From: Stenotrophomonas sp. NA06056
GTDB lineage: Bacteria > Pseudomonadota > Gammaproteobacteria > Xanthomonadales > Xanthomonadaceae
Length of the DNA stretch: 64,000 bases
Direction of reading: 5' to 3'
NCBI RefSeq assembly: GCF_013364355.1
Contig: NZ_CP054931.1
Span: 682,001 to 746,000 of the forward strand
The notes beneath the pieces are model-generated. The model worked only from the letters and a program-made list of their open reading frames with translations, searched no databases and had not been told where the DNA came from. The position numbers were made by a program, and so were the translations under genes. Shown here in pieces: positions 1 to 64,000 of this stretch. Positions within the stretch are counted from its first letter, which is position 1. Each line of letters begins with the position of its first letter.

Positions 1-611
1 GTCTCGAAGCCCGCCTGCACCAGCGCCGAAGCGCCGCCGCACAGCACCGCCTGCTCACCGAACAGATCGGTCTCGGTTTCTTCCTTGAAGGTGGTCTGGA
101 TCAGGTTGGCGCGTGCGCCACCCAGGCCGGCTGCATAGGCGAGTGCATACTCGGCGGCCTTGCCGCTCTTGTCCTGGTAGACCGCCCAGATGCACGGCAC
201 ACCGCGGCCGATTTCATATTCGCGACGGACCAGCGCACCCGGGCCCTTCGGCGCGACCAGAACGACGTCCAGGTCCTCGCGCGGCTTGATCATGTCGAAA
301 TGCACGTTCAAACCATGCGCGAACAGCAGCACCGCACCCTGTTTCATGTTCGGTGCCAGCACGTCGTCGTAGAGCTTCTTCTGCACCATGTCCGGGGTCA
401 GCACCGCGACCAGGTCGGCATCCTTCACCGCCTCGGCCGGTGCCTTCACGGTGAAGCCATCGGCCTGCGCCTTGACCTCGGTGGGGCCGCCCGGGCGCAG
501 GCCTACCACCACATCGAAGCCGGATTCACGCAGGTTCAGCGCGTGGGCGCGGCCCTGGCTGCCGAAGCCGATGACGGCGATTTTGGTCTGGGGCAGGTCG
601 TTGGTGCTCAT
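1..611 (-). CDS. ilvC: Ketol-acid reductoisomerase (5' part of gene, cut by window edge)
   Basis: Converts 2-acetolactate or 2-aceto-2-hydroxybutyrate to the dihydroxy acid with NADPH in valine, leucine and isoleucine synthesis (cytoplasm). The product starts [17 protein letters not shown] and continues with GSQGRAHA, the N-terminal Rossmann nucleotide-binding loop of IlvC, followed by a segment that reads [13 protein letters not shown] at 609-611 is preceded by AAGGAACCTCCCCC, a plausible ribosome binding site. About 203 codons are present; the rest lies outside the window to the left. The long leader in front, with its short peptide gene and terminator, indicates control by attenuation. Family assignment is secure from the Rossmann segment and the regulatory context. 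Confidence 0.93.
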
Positions 612-810
612 GGGGGAGGTTCCTTGCGGGTGGGAAGAAAAAAGACGGCCGGCAGTCGAAGCGACGTACCGGCCGGTCAGGGAAAGGTGGGGAAGGCAGA
701 GCTGCACATCGCACAGGTACTGCCACCACGAGGGTTCGTGGTGCGGCGGGTCCGGGTTGTGCGATGAGCGTTGGTCATGGTGGTTGCGTCTGAAACCAGG
801 TCCTGAAATG

Positions 811-842
811 AAAAAACCCGCACCTTGGCGGGTGCGGGTTTT
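811..842 (-). terminator. ilvC leader: Attenuator hairpin in the ilvC leader
   Basis: On the minus strand CCCGCACC and GGTGCGGG pair around CGCCAA, followed at once by TTTTTT. It lies 25 nt after the stop codon of the leader peptide and about 200 nt before ilvC, so it is a Rho-independent attenuator rather than the end of an operon. Confidence 0.8.
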
Positions 843-866
843 GAAGAGTTCCGGTGTGTTTGTTGC

Positions 867-995
867 TTACACGCTGGCTCGTCCCGCACCTGTTGGTTGG
901 GTAATAAGTACGAGCACAAGAATCGAACGCAGCGAGGCGGCGCCGGTGTCGGCGGCTTCAATGTGGGTTCGCGGTGGTGTGTTGTGATGCAACAT
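867..995 (-). CDS. ilv operon leader peptide (42 aa, attenuation)
   Basis: Short open frame ATG(993-995) to TAA(867-869) encoding 42 residues. Residues 25-31 read ILVLVLI, a run of seven consecutive branched-chain residues (codons ATT CTT GTG CTC GTA CTT ATT), followed by TQPTGAGRASV. Translation pausing at these codons when charged Ile/Leu/Val tRNAs are scarce is the known mechanism of ilv attenuation in proteobacteria. The peptide has no expected function of its own. It lies upstream of and in the same direction as ilvC, with a terminator hairpin between. An alternative start further downstream would not change the control region. The run of regulatory codons is seen directly; the mechanism is inferred from known ilv leaders. 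Confidence 0.8.
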   Translation of the reverse strand: MLHHNTPPRTHIEAADTGAASLRSILVLVLITQPTGAGRASV

Positions 996-1276
996 GTGAT
1001 CGAGAAAACCACAGCCGTTTCGGCGCTGTCAACCCTCGCAGCGATATTTCCGTCGGTTTCCGCTGCATGCAGTGCAATCGCTTGTGGCGCAAGGATGGTT
1101 GCCGCTGAAAGTGTTTCGGTGAACCCGAATTCACTCTTTTAAACGGGTTTTTTGCGCGGGAATGAGGGCGTCTCTGCCGCTTCGCTCGCCGGGCATGGCC
1201 CATGACCTATGCCCGATGGCCCCTGATCGCCGCAGCAGCGAAGATCGGCCCACCACCCTTCCATCGGAACCCGACC

Positions 1277-2995
1277 GTGTCCCGACGTCTTGCCCGTTCC
1301 CTGCTGGCTGCTGCCGTGCTGGCTGCCGTGCCCCTGCTGTCCCTGGCTGCCGACCGCATCACCGGCCATACCTTCGCCACCCGTTCGGAGGTGATCGCCC
1401 CGCATGCGATGGCCGCCACCTCGCAGCCGCTGGCCACCCAGATCGCGCTGGATGTGATGAAGCGCGGTGGCTCGGCCGTCGATGCCGCCATCGCGGCCAA
1501 CGCAGCGCTGGGCCTGATGGAACCCACCGGCAACGGCGTCGGCGGCGACCTGTTCGCCATCGTGTGGGACCCGAAGACGCAGAAGCTCTACGGCTACAAC
1601 GGCTCCGGCCGCTCGCCAAAGTCGCTCACCCTGGCCGAGTTCCAGCGTCGTGGCCTGAAGGAGATTCCGGCCACCGGCCCGCTGCCGGTATCGGTGCCGG
1701 GTGCGGTGGATGGCTGGTTCGCTCTGCACGACCGGTTCGGCCGCAAGCCGATGGCCGACAACCTGGCCCCGGCCATCCGCTACGCCCGGGAAGGGCACCC
1801 GGTGGCAGAAGTGATCTCCTACTACTGGGACCGCTCGGTGCCGAAGCTGTCGCAGTATCCGGGTTTCAAGGAGCAGTTCACCGTCGACGGCCATGCTCCG
1901 CGCAAGGGCGAGATGTGGAAGAACCCGAACCTGGCGGACACCCTGCAGAAGATCGCCGACGGCGGCCGTGATGCCTTCTACAAGGGCGATATCGCCCACA
2001 CCATCGGTGATTACTTCAAGAAGAATGGCGGCTACCTGAGCTACCAGGACATGGCCGACCACCACGGCGAGTGGGTGGAACCGGTCAGCAGCAACTACCG
2101 AGGCTACGACGTGTGGGAACTGCCGCCGAACAGCCAGGGCATCGCCGCGCTGCAGATCCTCAACGTGCTGGAAGGCTACGACTTCTCGAAGATTCCATTC
2201 GGCTCACCCGAGCACGTGCACCTGTTCGTGGAGGCAAAGAAGCTCGCGTTCGCCGACCGTGCACGCTTCTACGCCGACATGGCCTTCCAGCCGGCACCGG
2301 TACAGAAGCTGATCTCGAAGGAGTACGCTGCGCAGCGCCGCGCGCTGATCTCGATGGACAAGGCGCTGAAGGAAGTGCAGCCGGGCACGCCGAAGCAGCT
2401 GGAGGAGGGCGACACGATCTACATGACCGTGGCCGACGCCGACGGCATGATGGTGTCGCTGATCCAGTCCAACTATCGCGGCATGGGCAGCGGCATGGCA
2501 CCGCCGGGGCTGGGCTTCATCCTGCAGGATCGCGGCGAAATGTTCGTGCTGCAGAAGAACCACCCCAATGGCTACGCACCGGGCAAGCGTCCGTTCCAGA
2601 CCATCATCCCTGCCTTCATTACCAAGGGTGGCAAGCCGTATGCCAGCTTCGGCGTGATGGGCGGTGCGATGCAGCCGCAGGGACACGCGCAGATCGTGAT
2701 GAACCTGGTGGACTTCGGCATGAACCTGCAGGAGGCCGGCGACGCACCGCGCATCCAGCACGAGGGCTCGACCGAACCGACCGGGCAGGCGACGGCGATG
2801 ACCGATGGCGGCGAGGTCAATCTGGAAACCGGCTTCCCGTACGAGACGGTGCGTTCGCTGATGCGCAAGGGGCACCGCGTGGTGTTCGCCGATGGTCCGT
2901 ACGGCGGCTATCAGGCGATCCTGCGTGATCCGGAGACCGGCGTGTATTACGGCGCGTCGGAGAGTCGCAAGGATGGGCAGGCGGCGGGGTATTGA
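1277..2995 (+). CDS. ggt: Gamma-glutamyltransferase (glutathione hydrolase), periplasmic
   Basis: N-terminal-nucleophile hydrolase that cleaves gamma-glutamyl bonds such as that of glutathione, or transfers the group to amino acids and peptides. The precursor is cut autocatalytically; the new N-terminal Thr is in GDTIYMTVADADG (Thr about residue 380 of 572). The N-terminal domain has GGSAVDAAIAAN and GNGVGGD, typical of the family. The GTG start at 1277 is preferred because it gives a signal peptide directly (MSRRLARSLLAAAVLAAVPL, ending LAA-DR). The frame remains open to an upstream ATG at 1202, which would add 25 polar residues before the signal peptide. It stands alone, divergent from the ilvC leader, and is followed by a repeat-rich region. 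Confidence 0.92.
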   Translation: MSRRLARSLLAAAVLAAVPLLSLAADRITGHTFATRSEVIAPHAMAATSQPLATQIALDVMKRGGSAVDAAIAANAALGLMEPTGNGVGGDLFAIVWDPKTQKLYGYNGSGRSPKSLTLAEFQRRGLKEIPATGPLPVSVPGAVDGWFALHDRFGRKPMADNLAPAIRYAREGHPVAEVISYYWDRSVPKLSQYPGFKEQFTVDGHAPRKGEMWKNPNLADTLQKIADGGRDAFYKGDIAHTIGDYFKKNGGYLSYQDMADHHGEWVEPVSSNYRGYDVWELPPNSQGIAALQILNVLEGYDFSKIPFGSPEHVHLFVEAKKLAFADRARFYADMAFQPAPVQKLISKEYAAQRRALISMDKALKEVQPGTPKQLEEGDTIYMTVADADGMMVSLIQSNYRGMGSGMAPPGLGFILQDRGEMFVLQKNHPNGYAPGKRPFQTIIPAFITKGGKPYASFGVMGGAMQPQGHAQIVMNLVDFGMNLQEAGDAPRIQHEGSTEPTGQATAMTDGGEVNLETGFPYETVRSLMRKGHRVVFADGPYGGYQAILRDPETGVYYGASESRKDGQAAGY

Positions 2996-3056
2996 GGTTT
3001 CCCGGCCAACGGGCTGAGCCCCTCTGCGGTGGGTTCAGAAGCGGAATAGCTTGTTG

Positions 3057-3160
3057 GGCCGGGTGGGTAGGCTGTTCGGGGGACGCCGCAAGTACGTCCT
3101 TGTAGGCTTGTCAGCCGCATCCATGCGGCTGACACCCCCGCCCAGCCCACCCACCCGGCC
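3057..3160 (-). repeat. Long three-way-junction dyad, copy A
   Basis: Outer arms at 3057-3074 and 3143-3160 are complementary with one mismatch, and a GGGGG/CCCCC pair continues inward. Read on the minus strand it holds two inner hairpins: a stem GTCAGCCGC/GCGGCTGAC with hexaloop ATGGAT (3119-3124) and a stem with TAC/GTA closing hexaloop AAGGAC (3096-3101). The tail CTGACAG follows at 3162-3168. Same architecture as four further copies in this window. Confidence 0.85.
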
Positions 3161-3318
3161 TCTGACAGTTTTCTGCGGCCGCCACCGCAGGAAGAAAAAA
3201 GAAGATCAAAAGCAACAGCAACAGCCGCGTGCTGATGGTTGGGGTCGGATCCGACCCCTTCTTGTTTTCCGATACACCTCATCCACGCATGGCGTGGAGA
3301 ACCAACCGTCACCGGAAA

Positions 3319-3432
3319 TCTGTCGGGGATGGGGCGGTGTGGGTGGGCAGGACCGTTGGCGCCATGGATGGCGCCATCGAGCCCCCAAGGACGGGTTTAC
3401 GGCGTGTCCTGCCCACCCACACCGCCCCATCC
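3319..3432 (+). repeat. Long three-way-junction dyad, copy B
   Basis: Outer arms at about 3327-3353 and 3406-3432 pair perfectly over 27 bp. Hairpin 1 has stem GGCGCC/GGCGCC and loop ATGGAT (3364-3369). Hairpin 2 has CCC/GGG around loop AAGGAC (3387-3392), then GCC/GGC with a TTTAC bulge (3396-3400). The tail motif CTGTCGG is at the left end. Orientation is opposite to copy A, with the tails facing each other. Confidence 0.87.
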
Positions 3433-3499
3433 AACCAGCAGAAACCCAGAGCCGCTCTGGCTTTTGAAGTTGCAGTTGCCGTTGCTTGAGAAAAGCGGT

Positions 3500-3514
3500 G
3501 CAGCCGCAGGCTGC
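3500..3514 (-). terminator. Possible terminator of the BCCT gene
   Basis: Minus-strand hairpin GCAGCC-TGC-GGCTGC placed 10 nt after the stop codon, followed by ACCGCTTTTCTC. The U run is short and offset, so this is a weak candidate. Confidence 0.35.
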
Positions 3515-3523
3515 AAAACCCCC

Positions 3524-5101
3524 TCAATCCGAATCCTGTGCGCGTGCTGCCTCCGCCTGGGTCTCTTCCTGCGCCGCCATCTCGCGTGCGATCCACGCAT
3601 CGATCATGCGCCGCTGGCGCTGTGTCTGCCGGCGCTCCCGCGTGTACTCCTGGTCCAGCACCCGGTACAGCGACACCATCACCAGCACCATCAACAAGGC
3701 GAACGGCAACGCGGCGATCGTGATCATTCCCTGCAGCGCATCCAGGCCCCCGGCCAGCAGCAGTGCCGCGGCGATCAACGCTACCGCGATGCCCCACGCC
3801 AGCTTGCGCTTCAGCGGCGGATCGCCGGCTTCGTCGGTGGACATGCTGGCCAGCACCAGCACCGCCGAATCAGCCGAGGTCACGAAGAAGATCATCAACA
3901 GCACCAGCGCCACCGCCGACAGCATCAGCGACGCTGGCAGGCTGTCGAACAGCGTGAACAGCACCGTCTCATAGCCATTGCCCAGTGCCTGCACCAGGTC
4001 GGCGTGGCCGAAGATCTGCGCCCACAAGGCCGTTCCACCGAAAACGGCGAACCAGAAGAAGCCCAGCAGGGTCGGCGCCAGCACCACGCCGATCACGAAC
4101 TCGCGCACGCTGCGGCCGCGCGAGATGCGTGCGATGAACGAGCCCACGAACGGTGCCCAGGAAATCCACCAGGCCCAGTAGAAAATCGTCCAGTCGGCCA
4201 CCCAGGTGCTGCCGGAGAACGGCGACATGCGCAGGCTCATGGTCACCAGTTGGTTGAGGTAGGAACCCAGCGTGGTGGTGAACGTATCGAAGATGAAGCC
4301 GGTCGGCCCCAGCACCAGTACGGTCGCGGCCAGCAGCGCTGCCAGCGCCAGGTTGAAGTTCGACAGCCACTTCACGCCGCGCTCCACACCGCTGGCGGTG
4401 GAGGCCATGTACAGCACGAAGGCGATGGCGATGATGGTCATCTGCACCGGCACCGTGGCTTCCAGCCCGAACACGCGCTCCACGCCCGCAGCGATCTGGA
4501 TGGTGCCGAAGCCGAGGGTGGTCGCCACGCCGATCGCCGTGGCGACCACCGCCGCGATGTTGACGACACGGCCGATCCAACCGCGGTGGTGGCGGCCGAT
4601 GATCGGTTGCAGCATGTCGCTGACCAGTCCGCGTCCATTGCGGTTGAACTGGAACCAGGCCATCGCCAGCCCGATCAGCGCATAGATCGCCCACGGATGC
4701 AGGCCCCAGTGGAAGAACGCATAACGCATCGATGCACGCGCAGCATCCATGCTCTGCGGCGCAATCCCCTCCGGTGGCTTGGTGAAGTGCGAGATCGGCT
4801 CGGCCGCCCCCCAGAACACCAGGCCGATGCCCATGCCGGCAGCGAACAGCATCGACATCCAGCTTGCACGCGAGAATTCGGGCTCGGCGTCTTCGCCACC
4901 GATGCGCAGGTTGCCAAAGCGGCCGAACGCCAGGTACATCAGGAATACCAGCGCCAGGAATACGACCAGCAGGTACAGCCAGCCGACGCTGCGGATGACA
5001 TCGCCCAACGCCGCCTGCACGACGGTATTGAAGGGGCCAGGCGCGAGGCCGGCCAGCAGCACCAGGGCAAGCACCAGTGCGATGGAAATGCGAAACACCA
5101 T
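3524..5101 (-). CDS. BCCT-family betaine/choline/carnitine transporter
   Basis: Inner-membrane secondary transporter for quaternary ammonium compounds (glycine betaine, choline, carnitine or proline betaine), usually Na+ or H+ coupled, for osmoprotection or nutrition. The 525-residue product has about 12 hydrophobic helices. It has the family segment GMGIGLVFWGAAEPISHF near residues 90-107 and the Trp-rich stretch FYWAWWISWAPFVGSFIAR that lines the substrate site. ATG at 5099-5101 starts directly with a hydrophobic helix (MVFRISIALVLALVLLAGLA). The upstream extension of the open frame is discarded because it is Arg/Pro-rich and out of character. The length is that of BCCT members without a long cytosolic C-tail; the tail here is about 50 charged residues. 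The substrate cannot be told from sequence alone. Confidence 0.9.
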   Translation of the reverse strand: MVFRISIALVLALVLLAGLAPGPFNTVVQAALGDVIRSVGWLYLLVVFLALVFLMYLAFGRFGNLRIGGEDAEPEFSRASWMSMLFAAGMGIGLVFWGAAEPISHFTKPPEGIAPQSMDAARASMRYAFFHWGLHPWAIYALIGLAMAWFQFNRNGRGLVSDMLQPIIGRHHRGWIGRVVNIAAVVATAIGVATTLGFGTIQIAAGVERVFGLEATVPVQMTIIAIAFVLYMASTASGVERGVKWLSNFNLALAALLAATVLVLGPTGFIFDTFTTTLGSYLNQLVTMSLRMSPFSGSTWVADWTIFYWAWWISWAPFVGSFIARISRGRSVREFVIGVVLAPTLLGFFWFAVFGGTALWAQIFGHADLVQALGNGYETVLFTLFDSLPASLMLSAVALVLLMIFFVTSADSAVLVLASMSTDEAGDPPLKRKLAWGIAVALIAAALLLAGGLDALQGMITIAALPFALLMVLVMVSLYRVLDQEYTRERRQTQRQRRMIDAWIAREMAAQEETQAEAARAQDSD

Positions 5102-5353
5102 GAAGGAGCTTCTCCGATCAAGGGATTGAGGGGAGCGAGCGAAAGCTTGCAGGGAGTGGGCCGGCGACAGCGTGCGCATACCGGACAGGAGCCGCGATGG
5201 CGGCAGGGAAAGCACCGCTTGCAACGGTGCGGCGCGCGTGCACGTTACTGAATGCGACGTCACGGTTCTGTTAACGCGGGTGCGCTGGATCCATGCCCTG
5301 CGTGGATGAACGGCCAGGAGGCCGAGTGGTTTCTGTGCTCTAATGCGCACCAA
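5102..5353. promoter_or_regulatory. Divergent BCCT/thiC intergenic region with likely thiC promoter
   Basis: The divergent leaders of the BCCT gene and thiC. A degenerate SMAG palindrome lies at about 5289-5311. TCTAAT at 5339-5344, about 10 nt before the TPP aptamer, is a possible -10 element for thiC; no good -35 is visible. Confidence 0.4.
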
Positions 5354-5437
5354 GAAGCGGGGGTACCGCGGCCTTGTGGCCACGGTTGAGATAGTCCCTT
5401 GGAACCTGATCCGGCTCATACCGGCGTAGGGAAGCTT
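5354..5437 (+). ncRNA. TPP riboswitch (THI element)
   Basis: The conserved pieces of the thiamin pyrophosphate aptamer occur in order: GCGGGGGT (helix P1/P2 side), GGTTGAGATAGTCCC (the pyrimidine-sensing CUGAGA-type region, here UUGAGA), ACCTGATCC and the 3' block CATACCGGCGTAGGGAAGC. It ends about 105 nt before thiC, the usual target. By analogy with other proteobacterial thiC leaders, binding of TPP should block translation or promote termination. No obvious U-run terminator lies between aptamer and gene, so translational control is more likely. Confidence 0.95.
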
Positions 5438-5453
5438 TGCAATGCAACCGTAG

Positions 5454-7388
<1,935 letters not shown>

Positions 7389-7400
7389 TCGCCGATGCGT

Positions 7401-7423
7401 GGCGCCGGGTCATGCCCGGCGCC
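7401..7423. repeat. REP-like palindrome
   Basis: GGCGCCGGG and CCCGGCGCC pair around TCATG in the gap between thiC and the next gene. It resembles the CGCCGGGC subfamily of SMAG palindromes seen at 22321 and 27962 but lacks the GTAG head. Confidence 0.55.
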
Positions 7424-7489
7424 ATCCAGCCACCCAGCTCACGGCCATGCCGCTATCCTCGCACCATCGTTCCCCGGGGATAAGGAACC

Positions 7490-8161
7490 ATGCCCATTGC
7501 CGTGACCACCCGCTGGCTGGCCATCGCCCGCCGTCATCCCTCTGCCTGGCTGCTCGGGGCACAGCTGCTGTCGGTACTGCTGTACCCGGCACTGGACGAA
7601 ACCGCTGCCGGGCGCGCGGCAGTCGGGGTGTTCGGCATGGCCGTGCTTGGCCTGGCCCTGTGGGTGGTGCAGCGCAGCCCGCTGGGAACCTGGCTGGCGC
7701 TGGTGCTGGCCATTCCGGCGGTGGTGTTTTCGCTTGCCGCGGCCCTGCTCGACAGGCCCGCACTGGGCATCACCGCACAACTGCTGGAAAGCCTGCTGTA
7801 TTTCTATACCGCCGGTGCGCTGATCGCCTACATGCTGCAGGACCACAAGGTGACCCGCGACGAACTGTTCGCCGCCGGTGCCACGTTCACATTGTTGGCA
7901 TGGGCATTCGCTTTTACCTTTGCCGTATGTCAGCAGTGGTATCCGGGTAGTTTCCAGGGCGCCAGTGGTGGGCCGCAGCGCACGTGGATGGAGCTGCTTT
8001 ATCTGAGCTTCAGCTTATTGTCAGGCGTTGGGCTGAGTGATGTCGTGCCACTGCATCCGCAGGCCCGCGCGCTGGTCATGCTGGAGCAGTTTTCCGGCGT
8101 GATGTATGTAGCGCTGGTGGTTTCGCGGCTGGTCGGGCTGACCATGCTGAGACGCTTCTGA
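7490..8161 (+). CDS. Ion-channel-like membrane protein with divergent selectivity filter
   Basis: 223-residue inner-membrane protein with about six hydrophobic segments. The last two flank a short re-entrant stretch, LLSGVGLSDVVPL (about residues 176-188). It aligns by position with the pore loop of two-helix potassium channels (TVGYGD), so the protein resembles the Ion_trans_2 family. The filter here reads GVGLSD, lacking the Tyr/Phe-Gly pair, so ion selectivity is uncertain. GGGATAAGGA about 5 nt before the ATG is a good ribosome binding site. The gene stands alone between thiC and a hairpin at 8184-8203. Function is inferred only at the level of an ion-channel fold. Confidence 0.65.
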   Translation: MPIAVTTRWLAIARRHPSAWLLGAQLLSVLLYPALDETAAGRAAVGVFGMAVLGLALWVVQRSPLGTWLALVLAIPAVVFSLAAALLDRPALGITAQLLESLLYFYTAGALIAYMLQDHKVTRDELFAAGATFTLLAWAFAFTFAVCQQWYPGSFQGASGGPQRTWMELLYLSFSLLSGVGLSDVVPLHPQARALVMLEQFSGVMYVALVVSRLVGLTMLRRF

Positions 8162-8183
8162 AAATGAACGCCAGATAAAAATG

Positions 8184-8203
8184 TCGCGCCCGAAAGGGCG
8201 CGA
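8184..8203. terminator. Hairpin after the ion-channel-like gene
   Basis: TCGCGCCC-GAAA-GGGCGCGA lies 22 nt after the stop codon, with a GNRA-type tetraloop. The following ATGATGATGC has no U run, so termination is possible but weak. The rest of 8162-8420 shows no other structure. Confidence 0.45.
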
Positions 8204-8420
8204 ATGATGATGCTTATTATGTGAATGCGTCGGCGAGAGAGGGCCTGATGTCGACCACGCGATAGGCGAGGTAACCCGCATAGGCTAATATCCGGAGGCT
8301 TCGTTTTTTTTGCGGTATGCGCCGATGCTTTGTGCGGAATCTGGCTTCTTGCTGTGCCAAGGATGGGAAGGGATCGATGGTGAACAGTGTTTGCGGCCTG
8401 TTTCAACCCCATAGCAACGA

Positions 8421-10745
8421 ATGATCAACAGCGAAATCCAGTCGCCTGATTCCGACCGCGTCCGCGTCGGCGAATGCATCGTTACTTTGTCCTCGCGTGA
8501 GGTTGAAGTTGCGGGTGCGCGCCGTACACGACGTTTGACGCCCAAGTCGCTGGGCGTGCTGCGCATGTTGATGCGGCAGCCGGGGCGCGTGGTGACCCGT
8601 GACGAACTGTTCGCCGAAGTGTGGCCGGACACGCTGCCGACCAACGATGTGCTGACCCAGGCGGTTACGCAGCTGCGCAAGGCGTTCAGCGTCGACGACG
8701 ACAATGGTCAGGCGTACATCGAGACCATCGCCAAGACCGGCTACCGCTTGCTGGTACCGGTGCAGCCGCTGGCGGACCACGAGACCGATGCGAACGCTGC
8801 TGCAGAGGAATCGAGCGCATCGCAGCCGCCTGCGCCGAATGCGGTGAGCACCGTCAGCGCGCCCATGATTGAACGCGGCAGTCGCCGCTGGCGTCGTCTC
8901 CGCCGTCGCCTGCTGCTGGCGCTGGGCGTGGTGATGCTGCTTGCACTGGTGGTGTTGAGCGTACTGCTGCTGCGCCGCCCGGCGCCGGTGAGTTCTCCGG
9001 TGGATGCGGCAGTGGAGAACGGCACGCGGGTGATCGGAAGCCCTGAGCGGCCGTATCGCTTGATTACCGCCACGGCTGGTTTTGAGACCTATCCCACACT
9101 TTCGCCTGACGGATCGCAGGTCGCCTATGAAGGCGCCAACGACGATGGCAAGGATGGCAACGCCATCAAGGTGCAGACCTCCGGCAATGCACCCGCACGC
9201 CAGCTGCTTTCGCCGCCGGCAGGTGCCAGCGACCGTTTCCCGAACTGGTCGCCTGATGGCCGCGAAATCGCTTTTGCCCGCTTTGGTGCCGATGCCAGCT
9301 GCCAGGTGTTGATCGCCAGCGCCACCGGCGGCGCCGTGCGCCAGGCAACACGTTGCGACGGCACTGAGCTGCTCAGTTTCGACTGGACGCCCGATGGGCG
9401 TGGCCTGGTCTTCGGCAGCATGGTGGGTCGCTATGCCCATCGCGGCATCCGCGTGCTCGATCTGGCCACCGGCCAGTGGCGAGCCCTGGACTACCACGTA
9501 GATGAAGATGATTTCGACTACGCCCCGCGCTATTCGCCGGATGGCAAATGGCTGGTGTTTGTCCGCAACCCTCAGTTGGGTGATCTGTGGCGGATGCCTG
9601 CCAGCGGCGGCACGCCCGAGCAGTTGACCACCGAATCGGCCGAGCTGCGCGGATGGGCATGGCTGGGCGACGGTCGACATATCGTGTTTGGCCGCCGCGT
9701 GGACAGCGAAGCGCGCCTGTACTACCTCGACGTCGAGCGCCGCACGCTGCGCGACGCTGGGCTCGATGATGCGCAGTGGCCGGCCGTCTCGCGCCGCGGC
9801 GACATGCTGGCGTTCGTGCATCGGCGCGCGCAGTTCGGCGTGTTCAGGATGCCCGCGCAGGGCGGTGCCGGCGAGCGTCTGTTCGCCTCCAGTGGCCGCG
9901 ATGGACAACCGATGGTGGCGCCGGATGGGCGGCAACTGGTGTTCAGTTCCGATCGTTCCGGCAGCTTTGCGCTGTGGTGGGCCGACATGCAGCGGCCAGA
10001 GTCGTTGCGGCCGATCGAGGGGCTGAAGCCGGAGGCGCGGCAGGCACCGGACTGGTCGGCCGACAGTCGGCATCTGCTGGTGGTGGGGCGCGATGAGCAT
10101 GGCGAAGCGGTTGTCTACGAGATTGCTCCACGCGATGAACAGCTGCATCGCCTTCCGGTTCCCGCTGAGCAACCGTTGCAGGTGTTGTACGGTGCCGGCG
10201 CGGAGCAGCTGCTGGTGGTTGAACGTGATGCCGACCAGCACACCCGTTTGAGCCTGTTCGACCGCAGCACGCAGCCATGGCGACGGTTGGCCAGCCTGGA
10301 GGGCGTGTCGCAGGCACGTTTCGACCGCAGTACCGGGCGGGTGCTGTTCACCCGGTTGGCAGCCGGCGGGCTGTGGTCGGTGGACGCGGCGTTGACCCCT
10401 GCCAGCGTGCAGCAGATCAGCGAGGACCGGCCGAGCCGTTGGCGCTACCGGACCTGGACAGTGGCTGGTAACGGCAGCATCGACTACCTCGGCAGCAGTG
10501 CCAGCTGCGGCACAACCCTTGTCCGTATCCAGTCTGGACGCGAAGAAGCGGAGCGCTGCCTGGACGCGCAGCGCCTGAGCGCGGGCAATGGACTCAGTGC
10601 CAGCGCAGATGGCAACAGCCTGTATCTGGCCCTGGCCATCAGCGATGGCGCCGACATCGGTGTGATGCGGCTGCCCGAACAGCCCCCGGCGTTGTTCCCG
10701 GCGTTCTCCAAACTGCTGATTCTGCAAGAGAAAGGGCCTTCGTAA
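8421..10745 (+). CDS. CadC/ToxR-like membrane regulator: winged helix, one TM helix, beta-propeller
   Basis: 774 residues. Residues about 12-112 form a Trans_reg_C winged helix (RLTPKSLGVLRMLMRQPGRV, then VLTQAVTQLRKAF and IETIAKTGYRLLVP). A single hydrophobic helix follows basic residues RRWRRLRRR at about 150-180. The periplasmic part repeats blades with the pattern SPDG…VAY / WSPDG…IAF / YSPDGKWLVF, typical of TolB/WD40-like propellers. The order DNA-binding domain, membrane helix, sensor matches CadC, in which the periplasmic part senses a signal and the cytosolic domain acts on DNA from the membrane. The target is unknown; the next genes in the same direction are an AraC regulator and a TonB-dependent receptor, both candidates. 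Confidence 0.85.
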   Translation: MINSEIQSPDSDRVRVGECIVTLSSREVEVAGARRTRRLTPKSLGVLRMLMRQPGRVVTRDELFAEVWPDTLPTNDVLTQAVTQLRKAFSVDDDNGQAYIETIAKTGYRLLVPVQPLADHETDANAAAEESSASQPPAPNAVSTVSAPMIERGSRRWRRLRRRLLLALGVVMLLALVVLSVLLLRRPAPVSSPVDAAVENGTRVIGSPERPYRLITATAGFETYPTLSPDGSQVAYEGANDDGKDGNAIKVQTSGNAPARQLLSPPAGASDRFPNWSPDGREIAFARFGADASCQVLIASATGGAVRQATRCDGTELLSFDWTPDGRGLVFGSMVGRYAHRGIRVLDLATGQWRALDYHVDEDDFDYAPRYSPDGKWLVFVRNPQLGDLWRMPASGGTPEQLTTESAELRGWAWLGDGRHIVFGRRVDSEARLYYLDVERRTLRDAGLDDAQWPAVSRRGDMLAFVHRRAQFGVFRMPAQGGAGERLFASSGRDGQPMVAPDGRQLVFSSDRSGSFALWWADMQRPESLRPIEGLKPEARQAPDWSADSRHLLVVGRDEHGEAVVYEIAPRDEQLHRLPVPAEQPLQVLYGAGAEQLLVVERDADQHTRLSLFDRSTQPWRRLASLEGVSQARFDRSTGRVLFTRLAAGGLWSVDAALTPASVQQISEDRPSRWRYRTWTVAGNGSIDYLGSSASCGTTLVRIQSGREEAERCLDAQRLSAGNGLSASADGNSLYLALAISDGADIGVMRLPEQPPALFPAFSKLLILQEKGPS

Positions 10746-10860
10746 TTTCTTCGTGACGATCTCGCCGCGAATTCGTGGCGATCTCGGCAGTCTTTCCTGA
10801 CGCGCTGTCGCCTGATTTGGCAAAACGGAGGCCTGTACTTGGCAAATCCGTGGTGCCCCC

Positions 10861-11760
10861 ATGCGTCAACTCTCGCTGGCCGATCGTGGCCAAACCCTCT
10901 CCCTGGACAAGGCGATCGACGACGTCGCGCCGACCTGCATGGGCGTTGCCCGGCTCGGCAGCCTGCAGACCGCCGGCACCAGCTTCAGCGTCTGGATGCA
11001 GGTGCGCGGAACCTCGTGGGTGGAGGCCAAGGAAGGGCGGTTCCGGTTGCGCCAGGGCGAGTGGATCGCGTTCGAGAAGGAGTCCCGGCCGCTGGTCCAG
11101 GCCGGGCGCAACGGCTTGTGCGTGGGCATGAACCTGAACATCGAAGCGCTGCGCGTGCTGACCGAGATGGCCGACTGTGGCCTGTATGCCGGTCGCGGCC
11201 TGATGAACCGTGCCGATGCACGCGTGGCACTGCGCCTGTGGCGTGACGCCCTGGCCAGCGGGCAGCCAGCGCAGGCGCTGCGTCCGTTGCTGCTGCACCT
11301 GGCAGGCCTGCAGCGCAGTCTGGCCGACAACGTGCAGCGTTGCCCCGGTCGTTCGCGCAGCCGCAAGCGCCAGGTGTTCGGCCGCATGCAGCGTGCGCGC
11401 CTGTATCTGGAAGGCAACAGCCATCGTGTGGTGCGTATCGGTGAACTGGCCGAGCTGACCAACTTCTCCAGCTGGTATCTCTCCAAGACGTTCCAGAGCC
11501 TGTACGAAGAAAGCCCGCAGTCGCTTTCGGCACGGTTGCGTCTCGAGCGCGCTGCCGATCTGCTGCGCGACACCGACATGATGGTCGGCGAAGTCGCTGC
11601 CGCCAGCGGTTTCGACAACTGCTGCAGCTTCGCGCGTGCCTTCCGCGCCCGCTACGGCCAGTCCGCTTCGCGCTTCCGCGAGAACGACGGGCAGCTTCCG
11701 CCACACTCCGCAAAGTCTCCGGTTGTGTCGCGCAAATACAGCGCTGCAACGCAATCGTAA
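10861..11760 (+). CDS. AraC-family transcriptional regulator
   Basis: 299 residues. The C-terminal 100 hold two helix-turn-helix motifs: VRIGELAELTNFSSWYLSKT, then VGEVAAASGFDNCCSFARAF followed by RARYGQSASRFR, the AraC/XylS signature. The N-terminal part (about 1-160) is a poorly conserved sensing domain. It ends 49 nt before the TonB-dependent receptor at 11810 and points toward it, so it probably controls that receptor. The inducer is unknown. Confidence 0.85.
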   Translation: MRQLSLADRGQTLSLDKAIDDVAPTCMGVARLGSLQTAGTSFSVWMQVRGTSWVEAKEGRFRLRQGEWIAFEKESRPLVQAGRNGLCVGMNLNIEALRVLTEMADCGLYAGRGLMNRADARVALRLWRDALASGQPAQALRPLLLHLAGLQRSLADNVQRCPGRSRSRKRQVFGRMQRARLYLEGNSHRVVRIGELAELTNFSSWYLSKTFQSLYEESPQSLSARLRLERAADLLRDTDMMVGEVAAASGFDNCCSFARAFRARYGQSASRFRENDGQLPPHSAKSPVVSRKYSAATQS

Positions 11761-11809
11761 CGTGCTACGGCGTTTTAACACGCTACTAACACGTACCTTG
11801 GAGAGATTG

Positions 11810-14698
11810 ATGAACGTTCGTATTCCTGCAGTGCGGCTCGGCTTGTTGCCGGCCGGCATTGCGCTTGCCTTGGCACCGTCCTTCGCTTCGGCGCAGGACG
11901 CAGCTGCCGGCGGCACGACCGACCTGGACCGCATTTCGGTCACCGGTTCGCGCATCCGCCAAGCGAGCATGGAAACCGCACAGCCGGTGATCGCGCTGCA
12001 GCGCGCCGACATTGAAAAGCAGGGCTTCACCAGCGTTGCCGACATCGTGCAGAACCTGTCGGCAACCGGTTCGCCGGCGATCAGCCGCGCCGACGCCCTG
12101 AGCTCGGGCGAAGAAGTCGGCGGCCAGTACGTCGACCTGCGCAACCTCGGCCCGGAGCGCACCCTGGTGCTGCTGGACGGCAAGCGCATGGGCACCAGCA
12201 CCGGCGGCTACACCGATCTGGCGTCGATCCCGACCTCGGTCGTGGAACGCATCGAAGTGCTGACTGACGGTGCCTCGGCCATCTATGGTTCCGACGCTAT
12301 CGCCGGCGTGGTCAACATCATCACCCGCAAGAACTTCGACGGCCTGGAAGCCAGCGTCTACGGTGGCCAGTACGGCCAGGGCGACGGTCAGAAGCAGGTC
12401 TACAACTTCGTCTACGGCCAGACCGGTGAGCGCGGTTCGATCACCTTCGGCGCCGAGTACAGCAAGGAAGACGAGGTCAAGGCCAAGGATCGCTCCTTCA
12501 GCCGCTACCCGAACGGTCGCTTCCATCCGTTCCCGACCGACGACGATGCCAATGGCTGGTCGCCGGCATCCAACCATGGCGTGCTGATCGACGACATGGG
12601 CACCCCGAAGGACGCCAACGACGATATCTGGTACACCCGTGCCAATAACGGCGCCGGCAACGGCATGGGCGACTTCCGTGAGTTCGGCACCGCCGACTAC
12701 ACCAATGCCAGCCAGGAAATGTGGCTGCAGAACAAGTTGACCCGTCGCTCGGTGTTCGCCAACGGCAACTACGACCTGACCGACAACATCCGCGCTACCG
12801 CAAACGTGCTCTACACCAAGCGCACCGCGACCTCGCAGATTGCCGGCTACCCGTACCAGTCCGAGGTCTACGGCACCCCGCTGTCGGCCGACAGCATCTA
12901 CAACCCGCTGGGCAAGGATGCGAACTTCATCCGTCGCACCTCCGAACTGCCGCGCCAGACCGAATCCGAGCAGGAAACCTTCCGCTTCTCGGCCGGCCTG
13001 GAAGGCTCGTTCGAGTTCGCTGACAAGTTCTGGGATTGGGACGTGGGCTACGTCTACAACCAGAACAAGGGTGTCAAGACCGGCACCGGCGACCTGTTCG
13101 TTCCGAACGTGCAGAATGCTGTCGGTCCGTCCTTCATGGACGGCGACGTTGCCCGCTGCGGTACCCCGGGCAAGGTGATCGCCGGTTGCACGCCGTGGAA
13201 CCCGCTCGCACCGTACGGCTCCACCGGCAATGGTTCGCTGGCCGACCCGGCGCTGCAGGCCTACCTGTTCCTGCCGAGCCACGATACCTATACCAACACC
13301 ACCAAGGCATACAGCGCCAACATCTCCGGTTCGCTGTTCACGCTGCCGGCCGGTGATCTGGCCATCGCCGCCGGTTACGAGCACCGTCAGGAAAGCGGTG
13401 AGTACAACCCGGATGCACTGCTGCAGTCGGGTCTGAGCACCAGCCTGGCCGGCGCGCCGACCAAGGGCAGCTACAAGCTCGACGAGTTCTATGTCGAACT
13501 GAACGTGCCGGTGCTGGCCGACATGCCGTTCGCCAAGGAACTGTCGCTCGACATGGCTGGTCGCTACTCGGACTACAACACCTTCGGCGACACCATCAAC
13601 AGCAAGTTCGGCCTGAAGTGGAAGCCGATCGACGACCTGCTGGTGCGTGCGACCTATTCGACGGGCTTCCGCGCGCCGAACATCGCCAACATGTATGGCG
13701 GCACCTCGCAGACCTTCGACGCCTACACCGATCCGTGCGACAGCAGCTTCGGTTCGGCCTCGCGCAACCCGTCGGTTGCCGCGGCCTGTGGTGCACGTGG
13801 TGTTCCGGCGAACTTCCGCCAGATCACGTCCGGTGGCGCACAGTCGACCGGCCCGGGCACCCAGTCCTACAGCGCCTTCGAGTCGGGTTCCAACCCGGAA
13901 CTGCAGCCGGAAACCTCCAAGACCTGGACGGCCGGCCTGGTCTACAGCCCGAACTTCGTGCAGGGCCTGGACGTCAGCCTGGACTGGTGGAAGATCCGCA
14001 TCGACAACGTGATCGCCGCCGAGTCGGTGACCTCGATCCTCAACCAGTGCTACGTGCTGGGCGTGGCGTCGGCGTGTGACCGCTTCAGCCGCGGTACCGA
14101 AGGCCGCACCGTCAACCAGGTGGTCGACGTTACCCGCACCCTGATCAACGGTGGTTACCAGGAAACCGCAGGTTACGACCTGGGCATCAAGTACCGCCTG
14201 CCGGAGTTCTCCTTCGGCAAGATCGTGGTTGACTGGAAGACCACCTACGTCGACTACCTCGAGTACAAGCGCGACAACGAAGCCGAGACCCCGGTCGAGC
14301 AGCACACCAGCTGGGCAACCGGCGACTGGGGTGCAAACTTCCGCGTCCGTTCGAACCTGAATGTCGATTGGAGCCTGGGCAACCTGGGCGTGAACTGGGC
14401 GGTGCGTTACTACTCGAGCATGAAGGAGCCGTGCTCCTACGACACCGAGTGCAACCTGCCTGACTTCAGCTCGGCCTACACCCTGGGCCAGCCGACCCGC
14501 AAGGTCGGTTCGAACACCTTCCACGATGTGCAGGTGCGTTACACCCTGCCGTGGCAGGCGACGGTCTCGGTCGGTGCCAACAACGTGTTCAACCACGAAG
14601 GCCCGGTCATGTACAGCCAGCCGAACTCGAGCTTCTCGTACTACGGTGGCTTCGACATCGGTCGTTACTACTACATGAAGTACACCCAGCGCTTCTGA
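11810..14698 (+). CDS. TonB-dependent outer-membrane receptor
   Basis: 962-residue beta-barrel receptor that imports a ligand across the outer membrane using TonB energy. ATG at 11810 follows a TTGGAGAGA ribosome binding site and starts a signal peptide ending FASAQ. A TonB-box-like DRISVTGSR lies near residue 37, then the plug domain (DGASAIYGSDAIAGVVNIIT, the conserved plug segment) and a barrel ending YMKYTQRF with the C-terminal aromatic needed for outer-membrane assembly. No STN signalling domain is present, in contrast to the receptor at 19315. In xanthomonads this subtype is one of a very large set; the ligand (carbohydrate, peptide or siderophore) cannot be assigned. A strong terminator follows. 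Confidence 0.9.
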   Translation: MNVRIPAVRLGLLPAGIALALAPSFASAQDAAAGGTTDLDRISVTGSRIRQASMETAQPVIALQRADIEKQGFTSVADIVQNLSATGSPAISRADALSSGEEVGGQYVDLRNLGPERTLVLLDGKRMGTSTGGYTDLASIPTSVVERIEVLTDGASAIYGSDAIAGVVNIITRKNFDGLEASVYGGQYGQGDGQKQVYNFVYGQTGERGSITFGAEYSKEDEVKAKDRSFSRYPNGRFHPFPTDDDANGWSPASNHGVLIDDMGTPKDANDDIWYTRANNGAGNGMGDFREFGTADYTNASQEMWLQNKLTRRSVFANGNYDLTDNIRATANVLYTKRTATSQIAGYPYQSEVYGTPLSADSIYNPLGKDANFIRRTSELPRQTESEQETFRFSAGLEGSFEFADKFWDWDVGYVYNQNKGVKTGTGDLFVPNVQNAVGPSFMDGDVARCGTPGKVIAGCTPWNPLAPYGSTGNGSLADPALQAYLFLPSHDTYTNTTKAYSANISGSLFTLPAGDLAIAAGYEHRQESGEYNPDALLQSGLSTSLAGAPTKGSYKLDEFYVELNVPVLADMPFAKELSLDMAGRYSDYNTFGDTINSKFGLKWKPIDDLLVRATYSTGFRAPNIANMYGGTSQTFDAYTDPCDSSFGSASRNPSVAAACGARGVPANFRQITSGGAQSTGPGTQSYSAFESGSNPELQPETSKTWTAGLVYSPNFVQGLDVSLDWWKIRIDNVIAAESVTSILNQCYVLGVASACDRFSRGTEGRTVNQVVDVTRTLINGGYQETAGYDLGIKYRLPEFSFGKIVVDWKTTYVDYLEYKRDNEAETPVEQHTSWATGDWGANFRVRSNLNVDWSLGNLGVNWAVRYYSSMKEPCSYDTECNLPDFSSAYTLGQPTRKVGSNTFHDVQVRYTLPWQATVSVGANNVFNHEGPVMYSQPNSSFSYYGGFDIGRYYYMKYTQRF

Positions 14699-14726
14699 TC
14701 CATCGAAGCGTGACAGCAGAAAGAGG

Positions 14727-14758
14727 AGGGCGGGCCGCAAGGCCCGCCCTTCTTGTTT
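14727..14758 (+). terminator. Rho-independent terminator of the TonB-dependent receptor
   Basis: AGGGCGGGCC-GCAA-GGCCCGCCCT followed by TCTTGTTT, 28 nt after the stop codon. Confidence 0.85.
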
Positions 14759-14774
14759 CCTCTCCCGACCCACA

Positions 14775-14842
14775 GTAGATCCACGCCATGCGTGGATGAA
14801 TCCCCGGCCATCCACAGTAGATCCACGCCATGCGTGGATGAA
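14775..14842. repeat. Two SMAG palindromes, same orientation
   Basis: GTAG heads at 14775 and 14817, each followed by stem ATCCACGC/GCGTGGAT with loop CAT. They lie in the convergent gap between two terminators. Confidence 0.88.
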
Positions 14843-14857
14843 CTTCCCGGCACAACG

Positions 14858-14886
14858 AAAAAAGGCAGGCCACGCGGCCTGCCTTT
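14858..14886 (-). terminator. Terminator of the HDOD gene
   Basis: AAAGGCAGGC and GCCTGCCTTT pair around CACGCG; on the minus strand a T run follows, 32 nt after the HDOD gene stop. The hairpin can work in both directions. Confidence 0.8.
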
Positions 14887-14917
14887 CATTCCCTGCGTAC
14901 TCGCCCGAGACTGCGCC

Positions 14918-16039
14918 TCAGGCGTCGCTCGGCACCAGCCCCATCAGGCTGTTGGCATGCTCGCGCCACTGCGGCAGCTTGTTCAGCACGCCCGCGCGCT
15001 GCAGATAGTCCTCATCCACCGGATCGCCGTTGACCAGTGCGAGCGCCACGTGCACCGCACCGGTCACCCAGAAGCTGCGGGTGTTGGCGCGCTGCGGCTG
15101 CAGATGGAACGCCACCGCCTCGATGATCGGCATCGGCAGGCCCCACAGGCCAAGCAGGTAGGCACCCGCTTCGGCATGGCCGGGGCGGTCGTCGTCCGCC
15201 CGCTCGGGTTCGCTGCGCTCGTTGCGCACGCCCGGCAGCAGCAGGCCGATGTCGGCCAGCAGCGCGGCGGTGGCACCGAGTTCGGCGCTGGAGTCGGGCA
15301 GCAGGCGTGCGGCCAATCGCGAGGCCATCAAGGCACGCTGCTGCAGCGAGTTGCGTTCGGCGCCGGACAAGGTCGGTGCGGAGAACACTTCGCTGGCCAG
15401 CACCAGGTCGCGCAGTGTCGCCAGGCCCAGGCGGGTCACGGCCGTACGCAGGTCGGCGATGGTGCGGCCCTGGCTGAAGAACGCCGAATTGGACAGTTGC
15501 AGCACCTTGGCTGCGATCGCCGGGTCGGCGGCGACCAGTTTGGCCACGTCGGCGCTGTCGGCGTCGTCGTCATGTTCCAGCGCCTGGGTCAGGCTCAGGT
15601 ACAAATGCGGCGGCGAGGGCAGCTTCTCGATGCGGCCGATGGCATCGCGCAGGCGCGGGCTGTCCAGCACGTCGCGCAGCTCTTCCAGGCTGGTCAATGC
15701 TTCCAGCAGCACTTCCGGTGCCAACGGCAATGGCAGGAAGCGATGGGCGACACCGATCAGGCGTGCCGGCGGCGGCCGGTTGCCATGCTGCGCATCGACA
15801 AGTGCGATGCGGATGGTCTCCGGGCGCAAGGTGCGGATCTGCCCCAGCAACGTGGTCGCGTTGAGATCGGGCAATTGCGGACAGACGATCACCGCGTCCA
15901 CGCCCTGGGTGGCGACCGCGGTCATCGCGGTATGGCCATCGGTGGCGGTCAGCGGCTGCCAGTCTTCCCCAAGATCGGCAATGAATTCGGTCAGCTCAGC
16001 CGGCAGGCTGGCTGTATCCCCTACAAGCAGAATACGCAC
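14918..16039 (-). CDS. HDOD-domain protein with receiver-like N-terminus
   Basis: 373 residues. Residues 1-115 resemble a response-regulator fold (VRILLVGDTASLP at the start, VDAVIVCPQLP at the phospho-acceptor strand). The usual Asp is replaced by Cys-Pro, so phosphorylation is doubtful. Residues about 135-340 form an HDOD domain (VAKLVAADPAIAAKVLQLSN, then RTIADLRTAVTRLGLATLRD), a metal-free relative of HD phosphohydrolases used in signalling. GTG at 16037-16039 is chosen because AGGGGAATGT lies just upstream and the protein begins at the first beta strand; the frame extends to an ATG at 16096. Likely a cytosolic signalling adaptor; no target is evident. Confidence 0.8.
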   Translation of the reverse strand: MRILLVGDTASLPAELTEFIADLGEDWQPLTATDGHTAMTAVATQGVDAVIVCPQLPDLNATTLLGQIRTLRPETIRIALVDAQHGNRPPPARLIGVAHRFLPLPLAPEVLLEALTSLEELRDVLDSPRLRDAIGRIEKLPSPPHLYLSLTQALEHDDDADSADVAKLVAADPAIAAKVLQLSNSAFFSQGRTIADLRTAVTRLGLATLRDLVLASEVFSAPTLSGAERNSLQQRALMASRLAARLLPDSSAELGATAALLADIGLLLPGVRNERSEPERADDDRPGHAEAGAYLLGLWGLPMPIIEAVAFHLQPQRANTRSFWVTGAVHVALALVNGDPVDEDYLQRAGVLNKLPQWREHANSLMGLVPSDA

Positions 16040-16190
16040 GACACATTCCCCTGGCTGTCTCGACGGTCGATGTCGAAGACGTGTGAAGTGACGCAATTTA
16101 CCTAATACGGCGGCAAAGGTGATGTGCCGCCGTCATGAAACGTGACCCGCATCGCTCCGACGCCGCGCGCCGGAGCAATGCTGTTCAGTC

Positions 16191-16727
16191 TCAGGCCTTG
16201 CTGTCGAGGTGGCGCTGGTGCGCCTCGATCAGGATCTGCTTGGCCTCAGCGGCGCCGCCCCAACCGTCCAGCTTGACCCACTTGCCCTTCTCCAGGTCCT
16301 TGTAGTGCTCGAAGAAGTGGCCGATGCGCTCCAGCCAGTGGCTGGACACCTGCTCGATGTCTTCCACGTGGGCGTAGCCGCCGAATACCTTGGTGACCGG
16401 CACGGCCAGGATCTTCTCGTCGCTGCCGGCCTCATCGCTCATCTTCAGCACGCCGACCGGACGGCAGCGCACCACCGAACCCGGAACCAGCGGCAGCGGC
16501 AGCACCACCAGCACGTCGGCCGGATCGCCGTCGCCGCACAGGGTGCTCGGCACGTAGCCGTAGTTGCAGGGGTAGCGCATCGGGGTGGAGAGGATGCGGT
16601 CGACGAAGATCGCGCCGGTTTCCTTGTCCACTTCGTACTTCACCGGCTCGGAATCCTTCGGGATCTCGATGATGACGTTGATTTCTTCCGGCGGGTTCTT
16701 GCCGGGCGAGACGAGTTCCAGACCCAT
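16191..16727 (-). CDS. ppa: Inorganic pyrophosphatase (soluble, family I)
   Basis: Hydrolyses PPi to phosphate with Mg2+, pulling biosynthetic reactions forward. The 178-residue product has the family signature DGDPADVLVVLP (active-site Asp residues) and KYEVDKETGAIFVDR with the catalytic Lys and Arg. The length is typical. It stands alone. A second, membrane-bound pyrophosphatase (25760-27787) and a PPi-using phosphofructokinase (29694-30950) lie in the same window, so PPi is both an energy carrier and a waste product here. Confidence 0.97.
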   Translation of the reverse strand: MGLELVSPGKNPPEEINVIIEIPKDSEPVKYEVDKETGAIFVDRILSTPMRYPCNYGYVPSTLCGDGDPADVLVVLPLPLVPGSVVRCRPVGVLKMSDEAGSDEKILAVPVTKVFGGYAHVEDIEQVSSHWLERIGHFFEHYKDLEKGKWVKLDGWGGAAEAKQILIEAHQRHLDSKA

Positions 16728-16910
16728 GGTGTGCTCCAGGTGGGGGATGTAGACGGATAGCTCTCCATTTTATGCCTTTGCCGGTCGCTGTGCAGGGGAG
16801 GGGGCTGACGGCAGGGTGGGGCAGGGGCCCACCTCGACGGCCGGGGTTCACCGATGGGGCCGGCCGACGTGCGGGCGCAGGCTGGATGCACCTACCCGAG
16901 GAGCTCCCGC

Positions 16911-17384
16911 ATGAAACCATCCGCCCTGTCCTTCGGCGTGTTCTGCGCGCTGCTGGTCGCACCTGCCGCCGAGGCCTTTCCCTACGTCGATCTGATCGAT
17001 TACCCGCACCAGGAAGCCAACTGGGACCGCTTCTTCGCCCTGGAAGGCCGGCTGCAGCATGGTTTCGACGCGATCTGTGGCGACACCTTCTGCGAGGGTG
17101 AGTACAGCGACATCCAGGCGCTGCGCCTGCGTTGCTCGGTGGATGCGGTGCGCGGCACGGTGCATGAGTGCCTCTGGGCATTTGCCGCCAGTGATCTGGC
17201 TGTGTCGCGGAGTGACGGTGCGATCGTGGCCCGGCAGCCGACCTGGTTGTGCCGGCTGCCGCTGATGCCGGGTACTCCGGTGGAGGACTTCCATGCAGCC
17301 CTGGCGGCCCGCAATCCGCTGCATGATCCCTTGCCCGGCACGTCGGAGAGCGTCTACGACGGGTTGACCGGCTGCATTCATTGA
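16911..17384 (+). CDS. Small secreted protein of unknown function
   Basis: 157 residues with a clear signal peptide (MKPSALSFGVFCALLVAPAAEA) and a mature part with seven Cys, including CGDTFCEGEYSD, suggesting a disulphide-bonded periplasmic protein. ATG at 16911 follows GAGGAGCTCC. It is not a member of any family I recognise. It lies just before the FecI/FecR heme-uptake locus in the same direction, with a gap of 72 nt containing an inverted repeat, so it is probably not in the same operon. Confidence 0.75.
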   Translation: MKPSALSFGVFCALLVAPAAEAFPYVDLIDYPHQEANWDRFFALEGRLQHGFDAICGDTFCEGEYSDIQALRLRCSVDAVRGTVHECLWAFAASDLAVSRSDGAIVARQPTWLCRLPLMPGTPVEDFHAALAARNPLHDPLPGTSESVYDGLTGCIH

Positions 17385-17406
17385 TGCGAACGTGACTGAT
17401 TCGCAT
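17384..17406. promoter_or_regulatory. Inverted repeat, possible Fur box before fecI
   Basis: ATGCGAA (17384-17390) and TTCGCAT (17400-17406) are perfect inverted arms 9 nt apart, 50 nt upstream of the sigma factor of an iron/heme locus. The half-sites resemble the GAATNATTC type of Fur recognition only in part, so the assignment to Fur is inference. Confidence 0.4.
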
Positions 17407-17456
17407 TAACGGAGTAGCATGCGCGGCGCCTTCCGCCTGCCGTCCCGGTTCCGCGC

Positions 17457-17957
17457 ATGCCCTCCAATGCCGCCTCCCTCACTGAACTGCTGATCCGCGA
17501 GCGGCCTGCGCTGCTGCGCAGGGTGCAGCGCATCCTTGGGGGTGACAACGGCGCAGAGGACGTGATCCAGGCCGTGTGGTTCAAGGCACGGGGGGTTGAC
17601 GACAGTCTGGCCATCGACAACCCGCGCGCCTATCTGTACCGGCTGGCCGCCAACCTGGCGACCGACCACGGCCGCGAATCGACCCGGCGCAACCGTTTGC
17701 TGGCCGACCACTACCTGTGGGGCCCGGACGAGGTGATCTCGACCGAGGAGCAGGCGATGGCGCAGGACGAGCTGCAGCGCGTTCTTGACGCAGCAGGGCA
17801 CCTGCCGGAGCCGACCCGCACCATCTTCCGGCTGAATCGCCTGCAGGGGCTGACCCAGGCCGAGATCGCGCGCCGTCTTGGCGTATCGGTGACCACGGTC
17901 GAGAACCATGTGCGCGCGGCGCTGCAGCGCCTGGCCTGGGCGCGCAGCGGTCGATGA
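17457..17957 (+). CDS. ECF sigma factor, FecI type
   Basis: 166-residue sigma-70-family factor of the iron-starvation group. Region 2 is at about 15-80 (GAEDVIQAVWFKA, NPRAYLYRLAANLATDH) and region 4 at about 105-160 (LPEPTRTIFRLNRLQGLTQAEIA, then RRLGVSVTTVENHVRAAL with the helix-turn-helix). It lies upstream of a FecR-type regulator and an STN-containing receptor, the standard cell-surface signalling order: ligand at the receptor, signal through FecR, release of sigma, transcription of the receptor. Confidence 0.92.
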   Translation: MPSNAASLTELLIRERPALLRRVQRILGGDNGAEDVIQAVWFKARGVDDSLAIDNPRAYLYRLAANLATDHGRESTRRNRLLADHYLWGPDEVISTEEQAMAQDELQRVLDAAGHLPEPTRTIFRLNRLQGLTQAEIARRLGVSVTTVENHVRAALQRLAWARSGR

Positions 17958-18061
17958 TCGCCCGGGCTTGGGGATCAGCTTCGCTGAAACGTCTTGATCA
18001 CTGGACCGTGGATGCGGTCTAGTTCTCCCGCCCGCGCTTGAATGCGCCTGTCTGCCAGCCG

Positions 18062-18994
18062 ATGAGCCCGCCGAACATGTTGCCCGCCGCCAATGACGAT
18101 GCCTTGGCCGAACAAGCCCGGAGCTGGATCGCGTGGCTGGCATCCGGCGATATCCGCGATGCGCGCATGCACGAGTTCGAGCGCTGGCTGCAACAGCCGG
18201 GACACCGTCGGGCCTTCGAGCACGAGCGTGCGCTGTGGCGTAACGTGGGCCCGCGCCCGCAGGCCGCGCCCGTCGAGCGACGCAGGCCGCATCGCCTGCG
18301 CTGGGCAATGGCGGCCGCGGCCGCGCTGGTGATGCTGGTTGCATGGCCGGAAGCCTGGCTGCGCCTGCAGGCCGATCACCGCAGCACGCATGTCGTGCAG
18401 AACGTGCAGCTGCCTGATGGCAGCCGCGCGGTGCTGGATGCGGACAGCGCAATCGCCGTGCGCTTCGACGCGGATGCACGCCAGATCGAACTGCTGCGCG
18501 GGCGTGCCTGGTTCGAGGTCAGTCCGGATGCGCATCGGCGCTTCAGCGTGCGTGCGGGCAATGGCGTGGTCGAGGACATCTCGACGGCGTTCACCGTCGC
18601 GCGTGGCGATGACCGGGTGGAAACCCAGGTCGGGCAGGGCAGGGTGCGCGTGGCCAGCCCGGCCGACGGCGGCTGGACGTACCTGCAGGTGGGCCAGCGT
18701 GCGGCCTATGGTGAGCACAGCGGCGTAACGCGTCTGCGGGATGTTTCCGCCGACAGCGTGGGTGCGTGGCGGCAGGGCGAGCTGCTGCTGGAGCAGGCCA
18801 GCGTCGCCGATGCTGTGCACTGGGTGGGACGCTATCGCGCCGGCCCGACCTTCGTGCGTGGTGATCTGTCGCGACTGCCGGCGGTCAGCGCGGCACTGCG
18901 CATCGATCGCCCGGAACAGGCACTGGATGCGCTGGCCGCGACAACAGGGCTGCAGGTCACCCGTCTTCCGTTCGGCGTCGCCATCGTGCAGTAG
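18062..18994 (+). CDS. FecR-family anti-sigma/sigma regulator
   Basis: 310 residues. The N-terminal cytosolic part carries the FecR motif WIAWLASGDIRDARMHEFERWL followed by Trp at ALWRNVGP, a membrane helix at about residues 80-100 (LRWAMAAAAALVMLVAWPEA) and a periplasmic FecR domain (VQLPDGSRAVLDADSAIAVR) that contacts the receptor's STN domain. ATG at 18062 is preferred over a TTG eight codons upstream. The stop codon TAG (18992-18994) is the TAG of the GTAG head of a SMAG palindrome. Confidence 0.88.
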   Translation: MSPPNMLPAANDDALAEQARSWIAWLASGDIRDARMHEFERWLQQPGHRRAFEHERALWRNVGPRPQAAPVERRRPHRLRWAMAAAAALVMLVAWPEAWLRLQADHRSTHVVQNVQLPDGSRAVLDADSAIAVRFDADARQIELLRGRAWFEVSPDAHRRFSVRAGNGVVEDISTAFTVARGDDRVETQVGQGRVRVASPADGGWTYLQVGQRAAYGEHSGVTRLRDVSADSVGAWRQGELLLEQASVADAVHWVGRYRAGPTFVRGDLSRLPAVSAALRIDRPEQALDALAATTGLQVTRLPFGVAIVQ

Positions 18995-19171
18995 ATCCAC
19001 GCCATGCGTGGATGGAAGGTGCAGCCACCCCGCAGCCACGCATGGCGTGGCTCTACTGAACCATCCGACACCCGGCGGGTCCACGCCATGCGTGGATGAT
19101 CATTGCCTCTGTGCCGACCAACGGTCGGCACCCACCGCCACCGCCGGGCGACCAACGGTCGGCACCCATCG
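18991..19171. repeat. Cluster of five short palindromes
   Basis: Within 180 bp: SMAG at 18991-19015 (GTAG head, overlapping the fecR stop), an inverted SMAG at 19032-19056 with altered stem GCCACGC/GCGTGGC, a headless copy at 19079-19100, and two hairpins of the type GTGCCGACC-AA-GGTCGGCAC at 19111-19132 and about 19148-19168. The rest of 18995-19314 holds no gene. Confidence 0.8.
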
Positions 19172-19314
19172 CGACCGCAAATGCCCTTGGGGTTGTCGCG
19201 CGCCCATCCGTCTTACCTCGCGAACGTACCCGCCGCCGCCACGTACGTCGCCGTGTCCGCCTGTGTTGCGGATGACGCCGCGTTCGCGGCACCGATTACC
19301 TGACAGGTTCCCCC

Positions 19315-22233
19315 ATGTTCGACTCCCACCGCCCGGGCCGTATGCTGCGCCCGTCCCGCCTGTGCATCGCATTGCTGGCTGCCGGCCTCGCCAGCGCCGC
19401 ACCCTCCGTACTGGCGCAGAGTGTCAGCGGCGACCACACCGCCATTCAGCGCTTCGACATCGCGGCGCAGCCACTGGACGAAGCGCTGCGCAGCTACATG
19501 CGTCAGTCCGGCGTGCAGGTGGTGTATCCCGCATCGCTGGCGCATGGTGCAACCTCGCGTGCGGTCCGCGGCAACCTGTCGGCCGACGAGGCGCTGCAGC
19601 AGCTGCTGCAGGGCAGTGGCCTGGCAATGCGTCGGGTCAGCGCCGATGCGGTGACCCTGGAAGCAGCAACGCCGGTGCAGGCCGGCAGCGGCGTGATTGT
19701 CACCGACACACTGAGCGTGGCCGGCGACCGCGTTGACAGCAGCGCGGCCAGCGACGAAGCGCGCCTGCTCGACACCTATCGCAGCATCGGCTCCACCAGC
19801 ACGCTCAATCGCACGCACCTGGAGCGCTTCCGCGGTACCTCCAACGGTGACATCGTCAAGGGCGTGGCCGGCGTTACCGCTGGCGATCCGCGCGTGGGCA
19901 ACGGTTTCGACGTCAATATCCGCGGCATCCAGGGCCAGAGCAGGGTGCCGGTCATCATCGACGGTGGCCAGTCCAGCATGGACACCTACCGTGGCTATGC
20001 CGGCCAGTCGCAGCGCACCTATCTCGACCCGGACCTGATCTCCAGCCTGACCATCACCAAGGGCCCGAGCCTGCAGGCCAATGCGTCCGGTGGCATCGGT
20101 GGCGTGGTCGAAATGGAAACGCTGAATGTCGGTGACGTGCTGCGCGAGGGCCGCGACGTCGGTGTGCGCGTGCGCGGCGGACTGGCCAACGGCAGCGCCA
20201 ACAACCTTCCCAGTTACGACGCCGCGCCGCGTAGTGATCGCAGCGCCACCGGCAGCCAGTTCTTCAACGTCGCCGCCGCCGGTCACTGGGATCGTTTCGA
20301 TCTGGTGGCCGCCTACGCATACCGCGACAATGGCAACTACTTCTCCGGCAGCAAGGGCTACGACGACTTCCCGCAGACCCGTCGCACCCTGGCGCCGTTG
20401 AACCCGCCGCGTACCGAAGTGTTCAACACCTCCTCGCGCTCGAAGTCGACCCTGCTCAAGGGCACCTGGCGCATCGACGACGCGCAGACGCTGGAAGCCG
20501 GCTATCGCCGCTATGAAGGCACCGCCGGCGAGATCATGGCCTCGCAGATCATCCGCGTCGACCGCGACCGCGTGCCGCAATGGGACCCGGGCCACGTCGA
20601 CATGGACAGCTACAGCCTGCGCTACCGCTTCAACCCGGACAGCGAGCTGATCGACCTGCGCGTCAACGCGTGGTACACCGACGCCGACAGCGTGATGTAC
20701 AACAGCCTGACCGGCATCACCCCGTGGTACTTCGATCGCCGCACCGAGTGGTACGACGCGCCCAGCTTCAGCGGCAATCCCGGCTACAAGGATGCCTACC
20801 GCAACCCGCTGCGGCAGAAGCGTTTCGGCCTGGATGCCAGCAACACTTCGGTGTTCGACAGCAGTGCCGGCCGCTTCACTCTCGATTACGGTCTGTCCTA
20901 CAGCGATGAGGACATCGCTCCGGGCAGCTCTGGCCCGATCATGCACGACGACCTGGTCAACAACCGCTTCCTGCGCAATGCCGAGCGCAAGGAATACAGC
21001 GCGGTAGCGTCGCTGAAGTGGGCGCCGGACGAACACTGGGAAATGCTGCTGGGCGGGCGGTGGAACCGCGTGGACGTGCATGACCGCAACCGCCTGGCCA
21101 CGCCGGACGGATACGAAGTCCAAGGCCAGTACCGTTACACCGAACTGCTCAACGGCAATCCCAAGCTGCCGTCGTGGCGGGCCAAGCGCATTGCCCTGTT
21201 GAACTGGTATCCGGACGCGAACGGAAATTTCACCCAGGAATCGCTGCTGGCTTCGCCGTACAAGAAGGGTACCGTCGGCGACATCGGTGGTTGGAACTTC
21301 TATGACGCCGATGCTGCAGAGGACCTGAAAGTGCCGGTGAGCTGGAGCTGGTCGCAGCCGATCCGCCGTCGTGACAGCGCGTTCTCGCCGACGGCCAGCG
21401 TGGCCTTCCGTTTCAGCGAAGACAGCATGGTCTACCTGAAGTACGCCGAAGGCACCAAGCTGCCGAGCCTGTTCGAGACCACGCTGGGCCTGTTCACTGC
21501 GGCCAAGCCGGTGGACGAACTCAAGCCCGAGCGTGCGCACAGCTGGGAACTGGGCGCCAGCACGATTCAGCACGACCTGTTCACCGCCGGTGACCGCCTG
21601 GCGCTGAAGCTGGCGTACTTCGATACCCGCATCGATGACCTGATCACCCGCGACTACCGCACGTTGTCGGCCGGCCTGATCCGCAACGTCGACCGCTTCA
21701 AGGTGTCGGGCATGGAGTTCCAGTCCAGCTATGACAGCGGCAAGGTGTTTGCCGATCTGTCGGCGCACTATTACTTCAAGGCCAAGACCTGCGCACCGGA
21801 CATCGCTGCCGAGCGCCGCGCGTACGGCGTGCAGCGCAGGAACGCAGAGCTGGCCGGCACGCCGGACTGCGTGGATGGCGGCTTCGAAGGCTCCTACAGC
21901 AACACCCAGAACCCGCCGCGCTACATGGTCAACCTGACAGTGGGCTCACGCCTGTTCGACGAGCGGCTGACCTTCGGCACCCGCGTGGTCCACAACGCGG
22001 GCCCGATCAGCAAGCTGGACAAGGAATGGAACGTCGGTCTGTCGGCGATCCAGCAGCTGTACCGGCCGACCACGCTGGTGGATCTGTTCGCCAGCTGGAG
22101 CTTCAACGACCAGTTGTCGGTGGAAGCGAACGTGGACAACGTGACCGACCGCTACTACCTGGATCCACTGGCGTTGGGCGTGATGCCGGCCCCGGGCCGC
22201 ACCGCGCGGCTGGCGCTGACCTGGAAGTACTGA
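19315..22233 (+). CDS. TonB-dependent receptor with STN domain, probable heme/hemoprotein receptor
   Basis: 972-residue outer-membrane receptor. After a signal peptide (ends APSVLAQ) comes an STN signalling domain (RFDIAAQPLDEALRSYMRQS, about 45-115), then a TonB box-like stretch (TDTLSVAGDR), a plug (GNGFDVNIRGIQGQSRVPVI, about 205) and the barrel. The plug resembles hemin receptors of the HasR/HmuR type. The usual FRAP and NPNL heme motifs are not obvious: the corresponding region reads KLPSLFETT and VDELKPERAHSWE. The STN domain and the adjacent FecI/FecR genes imply that it signals its own expression. Heme as the ligand is supported by the heme oxygenase and ExbBD-TonB genes directly downstream. 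Confidence 0.87.
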   Translation: MFDSHRPGRMLRPSRLCIALLAAGLASAAPSVLAQSVSGDHTAIQRFDIAAQPLDEALRSYMRQSGVQVVYPASLAHGATSRAVRGNLSADEALQQLLQGSGLAMRRVSADAVTLEAATPVQAGSGVIVTDTLSVAGDRVDSSAASDEARLLDTYRSIGSTSTLNRTHLERFRGTSNGDIVKGVAGVTAGDPRVGNGFDVNIRGIQGQSRVPVIIDGGQSSMDTYRGYAGQSQRTYLDPDLISSLTITKGPSLQANASGGIGGVVEMETLNVGDVLREGRDVGVRVRGGLANGSANNLPSYDAAPRSDRSATGSQFFNVAAAGHWDRFDLVAAYAYRDNGNYFSGSKGYDDFPQTRRTLAPLNPPRTEVFNTSSRSKSTLLKGTWRIDDAQTLEAGYRRYEGTAGEIMASQIIRVDRDRVPQWDPGHVDMDSYSLRYRFNPDSELIDLRVNAWYTDADSVMYNSLTGITPWYFDRRTEWYDAPSFSGNPGYKDAYRNPLRQKRFGLDASNTSVFDSSAGRFTLDYGLSYSDEDIAPGSSGPIMHDDLVNNRFLRNAERKEYSAVASLKWAPDEHWEMLLGGRWNRVDVHDRNRLATPDGYEVQGQYRYTELLNGNPKLPSWRAKRIALLNWYPDANGNFTQESLLASPYKKGTVGDIGGWNFYDADAAEDLKVPVSWSWSQPIRRRDSAFSPTASVAFRFSEDSMVYLKYAEGTKLPSLFETTLGLFTAAKPVDELKPERAHSWELGASTIQHDLFTAGDRLALKLAYFDTRIDDLITRDYRTLSAGLIRNVDRFKVSGMEFQSSYDSGKVFADLSAHYYFKAKTCAPDIAAERRAYGVQRRNAELAGTPDCVDGGFEGSYSNTQNPPRYMVNLTVGSRLFDERLTFGTRVVHNAGPISKLDKEWNVGLSAIQQLYRPTTLVDLFASWSFNDQLSVEANVDNVTDRYYLDPLALGVMPAPGRTARLALTWKY

Positions 22234-22238
22234 TCAAC

Positions 22239-22345
22239 CCTCCACGCATGGTGTGGATCTATTGACGATCTGCAAGGGTGGGTGCGGACCTTGGTCCGCA
22301 CCGCATTCGCCATGCAATCGGTAGCGCCGGGCCATGCCCGGCGCC
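22239..22345. repeat. Three short palindromes after the heme receptor
   Basis: A degenerate inverted SMAG at 22239-22263, GTGCGGACC-TT-GGTCCGCAC at 22282-22301 and a GTAG-headed GCGCCGGGC-CAT-GCCCGGCGC type at 22321-22345, which ends 4 nt before the stop of the DUF2789 gene. Confidence 0.75.
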
Positions 22346-22348
22346 TGC

Positions 22349-22606
22349 TTACAACCCGGTTGCTGCCTTTACCGCTTCTTCATGCAGCGACTCGTTCAGC
22401 TCATCGACCACCGTGCTCCACGCCGCATCGGCCTGCAGTGACTCGGACAGGAACTGGCGCTGGGCATCGCTCCAGTAAGGTGCCTCGGCCACTTCCACAT
22501 CGGCGGCCAGTTGGTGTTCGCGGATGAAGCGGGCGATGCCCTCGGCGCTGGCGTCCAGGCCCAGCTGCAGGAACAGGTTGGTCATGCGCGGCTCGGTGGT
22601 GATCAT
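22349..22606 (-). CDS. DUF2789-family small protein
   Basis: 85 residues. The core TNLFLQLGLDASAEGIARFI, then APYWSDAQRQFLSESLQADA and WSTVVDELNESL, matches the small acidic DUF2789 family of unknown role. ATG at 22604-22606 follows GGAACCGACG; a longer open frame upstream is not gene-like. It is the only minus-strand gene inside the heme-uptake cluster, placed between receptor and heme oxygenase, and its start region is back to back with the heme-oxygenase promoter. Confidence 0.75.
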   Translation of the reverse strand: MITTEPRMTNLFLQLGLDASAEGIARFIREHQLAADVEVAEAPYWSDAQRQFLSESLQADAAWSTVVDELNESLHEEAVKAATGL

Positions 22607-22715
22607 CGTCGGTTCCGGGTGGAAGAAGGGGGAAGGCCCATTATCGGCACACACGGGCTTGGGGATAGCCCCACGGCAGACGTCTACAGCACGACGACCC
22701 TCCTGGCATTCCCCC

Positions 22716-23303
22716 ATGAACGCACACATCGCTCCCGAAGACAGCCGCAGCCTGCGGCTCAAGGCCGCCACCCGCGACAGTCACGGCGCGCTGGACAAGC
22801 GCATCATGGCCGGCGACATCTTCGCCGACCGCAGCAACTTCGCCCGTTTCCTGCGCGTGCAGTACCGCTTCCATCGCAGCATCGACGCGTTGTATGCCAA
22901 CCCTGCGCTGGACACACTGCTGCCCGATCTCGGTGAACGCCGCCGCCTGACTCAGGTCGCGCGCGACCTGCAGGACCTGGAACAGACCCTGCCGGACGCC
23001 TACATCCCCGCGCTGCAGGCGGACCTGGCGCTACCCGCAGCACTGGGCTGGCTGTACGTGGCCGAAGGCTCCAACCTGGGCGGCACCGTGCTGTACAAGA
23101 TGGCGGCCAAGCTCGGCCTGGACCGCGATTTCGGCGCCCGTCACCTGGCGGCGCATCCCGATGGTGCCGCGCGCCACTGGCGCGAGTTCACCGCTGCGCT
23201 GGATGCGGTACCGCTGAGTGCCGAGCAGGAGCAGCAGGTGATCGATGCGGCCGATGCCGCGTTCCGCAGCGTGCACGGCCACGTCGAAGTGGAATTCGCC
23301 TGA
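22716..23303 (+). CDS. hemO: Biliverdin-producing heme oxygenase
   Basis: Opens imported heme to biliverdin, CO and Fe2+ in the cytoplasm. The 195-residue product has the proximal His in ATRDSHGALDKRI (His23) and the distal-helix Gly-rich motif GWLYVAEGSNLGGTVLYK (about 108-125), as in bacterial HemO/BphO enzymes. ATG at 22716 gives the usual length. It is followed by a YbaN-like gene and exbB-exbD-tonB, so iron is released from heme brought in by the receptor at 19315. No heme ABC permease or periplasmic heme-binding protein is present in this cluster. Confidence 0.93.
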   Translation: MNAHIAPEDSRSLRLKAATRDSHGALDKRIMAGDIFADRSNFARFLRVQYRFHRSIDALYANPALDTLLPDLGERRRLTQVARDLQDLEQTLPDAYIPALQADLALPAALGWLYVAEGSNLGGTVLYKMAAKLGLDRDFGARHLAAHPDGAARHWREFTAALDAVPLSAEQEQQVIDAADAAFRSVHGHVEVEFA

Positions 23304-23337
23304 TGAAGAACGCCTACCGCGCGCAGGCGCAGGGCTG

Positions 23338-23805
23338 ATGCGCTGGCTCTGGTTCGCGCTGGGATGGGTGATGGTCGGTCTCGGGGTGATCGGTGCGCTG
23401 CTGCCGGTAATGCCGACCACCATCTTCCTGATCCTGGCGGTGGGCTGCTTCGCGCGCAGCTCGCCGAAGTTCGAGCAGCGCCTGCTGGCGCATCCGCGCT
23501 ATGGCCCGTCGTTGCGGTTGTGGCGCGAGCAGGGCGCGGTGTCGCGCAAGGGCAAGGCATTCGCCAGCGCCGGCATGGCGGTGGGATTCGCGATGTTCTG
23601 CTGGGGCGCCCATCCCTCATGGCGCCTGCTGCTGGGCGTGGGCCTGTTCTTCGCGGTCAGCGCCGGCTATGTGCTCAGTCGACCAGCACCACGCCTTGAA
23701 CCCACGCCGCTGGTGGACGTGGACGACGCCCATGATCCGCGCACGGCCCGCCGCCGTGCTGCATCCCCTGATTCTGATGGAACCCGAGACGATGCTGCCT
23801 GCTGA
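23338..23805 (+). CDS. YbaN-like (DUF454) inner-membrane protein
   Basis: 155 residues. The N-terminal 110 match the DUF454/YbaN family: a first helix WLWFALGWVMVGLGVIGALL, the motif LPVMPTTIFLILAVGCFARS, then HPRYGPSLRLWREQGAVSRK and two more helices. The acidic C-tail (LVDVDDAHDPRTARRR) is extra. The role is unknown; genes of this family often sit beside heme oxygenases. It overlaps the start of exbB by 29 nt, so it is co-transcribed with it. Confidence 0.8.
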   Translation: MRWLWFALGWVMVGLGVIGALLPVMPTTIFLILAVGCFARSSPKFEQRLLAHPRYGPSLRLWREQGAVSRKGKAFASAGMAVGFAMFCWGAHPSWRLLLGVGLFFAVSAGYVLSRPAPRLEPTPLVDVDDAHDPRTARRRAASPDSDGTRDDAAC

Positions 23806-24520
23806 CCTGGCCCCTGTGGCTACCCCCGCCCTGACCCCGTGGGGCATGTACCTGGCCGCCGACGTGGTGGTGAAAGGGGTGATGATCGCGCTGGCCCTGG
23901 CGTCGCTGGCTACCTGGACCGTGCTGCTGGCCAAGGGCTGGGAACTGGCTCGGCAGGCGCGGCAGCTGCGAGCGGCGCGCGCGCTGTTGCTGCAGGCGGC
24001 AAGCCTGCCCAACGAACACGCGGATGCCAGCGTGCAGCAGGGCGCCGCGCTGGCGATGCTGGACGCCGCGCGCACCGAACTGCGCCTGTCGCAGGAGCTG
24101 GGTGGCCGCGACGGCATCAAGGAGCGCATCGCCTCGCGGCTGGATCGCATCGAACTGGAAACCGCGCGCGTGCAGCGGCGCGGCATCGGCGTGCTCGCCA
24201 GCATCGGCGCGGTGGCGCCGTTCGTCGGCCTGTTCGGCACGGTGTGGGGCATCATGAACAGTTTCATTGGCATTGCCCACAGCAACACCACCAATCTGGC
24301 AGTGGTTGCACCGGGTATCGCCGAGGCCCTGCTGGCAACCGCGTTGGGCCTGGTTGCGGCAATTCCTGCCGTGCTGGTCTACAACCACTTCAGCCGCGTG
24401 CTGGCCGGTCTGCGTGGTCTGCTCGGCGATCTGTCGGCAGCCGTGCAGCAGCTGGTCTCGCGCGATCTTGATCGTGCCGTGCCGCGTACCGCAGCGGCGC
24501 CGCTGCGTGCGGTGCATTGA
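23777..24520 (+). CDS. exbB: ExbB-type TonB-system proton channel subunit
   Basis: 247-residue MotA/TolQ/ExbB protein with three membrane helices. The last two contain GIGVLASIGAVAPFVGLFGT and VAPGIAEALLATALGLVAAI, the signature region forming the proton path with ExbD. The start may be ATG 23777 or ATG 23792; the second has GAGAC just before it. It overlaps the YbaN-like gene and is followed by exbD after 10 nt. It energises TonB for the heme receptor. Confidence 0.93.
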   Translation: MEPETMLPADLAPVATPALTPWGMYLAADVVVKGVMIALALASLATWTVLLAKGWELARQARQLRAARALLLQAASLPNEHADASVQQGAALAMLDAARTELRLSQELGGRDGIKERIASRLDRIELETARVQRRGIGVLASIGAVAPFVGLFGTVWGIMNSFIGIAHSNTTNLAVVAPGIAEALLATALGLVAAIPAVLVYNHFSRVLAGLRGLLGDLSAAVQQLVSRDLDRAVPRTAAAPLRAVH

Positions 24521-24530
24521 GGGACGACTG

Positions 24531-24956
24531 ATGGCGATCAGGACCGCGTCCGACCGTGACGATGCCCCCGAAGAAGCGCACGAGATCAATGTCACGCCCT
24601 TCATCGACGTGATGCTGGTGCTGTTGATCATCTTCATGGTGGCCGCACCGCTGGCCACCGTGTCGGTGCCGGTGCAGCTGCCAGCCAGCAGCGCCAGTGC
24701 TACGCCGCCGGAATCGGCGCCGGTGTACGTGACCGTGCAGGCCGATCTGTCGCTGCGCGTCGGTGAGCAGGCGGTGGCACGTGATGGGTTGGCGGCTGCA
24801 TTGCAGGCGGCCACCCACGGTGACACCACGCAACGCCTGTTCCTGCGCGCCGATACGCGTGTGCCTTACGGCGAACTGATGGCGACATTGGATGCGTTGC
24901 GTGCGGCGGGCTACCTGAAGGTGGCGCTGGTTGGCCTGGAGCAGGGCGCGCGATGA
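24531..24956 (+). CDS. exbD: ExbD-type TonB-system subunit
   Basis: 141 residues with the pattern EINVTPFIDVMLVLLIIFMV, where the Asp in the single membrane helix takes part in proton transfer, and a periplasmic C-domain ending with LRAAGYLKVALVGLEQ. Its stop overlaps the tonB start (ATGA at 24953-24956), indicating translational coupling. Confidence 0.94.
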   Translation: MAIRTASDRDDAPEEAHEINVTPFIDVMLVLLIIFMVAAPLATVSVPVQLPASSASATPPESAPVYVTVQADLSLRVGEQAVARDGLAAALQAATHGDTTQRLFLRADTRVPYGELMATLDALRAAGYLKVALVGLEQGAR

Positions 24957-25669
24957 GCGGACTGCGGCGCTGGGCGACCAGCCTGGCGATCGTGCTGCTG
25001 GTGCATGCGCTGCTGATCGGTGCAGGCTGCTGGTGGGCAGCGCGTGCGCCGTCGCTGGCGGTGGCACCGCCTGCGGCGCTGATGCTCGAACTGGCGCCGA
25101 TGGCACAGGCGCCGTCGGTGCCGCCACGCGAGGTCGCCACCGGGCCGCTGCAGCAGCAACAGCAGCGGCAGGCGCCGAAACCGGCCCTGCGTGAGCAACC
25201 CAAGGCGCCATTGCAGCCGCAGGGTGACCTGCCACCGCCGCGTGCGCCGGAGCCGACACCCTCGCCGGACAGCGCCGACGCCAACGTCGCGCAGACCAGC
25301 GCGCCACCACAGGTGGCCGCCGATGCGGCCACGCGCTACACCGCACCGCAGACCGCTTCCGGTGAGCGCAGTCGTGCCGAGGCGACCTGGGAAGGGCGCC
25401 TGCTGGGGCACCTGCAGAAGCACCGGCGCTACCCGCGCCAGGCCGAGCGGCTGCGCCAGCAGGGGGTGGTCTACGTGCGCTTCGCGGTGGCCCGCGATGG
25501 CGTGGTCTCCGCCATGAAGCTGGGCCGCAGCAGTGGCTTCGCACTGCTCGACCAGGAGACGTTGGACACCGTGCAGCGCGCCAGCCCTGTACCGGCGCCG
25601 CCGGCCGAAGTGGCCGGCGACCCGGTGGAAGTGATGGTGCCGGTGTCGTTCTTCCTGCGCGGGCGGTGA
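24953..25669 (+). CDS. tonB: TonB energy-transducing protein
   Basis: 238 residues: an N-terminal membrane anchor (WATSLAIVLLVHALLIGAGC, with the conserved Ser/His face), a Pro/Gln/Ala-rich periplasmic linker (about 60-150) and a C-terminal TonB domain (YPRQAERLRQQGVVYVRFAV, SSGFALLDQETLDTVQRA). It couples ExbB/ExbD to TonB-dependent receptors, most directly the heme receptor upstream. It is the last gene of exbB-exbD-tonB. Confidence 0.94.
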   Translation: MSGLRRWATSLAIVLLVHALLIGAGCWWAARAPSLAVAPPAALMLELAPMAQAPSVPPREVATGPLQQQQQRQAPKPALREQPKAPLQPQGDLPPPRAPEPTPSPDSADANVAQTSAPPQVAADAATRYTAPQTASGERSRAEATWEGRLLGHLQKHRRYPRQAERLRQQGVVYVRFAVARDGVVSAMKLGRSSGFALLDQETLDTVQRASPVPAPPAEVAGDPVEVMVPVSFFLRGR

Positions 25670-25684
25670 GGGCACCGGCGGCTG

Positions 25685-25759
25685 TCATCCACGCATGGCG
25701 TGGATCTACCCGAGCGCCGCCAATCGACATCGGAGCCGTCATCCACGCATGGCGTGGAT

Positions 25760-25763
<4 letters not shown>
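25685..25763. repeat. Two SMAG palindromes; the second overlaps the hppA stop
   Basis: Minus-oriented copies at 25685-25709 and 25738-25763 (GTAG read on the minus strand) in the convergent gap of tonB and hppA. The CTAC at 25760-25763 gives the hppA stop codon. Confidence 0.88.
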
Positions 25764-27787
<2,024 letters not shown>

Positions 27788-28093
27788 TAGACCCCTCCGC
27801 TAAATGGATGGACAAGCATCCAGTGGCGATGAACTGCACCACGAGGGGGACGACGGGCTGCAGCCTGGAACCAACCCGTACCGACCTTGGTGGTCGTCCG
27901 ACGTATGGCGGTGTTCAGCATTCCCTGGTGCCCGCAGTATGCGTGTACCCGCGCCTGGATGGTAGCGCCGGGCCGCGCCCGGCGAGCGCAGCGGTTGCTG
28001 CACCGACGTCATATCCGTCGTCCCTGTCACCACCTTTGCACCCCGTTAAGCCAGCCTCTGCAAGCCTGCGCGCAGTCCTGTCGGAGAATCCTC
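27788..28093. other. Divergent intergenic region with one SMAG palindrome
   Basis: Promoter region for hppA (left) and the secreted protein at 28094 (right). A GTAG-headed palindrome GCGCCGGGC/GCCCGGCG lies at 27962-27984. No clear promoter boxes or operator are visible. Confidence 0.6.
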
Positions 28094-28597
28094 ATGCGCC
28101 TGTCCTTGTTGATGCTTGCTGTCCTGGCCCCGGCCACGTCTGCCCTCGCAGCGGAAGCACCCGAACTGCAGCGCGCTGTCGGTGCACCGCAGGCGGTCGG
28201 CGCGGTGCATACGCTGCGGCAGATTCCAGAAGCCTGTGCCCGCCTTGAAGGCGCTTTCACTGGTCAGGCCGCGGAGCCCTATCGTTTCTCGGCGGTGCGC
28301 ACCAGCGAGCAGTGCCAGCCGCGTGCACGCTTCGTCGACTACGCCAAGGCACAACCGAGCGCCGACAAGGGCTGGAAACTCAATGATGTGATCCGTGTTC
28401 CGAATGCGGCCTGCCCGGCGCAGCAGGCGGTGGTGCGCGTGTGGCGTCTGCCGGTGAACAACGCCCAGGCGCTGGATGGGCAGGGACAGTCGCGCATCTA
28501 CCTGGAAGAAGCCAAGAAGCAGGCCGCCGCCGGCAAGATTCCGCAGGTGACCATGTTCGCCGCGCAGCTGCAGATGGAAGGCAAGGCCTGCAATTGA
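28094..28597 (+). CDS. Secreted protein of unknown function
   Basis: 167 residues with a signal peptide (MRLSLLMLAVLAPATSALA) and four Cys in the mature part, including the pair CARLEGAF and SEQCQPRARF. ATG at 28094 follows CGGAGAATCCTC. No family is recognised beyond being periplasmic. It stands alone and ends before a bidirectional terminator. Confidence 0.75.
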   Translation: MRLSLLMLAVLAPATSALAAEAPELQRAVGAPQAVGAVHTLRQIPEACARLEGAFTGQAAEPYRFSAVRTSEQCQPRARFVDYAKAQPSADKGWKLNDVIRVPNAACPAQQAVVRVWRLPVNNAQALDGQGQSRIYLEEAKKQAAAGKIPQVTMFAAQLQMEGKACN

Positions 28598-28603
28598 GGC
28601 CGA

Positions 28604-28665
28604 GCATCCACGCCTCGCGTGGATCTACTGGAAGGGAGACCCGGGTAGTGCCGGCCGCTGGCCGG
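28604..28665. repeat. Two SMAG palindromes of different subfamilies
   Basis: 28604-28628: inverted ATCCACGC type. 28645-28665: GTAG head with stem GCCGGCC/GGCCGG around GCT, the classic short SMAG form. Confidence 0.85.
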
Positions 28666-28685
28666 AAACCCCGTGATCAAAATGA

Positions 28686-28717
28686 AAAGGCCCGGGCGCT
28701 CGCGCGCCCGGGCCTTT
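28686..28717. terminator. Bidirectional terminator
   Basis: AAAGGCCCGGGCGC and GCGCCCGGGCCTTT pair around TCGC between convergent genes ending at 28597 and 28735; T-rich on both exits. Confidence 0.88.
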
Positions 28718-28734
28718 CCTCATGCCGGCAGCGG

Positions 28735-29529
28735 TCAGTTGCCGCGGCAATCCTTCAGCCACAGCACGCGGCCGATCTGGTCATAACTGTCGACCACACC
28801 GGTCAAGGTCACCTTCTCGCGCGGGCGCAGGGCCAGCGCATACGCAGCCTGGTTGGCGGCGAACGAACAGGAAATGGCCACGCGCTCGAAGTCGATGCTG
28901 CCATCGCTGGGCAGGTCGAAGCTGGTGTTGTAGGTACCCCCGCTGCGCAGCACCGTGGTGATGCGGCCGGTGATGGCGTAGGTCTTGCCCTTGTAGCGCG
29001 GCTCGACCGCAGCCGGGTTGTCCTTGTTCTGGTTGCGCAGCTGGAAGCCGAAGCGCTCAGCCGCGACGGTCACCACCGACGCCTGCGGGGCGGTCCTGGC
29101 TGCCTGTTCGCCGGCCTTGCCGGGCTTGATCTGGTTGAGCAGCTTGCACATTTCATCGCGCACGCCGTCGGCCGAAGCAATGGCACCCTTGTTGACTTTC
29201 ACCACCATGCCGACGGTGCCCTGGCCGCCTTCTGAGGTGGCGCTGATGATCATCGGAATCGGCTTGTGGGCCATGGTTTCCGGTTCTTCGATCAGCATGG
29301 AGCCGCCTTCCGCATCCTCGCTGAGGACATCCATGTTGGCATTCTTGGCAATTACCCGCATCTGGCCGATGGCGCTGGCCACGGTCAGGTCCGGCTGGGT
29401 GACCGACGAGGTGAAGGTGGTGCCGACGAAGGGATTGCCCTTCTTCTGGAAGTTGCTTTCGCAGGTCGCAGCGAAGGCCGGCGCAGCAGCGCCGCACAGC
29501 AGGGCAGCGATCAGGATCGGGTGCTTCAT
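28735..29529 (-). CDS. Secreted OB-fold-like protein of unknown function
   Basis: 264 residues with a signal peptide (MKHPILIAALLCGAAAPAFA) and an AAGGA ribosome binding site before the ATG at 29527-29529. Residues about 165-260 (RYKGKTYAITGRITTVLRSG, then REKVTLTGVVDSYDQIGRVL) look like the tRNA_anti-like OB-fold domain found in several lipid-associated or exported proteins. Residues 20-150 match nothing I recognise. Four Cys could form disulphides. It is not obviously linked to its neighbours. Confidence 0.72.
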   Translation of the reverse strand: MKHPILIAALLCGAAAPAFAATCESNFQKKGNPFVGTTFTSSVTQPDLTVASAIGQMRVIAKNANMDVLSEDAEGGSMLIEEPETMAHKPIPMIISATSEGGQGTVGMVVKVNKGAIASADGVRDEMCKLLNQIKPGKAGEQAARTAPQASVVTVAAERFGFQLRNQNKDNPAAVEPRYKGKTYAITGRITTVLRSGGTYNTSFDLPSDGSIDFERVAISCSFAANQAAYALALRPREKVTLTGVVDSYDQIGRVLWLKDCRGN

Positions 29530-29693
29530 GGTTACAGTCCTTGTGAAATGGCAGCACGGGCCCGGGCCTTGCGGCCGGGCAGTGTCGAATCTGGCTTGCG
29601 GCGACCCCTTTGCCCCGGGCCGGAGCCCGATTGTGGAGCGCTTCGGCGGTCGCCGCAATGCGCCCTGCGCTCCGCGCGGGGCGCAGGAGGGCT

Positions 29694-30950
29694 TCAACCC
29701 TCGAACGTCGGCAGCTTCTGCTTCACCGCGACATTCTTCAGCGTCACATACTTCGGCAGGCCATCGGTGCCATACGGAAGCGGCGCTTCGCCCTTGATCA
29801 ACGGCGACAGGTAGGCGCGCGCCTTGGCGGTGATGCCGAAGCCATCGCGACGGATGAAGCTGGCCGGCATCTTCTTCTCATGGTTGGCGATCTTCGACAG
29901 CGGTGCGGCTTCGATCTTCCAGCGATACGGCACATCGCTGCTGCGCACGATCACCGGCATCACTCCGTTCTGGCCCTTCAACGCCAGCTGCACGGCGGCC
30001 TTGCCGACCGCCTGTGCCTGCTCCCAGTCGGTTTTGCTGGCCAGGTGGCGGGCCGAGCGCTGCAGGTAGTCGGGCAGCGCCCAGTGCACCTTCAGACCCA
30101 GCTGGTCCTTGACCCGCCCGGCCAGGTGCGCGGCCACGCCGCCCAGCTGCGCATGGCCGAAGGAGTCCTTGCCGCCGCCGGCGTCGGCGACGAAGCGGCC
30201 GTCGGCGGTGGCGATGCCTTCCGAGGCCACCACCACGCAGTAGCCCACGCGTGCGACCACGGCCTTGACCTTGGCCAGGAACGCCGCCTCGTCATAGGCA
30301 CGTTCGGGCAGCAGGATGATGTGCGGGGCGTCGTCATCGCCGTTGCCAGCCAGGCCGGCAGCCGCGGCCAGCCAGCCGGCGTGGCGGCCCATCGCCTCAT
30401 AGATGAAGACACGGGTGGAGGTCTCGGCCATCGCCGCCACGTCCAGGGCCGCTTCGCGTACGGACACCGCCGTGTACTTGGCCGCCGAGCCGAAGCCGGG
30501 GCAGGTGTCGGTCACCGCCAGATCGTTGTCGATGGTCTTGGGTACGCCAATGCAGGTCAGGTCGTAGCCGGAGGCCTTGGCCAGCTGCGAGACCTTCAGC
30601 GCGGTATCGGCCGAGTCGTTGCCGCCGTTGTAGAGGAACCAGCGCACGTCGTGGGCGCGCAGGACCTCCAGCAGGCGGTCGTAACGGGCACGGTCGGCCT
30701 CCAGTGATTTCAGCTTGACCCGGCACGAGCCGAACGCGCCGCCGGGGGTGTGGGCCAGGGCGCGGATGGCCGCAGCACTCTCCTTGCTGGTGTCGATCAG
30801 CTCCTCGCGCAGGGCGCCGAGAATGCCGTTGCGCGCGGCCAGGACCTTGATTCCCTTGGCGCGGGCCTGTTCGATCACCGCCGCGGCAGTGGCGTTGATG
30901 ACGGCGGTGACGCCGCCGGACTGGGCGTAAAGGAGGGTGCCATTGCGCAT
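29694..30950 (-). CDS. pfp: Pyrophosphate-dependent 6-phosphofructokinase
   Basis: 418-residue PFK-fold enzyme converting fructose-6-phosphate and PPi to fructose-1,6-bisphosphate, reversibly. LLYAQSGGVTAVIN is the N-terminal nucleotide loop. The phosphoryl-donor site reads FLYNGGNDSADTAL where ATP enzymes have GGDGS. GVPKTIDNDL carries the Lys typical of PPi users (ATP enzymes have Gly). ATG at 30948-30950 is supported by AGCAGG upstream. It is divergent from adenylate kinase. Donor preference is inferred from these residues. Confidence 0.92.
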   Translation of the reverse strand: MRNGTLLYAQSGGVTAVINATAAAVIEQARAKGIKVLAARNGILGALREELIDTSKESAAAIRALAHTPGGAFGSCRVKLKSLEADRARYDRLLEVLRAHDVRWFLYNGGNDSADTALKVSQLAKASGYDLTCIGVPKTIDNDLAVTDTCPGFGSAAKYTAVSVREAALDVAAMAETSTRVFIYEAMGRHAGWLAAAAGLAGNGDDDAPHIILLPERAYDEAAFLAKVKAVVARVGYCVVVASEGIATADGRFVADAGGGKDSFGHAQLGGVAAHLAGRVKDQLGLKVHWALPDYLQRSARHLASKTDWEQAQAVGKAAVQLALKGQNGVMPVIVRSSDVPYRWKIEAAPLSKIANHEKKMPASFIRRDGFGITAKARAYLSPLIKGEAPLPYGTDGLPKYVTLKNVAVKQKLPTFEG

Positions 30951-31086
30951 GCTTTTACCTGCTCGGGGGAGGGGACATTGCAGGGACATTACCCGGATGC
31001 GCTAAAGTGGCGCTATTGCGGTGCAGCGATACCGGGCCGTCCGGGACGCGAACCTTCTTTATTTTCAACACGTTGGAGTCAGGTCA

Positions 31087-31650
31087 ATGCGATTGGTTCT
31101 GTTGGGACCGCCCGGTTCGGGCAAGGGGACACAGGCGACGCGCCTGAAGGAAAAGCTCGAGATCGCCCACATTTCCACTGGCGACATGCTGCGCGCGGAA
31201 ATCGCCGCCGGCTCCGAGCTGGGCAAGCAGGCCAAGTCGGTGATGGATGCCGGCAATCTGGTGTCCGATGAGATTCTGCTGGGTATGCTGAAGTCGCGCC
31301 TGGCCCAGGCCGATGTCGCCAAGGGCTTCATCCTGGACGGCTATCCGCGCAATGTGGCCCAGGCCAACGCGCTGGACGGCATGCTGGCTGAAATCGGCCA
31401 GCCGCTGGACGCTGTGGTGCAGCTGGACGTGGCCACTGAACTGCTGGTCGAGCGCATCGCTGGCCGTGCGCAGGAGCAGGGCCGCGCCGACGACAATCCG
31501 GAATCGGTGCGCAAGCGCCTGCAGGTCTACACCGAGCAGACCGCTCCGGTGGTCGACTTCTACGCCGGTCGTGGCACCCTGGCCCGCGTCGATGGCGTCG
31601 GCGAGCTGGACGAGATCGAAGCCCGCATCCTGGCCGCGATCAAGCGCTGA
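31087..31650 (+). CDS. adk: Adenylate kinase
   Basis: 187-residue kinase, ATP + AMP to 2 ADP. P-loop GPPGSGKGT (7-15), NMP-binding STGDMLRAEI and GFILDGYPRN. The length and the short LID (GRAQEQGRADDNPESVRKRL) place it in the compact adk group without a zinc-finger LID. ATG at 31087 follows GGAGTCAGGTCA. Confidence 0.96.
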   Translation: MRLVLLGPPGSGKGTQATRLKEKLEIAHISTGDMLRAEIAAGSELGKQAKSVMDAGNLVSDEILLGMLKSRLAQADVAKGFILDGYPRNVAQANALDGMLAEIGQPLDAVVQLDVATELLVERIAGRAQEQGRADDNPESVRKRLQVYTEQTAPVVDFYAGRGTLARVDGVGELDEIEARILAAIKR

Positions 31651-31978
31651 CCTGCCTGGCCGGTCGATGCCGGCCACCGCAGGCGCAAAAAAAACAGGCC
31701 TGATCCGCGAGGATCAGGCCTGTTTCGTTTCATAGGTGCCAGCAAAGGGCTTGCTCAGGGCCCCCACAGCATGAGCTCCCTTGGGGATGGCCTCTTGGGG
31801 AGTAGGACCGGTTCGGGTACTGCGGCTGGCATCCTGAATTGTGTCCGGGTTCACAGAACATCGCTATCGGGAATTCCCTGACATGTGATTGGAGTTTTCT
31901 CACAGTGACTGTAGGGGTTCTCTTACCCCGTTGCCGACAATGGCCCTATACAGCCGTGATCAGTCACAATCCCCGGTC
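31651..31978. other. Intergenic region adk-mpl
   Basis: After the adk terminator the stretch 31731-31978 has no gene, palindrome or repeat that I can support. It probably holds the mpl promoter; no convincing -35/-10 pair is visible. Confidence 0.5.
31692..31730 (+). terminator. Rho-independent terminator of adk
   Basis: AAACAGGCCTGATCC-GCGA-GGATCAGGCCTGTTT followed by CGTTT. Confidence 0.9.
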
Positions 31979-33343
31979 ATGAGCAGCGTACATATCCTTG
32001 CAATCGCCGGCACCTTCATGGGTGGCGTGGCCGCCCTGGCGCGGGAACTGGGCCATAAGGTCAGTGGCAGCGACCAGGCCATCTATCCGCCGATGTCGAC
32101 CCAGCTCGAGCAGCTGGGCATCACCCTGGACCAGGGCTACCGCGCCGACAGCGTGCCGGAGGGCACCGGACAGGTGGTGATCGGCAACGCACTGTCACGC
32201 GGCAACCCGGCCGTGGAAGCCGTCCTGGATGCCGGCCAGCGCTACATTTCCGGCGCCCAGTGGCTGTCCGAACAGGTCCTGCCGGGCCGCGACACCCTGG
32301 CCGTGGCCGGCACCCATGGCAAGACCACCACCACCACCATCCTGACCTGGCTGCTGGAAAGCGCCGGCCGTTCGCCGGGCTTCCTGATCGGCGGCGTGGC
32401 CGAGGACTTCGGCGTGTCCGCGCGGTTGGGCCAGGGCCGTGAATTCGTCGTCGAAGCCGATGAGTACGACACCGCGTTCTTCGACAAGCGCAGCAAGTTC
32501 GTGCACTACCGGCCGCTGGTGGCGATCCTCAACAACCTCGAATACGACCACGCCGACATCTTCCCCGATGTGGCGGCGATCCAGCGCCAGTTCCACCACC
32601 TGGTGCGTACCGTACCGGCGCGCGGCCGCCTGATCGTCAACGGCGAAGACGCGCACCTGGCCGAAGTGCTGGCGATGGGCTGCTGGACCCCGATCGAACG
32701 CTTCGGCTTCGACCCTGCGCTGGAGTGGCATGCCGAGCTGCTGGCCGCCGATGGCAGCGCGTTCCGCGTCCATCATCGTGGGCAGGCGCTGGGCGATGTG
32801 CACTGGTCGCTGCTGGGCCGGCACAACGTACTCAACGGCCTGGCGGCGCTGGCCGCCGCGCACGCCGTGGGTGTCGCGCCGGCCGAGGTGATCCCGGCGC
32901 TGGCACGCTTCCGCAGCGTCAAGCGCCGCATGGAAGTGATCGGCAACCACGATGGCATCACCGTCTACGACGATTTCGCCCATCACCCGACCGCGATTGC
33001 CACCACCCTTGAAGGCCTGCGCGCCAAGGTCGGTGATGCGCGCATCGTGGTGGCGATGGAGCCGCGCAGCAATTCGATGCGGCTGGGCGCCCACGCCCAG
33101 GCGCTGGCGCCGTCATTGGCGCTGGCCGATGAGGTGGTGTTCCTGCACCGCCCGGAGCTGGCCTGGGACGCGGCAACGGTGATCGCGGCGGTGCGTGGAC
33201 AGGCACACGCGGTGGCCGATACCGATGCGTTGTTGGCGCAGCTGCAGTCCGACGTGCGCAGCGGCGACCATGTGGTGTTCATGTCCAACGGTGGCTTCGA
33301 CGGCGCGCCGCGCCGCTTCCTGGCAGGACTGCAGGCACGATGA
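31979..33343 (+). CDS. mpl: UDP-N-acetylmuramate:L-Ala-gamma-D-Glu-meso-DAP ligase
   Basis: Attaches recycled murein tripeptide to UDP-MurNAc in the cytoplasm. The 454-residue product has the Mur-ligase order: N-terminal UDP-binding domain (HILAIAGTFMGGVAALAREL), ATP loop VAGTHGKTTTTTILTWLLES, central EADEYDTAFFDKRSKF (Mpl-specific) and C-terminal YDDFAHHPTAIATTLEGLR with the DAP-related block. ATG at 31979 gives the standard N-terminus. It overlaps the next gene by ATGA (33340-33343). Confidence 0.96.
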   Translation: MSSVHILAIAGTFMGGVAALARELGHKVSGSDQAIYPPMSTQLEQLGITLDQGYRADSVPEGTGQVVIGNALSRGNPAVEAVLDAGQRYISGAQWLSEQVLPGRDTLAVAGTHGKTTTTTILTWLLESAGRSPGFLIGGVAEDFGVSARLGQGREFVVEADEYDTAFFDKRSKFVHYRPLVAILNNLEYDHADIFPDVAAIQRQFHHLVRTVPARGRLIVNGEDAHLAEVLAMGCWTPIERFGFDPALEWHAELLAADGSAFRVHHRGQALGDVHWSLLGRHNVLNGLAALAAAHAVGVAPAEVIPALARFRSVKRRMEVIGNHDGITVYDDFAHHPTAIATTLEGLRAKVGDARIVVAMEPRSNSMRLGAHAQALAPSLALADEVVFLHRPELAWDAATVIAAVRGQAHAVADTDALLAQLQSDVRSGDHVVFMSNGGFDGAPRRFLAGLQAR

Positions 33344-33918
33344 GCGGCGAGGATTCGCTGCCGCTGTTCCCGCTGCATACGACGCTGCTGCCGGGCGCGG
33401 CCATCGGCCTGCGCGTGTTCGAGCCACGCTACCTGGATCTGGTCCGCGAAACCGGCCGCAGTGGCGAAGGCTTCGGTGTCTGCCTGATCCTGGAAGGCCA
33501 AGAAGTGGGTGCACCGGCAACGCCGGCCGCCTTCGGCGTGCAGGTGAAGATCGAGGATTTCGATGTCGGTGCCGACGGCGTGCTGCAGCTGCGATTGCGC
33601 GGTACCCGCCGTTTCCATGTCGAGCGTACACGCGTGCGCGACAACGGGCTGGTGGTTGCCGACGTGCGCTGGTGCGATGAGGATCCCGATGACGAACTGC
33701 GTCCGCAGCACGCGCTGCTGGCGACGGTACTGGACCACATCATCGAGCAGGCGGGCACGGCGTTCGCACCGGCCACGCCGGCATTGATGGACCAGGCCAG
33801 CTGGGTCAGCTGGAGGCTGGCCGAGCTGTTGCCGCTGAGCGAACAGCAGCGGCTGCAACTGCTGCAGCTGGACGACCCGCACCAGCGCCTGCAGCAGCTG
33901 CTGGGCTGGATGCCGTAG
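33340..33918 (+). CDS. LonN-domain (Lon substrate-binding-like) protein
   Basis: 192 residues. The LON substrate-binding domain alone, without ATPase or protease: LPLFPLHTTLLPGAAIGLRV, FEPRYLDLV, FGVCLILEG. This is the YcbX/cereblon-like stand-alone form whose role in bacteria is not settled. Translationally coupled to mpl. Confidence 0.88.
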   Translation: MSGEDSLPLFPLHTTLLPGAAIGLRVFEPRYLDLVRETGRSGEGFGVCLILEGQEVGAPATPAAFGVQVKIEDFDVGADGVLQLRLRGTRRFHVERTRVRDNGLVVADVRWCDEDPDDELRPQHALLATVLDHIIEQAGTAFAPATPALMDQASWVSWRLAELLPLSEQQRLQLLQLDDPHQRLQQLLGWMP

Positions 33919-33921
33919 AAG

Positions 33922-34045
33922 CTATCCACGCATGGCGTGGATCTACTGGAACCCGCATCCACGCACGGCGTGGATCTATCGGAACCCGCATCCACGCATG
34001 GCGTGGATCTACTGGAACCCGCATCCACGCATGGCGTGGATCTAC
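33922..34045 (-). repeat. Tandem run of four SMAG palindromes
   Basis: Copies at 33922-33945, 33955-33979, 33987-34012 and 34020-34045, all in the same orientation with a period of about 33 nt and a shared spacer TGGAACCCGC. The second copy is changed at the loop and head. Confidence 0.9.
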
Positions 34046-34046
34046 T

Positions 34047-34115
34047 GTAGAGCCGAGCCTATGCTCGGCTGCTCTTCGTGGGATTTATCAAGCGGAGCAT
34101 GGGCTCGGCTCTACA
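34047..34115. repeat. Inverted SMAG dimer
   Basis: GTAG-headed stem AGCCGAGC/GCTCGGCT at 34047-34070 and a nearly perfect inverted partner at 34093-34115 end in CTAC. Either two short hairpins or one long hairpin can form. Confidence 0.87.
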
Positions 34116-34140
34116 GTGAGTGATCGCGCACCGATACCTG

Positions 34141-36138
34141 TCAGGGCGCCGTTGCCTTCAGGCGCAGCACCGGCAGGCCGGTCTCCGGGTGCATCGCTTC
34201 CTGCTGAGGCAGCGCCTGCACCGCTTCCTTCACCGCGTTCAACGCCGGATCAATCCCACGCACGGGGTGCCACATGCCGATCCACTGGAAGTGACGCTCG
34301 TAGCGCAGGGTCTGCGCGCTGCCCAGCCACAACGGGGTGTCGCCCGGCTGCAGCTGCGCCGGAGCCTGCCACAGGCGGAGCACGTAGCGCTCATCGGCCT
34401 GCGCGCCCTGGCGCACCATCAGCAGCGCTTCGACGCGCGTATCCAGCGTCGCCGGCAGCACCGGCAGTTCGTCGGCGCCGGTGTTCTTGTCCAGCATCAA
34501 CAGGGCTTCCTGCCAGCCAGCCTGTGCCTGCACCTGCCAGCCGCGCGCTTCCAGCTGCGCCTGCAGCGGTGCCAACGGCCCGGCCACCTGCACATCCAGC
34601 GGCCAGCGCTGGTCATCGTCGAATTCGTTGCGGCGTGCCGGCAGTTTCGCCCAGTCGTGCTGCCACCAGGCCTGCGCGTCCATCGCCAGCGGCGCAGGCA
34701 GGGTCGGCTCGAAGCGTTCCAGCTTGATGGCGATGTTGCGCGGCGCGTACCACATCGCCGCCACCGCGAAGACGCCGTAGAACAGCCAGGCAACCGGCTT
34801 GACCCAGAACGAGCGGTTGAAGCGGCGGCGGTAGGCGATGCCGAGCACCAGCAGCCAGAAGGTGCCGAACAACATGCCGCCGATGACGTCGCTCAGCCAG
34901 TGCGCGCCCAGGTACAGGCGCGAGAAGCCGATCAGGCTGACCACGATGCCCGACACCAGGTAGGGCCAGACACGGGTGCGGCCGGGCATTTCGCGGGCGA
35001 TCAGCACCGCGAAGAAGCCGAAGGTGATGGTGGCCATGGTCACCGACACCGACGGGAAGCCGAAGCCACTGCTGGCATCGATCGGGCGCACCACATCGAC
35101 GGTGGCGCCGAGCAGTTTGGTCAGGGCCAGGCCGAAGGCCAATGCGGCAAGCCAATGTGCAGCCGCCATCCAGCGCCGGCGCCACACCAGGTAGCCCATT
35201 GCCGCAGCGGTTGCCGGCAGCAGCACCTGCCATGCGCCCAGCGAGGCCAAGGCGGCCATCGGGTAGTCGGCCAGCGGATTGCGCAGGGCCAGCATGGCCT
35301 GGTGCACCAGCAGGTCCACCGCCAGGGGCTCGCCGTGGGCGACCACCACGGTCAACAGGGCGAACCAGCCCCAACCCAACAGCAGCAGCATCAACGCCAG
35401 CATCGCCAACGGCACCGACTCGCGGCGCTTCGGGTCGAGCACGCCGACGGTATAGCGGCCCAGTGTCGGGTGCCGGTTGGACCAGTCGAGCAGGCGTGCC
35501 AACCAGTTGTCCATGCGCGCGGCCGACCAGCGATAGCCGTACAGCACGATGGCCCAGACCAGGCTGAGGATCACCGCCAGCAGGCCCGCCACCACGACCA
35601 GCCGGCCGGCAACAGCGGCAACGGCGTCATAGGCTTCGCCGAGGATCCAGCCCGGGGCCAGGAACAGCACGGCCCAGGAAATACTGGCGATGCCGCTGGC
35701 CTGCACATAGCGGCTGGCGGGCATCTTCATCATGCCAGCGATGGCGGGCACGAATGGCCGGATGGCACCGACATAGCGGGCGATCAGGATGCTCTTGAAT
35801 GCATTGCGGCGGAACAGGTTCTCGCCGCGGTCGAGCAGCTGTGGATAGCGGCTGAACGGCCAGACGCCGCGCAGGCGGTCGCCCCAGCGCCGGCCTATCC
35901 AGTAGCTGATGCCATCACCGGCGAACGCGCCCAGCGCTGCGGCCGCAACCGCGTACGGCCCGGAGATCTGCCCAAGGCCGATGAACACGCCGACGGCGAA
36001 CAGCAACGGCAGCGCCGGCACGATGGCGCCAAGAATGATGACCGCATCGCAGAAGGCGATCAGAAAGATGACCGCACCCGCCAACACGGGATGAGCGGCA
36101 ATCCACGCGAGGGTGGCGTCGATCCATGAAGAGTCCAT
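34141..36138 (-). CDS. Fusion protein: DedA domain + PAP2 phosphatase + LssY-like C-domain
   Basis: 665 residues, inner membrane. Residues about 1-190 are a DedA/VTT domain (GAFAGDGISYWIGRRWGDRL, ARYVGAIRPFVPAIAGMMKM). Residues about 255-455 are a PAP2/type-2 phosphatidic-acid phosphatase: KLLGATVDVVRP (variant of KXXXXXXRP), GFGFPSVSVTMAT (PSXH with Val instead of His) and SRLYLGAHWLSDVIGG. Residues about 490-665 resemble the LssY C-terminal domain. ATG at 36136-36138 starts directly before the first helix. DedA flippases and PAP2 phosphatases both act on undecaprenyl or phosphatidyl lipids. The PSVS instead of PSGH variant deserves note. Confidence 0.87.
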   Translation of the reverse strand: MDSSWIDATLAWIAAHPVLAGAVIFLIAFCDAVIILGAIVPALPLLFAVGVFIGLGQISGPYAVAAAALGAFAGDGISYWIGRRWGDRLRGVWPFSRYPQLLDRGENLFRRNAFKSILIARYVGAIRPFVPAIAGMMKMPASRYVQASGIASISWAVLFLAPGWILGEAYDAVAAVAGRLVVVAGLLAVILSLVWAIVLYGYRWSAARMDNWLARLLDWSNRHPTLGRYTVGVLDPKRRESVPLAMLALMLLLLGWGWFALLTVVVAHGEPLAVDLLVHQAMLALRNPLADYPMAALASLGAWQVLLPATAAAMGYLVWRRRWMAAAHWLAALAFGLALTKLLGATVDVVRPIDASSGFGFPSVSVTMATITFGFFAVLIAREMPGRTRVWPYLVSGIVVSLIGFSRLYLGAHWLSDVIGGMLFGTFWLLVLGIAYRRRFNRSFWVKPVAWLFYGVFAVAAMWYAPRNIAIKLERFEPTLPAPLAMDAQAWWQHDWAKLPARRNEFDDDQRWPLDVQVAGPLAPLQAQLEARGWQVQAQAGWQEALLMLDKNTGADELPVLPATLDTRVEALLMVRQGAQADERYVLRLWQAPAQLQPGDTPLWLGSAQTLRYERHFQWIGMWHPVRGIDPALNAVKEAVQALPQQEAMHPETGLPVLRLKATAP

Positions 36139-36223
36139 TTCCCGATTATAGAGGCGTGAAGGTGACTGGTTCCCAGCCGCTTGGTGACCGTTTGCAACCG
36201 ACGCCATCGCCTAGAATGTCGCC

Positions 36224-36886
36224 ATGCCTGTATCCAACGACACGCCAACGCATGCACTGAAGGCCGACAGCTTTGGCCGGATCCTCCTTGTGCAGGGCCC
36301 CGAAGGCCCCTTCGTCCGCCGCGATCTGGGGGCCACGCCGCTGTGGCTGCGGCTGCCTGCGTGGTGGCTGGCGCGGCGTGAAGCGCGCGCGCTGAAGCAC
36401 ATCCACGGAATGGCTGACGTGCCGCAACTGCTGGACTGGAATGGCCACCATCTCGACCGCAGCTTCATGGCCGGCGACGCGATGTACCAGCGCCCGCCGC
36501 GCGGCGACGTGGCCTGGTTCGGTGCTGCGCGGCGCCTGCTGCAGCAGCTGCACCGGCGCGGTGTGGCCCACAACGATCTGGCCAAGGAAGCCAATTGGCT
36601 GGTGACCGAGGACGGTCGTCCGGCCCTGATCGATTTCCAGCTGGCGGTGATCGGCAACCCGCGTTCGCGCTGGATGCGCCTGCTGGCGCGCGAAGACCTG
36701 CGTCACCTGCTCAAGCACAAGCGCATGTACTGCCGGGCGTCGCTGACGCCGGTGGAGAAGCGCGTGCTCAAGCGCACGTCCTGGGTGCGCGATCTCTGGT
36801 TCGCCACCGGCAAGCCGGTCTATCGCTTCGTCACCCGCCGCATCCTGCATTGGGAAGACAACGAAGGGCAGGGCCCCAAGCCGTGA
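36224..36886 (+). CDS. Small RIO/Kdo-like protein kinase
   Basis: 220 residues. Kinase-like C-lobe: catalytic loop GVAHNDLAKEANWLV (HxDLxxxN variant, about 112-126) and metal loop ALIDFQLAVIG (DFQ for DFG). The N-lobe is short with Arg-rich helices and no clear glycine loop. Such proteins are annotated as serine/threonine or lipopolysaccharide kinases. The GTG start of the next gene overlaps its stop (GTGA), so the two are coupled. The substrate is unknown. Confidence 0.8.
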   Translation: MPVSNDTPTHALKADSFGRILLVQGPEGPFVRRDLGATPLWLRLPAWWLARREARALKHIHGMADVPQLLDWNGHHLDRSFMAGDAMYQRPPRGDVAWFGAARRLLQQLHRRGVAHNDLAKEANWLVTEDGRPALIDFQLAVIGNPRSRWMRLLAREDLRHLLKHKRMYCRASLTPVEKRVLKRTSWVRDLWFATGKPVYRFVTRRILHWEDNEGQGPKP

Positions 36887-37371
36887 GCGCACTGCTGAGC
36901 GAAGACAGCGTCCTGCGTTCGCAACTGCCGGGTGCCGATTTCGTCCATGCCTGCCGGGAGGCTGCGCCGCGCAATGGGCGTTCGGCGCTGCAGGCCTACC
37001 GTGATATGGCAGCGACGGTCCCGGGTTGGTTCGACGGGCTGATGGGCATGCGCAACCGTGGCATGCGGCTGCTGGGCATGAAGGATCTCGGCTCACTGCG
37101 CGCGGTGCAGCAGACCGTCGATCCACAGCCTGGTCAACGCCTCGGCATCTTCACCCTGCAGGCGCTGAGCGAAGATGCCATCGTGCTGGAAGACGACGAC
37201 CGCCATCTGCGCGTGCAACTGGCGCTGCAGTGGCATGGCGATGCGTTGGAAGTGGCGACGGTGGTGCACACCCACAACGCATTTGGTCGCCTGTACATGC
37301 TGCCGGTTGCGCCGGTGCATCGCTGGATCGCGCCGCACCTGCTGAACAAGCAGATTCGCGGGTATCAGTAG
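36883..37371 (+). CDS. DUF2867-family protein
   Basis: 162 residues from GTG 36883. Features: a helical N-part (RDMAATVPGWFDGLMGMRNR), a beta-rich middle (LGIFTLQALSEDAIVLEDDD, LRVQLALQWHGDALEVATVV) and the C-terminal VHTHNAFGRLYMLPVAPVHR typical of DUF2867. The role is unknown. Coupled to the kinase gene. The stop TAG is the TAG of a SMAG head (37368-37371), preceded by CAG. Confidence 0.8.
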   Translation: MSALLSEDSVLRSQLPGADFVHACREAAPRNGRSALQAYRDMAATVPGWFDGLMGMRNRGMRLLGMKDLGSLRAVQQTVDPQPGQRLGIFTLQALSEDAIVLEDDDRHLRVQLALQWHGDALEVATVVHTHNAFGRLYMLPVAPVHRWIAPHLLNKQIRGYQ

Positions 37372-37392
37372 ATCCACGGCATGCGTGGATGC
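37368..37392 (+). repeat. SMAG palindrome overlapping a stop codon
   Basis: GTAG head then ATCCACGGCATGCGTGGAT; the TAG is the stop codon of the DUF2867 gene. Confidence 0.85.
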
Positions 37393-37418
37393 ACTTCGCA
37401 GCATGGCCCGGCGAGCCC

Positions 37419-38102
37419 TTACGGCGTCAGTGGTACCACCTGCTGGCCAATGAAGTTGCGCTTGCCATCGAAGTCATAGCCGATCTGCAGCTGGCCGACA
37501 TCCGGGCACGCATGGCAGTCGCGCAGTGGCGTGCGGTACAGCAGGCGGATACCACCGCCTTCCAGCGCTGTAGTACCCGCGGCCTGCGCCGGCGCGAACG
37601 GCGTGGCCTGCGGGTTCGCCTTGAGTACCTCCTGCACACCGGGATCGGCGCGCAGCGTGTCGTCCAACTGCACCGCATCCACGTCGATGCGCTTGCCGCC
37701 GGCATCGACCAGGCGCGTACCTTCATTGGTGTTGGCGCGGAACGGGTATTCGACGGTGGCCACGCCCAGGCCATCGTGTTCATGCCAGGCGGTCACGTAG
37801 GCCAGTTCGCCACCGCTGGACAACTGCTCGGCGGCAGTGACCGCATCGGCACTGGCCCCGCCGGCACGCATCGCATCGCGCAGGCAATCGCGGGTGGCCG
37901 CGCTGTCGCCTTGGCGGCAGCTGTTGAGGTCTCCATCCCAGACAACGGCCTCGCTCCAGCGCAGCTTGCCATCGCCGGCCGCCTTGTCGACGCTGGCGGC
38001 GTCATCCTTGGCCGGCGCGCTGCCGGGTTCAGGTGAGCGGCCTTGGCAGGCAGTGAGCAGGGCCAGGCCCAAGGCAGGCAACAACAGGCGGGAACAGCGC
38101 AT
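37419..38102 (-). CDS. Lipoprotein of unknown function
   Basis: 227 residues with a lipoprotein signal peptide ending LLTACQG (Cys18). ATG at 38100-38102 is preceded by GAGGTCCATGCC. The mature part has Cys pairs LNSCRQGDSAATRDCLRD and DCHACPDVGQ. Convergent with the kinase/DUF2867 pair. No family is recognised. Confidence 0.78.
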   Translation of the reverse strand: MRCSRLLLPALGLALLTACQGRSPEPGSAPAKDDAASVDKAAGDGKLRWSEAVVWDGDLNSCRQGDSAATRDCLRDAMRAGGASADAVTAAEQLSSGGELAYVTAWHEHDGLGVATVEYPFRANTNEGTRLVDAGGKRIDVDAVQLDDTLRADPGVQEVLKANPQATPFAPAQAAGTTALEGGGIRLLYRTPLRDCHACPDVGQLQIGYDFDGKRNFIGQQVVPLTP

Positions 38103-38209
38103 GGCATGGACCTCGTGCAGTGACCGGGGCGCCAGTATCGTCAACGTGCGGTGAACTCCGCGTCGGCGCGGCATACTAGCGGCTCATTGCATACGCTGGA
38201 GTGTGGAAC

Positions 38210-39028
38210 GTGGGCAGTCTGCAGGGAAAAACCCTTTTCATCACCGGTGCCTCGCGTGGCATCGGCCTGGCAATCGCGCTGCGCGCTGCGCGTGATGGTG
38301 CCAACGTCGCCATTGCCGCCAAGTCGTCGGTGCCCAATCCGAAGCTGCCGGGTACCATCCACAGTGCCGCCGAGGCGGTGACCGCAGCCGGTGGCCAGGG
38401 CCTGGCGCTGAAGTGCGACATCCGCGAGGAAGACCAGGTGCAGGCGGCGGTTGCCGCTACCGTGGACACCTTCGGTGGCATCGACATCCTGATCAACAAC
38501 GCCAGCGCCATCTGGCTGCGTGGCACCCTGGACACGCCGATGAAGCGCTTCGACCTGATGCAGCAGGTCAATTCGCGCGGCAGCTTCCTCTGCGCGCAGG
38601 CGTGCCTGCCGTACCTGCAGCAGGCGCCGAATCCGCACATCCTGACCCTCGCACCGCCGCCGAGCCTCGATCCCAAGTGGTGGGGCGCACACACCGGCTA
38701 CACGCTGGCGAAGATGGGCATGAGCTTTGTCACCCTCGGTCTGGCCGCCGAGTTCGGGCCGCAGGGCGTGGCGGTCAATGCGTTGTGGCCGCGCACCGTC
38801 ATTGCGACCGATGCGATCAACATGATTCCCGGTGTGGACATCGGCGGCTGTCGTACGCCGCAGATCATGGCCGATGCTGCGCATGCGGTGCTGGTGCGCG
38901 AGGCGGCCGGTTTCCACGGCCGTTTCCTGATCGATGATGAAGTGCTGGCCGAAGCCGGCGTGACCGATCTTTCCGGGTATGCGGTGGATGCGTCGCGTCC
39001 GTTGCTGCCGGATCTGTTCCTGGATTGA
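38210..39028 (+). CDS. SDR-family oxidoreductase (HSDL2-like)
   Basis: 272 residues, Rossmann fold. NAD(P) loop FITGASRGIGLAIALRAARD near the N-terminus, INNASAIWL, and the active-site stretch HTGYTLAKMG with the YxxxK catalytic pair. It resembles the hydroxysteroid dehydrogenase-like 2 group, which uses lipid-type substrates; the exact substrate is not known. GTG at 38210 is preferred over GTG 38201 because GGAG lies 8 nt before it. Confidence 0.85.
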   Translation: MGSLQGKTLFITGASRGIGLAIALRAARDGANVAIAAKSSVPNPKLPGTIHSAAEAVTAAGGQGLALKCDIREEDQVQAAVAATVDTFGGIDILINNASAIWLRGTLDTPMKRFDLMQQVNSRGSFLCAQACLPYLQQAPNPHILTLAPPPSLDPKWWGAHTGYTLAKMGMSFVTLGLAAEFGPQGVAVNALWPRTVIATDAINMIPGVDIGGCRTPQIMADAAHAVLVREAAGFHGRFLIDDEVLAEAGVTDLSGYAVDASRPLLPDLFLD

Positions 39029-39036
39029 GCCAGGCG

Positions 39037-39169
39037 CATCCACGCATGGCGTGGATCTACTGCTGTTCGGTGGGCTTCATCCACGCATGGCGTGGATCTA
39101 CTGCCGTTCGGTGGACTTCATCCACGCACGGCGTGGATCTGCTGAGGTCGTGCCGGCCGCTGGCCGGCA
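39037..39169. repeat. Three inverted SMAG palindromes and a headless fourth
   Basis: Copies at 39037-39060, 39079-39101 and 39119-39140 with a period of about 41 nt (spacer CTGTTCGGTGG-like), then GTGCCGGCC-GCT-GGCCGGCA at 39150-39169, ending 6 nt before the stop of the ion-channel gene. Confidence 0.87.
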
Positions 39170-39175
39170 TCGCCG

Positions 39176-40048
39176 TCAGTGGCTGAAGGTATCCGGCAGC
39201 GGTCCGCCACACTTGCGGCAGTGCCGCGCATCCGGTTCGTGGCCTTCCAGCCCGCAGTGCGGGCAGCCACGTGCATCGCGGCGCGCGGCAAGCTCGGCTT
39301 CACGCATGGTGCTGGCCAGTTCGGCGGTGTAGATGCCGGTCGGCACGGCGATGATGCTGTAACCGATCAGGATCAGCACCGAGGTGACGAAGCGGCCGAG
39401 CACGGTCTGCGGCACGATGTCGCCGAAGCCGACCGTGGCCATCGTCACCACGGCCCAGTACATGCTGCTGGGGATGCTGGTGAAGCCATGATTGGGGCCT
39501 TCGATCAGGTACATCAGCGCGCCGGCGATGATGGTGATGGTGATGACCGTGAACAGGAACACCAGCACCTTGCGCCGACTGCGCCACAACGACTCCATCA
39601 GCACACCGCTTTCTTCGACGTAGCGGGTCAGCTTGAGGATGCGGAACACGCGCAGGATGCGCAGCGCACGCACCACCAGCAGGCTCTGCGCGCCGGGAAT
39701 GAACAGCGACAGGTAGGTGGGCAGGATCGCCAGCACATCGATGATGCCCCAGATGCTCAGCGCGTAGCGCAGCGGCCGACGCACCACCGCCAGCCGCAGC
39801 AGGTATTCGGCGGTGAACAGGACGGTGAAGGTCCATTCCAGGATGTACAGGCCAGTAGACCAGCGCGCGTGCAGGTGCTGCACGCTGTCGATCATCACCA
39901 CGATGACGCTGGCGATGATCGCCACCACCAGGATCAGGTCGAAATTGCGCGAGGGCCGGCTGTCGTGGCGGTAGATGATGTCGAACCACTGGCGGCGCCA
40001 GCCGGTCTCGGTGGCGGGGTTCAGCTGGGGGGCGGAAAACGGTCGCAT
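39176..40048 (-). CDS. Voltage-gated-type potassium channel with C-terminal zinc ribbon
   Basis: 290 residues, six membrane helices. The pore filter TMATVGFGDIVPQ (about 202-214) is a canonical K+ filter. A helix with periodic Arg/Lys (RALRILRVFRILKLTRYV, about 127-144) is an S4-like voltage sensor. The cytosolic tail carries CPHCGLEGHEPDARHCRKCG (about 262-281), four Cys of a zinc ribbon. ATG at 40046-40048. The gene faces argD divergently. Confidence 0.9.
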   Translation of the reverse strand: MRPFSAPQLNPATETGWRRQWFDIIYRHDSRPSRNFDLILVVAIIASVIVVMIDSVQHLHARWSTGLYILEWTFTVLFTAEYLLRLAVVRRPLRYALSIWGIIDVLAILPTYLSLFIPGAQSLLVVRALRILRVFRILKLTRYVEESGVLMESLWRSRRKVLVFLFTVITITIIAGALMYLIEGPNHGFTSIPSSMYWAVVTMATVGFGDIVPQTVLGRFVTSVLILIGYSIIAVPTGIYTAELASTMREAELAARRDARGCPHCGLEGHEPDARHCRKCGGPLPDTFSH

Positions 40049-40111
40049 GCGTGCATTGTGCCGCACGGGTTCCGGCGCGAGAATGGGCATTCCTGAACCC
40101 TGCTGACTGCC

Positions 40112-41338
40112 ATGACCGCCGCCACCGATCCGCTGATCTCCCTGTCGCACTACTACCTGCCGGTGTACAAGCCCCGCCAGGTGGTGCTGGAGCGAGGCCA
40201 GGGCGCCCGCGTGTGGGACAGCCAGGGCCGTGAGTTCATCGACCTGGCCGCGGGCATCGCCGTGTGCGGCCTGGGCCACAACGACCCGGATCTGGTCGCC
40301 GCGCTGGTCGAACAGGCCGGCAAGCTGTGGCACACCAGCAACGTGTTCTACAGCGCACCGCCGCTGCACCTGGCCGAGGAGCTGGTGAAGGCCAGCCGCT
40401 TCGCCGAGCGCGTGTTCCTGTGCAACTCCGGTGCCGAAGCCAACGAAGTGGCGATCAAGATGGTCCGCAAGTGGGCCTCCAGCCAGGGCCGCCCCGCCGA
40501 CAAGCGCGTGATCATCACCTTCCGCGGCAGCTTCCACGGCCGCACCATGGGCGCAGTGACCGCCACCGCGCAGCCGAAGTACCAGGAAGGCTACGAGCCG
40601 CTGCCGGGGGGCTTCCGCTACATCGACTTCAACGATGAGGTGCAGCTGGAAACCGCGATGGCCGCCGGCGACGTGGCGGCGGTGATGCTGGAGCCGATCC
40701 AGGGCGAAGGCGGCGTGATGCCGGCCAAGTCCGGTTTCCTCAAGCGCGTGCGCGAGCTCTGCGACCAGCACAACGCACTGCTGGTGCTGGACGAGATCCA
40801 GGCCGGCATGGGCCGTACCGGTACGCTGTTCGCGCACTGGCAGGACGACGTGGTGCCGGACATGGTCACCCTGGCCAAGGCACTCGGCGGTGGCTTCCCG
40901 ATCGGCGCGATGCTGGCCGGCCCGAAGGTGGCCGAGACCATGCAGTTCGGTGCCCATGGCACAACCTTCGGCGGCAACCCGCTGGCCGCGGCGGTTGCCC
41001 GCGTGGCGTTGCGCAAGCTGGCTTCGGCCGAGATCGCGGCCAATGTCAGCCGCCAGTCGAAGGCGCTGCGCGACGGCTTCGCCCGCATCAATGACGAGTT
41101 CAAGGTGTTCAGCGAGGTGCGCGGTCGCGGCCTGATGCTGGGTGCCGTGCTCAGCAAAGAGTTCGCTGGCCAGGCGGGTGCGATCCTCGACCACGCCGCC
41201 GAACAGGGCTTGTTGACCCTGCAGGCGGGCCCGGACGTGCTGCGTTTCGTGCCGTCGCTGAACATCACCGACGAAGAAGTGGCCGAAGGCCTCAAGCGCC
41301 TGCGCGCGGCGATTGCCGCGTTCGTCGCCGCGCGCTGA
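40112..41338 (+). CDS. argD: Acetylornithine/succinylornithine aminotransferase family
   Basis: 408-residue class III PLP aminotransferase. SGAEANEVAIKMVRK (cofactor region), LVLDEIQAGMGRTG and the Schiff-base Lys in TLAKALGGGFP (about residue 255). The family covers ArgD, AstC and AruC; ArgD is most likely but the sequence does not decide between synthesis and breakdown of arginine. ATG at 40112 lies 63 nt from the divergent channel gene. No other arg genes are nearby. Confidence 0.9.
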   Translation: MTAATDPLISLSHYYLPVYKPRQVVLERGQGARVWDSQGREFIDLAAGIAVCGLGHNDPDLVAALVEQAGKLWHTSNVFYSAPPLHLAEELVKASRFAERVFLCNSGAEANEVAIKMVRKWASSQGRPADKRVIITFRGSFHGRTMGAVTATAQPKYQEGYEPLPGGFRYIDFNDEVQLETAMAAGDVAAVMLEPIQGEGGVMPAKSGFLKRVRELCDQHNALLVLDEIQAGMGRTGTLFAHWQDDVVPDMVTLAKALGGGFPIGAMLAGPKVAETMQFGAHGTTFGGNPLAAAVARVALRKLASAEIAANVSRQSKALRDGFARINDEFKVFSEVRGRGLMLGAVLSKEFAGQAGAILDHAAEQGLLTLQAGPDVLRFVPSLNITDEEVAEGLKRLRAAIAAFVAAR

Positions 41339-41366
41339 GTTCCGACCCTACTGCTGCGGAACCTCC

Positions 41367-41436
41367 GTAGAGCCGAGCCCATGCTCGGCTCATCGCGATG
41401 TCAGGCAACAGCAGCCGAGCATGGGCTCGGCTCTAC
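41367..41436. repeat. Perfect inverted SMAG dimer
   Basis: The 24-nt unit at 41367-41390 (GTAG + AGCCGAGC/GCTCGGCT) and its exact inverse at 41413-41436 are 22 nt apart. It lies between the convergent ends of argD and the HAD gene, where it may act as terminator. Confidence 0.9.
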
Positions 41437-41447
41437 AGAATTGCGGA

Positions 41448-42050
41448 TCACCGTACCGCGTAGCGCTTCAGTACCTTGCCCAGTCCGCGTCCGTCCTGCA
41501 CGGTTTCCGCGTGGAGGCCGGCTGCGCGCGCACCGCGCACGTTGGCGAACAGGTCATCGACGAACAGCGTGTGTCCCGGTGCCACGCTGAGGGCTGCGAG
41601 GGTCCGCAGGAACACCTCCGGCGCGGGTTTGCGCAGGCCAAAGTCCGCGCTGCAGAACACGCGCTCCTGCAGGGCAGGAAACAGCTCCGGCAGCAGCGTC
41701 GGCAGCGCCTGCACCATCAAGGCGCCGTTGTTGGTCAGCACTGCCATCGGCACCTGCAGGGCCTGCAGCCGTTGCAGCACCGGCAGTTGCGGGTGGCTGG
41801 CCGCGTGGCGTGCGGCAATCCAGGTCGGCAGCGTTACCGTTGTACCGAGCAGTTCGCCAAGCTGGGCCAGATAGCGCGCGCCATCGAGTACGCCGCTGTC
41901 GTGTGCCGCTTCGAGCCCACTTTCGTACAGCGCGGCCTGCACGTGCGCGGTCGGCACGTCCAGCGCCTGCGCCAGATGCAGTACGCGCTGCGCGCGCTGG
42001 TAGTGCACCAGTACGCCGTCGACATCGAGCAGGAGAAGATCGATCCGCAT
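41448..42050 (-). CDS. HAD-superfamily hydrolase (class IA)
   Basis: 200-residue HAD fold phosphatase: motif I LLDVDGVLV (nucleophile Asp), motif II LTNNGA, motif III Lys in FGLRKPAPEVF, motif IV FVDDLFANV. The substrate is unknown. The start MRIDLLLLDVDG at 42048-42050 places motif I at the usual distance. Convergent with argD. Confidence 0.9.
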   Translation of the reverse strand: MRIDLLLLDVDGVLVHYQRAQRVLHLAQALDVPTAHVQAALYESGLEAAHDSGVLDGARYLAQLGELLGTTVTLPTWIAARHAASHPQLPVLQRLQALQVPMAVLTNNGALMVQALPTLLPELFPALQERVFCSADFGLRKPAPEVFLRTLAALSVAPGHTLFVDDLFANVRGARAAGLHAETVQDGRGLGKVLKRYAVR

Positions 42051-42169
42051 CGGTCGAGCATGCCATTGCCGCATCCCAGCGCAAACCCTGGACCATGACT
42101 GCGACACACGGTCGCAGCCGGGCCAGCAGGCTGCTGCCTAGAATGGCCATCGAACCCGCAGGAGACGGA

Positions 42170-42622
42170 ATGATGAAGGCTTGGATGGTAGCGGTGGGAC
42201 TGGGCGCGTTGATGCTGGCGCCGTCGGCGATGGCGCGCGTATGTGCGGTGAGCATCGACAGCACCGACCAGATGAGTTTCAGCAGCCGCGAGATCAAGGT
42301 GGCTGCCGATTGCAGCGACGTCGACCTGACCCTGCGCCACACCGGCAGGCTGGCCGCCACCGCGATGGGCCACAACTGGGTGCTGACCCGCAGCGCCGAC
42401 TACCAGCCGGTGGCGATGGCGGGCATGCGCATGACCTTGGCCGACAGCTACCTGCCGAAGGCCGACAAACGCGTGCTGGCGCACACCAGAGTGATCGGTG
42501 GTGGCGAGACCACCCGCGTGCGTTTTTCCACGAAGGGCCTGCAGAAGGGCGGCGATTACACCTTCTTCTGCTCGTTCCCCGGCCACTTCGCGATGATGAA
42601 GGGCAAGTTCGTTTTCGGTTGA
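42170..42622 (+). CDS. azu: Azurin (periplasmic blue copper protein)
   Basis: 150 residues with signal peptide. Copper ligands of azurins are present: His in GHNWVL, Cys and His in FFCSFPGHFAMMKG, and the axial Met in AMMKG. Start ATG 42170 (or the adjacent 42173) follows AGGAGACGGA. It acts as a small electron carrier in the periplasm, proposed elsewhere for denitrification or oxidative stress. It stands alone. Confidence 0.93.
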   Translation: MMKAWMVAVGLGALMLAPSAMARVCAVSIDSTDQMSFSSREIKVAADCSDVDLTLRHTGRLAATAMGHNWVLTRSADYQPVAMAGMRMTLADSYLPKADKRVLAHTRVIGGGETTRVRFSTKGLQKGGDYTFFCSFPGHFAMMKGKFVFG

Positions 42623-42628
42623 GTACGG

Positions 42629-42689
42629 GCAGCCACGCATGGCGTGGCTCTACTTCCCGTTCAGTAGATCCACGCCATGCGTGGATGAA
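42629..42689. repeat. Two SMAG palindromes, tail to tail
   Basis: 42629-42653 (inverted, stem GCCACGC/GCGTGGC) and 42664-42689 (direct GTAGATCC type), between the convergent azurin and hemL genes. Confidence 0.85.
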
Positions 42690-42725
42690 AGTGCCGACCA
42701 AGGTCGCCACCTACCAGGCCGAGGC

Positions 42726-44015
42726 TCAGCCCTTGGCCGCCTTGAACGCCACGCGCGCCGCTGCCAGCGTGGCCTCGATCACCGCATCATCGTGTGCGCT
42801 GGACAGGAAACCGGCTTCGTACGCCGACGGTGCCAGGAACACGCCCTGGCCCAGCATCGCGTGGAAGAAGCGGTTGAATGCCGGGATGTCGCAGGCCGTG
42901 GCCTGGGCGTAGGTCTCCACCTTTTCGCTGGTGAAGAACAGCCCGAACATCGCGCCGACCTGCGTGGTGGTTACCGCCACGCCAGCGTCGGCGGCAGCGG
43001 CTTCCAGGCCTGCGCACAGGCGTGCGGCACGCGCGCTCAGGTCGTCGTGGAAACCCGGCTGCTGGATCAGCTCCAGCATGGCCAAGCCGGCGGCCATCGC
43101 CACCGGATTACCGCTCAGCGTACCGGCCTGGTAGATCGGGCCGGCCGGGGCGATCTGCTGCATCAGCTCGCGGCGCCCGCCATAGGCACCCACCGGCATG
43201 CCACCGCCGATGATCTTGCCGAAGGTGGTCAGGTCCGGGGTGATGCCGTAGTGCGCCTGCGCACCGCCCAGGGCAACGCGGAAACCAGTCATCACTTCGT
43301 CGAAGATCAGCAGGGCACCGTGCTGCGTGCACAGCGCGCGCAGGTGCTGCAGGTAGCCTTCGCGCGGCGGAATGCAGTTGGCGTTGCCCACCACCGGTTC
43401 GATGATCAGACCGGCGATCTCGCTGCCGCGAGCCTCGAACAGTGCGGTGGCGGCTTCGAAGTCGTTGTAGGGCAGGGTCAGGGTCAGTTCGCTCAGGCCG
43501 GCCGGCACGCCGGGCGAGGTCGGCACGCCCAGGGTCAACATGCCGCTGCCGGCCTTGACCAGGAACGAGTCGCCGTGGCCGTGGTAGCAGCCTTCGAACT
43601 TGACGATGCAGTTGCGGCCGGTGGCACCGCGTGCCAGGCGGATGGCCGACAGGGTGGCCTCGGTGCCGGAGTTGACCATGCGCACCATCTCGCACGACGG
43701 CACCAGGCGGGTGATGGTCTCGGCCATGGTCACTTCCGCTGCGCACGGCGCACCGAACGACAGGCCGTTGTCGATCGCCTTCTTCACTGCCTGGCGCACG
43801 GCGGTGTGGTTATGGCCGACGATCATCGGGCCCCACGAACCCACGTAGTCGATGTAGCGGTTGCCGTCGACGTCGTACAGATAGGCACCGTCGGCGCGCT
43901 CGACGAAGAAGGGTTCGCCGCCAACCGACTTGAACGCGCGCACCGGTGAGTTGACGCCGCCAGGCAGCAATTCCTGGGCGCGGGAGAACAGGGCGTGGGA
44001 CTGGTCGTGGTTCAT
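42726..44015 (-). CDS. hemL: Glutamate-1-semialdehyde 2,1-aminomutase
   Basis: 429-residue class III PLP enzyme making 5-aminolevulinate, the first committed porphyrin precursor in the C5 pathway. Active-site Lys in [30 protein letters not shown] and the N-terminal [10 protein letters not shown] and SWGPMIVGH are HemL signatures. It is followed upstream in the operon direction by thiE, whose stop is 15 nt before its ATG, so the two are co-transcribed (thiE first). Confidence 0.96.
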
Positions 44016-44030
44016 GGGGTTTCCTGGGGA

Positions 44031-44666
44031 TTACTGCGGCGTATCGAATCGGGCGAGGTAGGCACGCTGGGTCGCGACCGGGTCCGGCGCGGCGTAGATG
44101 CCGCTGACCACGGCCAGCAGATCGGCGCCGGCGTCGATGATGGGACCGACATTGTCCGGGCTCAGGCCACCGATCGCCACCCGCGGCACGCCCAGTGCGG
44201 CGCTTTGCCGCAGCAGGTCGACGTCGGCGCGGCTGCTGGTGACCTTGGTGGTGGTGGGGAAGAACGCGCCGAAGGCCACGTAGCTGGCGCCGGCAGCCAC
44301 CGCACGCTCGGCGTTGGCCAGCTGGTCGTAGCAGGAGGCGCCGATGATGGCGTCGGCGCCGAGCAGCGCGCGTGCAGCGCCGATGTCACCGTCGGTGCCG
44401 CCCAGGTGCACGCCGGATGCGCCGATGGCCTGGGCAAGCGCAGGGTCGTCGTTGATGATCAGCGGCACGCCATGGGCGGCGCACAGAGCCTGCAGGGCCG
44501 TGGCCTGTTCATGCCGCAGCGCATCGCTGGCGGTCTTGTTGCGGTACTGCAGCCAGGTGGCACCGGCGGCCAGCAGAGGCGCGGTGCGCGCCAGCAGGCG
44601 GGCGGTATCGGGTTCATCCGGGGTGATCAGGTAGACGCCGCGGGGCGCCGGGGAAGCAGAAGTCAT
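44031..44666 (-). CDS. thiE: Thiamine-phosphate synthase
   Basis: 211-residue TIM-barrel enzyme joining the pyrimidine and thiazole moieties. [31 protein letters not shown] (variant of the usual SxHT), [12 protein letters not shown] and [10 protein letters not shown] are family motifs. No TPP riboswitch is visible upstream, unlike thiC. Coupled to hemL; divergent from rubredoxin with a gap of 67 nt. Confidence 0.93.
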
Positions 44667-44733
44667 CGATGGCTACCGGTGGGTGGACCGCGATGGGACA
44701 ATGGCGGCCCGTGAATCCAGCCCTGATTATCCG

Positions 44734-44925
44734 ATGAGCGAAGCCACCCCCACCACCCTGCGTACCTGGATGTGCGTGGTCTGCGGATTCCTGTACCGCG
44801 AAGCGGAGGGGCTGCCGGAAGAGGGCATCGCTCCAGGAACGCGCTGGGAAGACATTCCCGAGACCTGGACGTGCCCGGATTGCGGCGTGACCAAGGACGA
44901 TTTCGAGATGGTCGAGATCGACTGA
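44734..44925 (+). CDS. rubA: Rubredoxin
   Basis: 63-residue iron protein: [13 protein letters not shown] and [12 protein letters not shown] give the four Cys (two CXXCG knuckles) binding one Fe. ATG at 44734 is used because the next upstream start would add an unrelated polar stretch. It acts as an electron carrier; its reductase partner is not in the window. Confidence 0.95.
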
Positions 44926-44971
44926 GGGAGGGTCCGCCAGGCCCTCCTGTGGGTGTGGACCGTTGGGGTGG

Positions 44972-44992
44972 GTGCGGACCGTTGGTCCGCAC
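44972..44992. repeat. GTGCGGACC palindrome
   Basis: GTGCGGACC-GTT-GGTCCGCAC, 10 nt from the stop of the SirB1-like gene; same type as at 22282. Confidence 0.7.
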
Positions 44993-45001
44993 ACCTGTAA
45001 A

Positions 45002-45847
45002 TCAATGCAGCCGCGGCACCGGTCCGCCGAGGTCGATCAGCTTCTCGCGCAGCCATTGCGCGTCGCTGGCCTCGGGGTTGCGCTTCAGGTACAGGCCCAG
45101 GTCGTGGCGGGCCCCGGCCAGATAGTCCAGCTGCAGATAGGCCAGGCCGCGATCACGCAGGGCATCGTCCTGTTCGGGGGCAAGCTTGAGCAGGCGGTCG
45201 GCACTGCGCGCCGCACGATCCCACTCGCTGGCCTCGGCATACACCCCATGCAGGTTGCGCAGCATGCGGATCAGGATCGCGCGGCTCGGTGCAGGGTCGA
45301 GGATCTGCGCCAGTACCTGGTCGTCGGGCATCTGCCCGCCCAGGTGCGACTTGGCGCGTTCGCGCAGCTCGTCAACGTCCAGCGGGCGGCCGCCATTGAA
45401 CGGGTCCATCACCAGTACGCCATCGTCGACCGGCAGGCGCACCAGGAAATGACCGGGAAATGACACGCCGTCCAGCGGAATGCCCAGCCGTCGCGCCACT
45501 TCCATCTGCACCAGCGCCAGCGAGATCGGATTGCCCAACCGGCGCTCGAAGACCTGGTTGAGGTAGCTGTTGCGCGGGTCGTAGTACTCCTGGTGGTCGC
45601 CGCTGTAGCCCAGCTCATCGAACAGGTGCCGGTTGATGGCCGCCATCTTCAGCGGGCTGTGCTCGATGCTGTCCACCTCGGCGCGCAGGTGCTCGACGTG
45701 GCTCTGGACCAGCGCATCGTAGGTCGATGGCTGCAGATCGGGATATTCATCGCGCGCGATCAGCAGCGCGGTCGGCAGCAGTGGCAGCGCCTCGTCGTCG
45801 AAGTCGGCCAGTGCATCCCAGTCGGGGAGTGTGATCCGGTCCTGCAT
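45002..45847 (-). CDS. SirB1-family transglutaminase-like protein with TPR region
   Basis: 281 residues. The SirB1/transglutaminase-like core has YYDPRNSYLNQVFERRLGNP, PISLALVQMEVARRLGIPLD, GVSFPGHFLVRL and MDPFNGGRPL. The usual catalytic Cys of transglutaminases is absent, as often in this family. A C-terminal helical-repeat part (LKLAPEQDDALRDRGLAYLQ) resembles TPRs. ATG at 45845-45847 is preferred over the GTG two codons upstream. The role is not established. Confidence 0.85.
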   Translation of the reverse strand: MQDRITLPDWDALADFDDEALPLLPTALLIARDEYPDLQPSTYDALVQSHVEHLRAEVDSIEHSPLKMAAINRHLFDELGYSGDHQEYYDPRNSYLNQVFERRLGNPISLALVQMEVARRLGIPLDGVSFPGHFLVRLPVDDGVLVMDPFNGGRPLDVDELRERAKSHLGGQMPDDQVLAQILDPAPSRAILIRMLRNLHGVYAEASEWDRAARSADRLLKLAPEQDDALRDRGLAYLQLDYLAGARHDLGLYLKRNPEASDAQWLREKLIDLGGPVPRLH

Positions 45848-45918
45848 GTCCACAGACTGGCGGCAATCGTGGGCGGATTCAAGCAGTGTGGCGTGAATTC
45901 GTCACGTCATCGTCCTTC

Positions 45919-45963
45919 CATCCACGCATGGCGTGGATCTACCGTGTCGACCAAGGTCGACAC
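45919..45963. repeat. SMAG palindrome and GTGTCGACC hairpin
   Basis: 45919-45942 is an inverted ATCCACGC SMAG; 45944-45963 is GTGTCGACC-AA-GGTCGACAC. A short linker CCACCAACAGCAGC joins it to dyad copy C. Confidence 0.85.
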
Positions 45964-45983
45964 CCACCAACAGCAGCGGGAAA

Positions 45984-46094
45984 CTGTCAGGGGTGGGGCG
46001 GTGTGGGCTTGCAGGGCCGCAGGCGCCATGGATGGCGCCTACGAGCCCCCAGGGATGGGTTTACGGCGTGTCCTGCAAGCCCACACCGCCCCGC
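45984..46094 (+). repeat. Long three-way-junction dyad, copy C
   Basis: Outer arms pair over about 24 bp (45990-46014 with 46071-46094). Hairpin 1 has stem AGGCGCC/GGCGCCT with loop ATGGAT (46028-46033). Hairpin 2 has CCC/GGG with loop AGGGAT (46051-46056) and a bulge TTTAC. Tail CTGTCAG is at the left. Confidence 0.88.
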
Positions 46095-46165
46095 CATCCC
46101 TCGGTCGCCCAGATGTTGCATTTGATGTTGATTCGGCGGGCCCCGGGCGCAGCCCGGCCGAACCT

Positions 46166-46612
46166 TTACTTCTCGATACCCGGGCCGAAGGTCAGCTCGG
46201 TGCCATCCTTCAGCTTGAGCTTCTCCGCCTGCCCGGCGTTGAGCTCCAGCACGAAGCGCGCCGGGCCACCGCTGGGGTAGGGCGGGCACATGTCGCCGGC
46301 CGAGCACGGCGGCACGTCGCGCTGCTGGCTCACCAGCTTGCGCTCGCTGTCGAAATACAGGATGTCCAGCGCGATCTTGGTGTTCTTCATCCAGTACGCC
46401 TGCATTTCCTCGCGGTCATGCACGAACAGCATGCCGTGGTCCTCGGGCATCTGGTCGCGGAACATCAACCCGCGTGCACGGGTTTCATCGTTGGTGGCCA
46501 GTTCAACGTCATAGCGGGCGCCGCCCAGTTCCACCCAGTGGCGGGCGGCATCGGTGGCGCAGCCGGTCAGGGCCAGCAGCGGGAGCATCAGCAGTGAGCG
46601 CAGCAACGACAT
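46166..46612 (-). CDS. DUF192 lipoprotein
   Basis: 148 residues with lipobox LALTGCATD (Cys18). The DUF192 core has VELATNDETRARGLMFRDQM, MPEDHGMLFVHD, AYWMKNTKIALDILYFD and FVLELNAGQAEKL. The family is common in periplasm-facing lipoproteins with unknown role. ATG at 46610-46612. Confidence 0.88.
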   Translation of the reverse strand: MSLLRSLLMLPLLALTGCATDAARHWVELGGARYDVELATNDETRARGLMFRDQMPEDHGMLFVHDREEMQAYWMKNTKIALDILYFDSERKLVSQQRDVPPCSAGDMCPPYPSGGPARFVLELNAGQAEKLKLKDGTELTFGPGIEK

Positions 46613-46633
46613 CGTCAGGGTCCTTCGAAAGGG

Positions 46634-47281
46634 TCAGAGCACGATCGGCGGCTCGCCGCCGACAATCACCACATCGGCACGGCGGCGCGCGAACAGGCCG
46701 ACGCAGACCACGCCCGGCAACTGGTTCAGTTCACGCTCCAGCTTTTCCGGATCGGTGATCTGCAGGTTGTGGATGTCCAGGATCTGGTTGCCGTTATCGG
46801 TCACCACACCTTCACGCCAGGTCGGCTGGCCACCGGTCATGTCGCGGATCTGGCGGGCGACCAGGCTGCGTGCCATCGGAATCACTTCCACCGGCAGCGG
46901 GAACCTGCCCAGCACCGGCACCTGCTTGCTCGGGTCGACGATGCAGACGAAGCGTTCGCTGGCCTCGGCGATGATCTTCTCGCGGGTCAGTGCAGCGCCG
47001 CCGCCCTTGATCAGGCACTTGTTGGCGTCGCACTCGTCGGCGCCATCCACGTACAGCGACAGGGTGCCGGTGTGATTCAGCTCGATCACCTCGATGCCAT
47101 GCTGCTTCAGGCGCGCGGTGCTCTGCTCGGAGCTGGACACCGCACCCTTGATGCGATGCTGGATGCGGGCCAGCGCATCAATGAAATAGGCGACGGTGGA
47201 ACCGGTGCCGACACCGACGATCATGCCGTCTTCGACGTACTCGATGGCCTTTTCGGCGGCCAGGCGCTTGGCTTCAGACAT
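46634..47281 (-). CDS. rpiA: Ribose-5-phosphate isomerase A
   Basis: 215-residue enzyme of the non-oxidative pentose-phosphate path. [45 protein letters not shown] and [11 protein letters not shown] with the catalytic Asp/Glu/Lys are all present. Upstream gene (EVE) ends 24 nt before it in the same direction. Confidence 0.96.
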
Positions 47282-47305
47282 TGCGGGGAGCTCTCAGGCA
47301 GGGAA

Positions 47306-47785
47306 TCAGGATTTCTTTTCCAGCGACAGCAGCAGCTTCCACTGCGCGGCGGTGACCGGAAACACCGACAGGCGGTTGCCCTTGGCAACCAGCGGGAAGC
47401 CTTCGCCGAGCTCATCAGCGTGCAGCTTGATCTCGTCCAGCGCGATCACCTGCTTGAGCTTGCGGTCGAAGGCCACGTCCACCAGCATCCAGCGCGGGTT
47501 CTCGCGCGTGCTCTTGGGGTCGTGATAGTCGGATTTTGGATCGAACTGGGTGTCATCGGGGTAGGCCGCGCTGGCCACCGTGGCCAGGCCGACGATGCCG
47601 GGCACCTTGGTATTGGAGTGGTAGAACAGGATGCCGTCGCCGACCTGCATGCCATCGCGCATGAAATTGCGGGCCTGGTAGTTGCGCACCCCGTTCCAGG
47701 GTTCGACCTTGACCTTGGCCAGGTCATCGATGGAAAAAGCGTCCGGTTCGGACTTCATCAACCAATAGCGCTTGCGGGCGGTCAT
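47306..47785 (-). CDS. EVE-domain protein
   Basis: 159 residues, PUA-like EVE fold: YWLMKSEPDAFSIDDL, WNGVRNYQARNFMRDGM, GDGILFYHSNTKVPGIVGLA, DPKSTRENPRWMLVDV. EVE proteins bind modified bases in RNA or DNA. It overlaps the end of the cyclo-ligase gene by four bases (ATGA at 47782-47785). Confidence 0.92.
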   Translation of the reverse strand: MTARKRYWLMKSEPDAFSIDDLAKVKVEPWNGVRNYQARNFMRDGMQVGDGILFYHSNTKVPGIVGLATVASAAYPDDTQFDPKSDYHDPKSTRENPRWMLVDVAFDRKLKQVIALDEIKLHADELGEGFPLVAKGNRLSVFPVTAAQWKLLLSLEKKS

Positions 47786-48375
47786 GCGTTCACGGGGGCA
47801 GCGGAAGGGAGCAGGGTGCCGGCTTCAGTGCAGATCGCATCCACCGGTACGTCCCAGGACGCTACCGGCAAGGACTCGACCTGCTGCACCGAGAATGCCG
47901 CGCCGACCAGCCAGGGTGGCGCCGGCCGATCATGGCGGAAGGCGAAGCTGCGATCATACCAGCCGCCTCCCATGCCCAGCCGCCGGCACTGCGCGTCGAA
48001 GCCTACCAACGGCGTCACCACCAGGGCCATCTGCGCCGGTTCCAGGGTGTCTTCGATGGCGACATCCGGTTCGGGGATGCCGTAACGGTTGCTGGTCAAC
48101 GGCTGGCCGGGGCGCCAGGGCGCGAAGCGCAGCACGTCGCCGTGCAGTACCGGCAGGCAGTAGTGCAGCGTGTCGGGCAACTGCAGCTGCCAGCGGTGCA
48201 GGGCGATTTCGCCATCCAGCGCCCAGTAGCCGGCCACGGCGCCTTCGCGCGGGGCGAACGGCAGCGCCAGCAGCGCATCGGCCAGCGATTCGGCAGCCGC
48301 AATACGGACGGGGGCGGAAAGGTCGCGGCGGCGTTGCCGCAGGTCGTGGCGCAGGGCCTGTCGCGGGTCGGTCAT
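47782..48375 (-). CDS. fau: 5-Formyltetrahydrofolate cyclo-ligase
   Basis: 197 residues; converts 5-formyl-THF to 5,10-methenyl-THF with ATP. RQRRRDLSAP near the N-terminus and the C-terminal VVTPLVGFDAQCRRLGMGGG with WYDRSF are family motifs. ATG at 48373-48375. It lies immediately downstream of 6S RNA, the conserved order ssrS-fau (ygfA) of gammaproteobacteria. Confidence 0.93.
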   Translation of the reverse strand: MTDPRQALRHDLRQRRRDLSAPVRIAAAESLADALLALPFAPREGAVAGYWALDGEIALHRWQLQLPDTLHYCLPVLHGDVLRFAPWRPGQPLTSNRYGIPEPDVAIEDTLEPAQMALVVTPLVGFDAQCRRLGMGGGWYDRSFAFRHDRPAPPWLVGAAFSVQQVESLPVASWDVPVDAICTEAGTLLPSAAPVNA

Positions 48376-48410
48376 GGCAGCATGCGGCAAGGATCAGCCG
48401 TCATTGTGCC

Positions 48411-48448
48411 GGAAAGAACAAGGGCGACGCCCGAAGACGCCGCCCTTG
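48411..48448 (-). terminator. Terminator after 6S RNA
   Basis: Minus-strand CAAGGGCGGCGTC-TTCG-GGCGTCGCCCTTG followed by TTCTTT, about 10 nt after the 3' end of the 6S RNA fold. Confidence 0.75.
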
Positions 48449-48456
48449 CTGGAATA

Positions 48457-48646
48457 TTGCATTCTCCGCAATGTCGATGCATGCGAAACGACCTTGAACC
48501 CGGGGGCTCAAGTGGGAACGCTGGAGAACCATCGGGCTTCCCGCTGCAAGGCGGACCTGCACTCCCGGCGCTGTCGCGCTCCCGGTGTCGTTCTTAAGGG
48601 ACAAGGCGAATGTTTGCACATGCCGTCGAGTACCGCAGAGAACGCG
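48457..48646 (-). ncRNA. ssrS: 6S RNA
   Basis: About 190 nt between zapA and fau, the usual place of ssrS. On the minus strand GCGTTCTCTGCGG near the 5' end pairs with CCGCAATG…/GCGGAGAATGC at the 3' end (closing stem with G-U pairs). Inner arms such as CCTTGTCCCTTAAG and TTCAAGGTCG enclose the large internal bubble that mimics open promoter DNA. A perfect -10 box TATAAT lies 6 nt upstream (48652-48657 on the plus strand) and a terminator follows. It sequesters sigma-70 RNA polymerase in stationary phase. Exact ends are estimated. Confidence 0.85.
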
Positions 48647-48651
48647 TGGCC

Positions 48652-48657
48652 ATTATA
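48652..48657 (-). promoter_or_regulatory. -10 box of the 6S RNA promoter
   Basis: TATAAT on the minus strand, 6-7 nt before the inferred 5' end of 6S RNA. Confidence 0.7.
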
Positions 48658-48741
48658 GCCACCGCGCGTGATCTGGATAGGCCGTTCGTCGGCAACAGTG
48701 CGTGCCAATTCAGAAAAGAGAAGGCGCATTCCGCGCCCTTC

Positions 48742-49038
48742 TCACGTGCTGCTGTCGATCGCGCGGTCCAGACGCCGGTTCAGGTCGGCCAGGGTCTGTT
48801 GCAGGGCGACCGCTTGGCGGGCGTTCTCGTCGCGCAGCAGCTGCAGTTCGTGCGCCAGGTTGAGCGCAGCCAGCACCGCGATACGGTCGACCGCGGCCAT
48901 CCGGTTGCTGCCACGGATCTCGCGCATGCGCGCATCCAGCAGGCGGGCGGCCGCCATCAGGCTGTCGCGTTCATCACCACCGACGCCAACCGTGTATTCA
49001 CGGTCGAGGATACGGACGCTGACCGGTTCGGCACTCAT
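48742..49038 (-). CDS. zapA: Cell division protein ZapA
   Basis: 98-residue FtsZ-ring stabiliser. N-terminal VSVRILDREYTVGVGGDERD and a C-terminal coiled coil (LAHELQLLRDENARQAVALQ). Overlaps the upstream coiled-coil gene by ATGA (49035-49038). Confidence 0.93.
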   Translation of the reverse strand: MSAEPVSVRILDREYTVGVGGDERDSLMAAARLLDARMREIRGSNRMAAVDRIAVLAALNLAHELQLLRDENARQAVALQQTLADLNRRLDRAIDSST

Positions 49039-49256
49039 GTGTGCTGCTCCAGGGACTTGAGCCGGGTGATCATCGCTTCCACCCGCGAACGCGCCTGCTC
49101 GTTCTTGGCCAGCAGCGTCGAGCGCTCGGCCACCAGCTGTTCCTGCTGGTGGCGCAGGCTGCGGTTCTCCTCGGCCAGCCGCTGGTTGCGGTCGAGCAAC
49201 GCCTCCACACGGGCGGCGAAGGCCTGCAACTGGGCAAGGGGATCGGCGGGTTCCAT
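49035..49256 (-). CDS. Small ZapB-like coiled-coil protein (TIGR02449 type)
   Basis: 73 residues, almost entirely a coiled coil (LLDRNQRLAEENRSLRHQQE, QLVAERSTLLAKNEQARSRV). This family is always next to zapA in gammaproteobacteria and probably acts in division. Coupled to zapA. Confidence 0.85.
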   Translation of the reverse strand: MEPADPLAQLQAFAARVEALLDRNQRLAEENRSLRHQQEQLVAERSTLLAKNEQARSRVEAMITRLKSLEQHT

Positions 49257-49409
49257 GCCCGCACGATAGGCAAGCCGGGTCAGGGCGGTCAAGCACTGTC
49301 GCAGCAGGCCCGGGCGGCCACGAAGCGCAGGCGGACACATTGCTACACTACCGGGCTCACGGGCGCGCGCGTGCGCGCTCCGCAGTTTCCCTTCCGAACG
49401 AGCCGCACG

Positions 49410-49958
49410 ATGACCGAACTTCCCTCCGTCGACGACGTTACCCGCGCCAGCCAGGAACTGGGCCTGGGCGCCACTGCTGCCGAGCTGCATGGCGGGCTGT
49501 GCGGCTGGCTGGCCGCTGGCGGTGCTCCCGGCAATGACTGGCCGGCGCGCGTGCTGGCCGACGACACTCTGCCGCAGGTGGCTGCCGACAGTGCGCTGGC
49601 GCAGTTGCTGGAGGTCACCATCAAGCAGCTGGAAGACCGCGACTTCGCCTTCGAGCTGCTGCTGACCGACAGCAGTGACGTGGCTGCACAGGCGGATGCC
49701 ATGTTCAGCTGGACCCGTTCCTTCCTGGGTGGCTTTGGCCTGGGCAGTGGCGGCCATCGGCCGACCTTGTCCGAGGAAGGCGAGGAGGCACTGAACGACC
49801 TGGCCAGCCTGGCCCGTGCCTCGAGCGAGGACTTCGAAGCCGGCGGTGATGACGACGATGAAGCCCTGTCGGAGATCGAAGAGTTCATCCGGGTAGCGGT
49901 ATTGCTGCTGCACGGCGACGTGGTGCTGGCCGCGCGCCATCGGCAGCGCCTGAACTGA
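49410..49958 (+). CDS. YgfB/YecA-family (UPF0149) protein
   Basis: 182 residues. ELHGGLCGWLAAGGAPGNDW at the N-terminal part, DAMFSWTRSFLGGFGLG in the middle, and the acidic C-part DDDDEALSEIEEFIRVAVLL are those of UPF0149/YgfB. Its stop overlaps the pepP start by one base (TGATG), the usual ygfB-pepP pairing. Confidence 0.9.
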   Translation: MTELPSVDDVTRASQELGLGATAAELHGGLCGWLAAGGAPGNDWPARVLADDTLPQVAADSALAQLLEVTIKQLEDRDFAFELLLTDSSDVAAQADAMFSWTRSFLGGFGLGSGGHRPTLSEEGEEALNDLASLARASSEDFEAGGDDDDEALSEIEEFIRVAVLLLHGDVVLAARHRQRLN

Positions 49959-51286
49959 TGGATATCAAGCAGCGCACCGGCATCGCTGCCGGCGAGTACA
50001 AGCGTCGCCGTCGGCAGCTGATGGACATGGCAGGCGAAGACGCGATCCTGGTGCTGCCGGCGGCATCGGAGAAGGTGCGCAGCCTCGATACCCACTATCC
50101 GTACCGGCAGGATTCGGATTTCCAGTACCTGAGCGGCTTCCCGGAGCCGGAAGCGGTGCTGGTGCTGATTCCCGGTCGTCGCCACGGCGAAGCCATCCTG
50201 TTCTGCCGCGAGCGTGATCCCGAGCGCGAAGCCTGGGATGGTGGTCGCGCTGGCCAGGACGGCGCCGTCGCGCAGTACGCGATGGACGATGCTTACCCGA
50301 TCACCGATCTGGACGACATCCTGCCGGGCCTGCTTGAAGGGCGTTCGCGGGTCTATTACCACTTCGGCCGCGATGCGGACTTCGACCTGAAGCTGATCGG
50401 CTGGGTGAACCGCGTGCGTTCGCAGGTGCGCCACGGTGCGCAGCCGCCGCATGAGTTCCTGGAACTGGGCCATCTGCTGCACGAGCAGCGGCTGTTCAAG
50501 TCCGGTGCCGAGGTGGCGTTGATGCAGCGCGCGGCCGACATCAGTGTGCTGGCGCATCGTGCCGCCATGCAGGCCTCGAAGGCCGGCATCCACGAGTACG
50601 AACTGCAGGCCGAACTGGAACGGGTATTCCGTGCCAACGATGCGGTGCCTGCGTACTGCAGCATCGTCGGTGCGGGCCGCAACGCGTGCATCCTGCATTA
50701 CCGCGACAACAACGCGCGATCGCGCGACGGTGAACTGGTGTTGATCGATGCCGGTGCCGAGTTCCGCGGCTATGCCAGTGACATCACCCGTACGTTCCCG
50801 GTCAATGGTCGTTTCAGCGCCGAGCAGCGTGCGCTGCATGATCTGGTGGGGGCGGCACAGGCGGCAGCGCTTGCCCAGGCCAAGCCGGGCGTGGCGTACG
50901 AGTTGGGCCATCTGGCGGCGGTGCAGACTCTCACCGAGGGGTTGCTGCAACTGGGCCTGTTGAAGGGCACGCTGGAAAAAAATCTCGCCGAAGGGTTGTA
51001 CCAGCGTTTCTACCGGCACAAGACCGGGCACTGGATCGGGCTGGATGTGCACGACGTAGGCGACTATCGACTGGCTGGCGATTCGCGCCTTCTGGAGCCG
51101 GGCATGGCATTCACCATCGAGCCGGGGCTGTACATCGGCGTGGACGACACGACGGTGGAACCGCGCTGGCGCGGCATTGGCATCCGTACCGAGGATGATG
51201 TGCTGATTACCGACGACGGGCATCGGGTATTGACCGAAGGCCTGGCGCGCAGCGCCGACGAGATCGAAGCGTTGATGGCGGGGTAG
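49958..51286 (+). CDS. pepP: Xaa-Pro aminopeptidase P
   Basis: 442-residue M24B metallopeptidase removing an N-terminal residue before proline. Metal ligands are in DAGAEFRGYASDITRTFP, GHWIGLDVHDVG, EPGLYIG and RTEDDVLIT. The N-terminal creatinase-like domain (residues about 1-170) is intact (YRQDSDFQYLSGFPEPEAV). Coupled to the ygfB-type gene. Confidence 0.96.
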   Translation: MDIKQRTGIAAGEYKRRRRQLMDMAGEDAILVLPAASEKVRSLDTHYPYRQDSDFQYLSGFPEPEAVLVLIPGRRHGEAILFCRERDPEREAWDGGRAGQDGAVAQYAMDDAYPITDLDDILPGLLEGRSRVYYHFGRDADFDLKLIGWVNRVRSQVRHGAQPPHEFLELGHLLHEQRLFKSGAEVALMQRAADISVLAHRAAMQASKAGIHEYELQAELERVFRANDAVPAYCSIVGAGRNACILHYRDNNARSRDGELVLIDAGAEFRGYASDITRTFPVNGRFSAEQRALHDLVGAAQAAALAQAKPGVAYELGHLAAVQTLTEGLLQLGLLKGTLEKNLAEGLYQRFYRHKTGHWIGLDVHDVGDYRLAGDSRLLEPGMAFTIEPGLYIGVDDTTVEPRWRGIGIRTEDDVLITDDGHRVLTEGLARSADEIEALMAG

Positions 51287-51358
51287 GGGTTTTCGGCAGG
51301 GCTTGCAGCCCTGCACCTGCAGAGGCGACAGCCAAAGCAAGAGCGGCATTGCGTGGGA

Positions 51359-51470
51359 TGGCGGGGCGGTGTGGGTAGTCAGGACACGCCGTAAACCCAT
51401 CCATGGGGGCTCGATGGCGCCATCCATGGCGCCAACGGTCCTGCCCACCCACACCGCCCCACCTCTGACA
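51359..51470 (-). repeat. Long three-way-junction dyad, copy D
   Basis: Outer arms (51360-51375 with 51445-51461) pair with a small internal mismatch. On the minus strand hairpin 1 has stem GGCGCC and loop ATGGAT (51422-51427); hairpin 2 has CCC/GGG with loop ATGGAT (51399-51404). Tail CTGACAG at 51464-51470. Confidence 0.87.
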
Positions 51471-51491
51471 GATTCCTGCGGCTGTTGGTGG

Positions 51492-51584
51492 GTGCCGACC
51501 GTTGGTCGGCACATCTGTCAGATATCGAATGAATCATCCACGCATGGCGTGGATCTACTGGTAGGTGTCGACCTTGGTCGACAC
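51492..51584. repeat. Three small palindromes between dyads D and E
   Basis: GTGCCGACC-GTT-GGTCGGCAC at 51492-51512, an inverted SMAG at 51534-51558 and GTAG-headed GTGTCGACC-TT-GGTCGACAC at 51561-51584. Confidence 0.85.
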
Positions 51585-51653
51585 AGAGCGAGCGTAGCGA
51601 GCGACCCGCTTTTGCTTTTCTTTCTCTCTTCCGTGGTTGGACGCACACGGAAA

Positions 51654-51764
51654 CTGTCAGAGGTGGGGCGGGGTGGGTTCGCGGGGGTGTCCGCCGCATG
51701 GATGCGGCGGCCAAGCCTCCAGGGATGGATTCACGGCGTCCCCCGCGAACCCACCCCGCCCCAC
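51654..51764 (+). repeat. Long three-way-junction dyad, copy E
   Basis: Outer arms at about 51662-51687 and 51739-51764 pair perfectly over 26 bp. Hairpin 1 stem CCGCCGC/GCGGCGG, loop ATGGAT (51698-51703); hairpin 2 TCC/GGA with loop AGGGAT (51721-51726) and GCC/GGC. Tail CTGTCAG at 51654-51660. Confidence 0.89.
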
Positions 51765-51804
51765 CAAGCGCGGCTATTGCTCCAAGCAGCCAACCACGAG
51801 GGGC

Positions 51805-53136
51805 TCAGCCGTTCGCCGCCGCAAACACCGGCCGCGTCAGGTTGTCCGCCTCGCCTTCAGTGCACAGCACTTCGTCTTCGATACGGATGCCGCCGTATGG
51901 GCGGAAGAAGTCCACGCGGTCCCAGTTGATCGCATCGCCATGACCGGCAGCCTTCACTTCGTTCAACAGCATGTCGATGAAGTACAGGCCCGGCTCGATC
52001 GTCACCACCATGCCCGGTTCCAGTACGCGGGTCAGGCGCAGGTACGGATGACCAGCCGGGCGCTCGATGCGGCCACCTTCGTCACTGGCGGCGAAACCGG
52101 CCACGTCGTGTACCTGCAGGCCGATGAGGTGACCAATGCCATGCGGGAAGAACGCGGCGCTGACGCCGGTTTCCAGCGCGGTCTGCGGCGACACCTTGAT
52201 CACGCCGAAGTCCTTCAGCACGCCCATCAGCGACAGGTGCGCGTCAACATGCAGCTGCTTGTAGTCGAATCCCGGGCGCACCGCTGCGCACATCTGCTGC
52301 TGCGCGGCATCAACGGCCTCGATCATCGCCGCGAACTCGTCATGGCCGGCGGCGGCGTAGGTGCGGGTGATGTCGCTGGCATAACCGTACGCGCTGGCGC
52401 CGGCGTCGATCAGGAAGCTGCGCAGCGGCTGCGGTGCCTTGCGGCCCAGCTCGGTGTAGTGCAGTACCGCCGCATGTTCGTTCAGGGCCACGATGTTGCC
52501 GTATGGCAGTTCAGTGGCGTCCTGGCCCACGGCCTGGCAGTACGCCATGTGGATGCTGAACTCGTCGGCGCCGTTGCGGAACGCCGCTTCGGCCGCGCGA
52601 TGACCGCGCACACCGAGCACCTGCGCCTGGCGCATCAGTGCGATTTCATAGGGCGTCTTGCTGCCGCGATGCCATTCCAGGTAGTTCACCACCGGCGCCG
52701 GGTTGTTCGGCACATAAGCGCCCAGCGCACTCTGCGGTTCGCCCAGGATCGCGCAGCGCGTCGGGTCGGATGGCAGCAGTGCCAGCGCTTCGTCCGGCGT
52801 GCGGATGATGTGGATGTCGAAGTGCTCTACCCACCAGCCGCTGGGTGCATCCGGTACCACATGCCAGTAGTCGAACGGCTGGTGGAAGATCACCGCCGGG
52901 CGCTTGCCCGGAGTGAACACGATCCAGCTGTTGGGTACGCGGGTCAGCGGCAGCCAGGCCTTGAACTGCGGATTGACCGCGTACGGGTAGTCACGGTCGT
53001 CGAAGACCTGGTAGTGCAGGGTGCCGCTGGGCACCACCAGATGGTCGAAGCCGCCGCGTGCCAGCGCCTGCTCGGCGCGTCGGCACAGCACGGCCAGGTG
53101 GTCGGAATACAGGGCGCCGGGGTCTTGCTGGATCAT
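51805..53136 (-). CDS. pepQ: Xaa-Pro dipeptidase PepQ
   Basis: 443 residues, the same length as E. coli PepQ. M24 metal site: IDAGASAYGYASDITRTYAA, FFPHGIGHLIGLQVHDVAG, TIEPGLYFIDMLLNEV and GGIRIEDEVLCTEG. The N-domain reads SGTLHYQVFDDRDYPYAVNP. It cleaves X-Pro dipeptides. Convergent with pepP, which handles longer substrates. Confidence 0.93.
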   Translation of the reverse strand: MIQQDPGALYSDHLAVLCRRAEQALARGGFDHLVVPSGTLHYQVFDDRDYPYAVNPQFKAWLPLTRVPNSWIVFTPGKRPAVIFHQPFDYWHVVPDAPSGWWVEHFDIHIIRTPDEALALLPSDPTRCAILGEPQSALGAYVPNNPAPVVNYLEWHRGSKTPYEIALMRQAQVLGVRGHRAAEAAFRNGADEFSIHMAYCQAVGQDATELPYGNIVALNEHAAVLHYTELGRKAPQPLRSFLIDAGASAYGYASDITRTYAAAGHDEFAAMIEAVDAAQQQMCAAVRPGFDYKQLHVDAHLSLMGVLKDFGVIKVSPQTALETGVSAAFFPHGIGHLIGLQVHDVAGFAASDEGGRIERPAGHPYLRLTRVLEPGMVVTIEPGLYFIDMLLNEVKAAGHGDAINWDRVDFFRPYGGIRIEDEVLCTEGEADNLTRPVFAAANG

Positions 53137-53211
53137 TGCGGTGGCTCGACACGGAAAACGGCCCTAGATTCTGCCGCATACCGACACATCGCGCTGTGCC
53201 GGAACCGGCAC

Positions 53212-53586
53212 TCAGCCCGTCGAAACCGGTGCCTCGTCGCTGTCTTCGCCGATCCACCGGCGCAGCAGCTGCCGATGCTCACGTGACAGGGTCAGGAAGC
53301 GGAAGCCTGCCCAGCTCTGGCCGGGCGCATGTGCCGGTTCGCTCCACAGCAGGTGTACGCCGACGTCGATCAACTCGCTGCGGCCATCGGCCAACGGCAA
53401 CGGGAAGCGCAACTGATACAGCGCATCGTCGCGCAGCGTGGCGCTGGCCAGCATCAGCATGCCGGTCTCGGACACGTTGCCAAGGCGTCCAACCACGCTG
53501 TCGCGCATCTGGTCGGTCACCGGCACCAGGTCGGAGACCTGCCGGCGCGGTGCGCGGCGGGTATCAACAGGCGGTTGCGTGCTCAT
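53212..53586 (-). CDS. PilZ-domain protein
   Basis: 124 residues. RAPRRQVSDLVPV carries the Arg pair of the PilZ RXXXR motif, and VSETGMLMLASA is a form of (D/N)xSxxG with Glu-Thr-Gly, so c-di-GMP binding is possible. Overlaps the DUF1631 gene by ATGA (53583-53586), implying one transcript. Confidence 0.85.
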   Translation of the reverse strand: MSTQPPVDTRRAPRRQVSDLVPVTDQMRDSVVGRLGNVSETGMLMLASATLRDDALYQLRFPLPLADGRSELIDVGVHLLWSEPAHAPGQSWAGFRFLTLSREHRQLLRRWIGEDSDEAPVSTG

Positions 53587-55859
53587 GCGTTGGGCTCCTG
53601 CGGTCCACGTCCGGCAAGCGCGCGCAGCGCGCCCAGGCTGGCCTGCCAGGCGCGGTCGACCAGACGGCCTTTGTCTTCGGTGACCAGGTGCGCGCGCCCG
53701 GCACTCATCTGTCGGGCCAGCGTATCGAGGGTGGTTTCGCCGATTTTCTGCCCGCGCGCGTTGACGAACAGCACGTGGCCGGTCAGCAGGCTGTACCAGG
53801 ACAGGCGCTGGCGGCGCAGGGAACCCTCGCCAGCGTCCATATCAAACCAGCTGCCGAAGGGCAGCGTGCACAGCTGCTGATAGCTGGCTTCCTCGGCTTC
53901 GCTGCGTGGTGTGGCGTCACTGGCCAGCGCCTGTGCGCCCGCGTGTTCGCCCAGGCGTGCATGGGCCTTCAGGCGTGCGCTGAGTTCGGTGCGCGAGGTA
54001 CTTTCGTCTTCGCCACCCGGCGTGGCCAGGCGACGTGCGACGGCAGCGGCTTCCTCTGCATGGTAGCCGACCTGCAGCAGGGCTGATTCAACCTCGGCGG
54101 CCAGTGGAGCATCGGTCGCGCTGCTTTCGCTGGCGGCTTCGGCCGTGATCGCCGCGATGCGTTCGGTCTGCTGCAGGCGCTCCTGCCACTGCGGCGAATC
54201 TTCGCCGTGGCGCAGGCGGGTCAGCGTCAACGCGTCCGCCCAGGCCTGGCGCAGCAATGTCTGCACGAAACGTGGCGGTTCCTGCGTGTCGCAACACTGG
54301 TCGATCTGCGCAGTGGCCTGGCGTCGCGCAAGTTCCAGGCGTTCCTTGCCGCGTGCCGCTTCTACGTGACGACGCTCGGCCAGTTCGGCGCGGTGCGCGG
54401 CGGCACGCTGGTGCTGCTGTATCTCTTCGTTGGCGGCGGCAAAGGCCTCGGGCGTGCGCGCGTCCTGGCCCAGCAGGCCCTGCACGCTCTGCGCCAGCCG
54501 TTGCAGCAGTTGCGGATCGACATCGTCATCGCCGAGCCAGCTGGCGCCGGCTTCAGCGACATGGTTGAGCAGTTCGCGTGCTGGGTGCTCGTCGCGCACG
54601 AAGAATCCCGGGTCAGCCATCGCCGCGCGTGCCAGCGGTACCTGCAGGCGCGCGAGCAGGGCGGCCGGCACCGGGTCCGGGCGTTGCTGCTGCTGGACCT
54701 GCTGCAGCAGCAGGCGCAGCAGATCGAGGTTGTCGCGGTCGTGGCTGCCGAGGCTGGCCTGCGCGCCGTGTTCGCTGCGCAGCTGGGCGACCACGGCGGC
54801 CTGCAGGTCGGTCATGGCGCTGGCAGCACTGGACTGGCCCTGCAGGCGCGCCAGTACGGCATCCACCGCCGCACTCGGCAGGGCGGGCGGCTCTGCAGCG
54901 GGCTGCGGAGCGTGCCGCGCCCGTTGCAGCATTTCATGCAGCACGTTGCTGGCCGATACCGTCAGCCCGGCCGACGCGCCGGGCGCAGCCGCATCGGCGA
55001 AAGCGTCCTGCATCAACGTCGACCACGAGCCGGCCGGTGCCGAGCCACCCCAGCCGGTCATCGGCGTGGGCACGCGCGGTGACGGCCGTCCACTGCGGCC
55101 GCTGCCAACCGACTGGGTGATGATCCGGCGGGTGCTGGAAGAACGCGCCAGGTACGGGGTGTAGACCAGGCCCGGCAGGATGCCGTGCTGCGCCAGCAGC
55201 GCGTTGGCGCGGTCGAGCACATCGCCCAGGCGCTCCAGCACCTGCCGCTCGAAGCTGCGGTACAGCGCCATCTGCACGTCGGCGCTGAGGGCATCCTGTT
55301 CGGCCAGTTTGCGCACCATCGTGCACAGGGCCTGCGGTGCCAGCGGCAGGGTATCGGCTTCAAAGGCCGGTGCGCCGGCAACAACGCCCAGGCGTTGGCC
55401 GAGCAGGTTCAAGGCGTTGGCCGAACGCAGCGTTTCCCGGCGCACCATTTCGGTCAGCAGCAGGTCGCGGTCGACCTCATGCTCGGCGACCAGGGTCAAC
55501 CCCAGCATGCCGGGCAACGGTGGTGGGGCGACGGCGGGCACGGCCGGAGTGATCGGTTCACGCAGTCGCGCAAGCGCATCGGCCAGCGCATCGAGCATGC
55601 GGTCGCTGAAGTGGCCGGCAAACGCATGCAGCTGGCCGCGTTGGGCCAGCAGGTCAGCCTGCTGCTGCGGGTTGCGGGCATGGTCGGCGTCATGCAGCAG
55701 GGTCTGCTCCAGCGCTTCCACGGTCAGGATCAGCGGTGCCGTCAGGGCCTGGTGGCACAGGCCGATCAACGCGCCCAGCAGTTCGCGCACGCGCGGCGGC
55801 AGGTCGGCTGCGGCCAGGCGGGCAGTGTCGGCGCTGGAGAGAGAGAAGACAGCAGACAT
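53583..55859 (-). CDS. DUF1631-family protein
   Basis: 758 residues, alpha-helical, Ala/Gln-rich. Matches the DUF1631 pattern of Pseudomonas/Xanthomonas proteins: LLGALIGLCHQALTAPLILT near the start and QALSADVQMALYRSFERQVL in the middle. The C-part LPFGSWFDMDAGEGSLRRQR, then LSWYSLLTGHVLFVNARGQK resembles a second PilZ-like beta domain. Coupled to a PilZ protein, so a c-di-GMP-linked role is likely but not shown. Confidence 0.85.
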   Translation of the reverse strand: MSAVFSLSSADTARLAAADLPPRVRELLGALIGLCHQALTAPLILTVEALEQTLLHDADHARNPQQQADLLAQRGQLHAFAGHFSDRMLDALADALARLREPITPAVPAVAPPPLPGMLGLTLVAEHEVDRDLLLTEMVRRETLRSANALNLLGQRLGVVAGAPAFEADTLPLAPQALCTMVRKLAEQDALSADVQMALYRSFERQVLERLGDVLDRANALLAQHGILPGLVYTPYLARSSSTRRIITQSVGSGRSGRPSPRVPTPMTGWGGSAPAGSWSTLMQDAFADAAAPGASAGLTVSASNVLHEMLQRARHAPQPAAEPPALPSAAVDAVLARLQGQSSAASAMTDLQAAVVAQLRSEHGAQASLGSHDRDNLDLLRLLLQQVQQQQRPDPVPAALLARLQVPLARAAMADPGFFVRDEHPARELLNHVAEAGASWLGDDDVDPQLLQRLAQSVQGLLGQDARTPEAFAAANEEIQQHQRAAAHRAELAERRHVEAARGKERLELARRQATAQIDQCCDTQEPPRFVQTLLRQAWADALTLTRLRHGEDSPQWQERLQQTERIAAITAEAASESSATDAPLAAEVESALLQVGYHAEEAAAVARRLATPGGEDESTSRTELSARLKAHARLGEHAGAQALASDATPRSEAEEASYQQLCTLPFGSWFDMDAGEGSLRRQRLSWYSLLTGHVLFVNARGQKIGETTLDTLARQMSAGRAHLVTEDKGRLVDRAWQASLGALRALAGRGPQEPNA

Positions 55860-55979
55860 CGGCGAGGGGGTCCGGATTCCCGCGGATCGATCTTGGAATC
55901 TACCGTGTCGGCCGGTGACGGCGCTACTTTAGCGACGGATTCATTCAGCGCCGCCTTCCCTGGCTGCGCCGCCGACGGA

Positions 55980-57215
55980 TCATTCTTCCAGGAACAGGCT
56001 GACCACATCGTTGGTGAAACGCCGGCCCAGCTCGGTCGGCTGCACGTGCCCGTCTGCCACCACCAGCCAGCCGCGCTGCACGGCTTCGCTCAAGGGTATG
56101 TCCAGCACGCTGCGGGCCAGGCCGGTGCGCGATTCGAAGTCGCGCAGGCTGAAGCCTTCGTGCAGGCGCAGCAGGTTGAGCATGTACTCGAACGGCAGGC
56201 GATCAGCGGCGATCACCTCGTCGCCGCTGAACGATGCGGCCGTGCCTGCGGTATCCATGAACGTCTGCGGGTGCTTGTGCTTCCAGCGTCGAAGCACGTG
56301 TTCCTCGGCGCCGGAACTGATCTTGCCGTGTGCGCCGGCGCCGATACCGAGGTAGTCACCGAAACGCCAGTAATTCAGGTTATGTGCGCTCTGCCGGCCG
56401 GGTCGGGCGTAGGCGCTCACCTCGTACTGGCCGAAACCGGCCTGTGCCAGCAGCGCCTGGCAGTGCTCCTGCATGTCCCAGGCCTTGTCTTCATCGGGGA
56501 TGCCCTGCGGCGGCCGCGCGAAGAACACGGTGTTCGGTTCCAGGGTCAGCTGGTAGTGCGAGATGTGGGTCGGCTGCAACGCGAACGCGCGTTCCAGGTC
56601 GGCCTCGGCCCCGGCCAGGGTCTGTTCCGGCAGGGCGTACATCAGGTCGATGTTGAAGTTGTCGTAGCCCGCGTCCTGCGCCATTTTCACTGCGCGCTCG
56701 GCCTCGCCACTGTCGTGAATGCGGCCCAGTCGTTTCAGCGCGGCATCATCGAAACTCTGGATGCCGAAGCTGAGGCGGTTCACGCCGGCCGCGCGGTAGC
56801 GGTCGAAGCGACCGTGTTCAGCAGTGCCCGGGTTGGTTTCCAGGGTGATTTCCGCGTTCGGTGCGAAGCGCAGGCGTGCGCTGGCCTGCTGCAGGAAGCG
56901 GTCGATCGCTTCGGGCGGGAACAGGCTGGGCGTACCGCCACCAAAGAACACGCTGCTGACCACCCGGCCCCAGACCAGCGGCAGGTCCTGGTCGAGGTCG
57001 CGTACCAGTGCGTCGATGTAGGCATCGAAGGGCAGTTCGCCCTTGGCCTGGTGCGAGTTGAAATCGCAGTACGGGCACTTGCGCACGCACCACGGCAGAT
57101 GCACGTACAGCGCCAGCGGCGGTGGGACCAGACGTGGCGCGGTGTCGTGGTCGCAGGACTCGCCGGGCAGGTGGTTGCAGTGGTCGTGGTCGTGGTCGTG
57201 CGGCATGGCAGTCAT
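55980..57215 (-). CDS. hemW: HemW-family radical SAM protein with His-rich N-extension
   Basis: 411 residues. Radical-SAM cluster motif WCVRKCPYCDF (CxxxCxxC), GGGTPSLF and DLMYALPEQT define HemW, the heme-trafficking relative of coproporphyrinogen dehydrogenase (which has a different N-terminal cluster context). The 30-residue N-extension MPHDHDHDHCNH is His/Asp-rich and not found in E. coli HemW. The start may be ATG 57213-57215 or the ATG three codons in (57206). A SMAG palindrome ends 3 nt before the first one. Confidence 0.9.
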   Translation of the reverse strand: MTAMPHDHDHDHCNHLPGESCDHDTAPRLVPPPLALYVHLPWCVRKCPYCDFNSHQAKGELPFDAYIDALVRDLDQDLPLVWGRVVSSVFFGGGTPSLFPPEAIDRFLQQASARLRFAPNAEITLETNPGTAEHGRFDRYRAAGVNRLSFGIQSFDDAALKRLGRIHDSGEAERAVKMAQDAGYDNFNIDLMYALPEQTLAGAEADLERAFALQPTHISHYQLTLEPNTVFFARPPQGIPDEDKAWDMQEHCQALLAQAGFGQYEVSAYARPGRQSAHNLNYWRFGDYLGIGAGAHGKISSGAEEHVLRRWKHKHPQTFMDTAGTAASFSGDEVIAADRLPFEYMLNLLRLHEGFSLRDFESRTGLARSVLDIPLSEAVQRGWLVVADGHVQPTELGRRFTNDVVSLFLEE

Positions 57216-57217
57216 CG

Positions 57218-57239
57218 GTAGTGCCGGCCGCTGGCCGGC
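57218..57239 (+). repeat. SMAG palindrome at the hemW start
   Basis: GTAG head with stem GCCGGCC/GGCCGGC around GCT, next to the hemW initiation codon in the 49-nt gap to rdgB. Confidence 0.85.
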
Positions 57240-57264
57240 TTCCCTGTGTTGATCGGGTGGGGTA

Positions 57265-57861
57265 TCAGAGCCAGGCGGCGAGCTGCTGCTTGAGCTGCTG
57301 CAGGGCGATGGCGCGATGGCTGATGGCATTCTTCAACGCCGGTTCCATTTCCGCAGCGGTCAGGCCGTGGGCGGTATCCAGGAACACCGGGTTGTAGCCG
57401 AATCCATTCGTACCGCGCAGTTCGCGGATGATCTGGCCTTCCCAGCGGCCTTCGCAGATCAGCGGCTGCGGGTCGGTGGCATGGCGCAGCAACACGATCA
57501 CCGCGTAGAAACGGGCAGTGCGCTGGCCGTCGGCAATGTCGGTCATCGCGTCCAGCAGCTTGGCATTGTTGGCCGCCGCGTTGGTCGGATGACCTGCATA
57601 GCGCGCGCTGTACAGGCCAGGCGCACCACCGAGCGCATCGACGATCAGCCCCGAATCATCGGCCAGCGCCGGCAGGCCGGTCGCTTCGCAGGCAGCGCGC
57701 GCCTTCAGCAGCGCGTTCTCGACGAAGGTCAGGCCGGTCTCTTCCACATCGCCCAGGCCCAGTTCGGCGGCCGAAGTGATCTGCAGCGGCAGGTCGGCGA
57801 GGATTTCCTGCATTTCCACCAGCTTGCCAGCGTTGTGGCTGGCCAGGACAAGCTTCTTCAT
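57265..57861 (-). CDS. rdgB: XTP/dITP diphosphatase (RdgB/HAM1)
   Basis: 198 residues; removes non-canonical purine nucleotides (XTP, dITP). VLASHNAGKLVEMQEIL at the N-terminus, LADDSGLIVDALGGAPGLYS, and the C-terminal ISHRAIALQQL are family hallmarks. Overlaps the VOC gene start/stop (TGATG-type at 57861). Confidence 0.95.
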   Translation of the reverse strand: MKKLVLASHNAGKLVEMQEILADLPLQITSAAELGLGDVEETGLTFVENALLKARAACEATGLPALADDSGLIVDALGGAPGLYSARYAGHPTNAAANNAKLLDAMTDIADGQRTARFYAVIVLLRHATDPQPLICEGRWEGQIIRELRGTNGFGYNPVFLDTAHGLTAAEMEPALKNAISHRAIALQQLKQQLAAWL

Positions 57862-58247
57862 CAGCGGGGCTCCAACAGGTCCCAGGTGTTGCCGTACAGG
57901 TCGCGGAATACCGCGACCGTGGCGTAGGGTTCTTCGCGCGGTTCTTCCAGGAACTCGACACCGGCGGCCAGCATCGCCGCGTGGTCACGGCGGAAGTCAT
58001 CGGTATTGAGGAAGAAGCCGACGCGGCCGCCGGTCTGGTTGCCGATGCGGCTGCGCTGTTCGTCGTTGCTGGCGCGCGCCAGCAGCAGGGCGGCGACGCT
58101 GCCATCGGTCGGGCCGACCACCACCCAGCGCTTGCTGCCCTGGTCGATATCTTCCAGCAGCTGGAAGCCGAGCTTGCCGGTGTACCAGGCAATGGCTTCG
58201 TCGTAATCGGCCACCACGAGGGTGGTCAGGGCAATGCGCCGGTTCAT
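57861..58247 (-). CDS. VOC-family (glyoxalase-like) protein
   Basis: 128 residues, one vicinal-oxygen-chelate domain: [34 protein letters not shown], and [18 protein letters not shown]. The final metal-ligand Glu is in a usual place; the substrate is unknown. In the rph-VOC-rdgB operon, overlapping both neighbours. Confidence 0.88.
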
Positions 58248-58969
58248 GCCGACAGCGCTGCCTGCTGCGCGGCCAGCAGCTCGGTCACGCCCTTCTCGGC
58301 CAGGCCCAGCAGTGCATCCAGTTCGTCGCGACGGAAGGCATGGCCTTCGGCGGTGCCCTGCAGCTCGATGAAGCCGCCACCGTCGTTCATCACCACGTTC
58401 ATGTCGGTGTCGCAGTCGCTGTCTTCGGCGTAGTCCAGGTCCAGCACCGGGGTGCCGCGGTAAACGCCCACCGACACCGCCGCCACCGCACCGAGAATCG
58501 GGTTGCGCTTGATGTCGCCGCGCTTCATCAGCACGTTCACTGCATCGACCAGGGCCACATAGGCGCCGGTGATGGCTGCGGTGCGGGTGCCGCCGTCGGC
58601 CTGCAGCACGTCGCAGTCGAGGGTGATGGTGCGTTCGCCCAGTGCGTTGCGGTCCACGCAGGCGCGCAGGCTGCGGCCGATCAGGCGCTGGATTTCCAGC
58701 GTACGGCCACCCTGCTTGCCACGCGCCGCTTCACGGTCGCTGCGGGTGTGGGTGGCGCGCGGCAGCATGCCGTACTCGGCAGTCACCCAGCCTTCGCCCT
58801 TGCCACGCAGGAAGCCCGGTACCCGGTTCTCGATGCTGGCGGTGCACAGCACGCGGGTTTCGCCGAAGCAGACCAGCACCGAACCTTCGGCGTGGCGGGT
58901 GAAGCCGCGCTGGATGACGACCGGGCGCAGCTGATCGGGCTGACGGCCACTGGGGCGGAAATCGGACAT
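58244..58969 (-). CDS. rph: Ribonuclease PH
   Basis: 241 residues; phosphorolytic 3'-5' trimming of t[62 protein letters not shown] and [20 protein letters not shown] are all intact. First gene of rph-VOC-rdgB(-hemW); divergent from yicC. Confidence 0.96.
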
Positions 58970-59091
58970 GAGGCAGGTTCCGTTGGGAAAGGGAGTACGC
59001 CGCCATCCCCGCGGCCTTCACGGGGCGGGGAAAGGGGCTCAAAAGAGACCGCTAGGGTACCATTCCCCCTTTGCAAGCACCGGATACATCC

Positions 59092-59952
59092 ATGATTCGA
59101 AGCATGACGGCCTATGCCGGCGGCGAGCGCTCCACCCCGTGGGGAACGCTGGGCTGCGAGCTGCGCTCGGTCAACCACCGGTTCCTGGAAGTGGGCACGC
59201 GCCTGCCCGAGGAACTGCGCGCATTGGAACCGCAGCTGCGTGAGCGCATTTCCGCACGCCTGAGCCGTGGCAAGCTGGATCTGGTGATGCGCCTGCGTGC
59301 GCCGGAATCGGCCGCCAGCCTGCAGGTCAACGAGGTGCTGCTGGGCCAGCTGGGCCAGCTGGCACACCGCCTGACCTCCGATTTCCCCAACCTGCAGGTC
59401 AGTTTCACCGATCTGCTGCAGCTGCCGGGCGTAACCCAGGGCGAGGCCACCGATGCCGCGGCCCTGCAGGTCGAAGCACTGGCGCTGCTGGACCAGGTAC
59501 TGGACGGCTTCGTCGCCGCCCGCGAGCGTGAAGGCACGACGCTGGCCACCGCCATCGCCGAGCGCGTGGACGCCATCGAGCGCATCGCCGCCGAGGTCCG
59601 TACGTTGATTCCCGCCATTCGCGACGGCCAGCGCGCCAAGCTCGCCGCCCGTCTGGCCGACCTGCCGCACCCGGTCGATCCCGGCCGCGCCGAGCAGGAA
59701 CTGGTGATGTGGCTGCAGAAGCTGGACGTGGACGAGGAACTGGACCGCCTGTCCAGCCACATCGTTGAGATCCGCCGCGTGCTGAAGCAGCGCGAGCCGG
59801 TCGGCCGCCGCCTGGACTTCCTGCTGCAGGAGTTCAACCGCGAGGCCAACACGCTGGGCTCGAAGTCGGTGGACAGCCGCACCTCCAATGCCGCCGTTGA
59901 GCTGAAGGTGCTGATCGACCAGATCCGCGAGCAGGTGCAGAACATCGAATGA
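59092..59952 (+). CDS. yicC: YicC-family endoribonuclease
   Basis: 286 residues. MIRSMTAYAGGERSTPWG, CELRSVNHRFLEVGTRLP and the C-terminal RRLDFLLQEFNREANTLGSK are the YicC N- and C-domain signatures. ATG at 59092 matches this conserved start. It overlaps gmk (ATGA at 59949-59952). Confidence 0.95.
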   Translation: MIRSMTAYAGGERSTPWGTLGCELRSVNHRFLEVGTRLPEELRALEPQLRERISARLSRGKLDLVMRLRAPESAASLQVNEVLLGQLGQLAHRLTSDFPNLQVSFTDLLQLPGVTQGEATDAAALQVEALALLDQVLDGFVAAREREGTTLATAIAERVDAIERIAAEVRTLIPAIRDGQRAKLAARLADLPHPVDPGRAEQELVMWLQKLDVDEELDRLSSHIVEIRRVLKQREPVGRRLDFLLQEFNREANTLGSKSVDSRTSNAAVELKVLIDQIREQVQNIE

Positions 59953-60611
59953 GCATTTCCAAGCCCTCGGCCGCGATCGCACGCGGCACGCTGTACATCG
60001 TTGCCGCCCCCTCCGGCGCCGGCAAGAGCAGCATCGTCAACGCCACCCTGGCGCGCGATCCGCAGATCGCGCTGTCGATCTCCTTCACCTCGCGGGCCAT
60101 GCGCCCGGGGGAAGTGAACGGCCAGCACTACCACTTCGTCAGCGCCGAAAAGTTCGAGGAGATGATCGCTGCGGGCGACTTCTTCGAACACGCCTGGGTG
60201 CATGGCGACTGGAAGGGCACTGCCCGCCAGTCGGTGGAGCCGCAGTTGAACGCCGGCCAGGACGTGCTGCTGGAAATCGACTGGCAGGGCGCGCAGCAGG
60301 TGCGCCAGCTGGTGCCGGGTACGGTGACGGTGTTCATCCTGCCGCCGTCCAAGCAGGCCCTGCAGGACCGCATGCGCAAGCGCGGCCAGGACAGCGAGGC
60401 GGTCATCGCCCAGCGGCTGGGCGCCGCCCGCGATGAAATGCTGCACTTCAACGAGTTCGACTACGTCATCGTCAATGAAGTGTTCGACACCGCCGTGGAC
60501 GAGCTGTGTGCGATCTTCACCGCCAGCCGCCTGCGCCGGGAGGCCCAGAAGGTCCGCCATGCCGGCCTGATCCAGGCCCTGTTGACCCCGGATGCGGGTT
60601 CAACTGATTGA
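59949..60611 (+). CDS. gmk: Guanylate kinase
   Basis: 220 residues; GMP + ATP to GDP. P-loop APSGAGKSS, SFTSRAMRPGEVNGQHYHFV and LEIDWQGAQQVRQ (GMP site). Coupled to yicC. Confidence 0.96.
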   Translation: MSISKPSAAIARGTLYIVAAPSGAGKSSIVNATLARDPQIALSISFTSRAMRPGEVNGQHYHFVSAEKFEEMIAAGDFFEHAWVHGDWKGTARQSVEPQLNAGQDVLLEIDWQGAQQVRQLVPGTVTVFILPPSKQALQDRMRKRGQDSEAVIAQRLGAARDEMLHFNEFDYVIVNEVFDTAVDELCAIFTASRLRREAQKVRHAGLIQALLTPDAGSTD

Positions 60612-60638
60612 TTCATAAAGGGTCCGGTGGGGGCTGGC

Positions 60639-60668
60639 TTGATTTTGTCCAGCCCCTGCCAGTACACT
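60639..60668 (+). promoter_or_regulatory. Possible rpoZ promoter
   Basis: TTGATT (60639-60644), an 18-nt spacer and TACACT (60663-60668), 54 nt before rpoZ. A hairpin GGGGCTGG/CCAGCCCC overlaps it and could end gmk. Confidence 0.4.
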
Positions 60669-60721
60669 CCGTCCCCTTTCCCTCATTCGACTGAGCGGCC
60701 GACCGGTCGCCGGGAGCCCGT

Positions 60722-61021
60722 ATGGCCCGCATTACCGTAGAAGATTGCCTGGAAGTCGTTAACAACCGTTTCGAGCTGGTGATGATGGCCTCCAAGCGCG
60801 CCCGCCAGCTCGCCAACGGCGTGCAGGCCACGCTGGACAACAGCGAGACCGAGGACAAGCCGACCGTGCTGGCACTGCGTGAGATCGCTGCCCGCAGGAT
60901 CGACAACGCGCTGATCGACGAAGTCGAGAAGGCCGAGCGTGAGCGCGCCGAGCGCGAAGCGCTGGAGTGGGCCGCCGCTGAAGTGGTCGCCGACGAAGAC
61001 ATGTCCAAGAACGACGATTGA
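60722..61021 (+). CDS. rpoZ: RNA polymerase omega subunit
   Basis: 99 residues; [20 protein letters not shown] and [11 protein letters not shown], then [13 protein letters not shown], are omega signatures. It assists beta-prime assembly and forms a ppGpp site. A terminator separates it from spoT. Confidence 0.96.
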
Positions 61022-61054
61022 TCGCATCGATCAACGTCATCGCTGGATACGCCG

Positions 61055-61083
61055 AACAGCCCGCCCCGTGCGGGCTGTTTCGC
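61055..61083 (+). terminator. Terminator of rpoZ
   Basis: AACAGCCCGC and GCGGGCTGTT around CCCGT, then TTCGC, 34 nt after the rpoZ stop. Confidence 0.75.
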
Positions 61084-61127
61084 ATTCAGGGTTTGCCGTA
61101 AACGTCGCGCTGGCATAGGCTTTGGCC

Positions 61128-63290
61128 ATGAACCCAGGCCCCACTGCCAAGGTCGCCGCAGTCCCCGCTGCCGCCGTACCCGATTACGTCCTCCAGCTCG
61201 AACGCGCCGCCCACTACCTGCCGCCCGAGCAGCTGCCGCTGCTGCGCCGTGCGTGGGAAGTCGGCGCCTCCGCGCACGCTGGGCAGACGCGCAAGTCGGG
61301 CGAGCCCTACATCACCCATCCGGTGGCCGTGGCCCAGGTGCTGGCCGAGCTCGGCCTGGACGTGGAAGCGCTGATCGCCGCGATCCTGCACGACACCATC
61401 GAAGACACCCCGCTGACCCGCGAGGCCCTGTCGGCCGAGTTCGGTGAAGCCGTGGCCGAGCTGGTGGATGGCGTCACCAAGCTGGACAAGCTGAAGTTCC
61501 GCGACCGCCAGGAAGCGGCCGCCGAGAGCTTCCGCAAGATGCTGCTGGCGATGTCGCGCGACCTGCGCGTGATCATGATCAAGCTGGCTGACCGCCTGCA
61601 CAACATGCGCACGCTGGGCGCACAGAGCCGCGAAGCGCGGGGCCGCATCGCCCGCGAGACGCTGGAGATCTACGCCCCGATCGCGCAGCGGCTGGGCATG
61701 AGCCTGGTCAAGAGCGAACTGCAGAACCTGGGCTTCAAGGCGCTGTACCCGTGGCGCCACGCGATCCTGGAAAAGCACATCCGCAGCCAGCCGGTGGTGC
61801 GCCGCGAGGCGCTGGCGCAGGTGGAGGTGCAGCTGTCGCAGCGCCTGGCCAAGGAGGGCATCGAGCATCGCCTGGTCAGCCGCATCAAGACCCCGTGGAG
61901 CATCTACAACAAGATGCGCGACGAGAACAAATCCTTCGACCAGGTGATGGACGTGTTCGGCTTCCGCCTGGTCGTGCGCGGCGTGCCGCAGTGCTACCAC
62001 TCGCTGGGTGCGGTGCATGCCGCGTTCAAACCACTGGATGGGCGCTTCCGCGATTTCATCGCGATCCCCAAGGCCAACGGGTACCAGTCGCTGCATACCG
62101 TGCTGTTCGGGCCGTACGGTTCGCCGATCGAAGTGCAGATCCGCACCGAGGAGATGGACCTGATCGCCGAACGCGGCGTGGCTGCGCACTGGACCTACAA
62201 GTTCGGCGGTGATTCGCCCAACAGCGCGCAGAGCCGCGCGCACGCCTGGATCGTCGAACTGATCGATTCGCAGCGTGCTGCGGGTTCGTCGCTGGAGTTC
62301 CTCGACAACGTCAAGGTCGACCTGTTCCCGGACGAGGTCTACCTGTTCACGCCGAAGGGCAAGATCCTCGCCCTGCCACGTAATTCCACCGCGCTCGACT
62401 TCGCCTATGCCGTGCATACCGATGTCGGCAACATGGCCGTGGCCTCGCGCGTGGACAAGAAACTGGTGCCGTTGCGTACCAAGCTGGTGTCGGGGCAGTC
62501 GGTGGAGATCATCACCGCGCGCTCGGCCACGCCCAAGCCGCAGTGGCTGGAGTTCGTGGTCACCAGCAAGGCGCGCACCGCCATCCGCCACCAGCTCAAG
62601 CAGCTGGAGCACGAAGATGCCGTGCAGCTGGGCCACCGCATGCTCGACCGCGCGCTGGAGGCCATGGACAGCTCGCTGGAACGGCTGCCGAAGGGGCGCC
62701 TGGATGCGTTCCTGGCAGAGCACCGGTTCCCGCGCCTGGAGGCCCTGCTGGCCGAAGTCGCGCTGGGCAACTGGATGCCGACCCAGGCCGCACAGGCGCT
62801 GATGGCGTACGCCGAACTGCGCGGCGGCGCGCATTCGCGCCACAGCTCGCAGGAAAAGATCCTCATCAACGGCAGCGAGCGCGGCGTGGTCACCTTCGCC
62901 GGCTGTTGCCAGCCGATTCCGGGCGACGACATCATGGGTTACCACACCGCCGGCAAGGGCATCGTGGTGCATCGCATGGATTGCCCGAACCTGGCCGAGC
63001 TGCGCAAGTCGCCCGAGCGTTGGGTGCTGATCGGCTGGGACACCACCGTATCCGGCGACTACGACACCTCGCTGGTGGTGGAAGTGGAGAACGGCACCGG
63101 CGTGCTCGCACAGCTGGCTGCAGCGATCGCGCAGAGTCATTCCAACATCGAGCGCGTGGATTACCTGGACCGCGATTTCAACGCCGCGGTGCTGGCGTTC
63201 AACATCCAGGTACGCGACCGCAACCACCTGGCCGAAGTCATGCGTCGCCTGAGGCGCCTGTCGGTCGTGCAGGCGGTTCGCCGCCAGTAG
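61128..63290 (+). CDS. spoT: Bifunctional (p)ppGpp synthetase/hydrolase SpoT
   Basis: 720 residues. HD hydrolase domain (about 35-195) with AAILHDTIEDTPL and ADRLHNMRTLG; synthetase domain (about 225-365) with GRFRDFIAIPKANGYQSLHT; TGS domain with DEVYLFTPKGKILALPRNST; C-terminal ACT domain (VEVENGTGVLAQLAAAIAQS). Both catalytic domains look intact. ATG 61128 is preferred over TTG 61122. The stop TAG is the TAG of a SMAG head, preceded by CAG. Confidence 0.96.
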   Translation: MNPGPTAKVAAVPAAAVPDYVLQLERAAHYLPPEQLPLLRRAWEVGASAHAGQTRKSGEPYITHPVAVAQVLAELGLDVEALIAAILHDTIEDTPLTREALSAEFGEAVAELVDGVTKLDKLKFRDRQEAAAESFRKMLLAMSRDLRVIMIKLADRLHNMRTLGAQSREARGRIARETLEIYAPIAQRLGMSLVKSELQNLGFKALYPWRHAILEKHIRSQPVVRREALAQVEVQLSQRLAKEGIEHRLVSRIKTPWSIYNKMRDENKSFDQVMDVFGFRLVVRGVPQCYHSLGAVHAAFKPLDGRFRDFIAIPKANGYQSLHTVLFGPYGSPIEVQIRTEEMDLIAERGVAAHWTYKFGGDSPNSAQSRAHAWIVELIDSQRAAGSSLEFLDNVKVDLFPDEVYLFTPKGKILALPRNSTALDFAYAVHTDVGNMAVASRVDKKLVPLRTKLVSGQSVEIITARSATPKPQWLEFVVTSKARTAIRHQLKQLEHEDAVQLGHRMLDRALEAMDSSLERLPKGRLDAFLAEHRFPRLEALLAEVALGNWMPTQAAQALMAYAELRGGAHSRHSSQEKILINGSERGVVTFAGCCQPIPGDDIMGYHTAGKGIVVHRMDCPNLAELRKSPERWVLIGWDTTVSGDYDTSLVVEVENGTGVLAQLAAAIAQSHSNIERVDYLDRDFNAAVLAFNIQVRDRNHLAEVMRRLRRLSVVQAVRRQ

Positions 63291-63373
63291 ATCCACGCCA
63301 TGCGTGGATGATTCCGGCCGTGCCGGCCCGCCGCGCGGTTCATGCGGGGTAGATCCACGCCATGCGTGGATGC
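63287..63373 (+). repeat. Two SMAG palindromes; the first overlaps the spoT stop
   Basis: GTAG heads at 63287 and 63349, both ATCCACGC/GCGTGGAT type, between spoT and ridA. Confidence 0.88.
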
Positions 63374-63428
63374 ATCCCCACCCGGTACAATCACCGCTCT
63401 GTTTTCCCCCAACGCACCGGAGCGACCC

Positions 63429-63815
<387 letters not shown>

Positions 63816-63821
63816 CCCCAC

Positions 63822-64000
63822 GTGGCACGCAAGGCGGCGGTCACTCCGGCACTGTCACCCTCCGGTGAAGCATCGCTTGCGATGCTCGCCGGCGTCGGTC
63901 CGGCCGTGGCCGCCAAGCTGCAGGCGCGTGGCCTGGCCACCCTGCAGGATCTCTGGCTGCACCTGCCGCTGCGCTATGAGGACCGCACCCGGCTGACCCG
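63822..64000 (+). CDS. recG: ATP-dependent DNA helicase RecG (5' end, cut by window edge)
   Basis: About 59 codons from GTG 63822. Residues 18-35 LAMLAGVGPAVAAKLQAR and LQDLWLHLPLRYEDRTRLT match the N-terminal wedge region of RecG. Fork-reversal helicase. The rest is beyond the window. It starts 6 nt after the ridA stop, so the two may be co-transcribed. Confidence 0.9.
   Translation, partial: MARKAAVTPALSPSGEASLAMLAGVGPAVAAKLQARGLATLQDLWLHLPLRYEDRTRLT

Follow-up and report, generated by a model that had tools for sequence, protein, structure and literature searches.

The window, a 64-kb stretch (positions 682001-746000) of the 4.52-Mb single-contig genome of Stenotrophomonas sp. NA06056, contains five copies of a structured repeat, four of which form two mirror-image pairs. 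Copy A (3056-3161, minus strand) and copy B (3327-3432, plus strand) are separated by a spacer of 165 bp (3162-3326) and have their 5' sides facing each other. Copies D (51359-51464, minus strand) and E (51661-51766, plus strand) flank a 196-bp spacer (51465-51660), and copy C (45991-46096, plus strand) is single. The five had been listed in an earlier note made from the sequence, and each was recovered at its place by a covariance model, R1, whose training copies include all five (100.1 bits for A, 122.5 for B, 113.9 for C, 115.3 for D and 114.7 for E). They fold far better than shuffled sequences on either strand (z -7.0 to -10.0, 0/200 shuffles each), with z values of -9.99 for A and -7.55 for D on the minus strand, and of -9.67, -7.59 and -8.50 for B, C and E. 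On the GGA strand all ten inner loops read ANGGAY, as the note had described: the loop of hairpin 1 is ATGGAT in all five copies (3119-3124 in A, read on the minus strand, and 3364-3369 in B), and that of hairpin 2 is AAGGAC in A and B (3096-3101, minus strand, and 3387-3392), AGGGAT in C and E and ATGGAT in D.

The 5' flank of copy A is CTGTCAGAGG (3159-3168, minus strand), and the same or a similar flank (0-1 mismatches) lies at 3320-3329 (plus), 45984-45993 (plus), 51462-51471 (minus) and 51654-51663 (plus); in the window as a whole the CTGTCAGAGG pattern with one mismatch is not enriched (16 found against 21 expected). The pair spacers (3161-3318 and 51471-51653) hold further palindromes, including ATCCACGCATGGCGTGGAT-type repeats, which we take to be SMAG-like, GGTCGGATCCGACC hairpins and GTCGACC..GGTCGAC repeats. 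A six-base repeat, (TTGCCG/TTGCTG)n, together with a hairpin GCGGGTGC..GCCC, is present between many copies and the next gene, at 3435-3520 and 51290-51358 in the window and in the 3' flanks of other copies. Rfam also places a TPP riboswitch (5349-5450, plus), an sX11 sRNA (31683-31832, minus) and a 6S RNA (48459-48644, minus) in the window.

The count for the whole genome is at least 163 copies. Model R1, trained on 47 of them, matched at least 150 places (150/150 candidates scored), and 13 more copies, one of which is interrupted (L124), adjoin these. A BLAST search with copy B and its flanks found about 45 other places; its 76 matches include many that hit one place on both strands. Ten further matches are weak and mostly partial (E 0.006-0.93, second-strand matches excluded): seven stand beside a single copy in mirror-image geometry, one is direct (L077) and two lie elsewhere (L095, L122). 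The element is a 106-nt branched fold, in which a 27-bp outer stem leads to a three-way junction with two hairpins. Hairpin 1 has 2+7 pairs and hairpin 2 has 3+3 pairs with a 5-nt bulge (TTTAC, TTCAC or CTTGC).

The earlier note had argued that the loops are kept while the stems differ with compensation, and the larger set bears this out. Of the outcomes that the note named as refuting, freely varying loops and a lack of covariation were looked for, and neither was found. The loops were counted in the 156 ungapped copies, the seven gapped ones being left out. They are near-invariant, and neighbouring stem columns compensate. Loop 1 is ATGGAT in 151 copies, AAGGAT in four and ATTGAT in one, which makes it ANGGAN in 155/156; loop 2, A[TGAC]GGA[TCA], is ANGGAN in 156/156. 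In the latter A61, G63, G64 and A65 are invariant, as is G67 beside it, and variation is confined to position 62 (T86/G48/A18/C4), where the second letter is freer than the Y of the AYGGAY type, and position 66 (T78/C75/A3). The C-G pair closing the loop is kept in 156/156 copies in hairpin 1 and in 155/156 in hairpin 2 (C60 in 155/156). An ANGGAN hexaloop closed by C-G is the signature of CsrA/RsmA sites. The CsrA/RsmA consensus is RUACARGGAUGU, and TAC[ANGGAN]GTA is frequent in hairpin 2 (A59-T68 in 46/156 copies and in about half of the class-wide rows described below). The two loop centres are 23 nt apart, a distance within reach of one CsrA dimer.

A palindrome scan blind to the loops gave a similar picture. 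Applied to 111 stretches of this genome, chosen for holding a copy, it returned 191 palindromes. The scan misses some copies that are too imperfect for it, and 151 palindromes overlap copies found by the model. Two C-ANGGAN-G sites are carried by 148 of these 151; the other 40 palindromes have no such site and look unrelated.

The compensation in the stems was quantified on a structure set by hand. In the 47 copies of this genome 96.7% of cells are paired, 34 of the 42 pairs have changed on both sides, and the covariation score is well above background (0.536 against 0.129 in shuffles, with slid registers also far lower). Across the class Gammaproteobacteria, in an alignment fitted to the structure (49 matches in 48 distinct rows, of which four are on the opposite strand or partial), 96.6% of cells are paired, 40 of 42 pairs have changed on both sides and the score is 0.986 against 0.197 in shuffles. 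Median identity of the 5' arms across the class is as low as 38%, yet pairing is kept at that level. Strict ANGGAN is found class-wide in 37/44 first and 42/44 second loops, counts that are inflated since the sample was picked with a loop-aware model; the 44 rows are the 49 less three on the opposite strand, one weak partial second copy and one duplicate. That these are simply repeated GC-rich palindromes whose loops resemble each other by chance or artefact is refuted by the covariation, in this genome and in the class, and by the loop counts, including those of the loop-blind scan, and, having found nothing in its favour, we attach a negligible probability to it.

The mismatches in the stems also tell which strand folds. 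Read on the GGA strand, pairs 5-27 of the outer stem contain 75 G.T or T.G cells against 10 A.C or C.A cells in the 156 ungapped copies. Counted by distinct contexts the figures for this genome are 48 against 10, and class-wide they are 34 against 5 (44 rows, the three outermost pairs left out). Each G.T would read A.C in the complement, so selection acts on the fold of the GGA strand, whether that strand is RNA or single-stranded DNA. Tandem G.A/A.G pairs occur in hairpin 1 of 43/156 copies, most others having Watson-Crick pairs there.

Close pairs in this genome are arranged in one way only. All 52 pairs of copies less than 600 bp apart in this genome, A/B and D/E among them, are minus-plus with the 5' sides facing, at distances of 123-257 bp and, in one case, 487 bp. 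By eye, the close pairs in three other genomes (G042, G052, G019) are likewise minus-plus in 12 of 12 cases. Head-to-tail exceptions to this geometry occur in G601 and G406. One stretch of the former (G601:C1:94417-95656) holds five head-to-tail copies in steps of 227, 229, 227 and 453 nt.

The copies lie between genes: none of the 163 reaches more than 30 nt into a gene call, the calls being those of a codon-usage gene caller, and the nearest feature is a gene 3' end for 104/163 on the 3' side and for 106/163 on the 5' side. Together with the very stable folds, this would suit a palindrome whose only role is at the DNA level or as a 3' hairpin that protects an end, whether as a transcription end, an mRNA stabiliser or a supercoiling site as proposed for REPs, the loops riding along in young copies. 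We consider this improbable. The loops are more conserved than the stems, whose 5' arms have diverged widely, and action as double-stranded DNA or on both strands would not give an excess of G.T on one strand. An intrinsic terminator in particular was rejected, as no T-run follows the window copies and the terminator-like sites near A/B are other hairpins.

The 51 pairs less than 300 bp apart lie between convergent genes in 21 cases, co-directional genes in 25 and divergent genes in five. Among the 61 single copies, 22 have convergent and seven divergent neighbours, and those between co-directional genes are in sense in 17 cases and in antisense in 15. The earlier note had suggested that transcripts through the repeats act as sponges or 3'-UTR control elements. 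This part of its proposal gains no support from the orientation of the single copies, nor from the two pair regions scanned for a sigma-70-like promoter, where none was found; moreover, each of the five window copies would be read as its CC-bearing complement by the gene whose 3' end it faces. A 3'-UTR element read in the GGA direction was rejected because the single copies show no orientation preference.

Replication offers another frame of reference. With an origin near 0 and a terminus near 2.0-2.15 Mb, as placed by the GC skew of the fetched stretches, the GGA strand lies on the lagging-strand template in 40 of the 59 single copies that have no neighbour within 600 bp (p 0.009, in one of several tests; 39-42/59 with other choices of terminus), against 207:189 for genes in the same stretches.

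Beyond this genome, R1 was found in 32/61 genomes of the set of relatives, our own genome included, and in 65/369 genomes of the class, representing 57/271 genera, with at most 10 candidates scored per genome in the class search. In a sample of the phylum it was found in 32/398 genomes, all 32 of which belong to the same class. A pattern scan of named genomes matched 18 stretches, which belong to Methylococcaceae, Aquisalimonas and Gammaproteobacteria not named more narrowly, and also one bin labelled Klebsiella pneumoniae, which may be misbinned.

The site of A/B could be followed within the genus. The gene beside it was matched in 36/37 genomes of the genus, 30 of them as loci, and the model recognised 26 copies at the orthologous site (38 matches, 12 of them second-strand). 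Both ANGGAN sites are kept in 23 of the 26, while the hairpin stems have been exchanged (CGCC, CGGC, CCGC, AAAC). In two copies a long insert splits hairpin 1 (L173, L178), and in one the GGA of hairpin 2 is changed; by eye, hairpin 1 is also interrupted in L176, L179 and L180. Several more distant genomes lack a copy here. No insertion point could be defined at this site, as close relatives carry the repeats and the sequences lacking them are too short and too remote.

In at least one lineage the repeats are mobile, as inverted-repeat transposons. In G308 the ten scored copies lie inside units of 161 bp (349 bp in one case) with inverted ends, and all ten are bounded by target duplications of 9-11 bp, a length of 9 being reached by only 1 of 2000 random pairs. 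With at most two mismatches allowed, the end motif is found 309 times in G308, against 0 for a reversed-pattern control, and 10 of 12 further units (146-357 bp) also have duplications. Of the 10 copies read, 9 have a shortened hairpin 1 loop, AGGGA. No autonomous partner was found in 20 stretches around exact end matches, which held only units of 146-357 bp or ends with no partner in the stretch. By eye, the copies in G095 and G127 have other inverted ends, unlike those of G308, so that the same core sits in repeats with different ends. In our own genome, comparison of the flanks of the copies revealed no clear inverted ends or duplications; similarity between copies fades over about 60-110 nt on the 3' side, and the 5' side often runs into the partner copy. 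Several G308 units carry, in the hairpin 1 loop, 0-3 nested units of about 49 bp with a GGA hairpin of their own on the opposite strand.

A fold selected on one strand could also act during replication, when DNA is single-stranded, with the loops as a handle for a nuclease or transposase in the manner of REP/RAYT or IS200/IS605 systems; GGA would then be kept since only intact copies spread. The indifference of single copies to gene orientation and their preference for the lagging-strand template make this a serious rival, and the excess of G.T is as compatible with single-stranded DNA as with RNA. The mirror-image pairs resemble REP doublets, REPINs being doublets of REP sequences, and CTGTC lies within 45 nt upstream of 120/156 copies genome-wide, against 5/156 with it within 45 nt downstream. 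Three matches to the Y1 transposase family (PF01797) are present in this genome, and 55 of the 65 element-bearing genomes have a match, 52 of them over the cut-off.

The rival is weakened by the ten of the 65 element-bearing genomes without a Y1 match, although draft genomes may miss genes; they include G298, G375 and G406, with at least 10, 10 and 8 copies. It is weakened also by the inverted-repeat transposons of G308, which have the same core and yet leave 9-11-bp target duplications, the mark of a different, double-strand mechanism. In addition, the free second and sixth positions (N2 and N6) of loop 2 match the known tolerance of CsrA, and we know of no transposase with specificity for an ANGGAN loop. 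We judge a DNA handle less likely than not as the explanation of the loops. A RAYT-type enzyme, raised in the earlier note as the alternative, was rejected as a necessary mover because it is not required everywhere, and Y1 enzymes may act in the other genomes; the role in single-stranded DNA that it implied does agree with the lagging-strand bias.

CsrA (PF02599) is matched in 60 of the 65 element-bearing genomes and in 54 of the 55 of good quality, the exception being G255, in which no PF02599 match was found. As CsrA is probably common in the class, this shows compatibility and not association. Unusually many CsrA-family matches were seen in G356 (8) and G400 (7).

No Rfam family matches the window copies at gathering thresholds. 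Below the thresholds there are 34 matches, among which TwoAYGGAY (RF01731, clan CL00106) is the only GGA-hairpin family. The other 33 were set aside as matches to long hairpins; they are far below their own cut-offs, although some (MIR1858 and, on the other strand, Ysr224, for instance) have better E-values than TwoAYGGAY, and to our knowledge none follows a GGA-hairpin logic. Copy B scores 35.4 bits with RF01731, for which the cut-off is 43. Seven places in this genome match RF01731, all of them R1 copies, and two pass (46.1 and 45.4 bits); only 2/163 copies thus reach the cut-off. No match was found in 14 control genomes. Among 27 element-bearing genomes seven match and four pass with 69 candidates scored per genome, and, since our own genome passes where more candidates were scored (150), the total passing is at least 5/27.

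The likeness to TwoAYGGAY extends to the architecture, with an outer stem, two A-N-GGA-Y hairpins and, in a subset, tandem GA pairs. According to the accessible text of the founding paper, TwoAYGGAY is listed for the human gut, Gammaproteobacteria and Clostridiales and graded as probably RNA and probably not cis-regulatory (PMC2864571). Gardner and Eldai propose CsrA as its binding partner and note that a stem contains tandem GAs (PMC4333381). In the available portions of these accounts there is no mention of high copy number, carriage on transposons, mirror-image pairs or a class-wide span. The repeats are best viewed as a branch of the TwoAYGGAY kind, much larger and mobile in at least one lineage. 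What is new here is the copy number, the mobility in one genome and the mirror-image pairs; a family proposed to bind CsrA was already known.

Like CsrB/CsrC, RsmX/Y/Z/V/W and RsmU, the repeats bear GGA-containing candidate CsrA sites. Those RNAs are single genes or, for RsmU, processed 3' UTRs, whereas the repeats are dispersed and without an evident promoter. According to Tang et al., Xanthomonas genomes have no significant homologue of CsrB/RsmXYZ, and RsmU may be confined to that genus (PMC7694677). With REP elements and BIMEs (PMC2817692, PMC8266576) and with REPINs and their RAYT transposases, the repeats share high copy number, intergenic palindromes, inverted doublets and possible recognition as single-stranded DNA. 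REPs are, however, palindromes of 20-40 bp, most of them tagged GTAG or CGTC, according to the accessible part of another article (PMC3733652), while the repeats fold into a branched structure of 106 nt, its two GGA loops near-invariant, and are also present in genomes without a Y1_Tnp match. In G308 they resemble bacterial MITEs in their inverted terminal repeats, 9-11-bp target duplications and 146-357-bp units, but differ in that the inner core is a conserved RNA-like structure common to repeats with other ends (by eye in G095 and G127). Among the titles and abstract openings listed by a literature search, in which subscription papers were under-represented, none presents this repeat as a CsrA-binding element; CsrA and a MITE occur together in the accessible text of one paper but are unrelated there (PMC4383904).

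The repeat is real, recurrent, structured, strand-specific, mobile in one lineage and endowed with a CsrA-type loop signature. On this basis we regard the copies, with about even confidence, as a dispersed family of mobile repeats whose conserved core is a predicted CsrA/RsmA-binding module. The reading of the loops as CsrA/RsmA-type sites, advanced in the earlier note, is consistent in sequence with the loop signature, the closing C-G, the frequent TAC[ANGGAN]GTA and the strand-specific wobble, and it agrees with the common presence of CsrA, as compatibility only, and with an Rfam relative proposed to bind CsrA. The computations show that the GGA strand folds into a long outer stem closed by a three-way junction with two C-[ANGGAN]-G hairpins, and that this core persists as compensatory changes replace the stems. 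CsrA binding, transcription and a function as a sink are what we infer. In a transcript that crosses a copy in the GGA direction, both loops might be bridged by one CsrA/RsmA dimer, and the copies could serve as scattered sinks for CsrA or, within the transcripts that include them, as segments under CsrA control. A read-through transcript entering a mirror-image pair from either side would contain one GGA-oriented copy, so that a pair could work whichever neighbouring gene is transcribed.

More tentatively, selfish repeats found across the class may carry a pre-formed putative CsrA/RsmA dimer site as cargo on unrelated transposon ends. Mobile DNA would then set the activity of a global RNA regulator or itself be tuned by it; in lineages that have neither CsrB nor RsmX/Y/Z it could take the place of the missing CsrA antagonist. 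A genome that has over 160 copies can hold more than 300 such loops. If CsrA binds them, the free level of a global regulator would depend on repeat content, linking genome expansion to post-transcriptional control. If CsrA does not bind, the conservation of the loops points to an unknown system of single-strand recognition. TwoAYGGAY was published in 2010 without a function, and its relatives in Gammaproteobacteria are suggested as the core of abundant repeats, which provide hundreds of natural variants for a direct binding test.

Two minor observations concern individual copies. The loops of the GGA hairpins are themselves insertion sites (L284-L300 in G308, and L173, L178, L181, L186 and L194), the inserts being nested hairpin units and, in L186, possibly an IS end (by eye). 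Positions 974880-975000 of our genome (L087) contain long runs of G followed by C, which may be an assembly artefact or a hypervariable tract.
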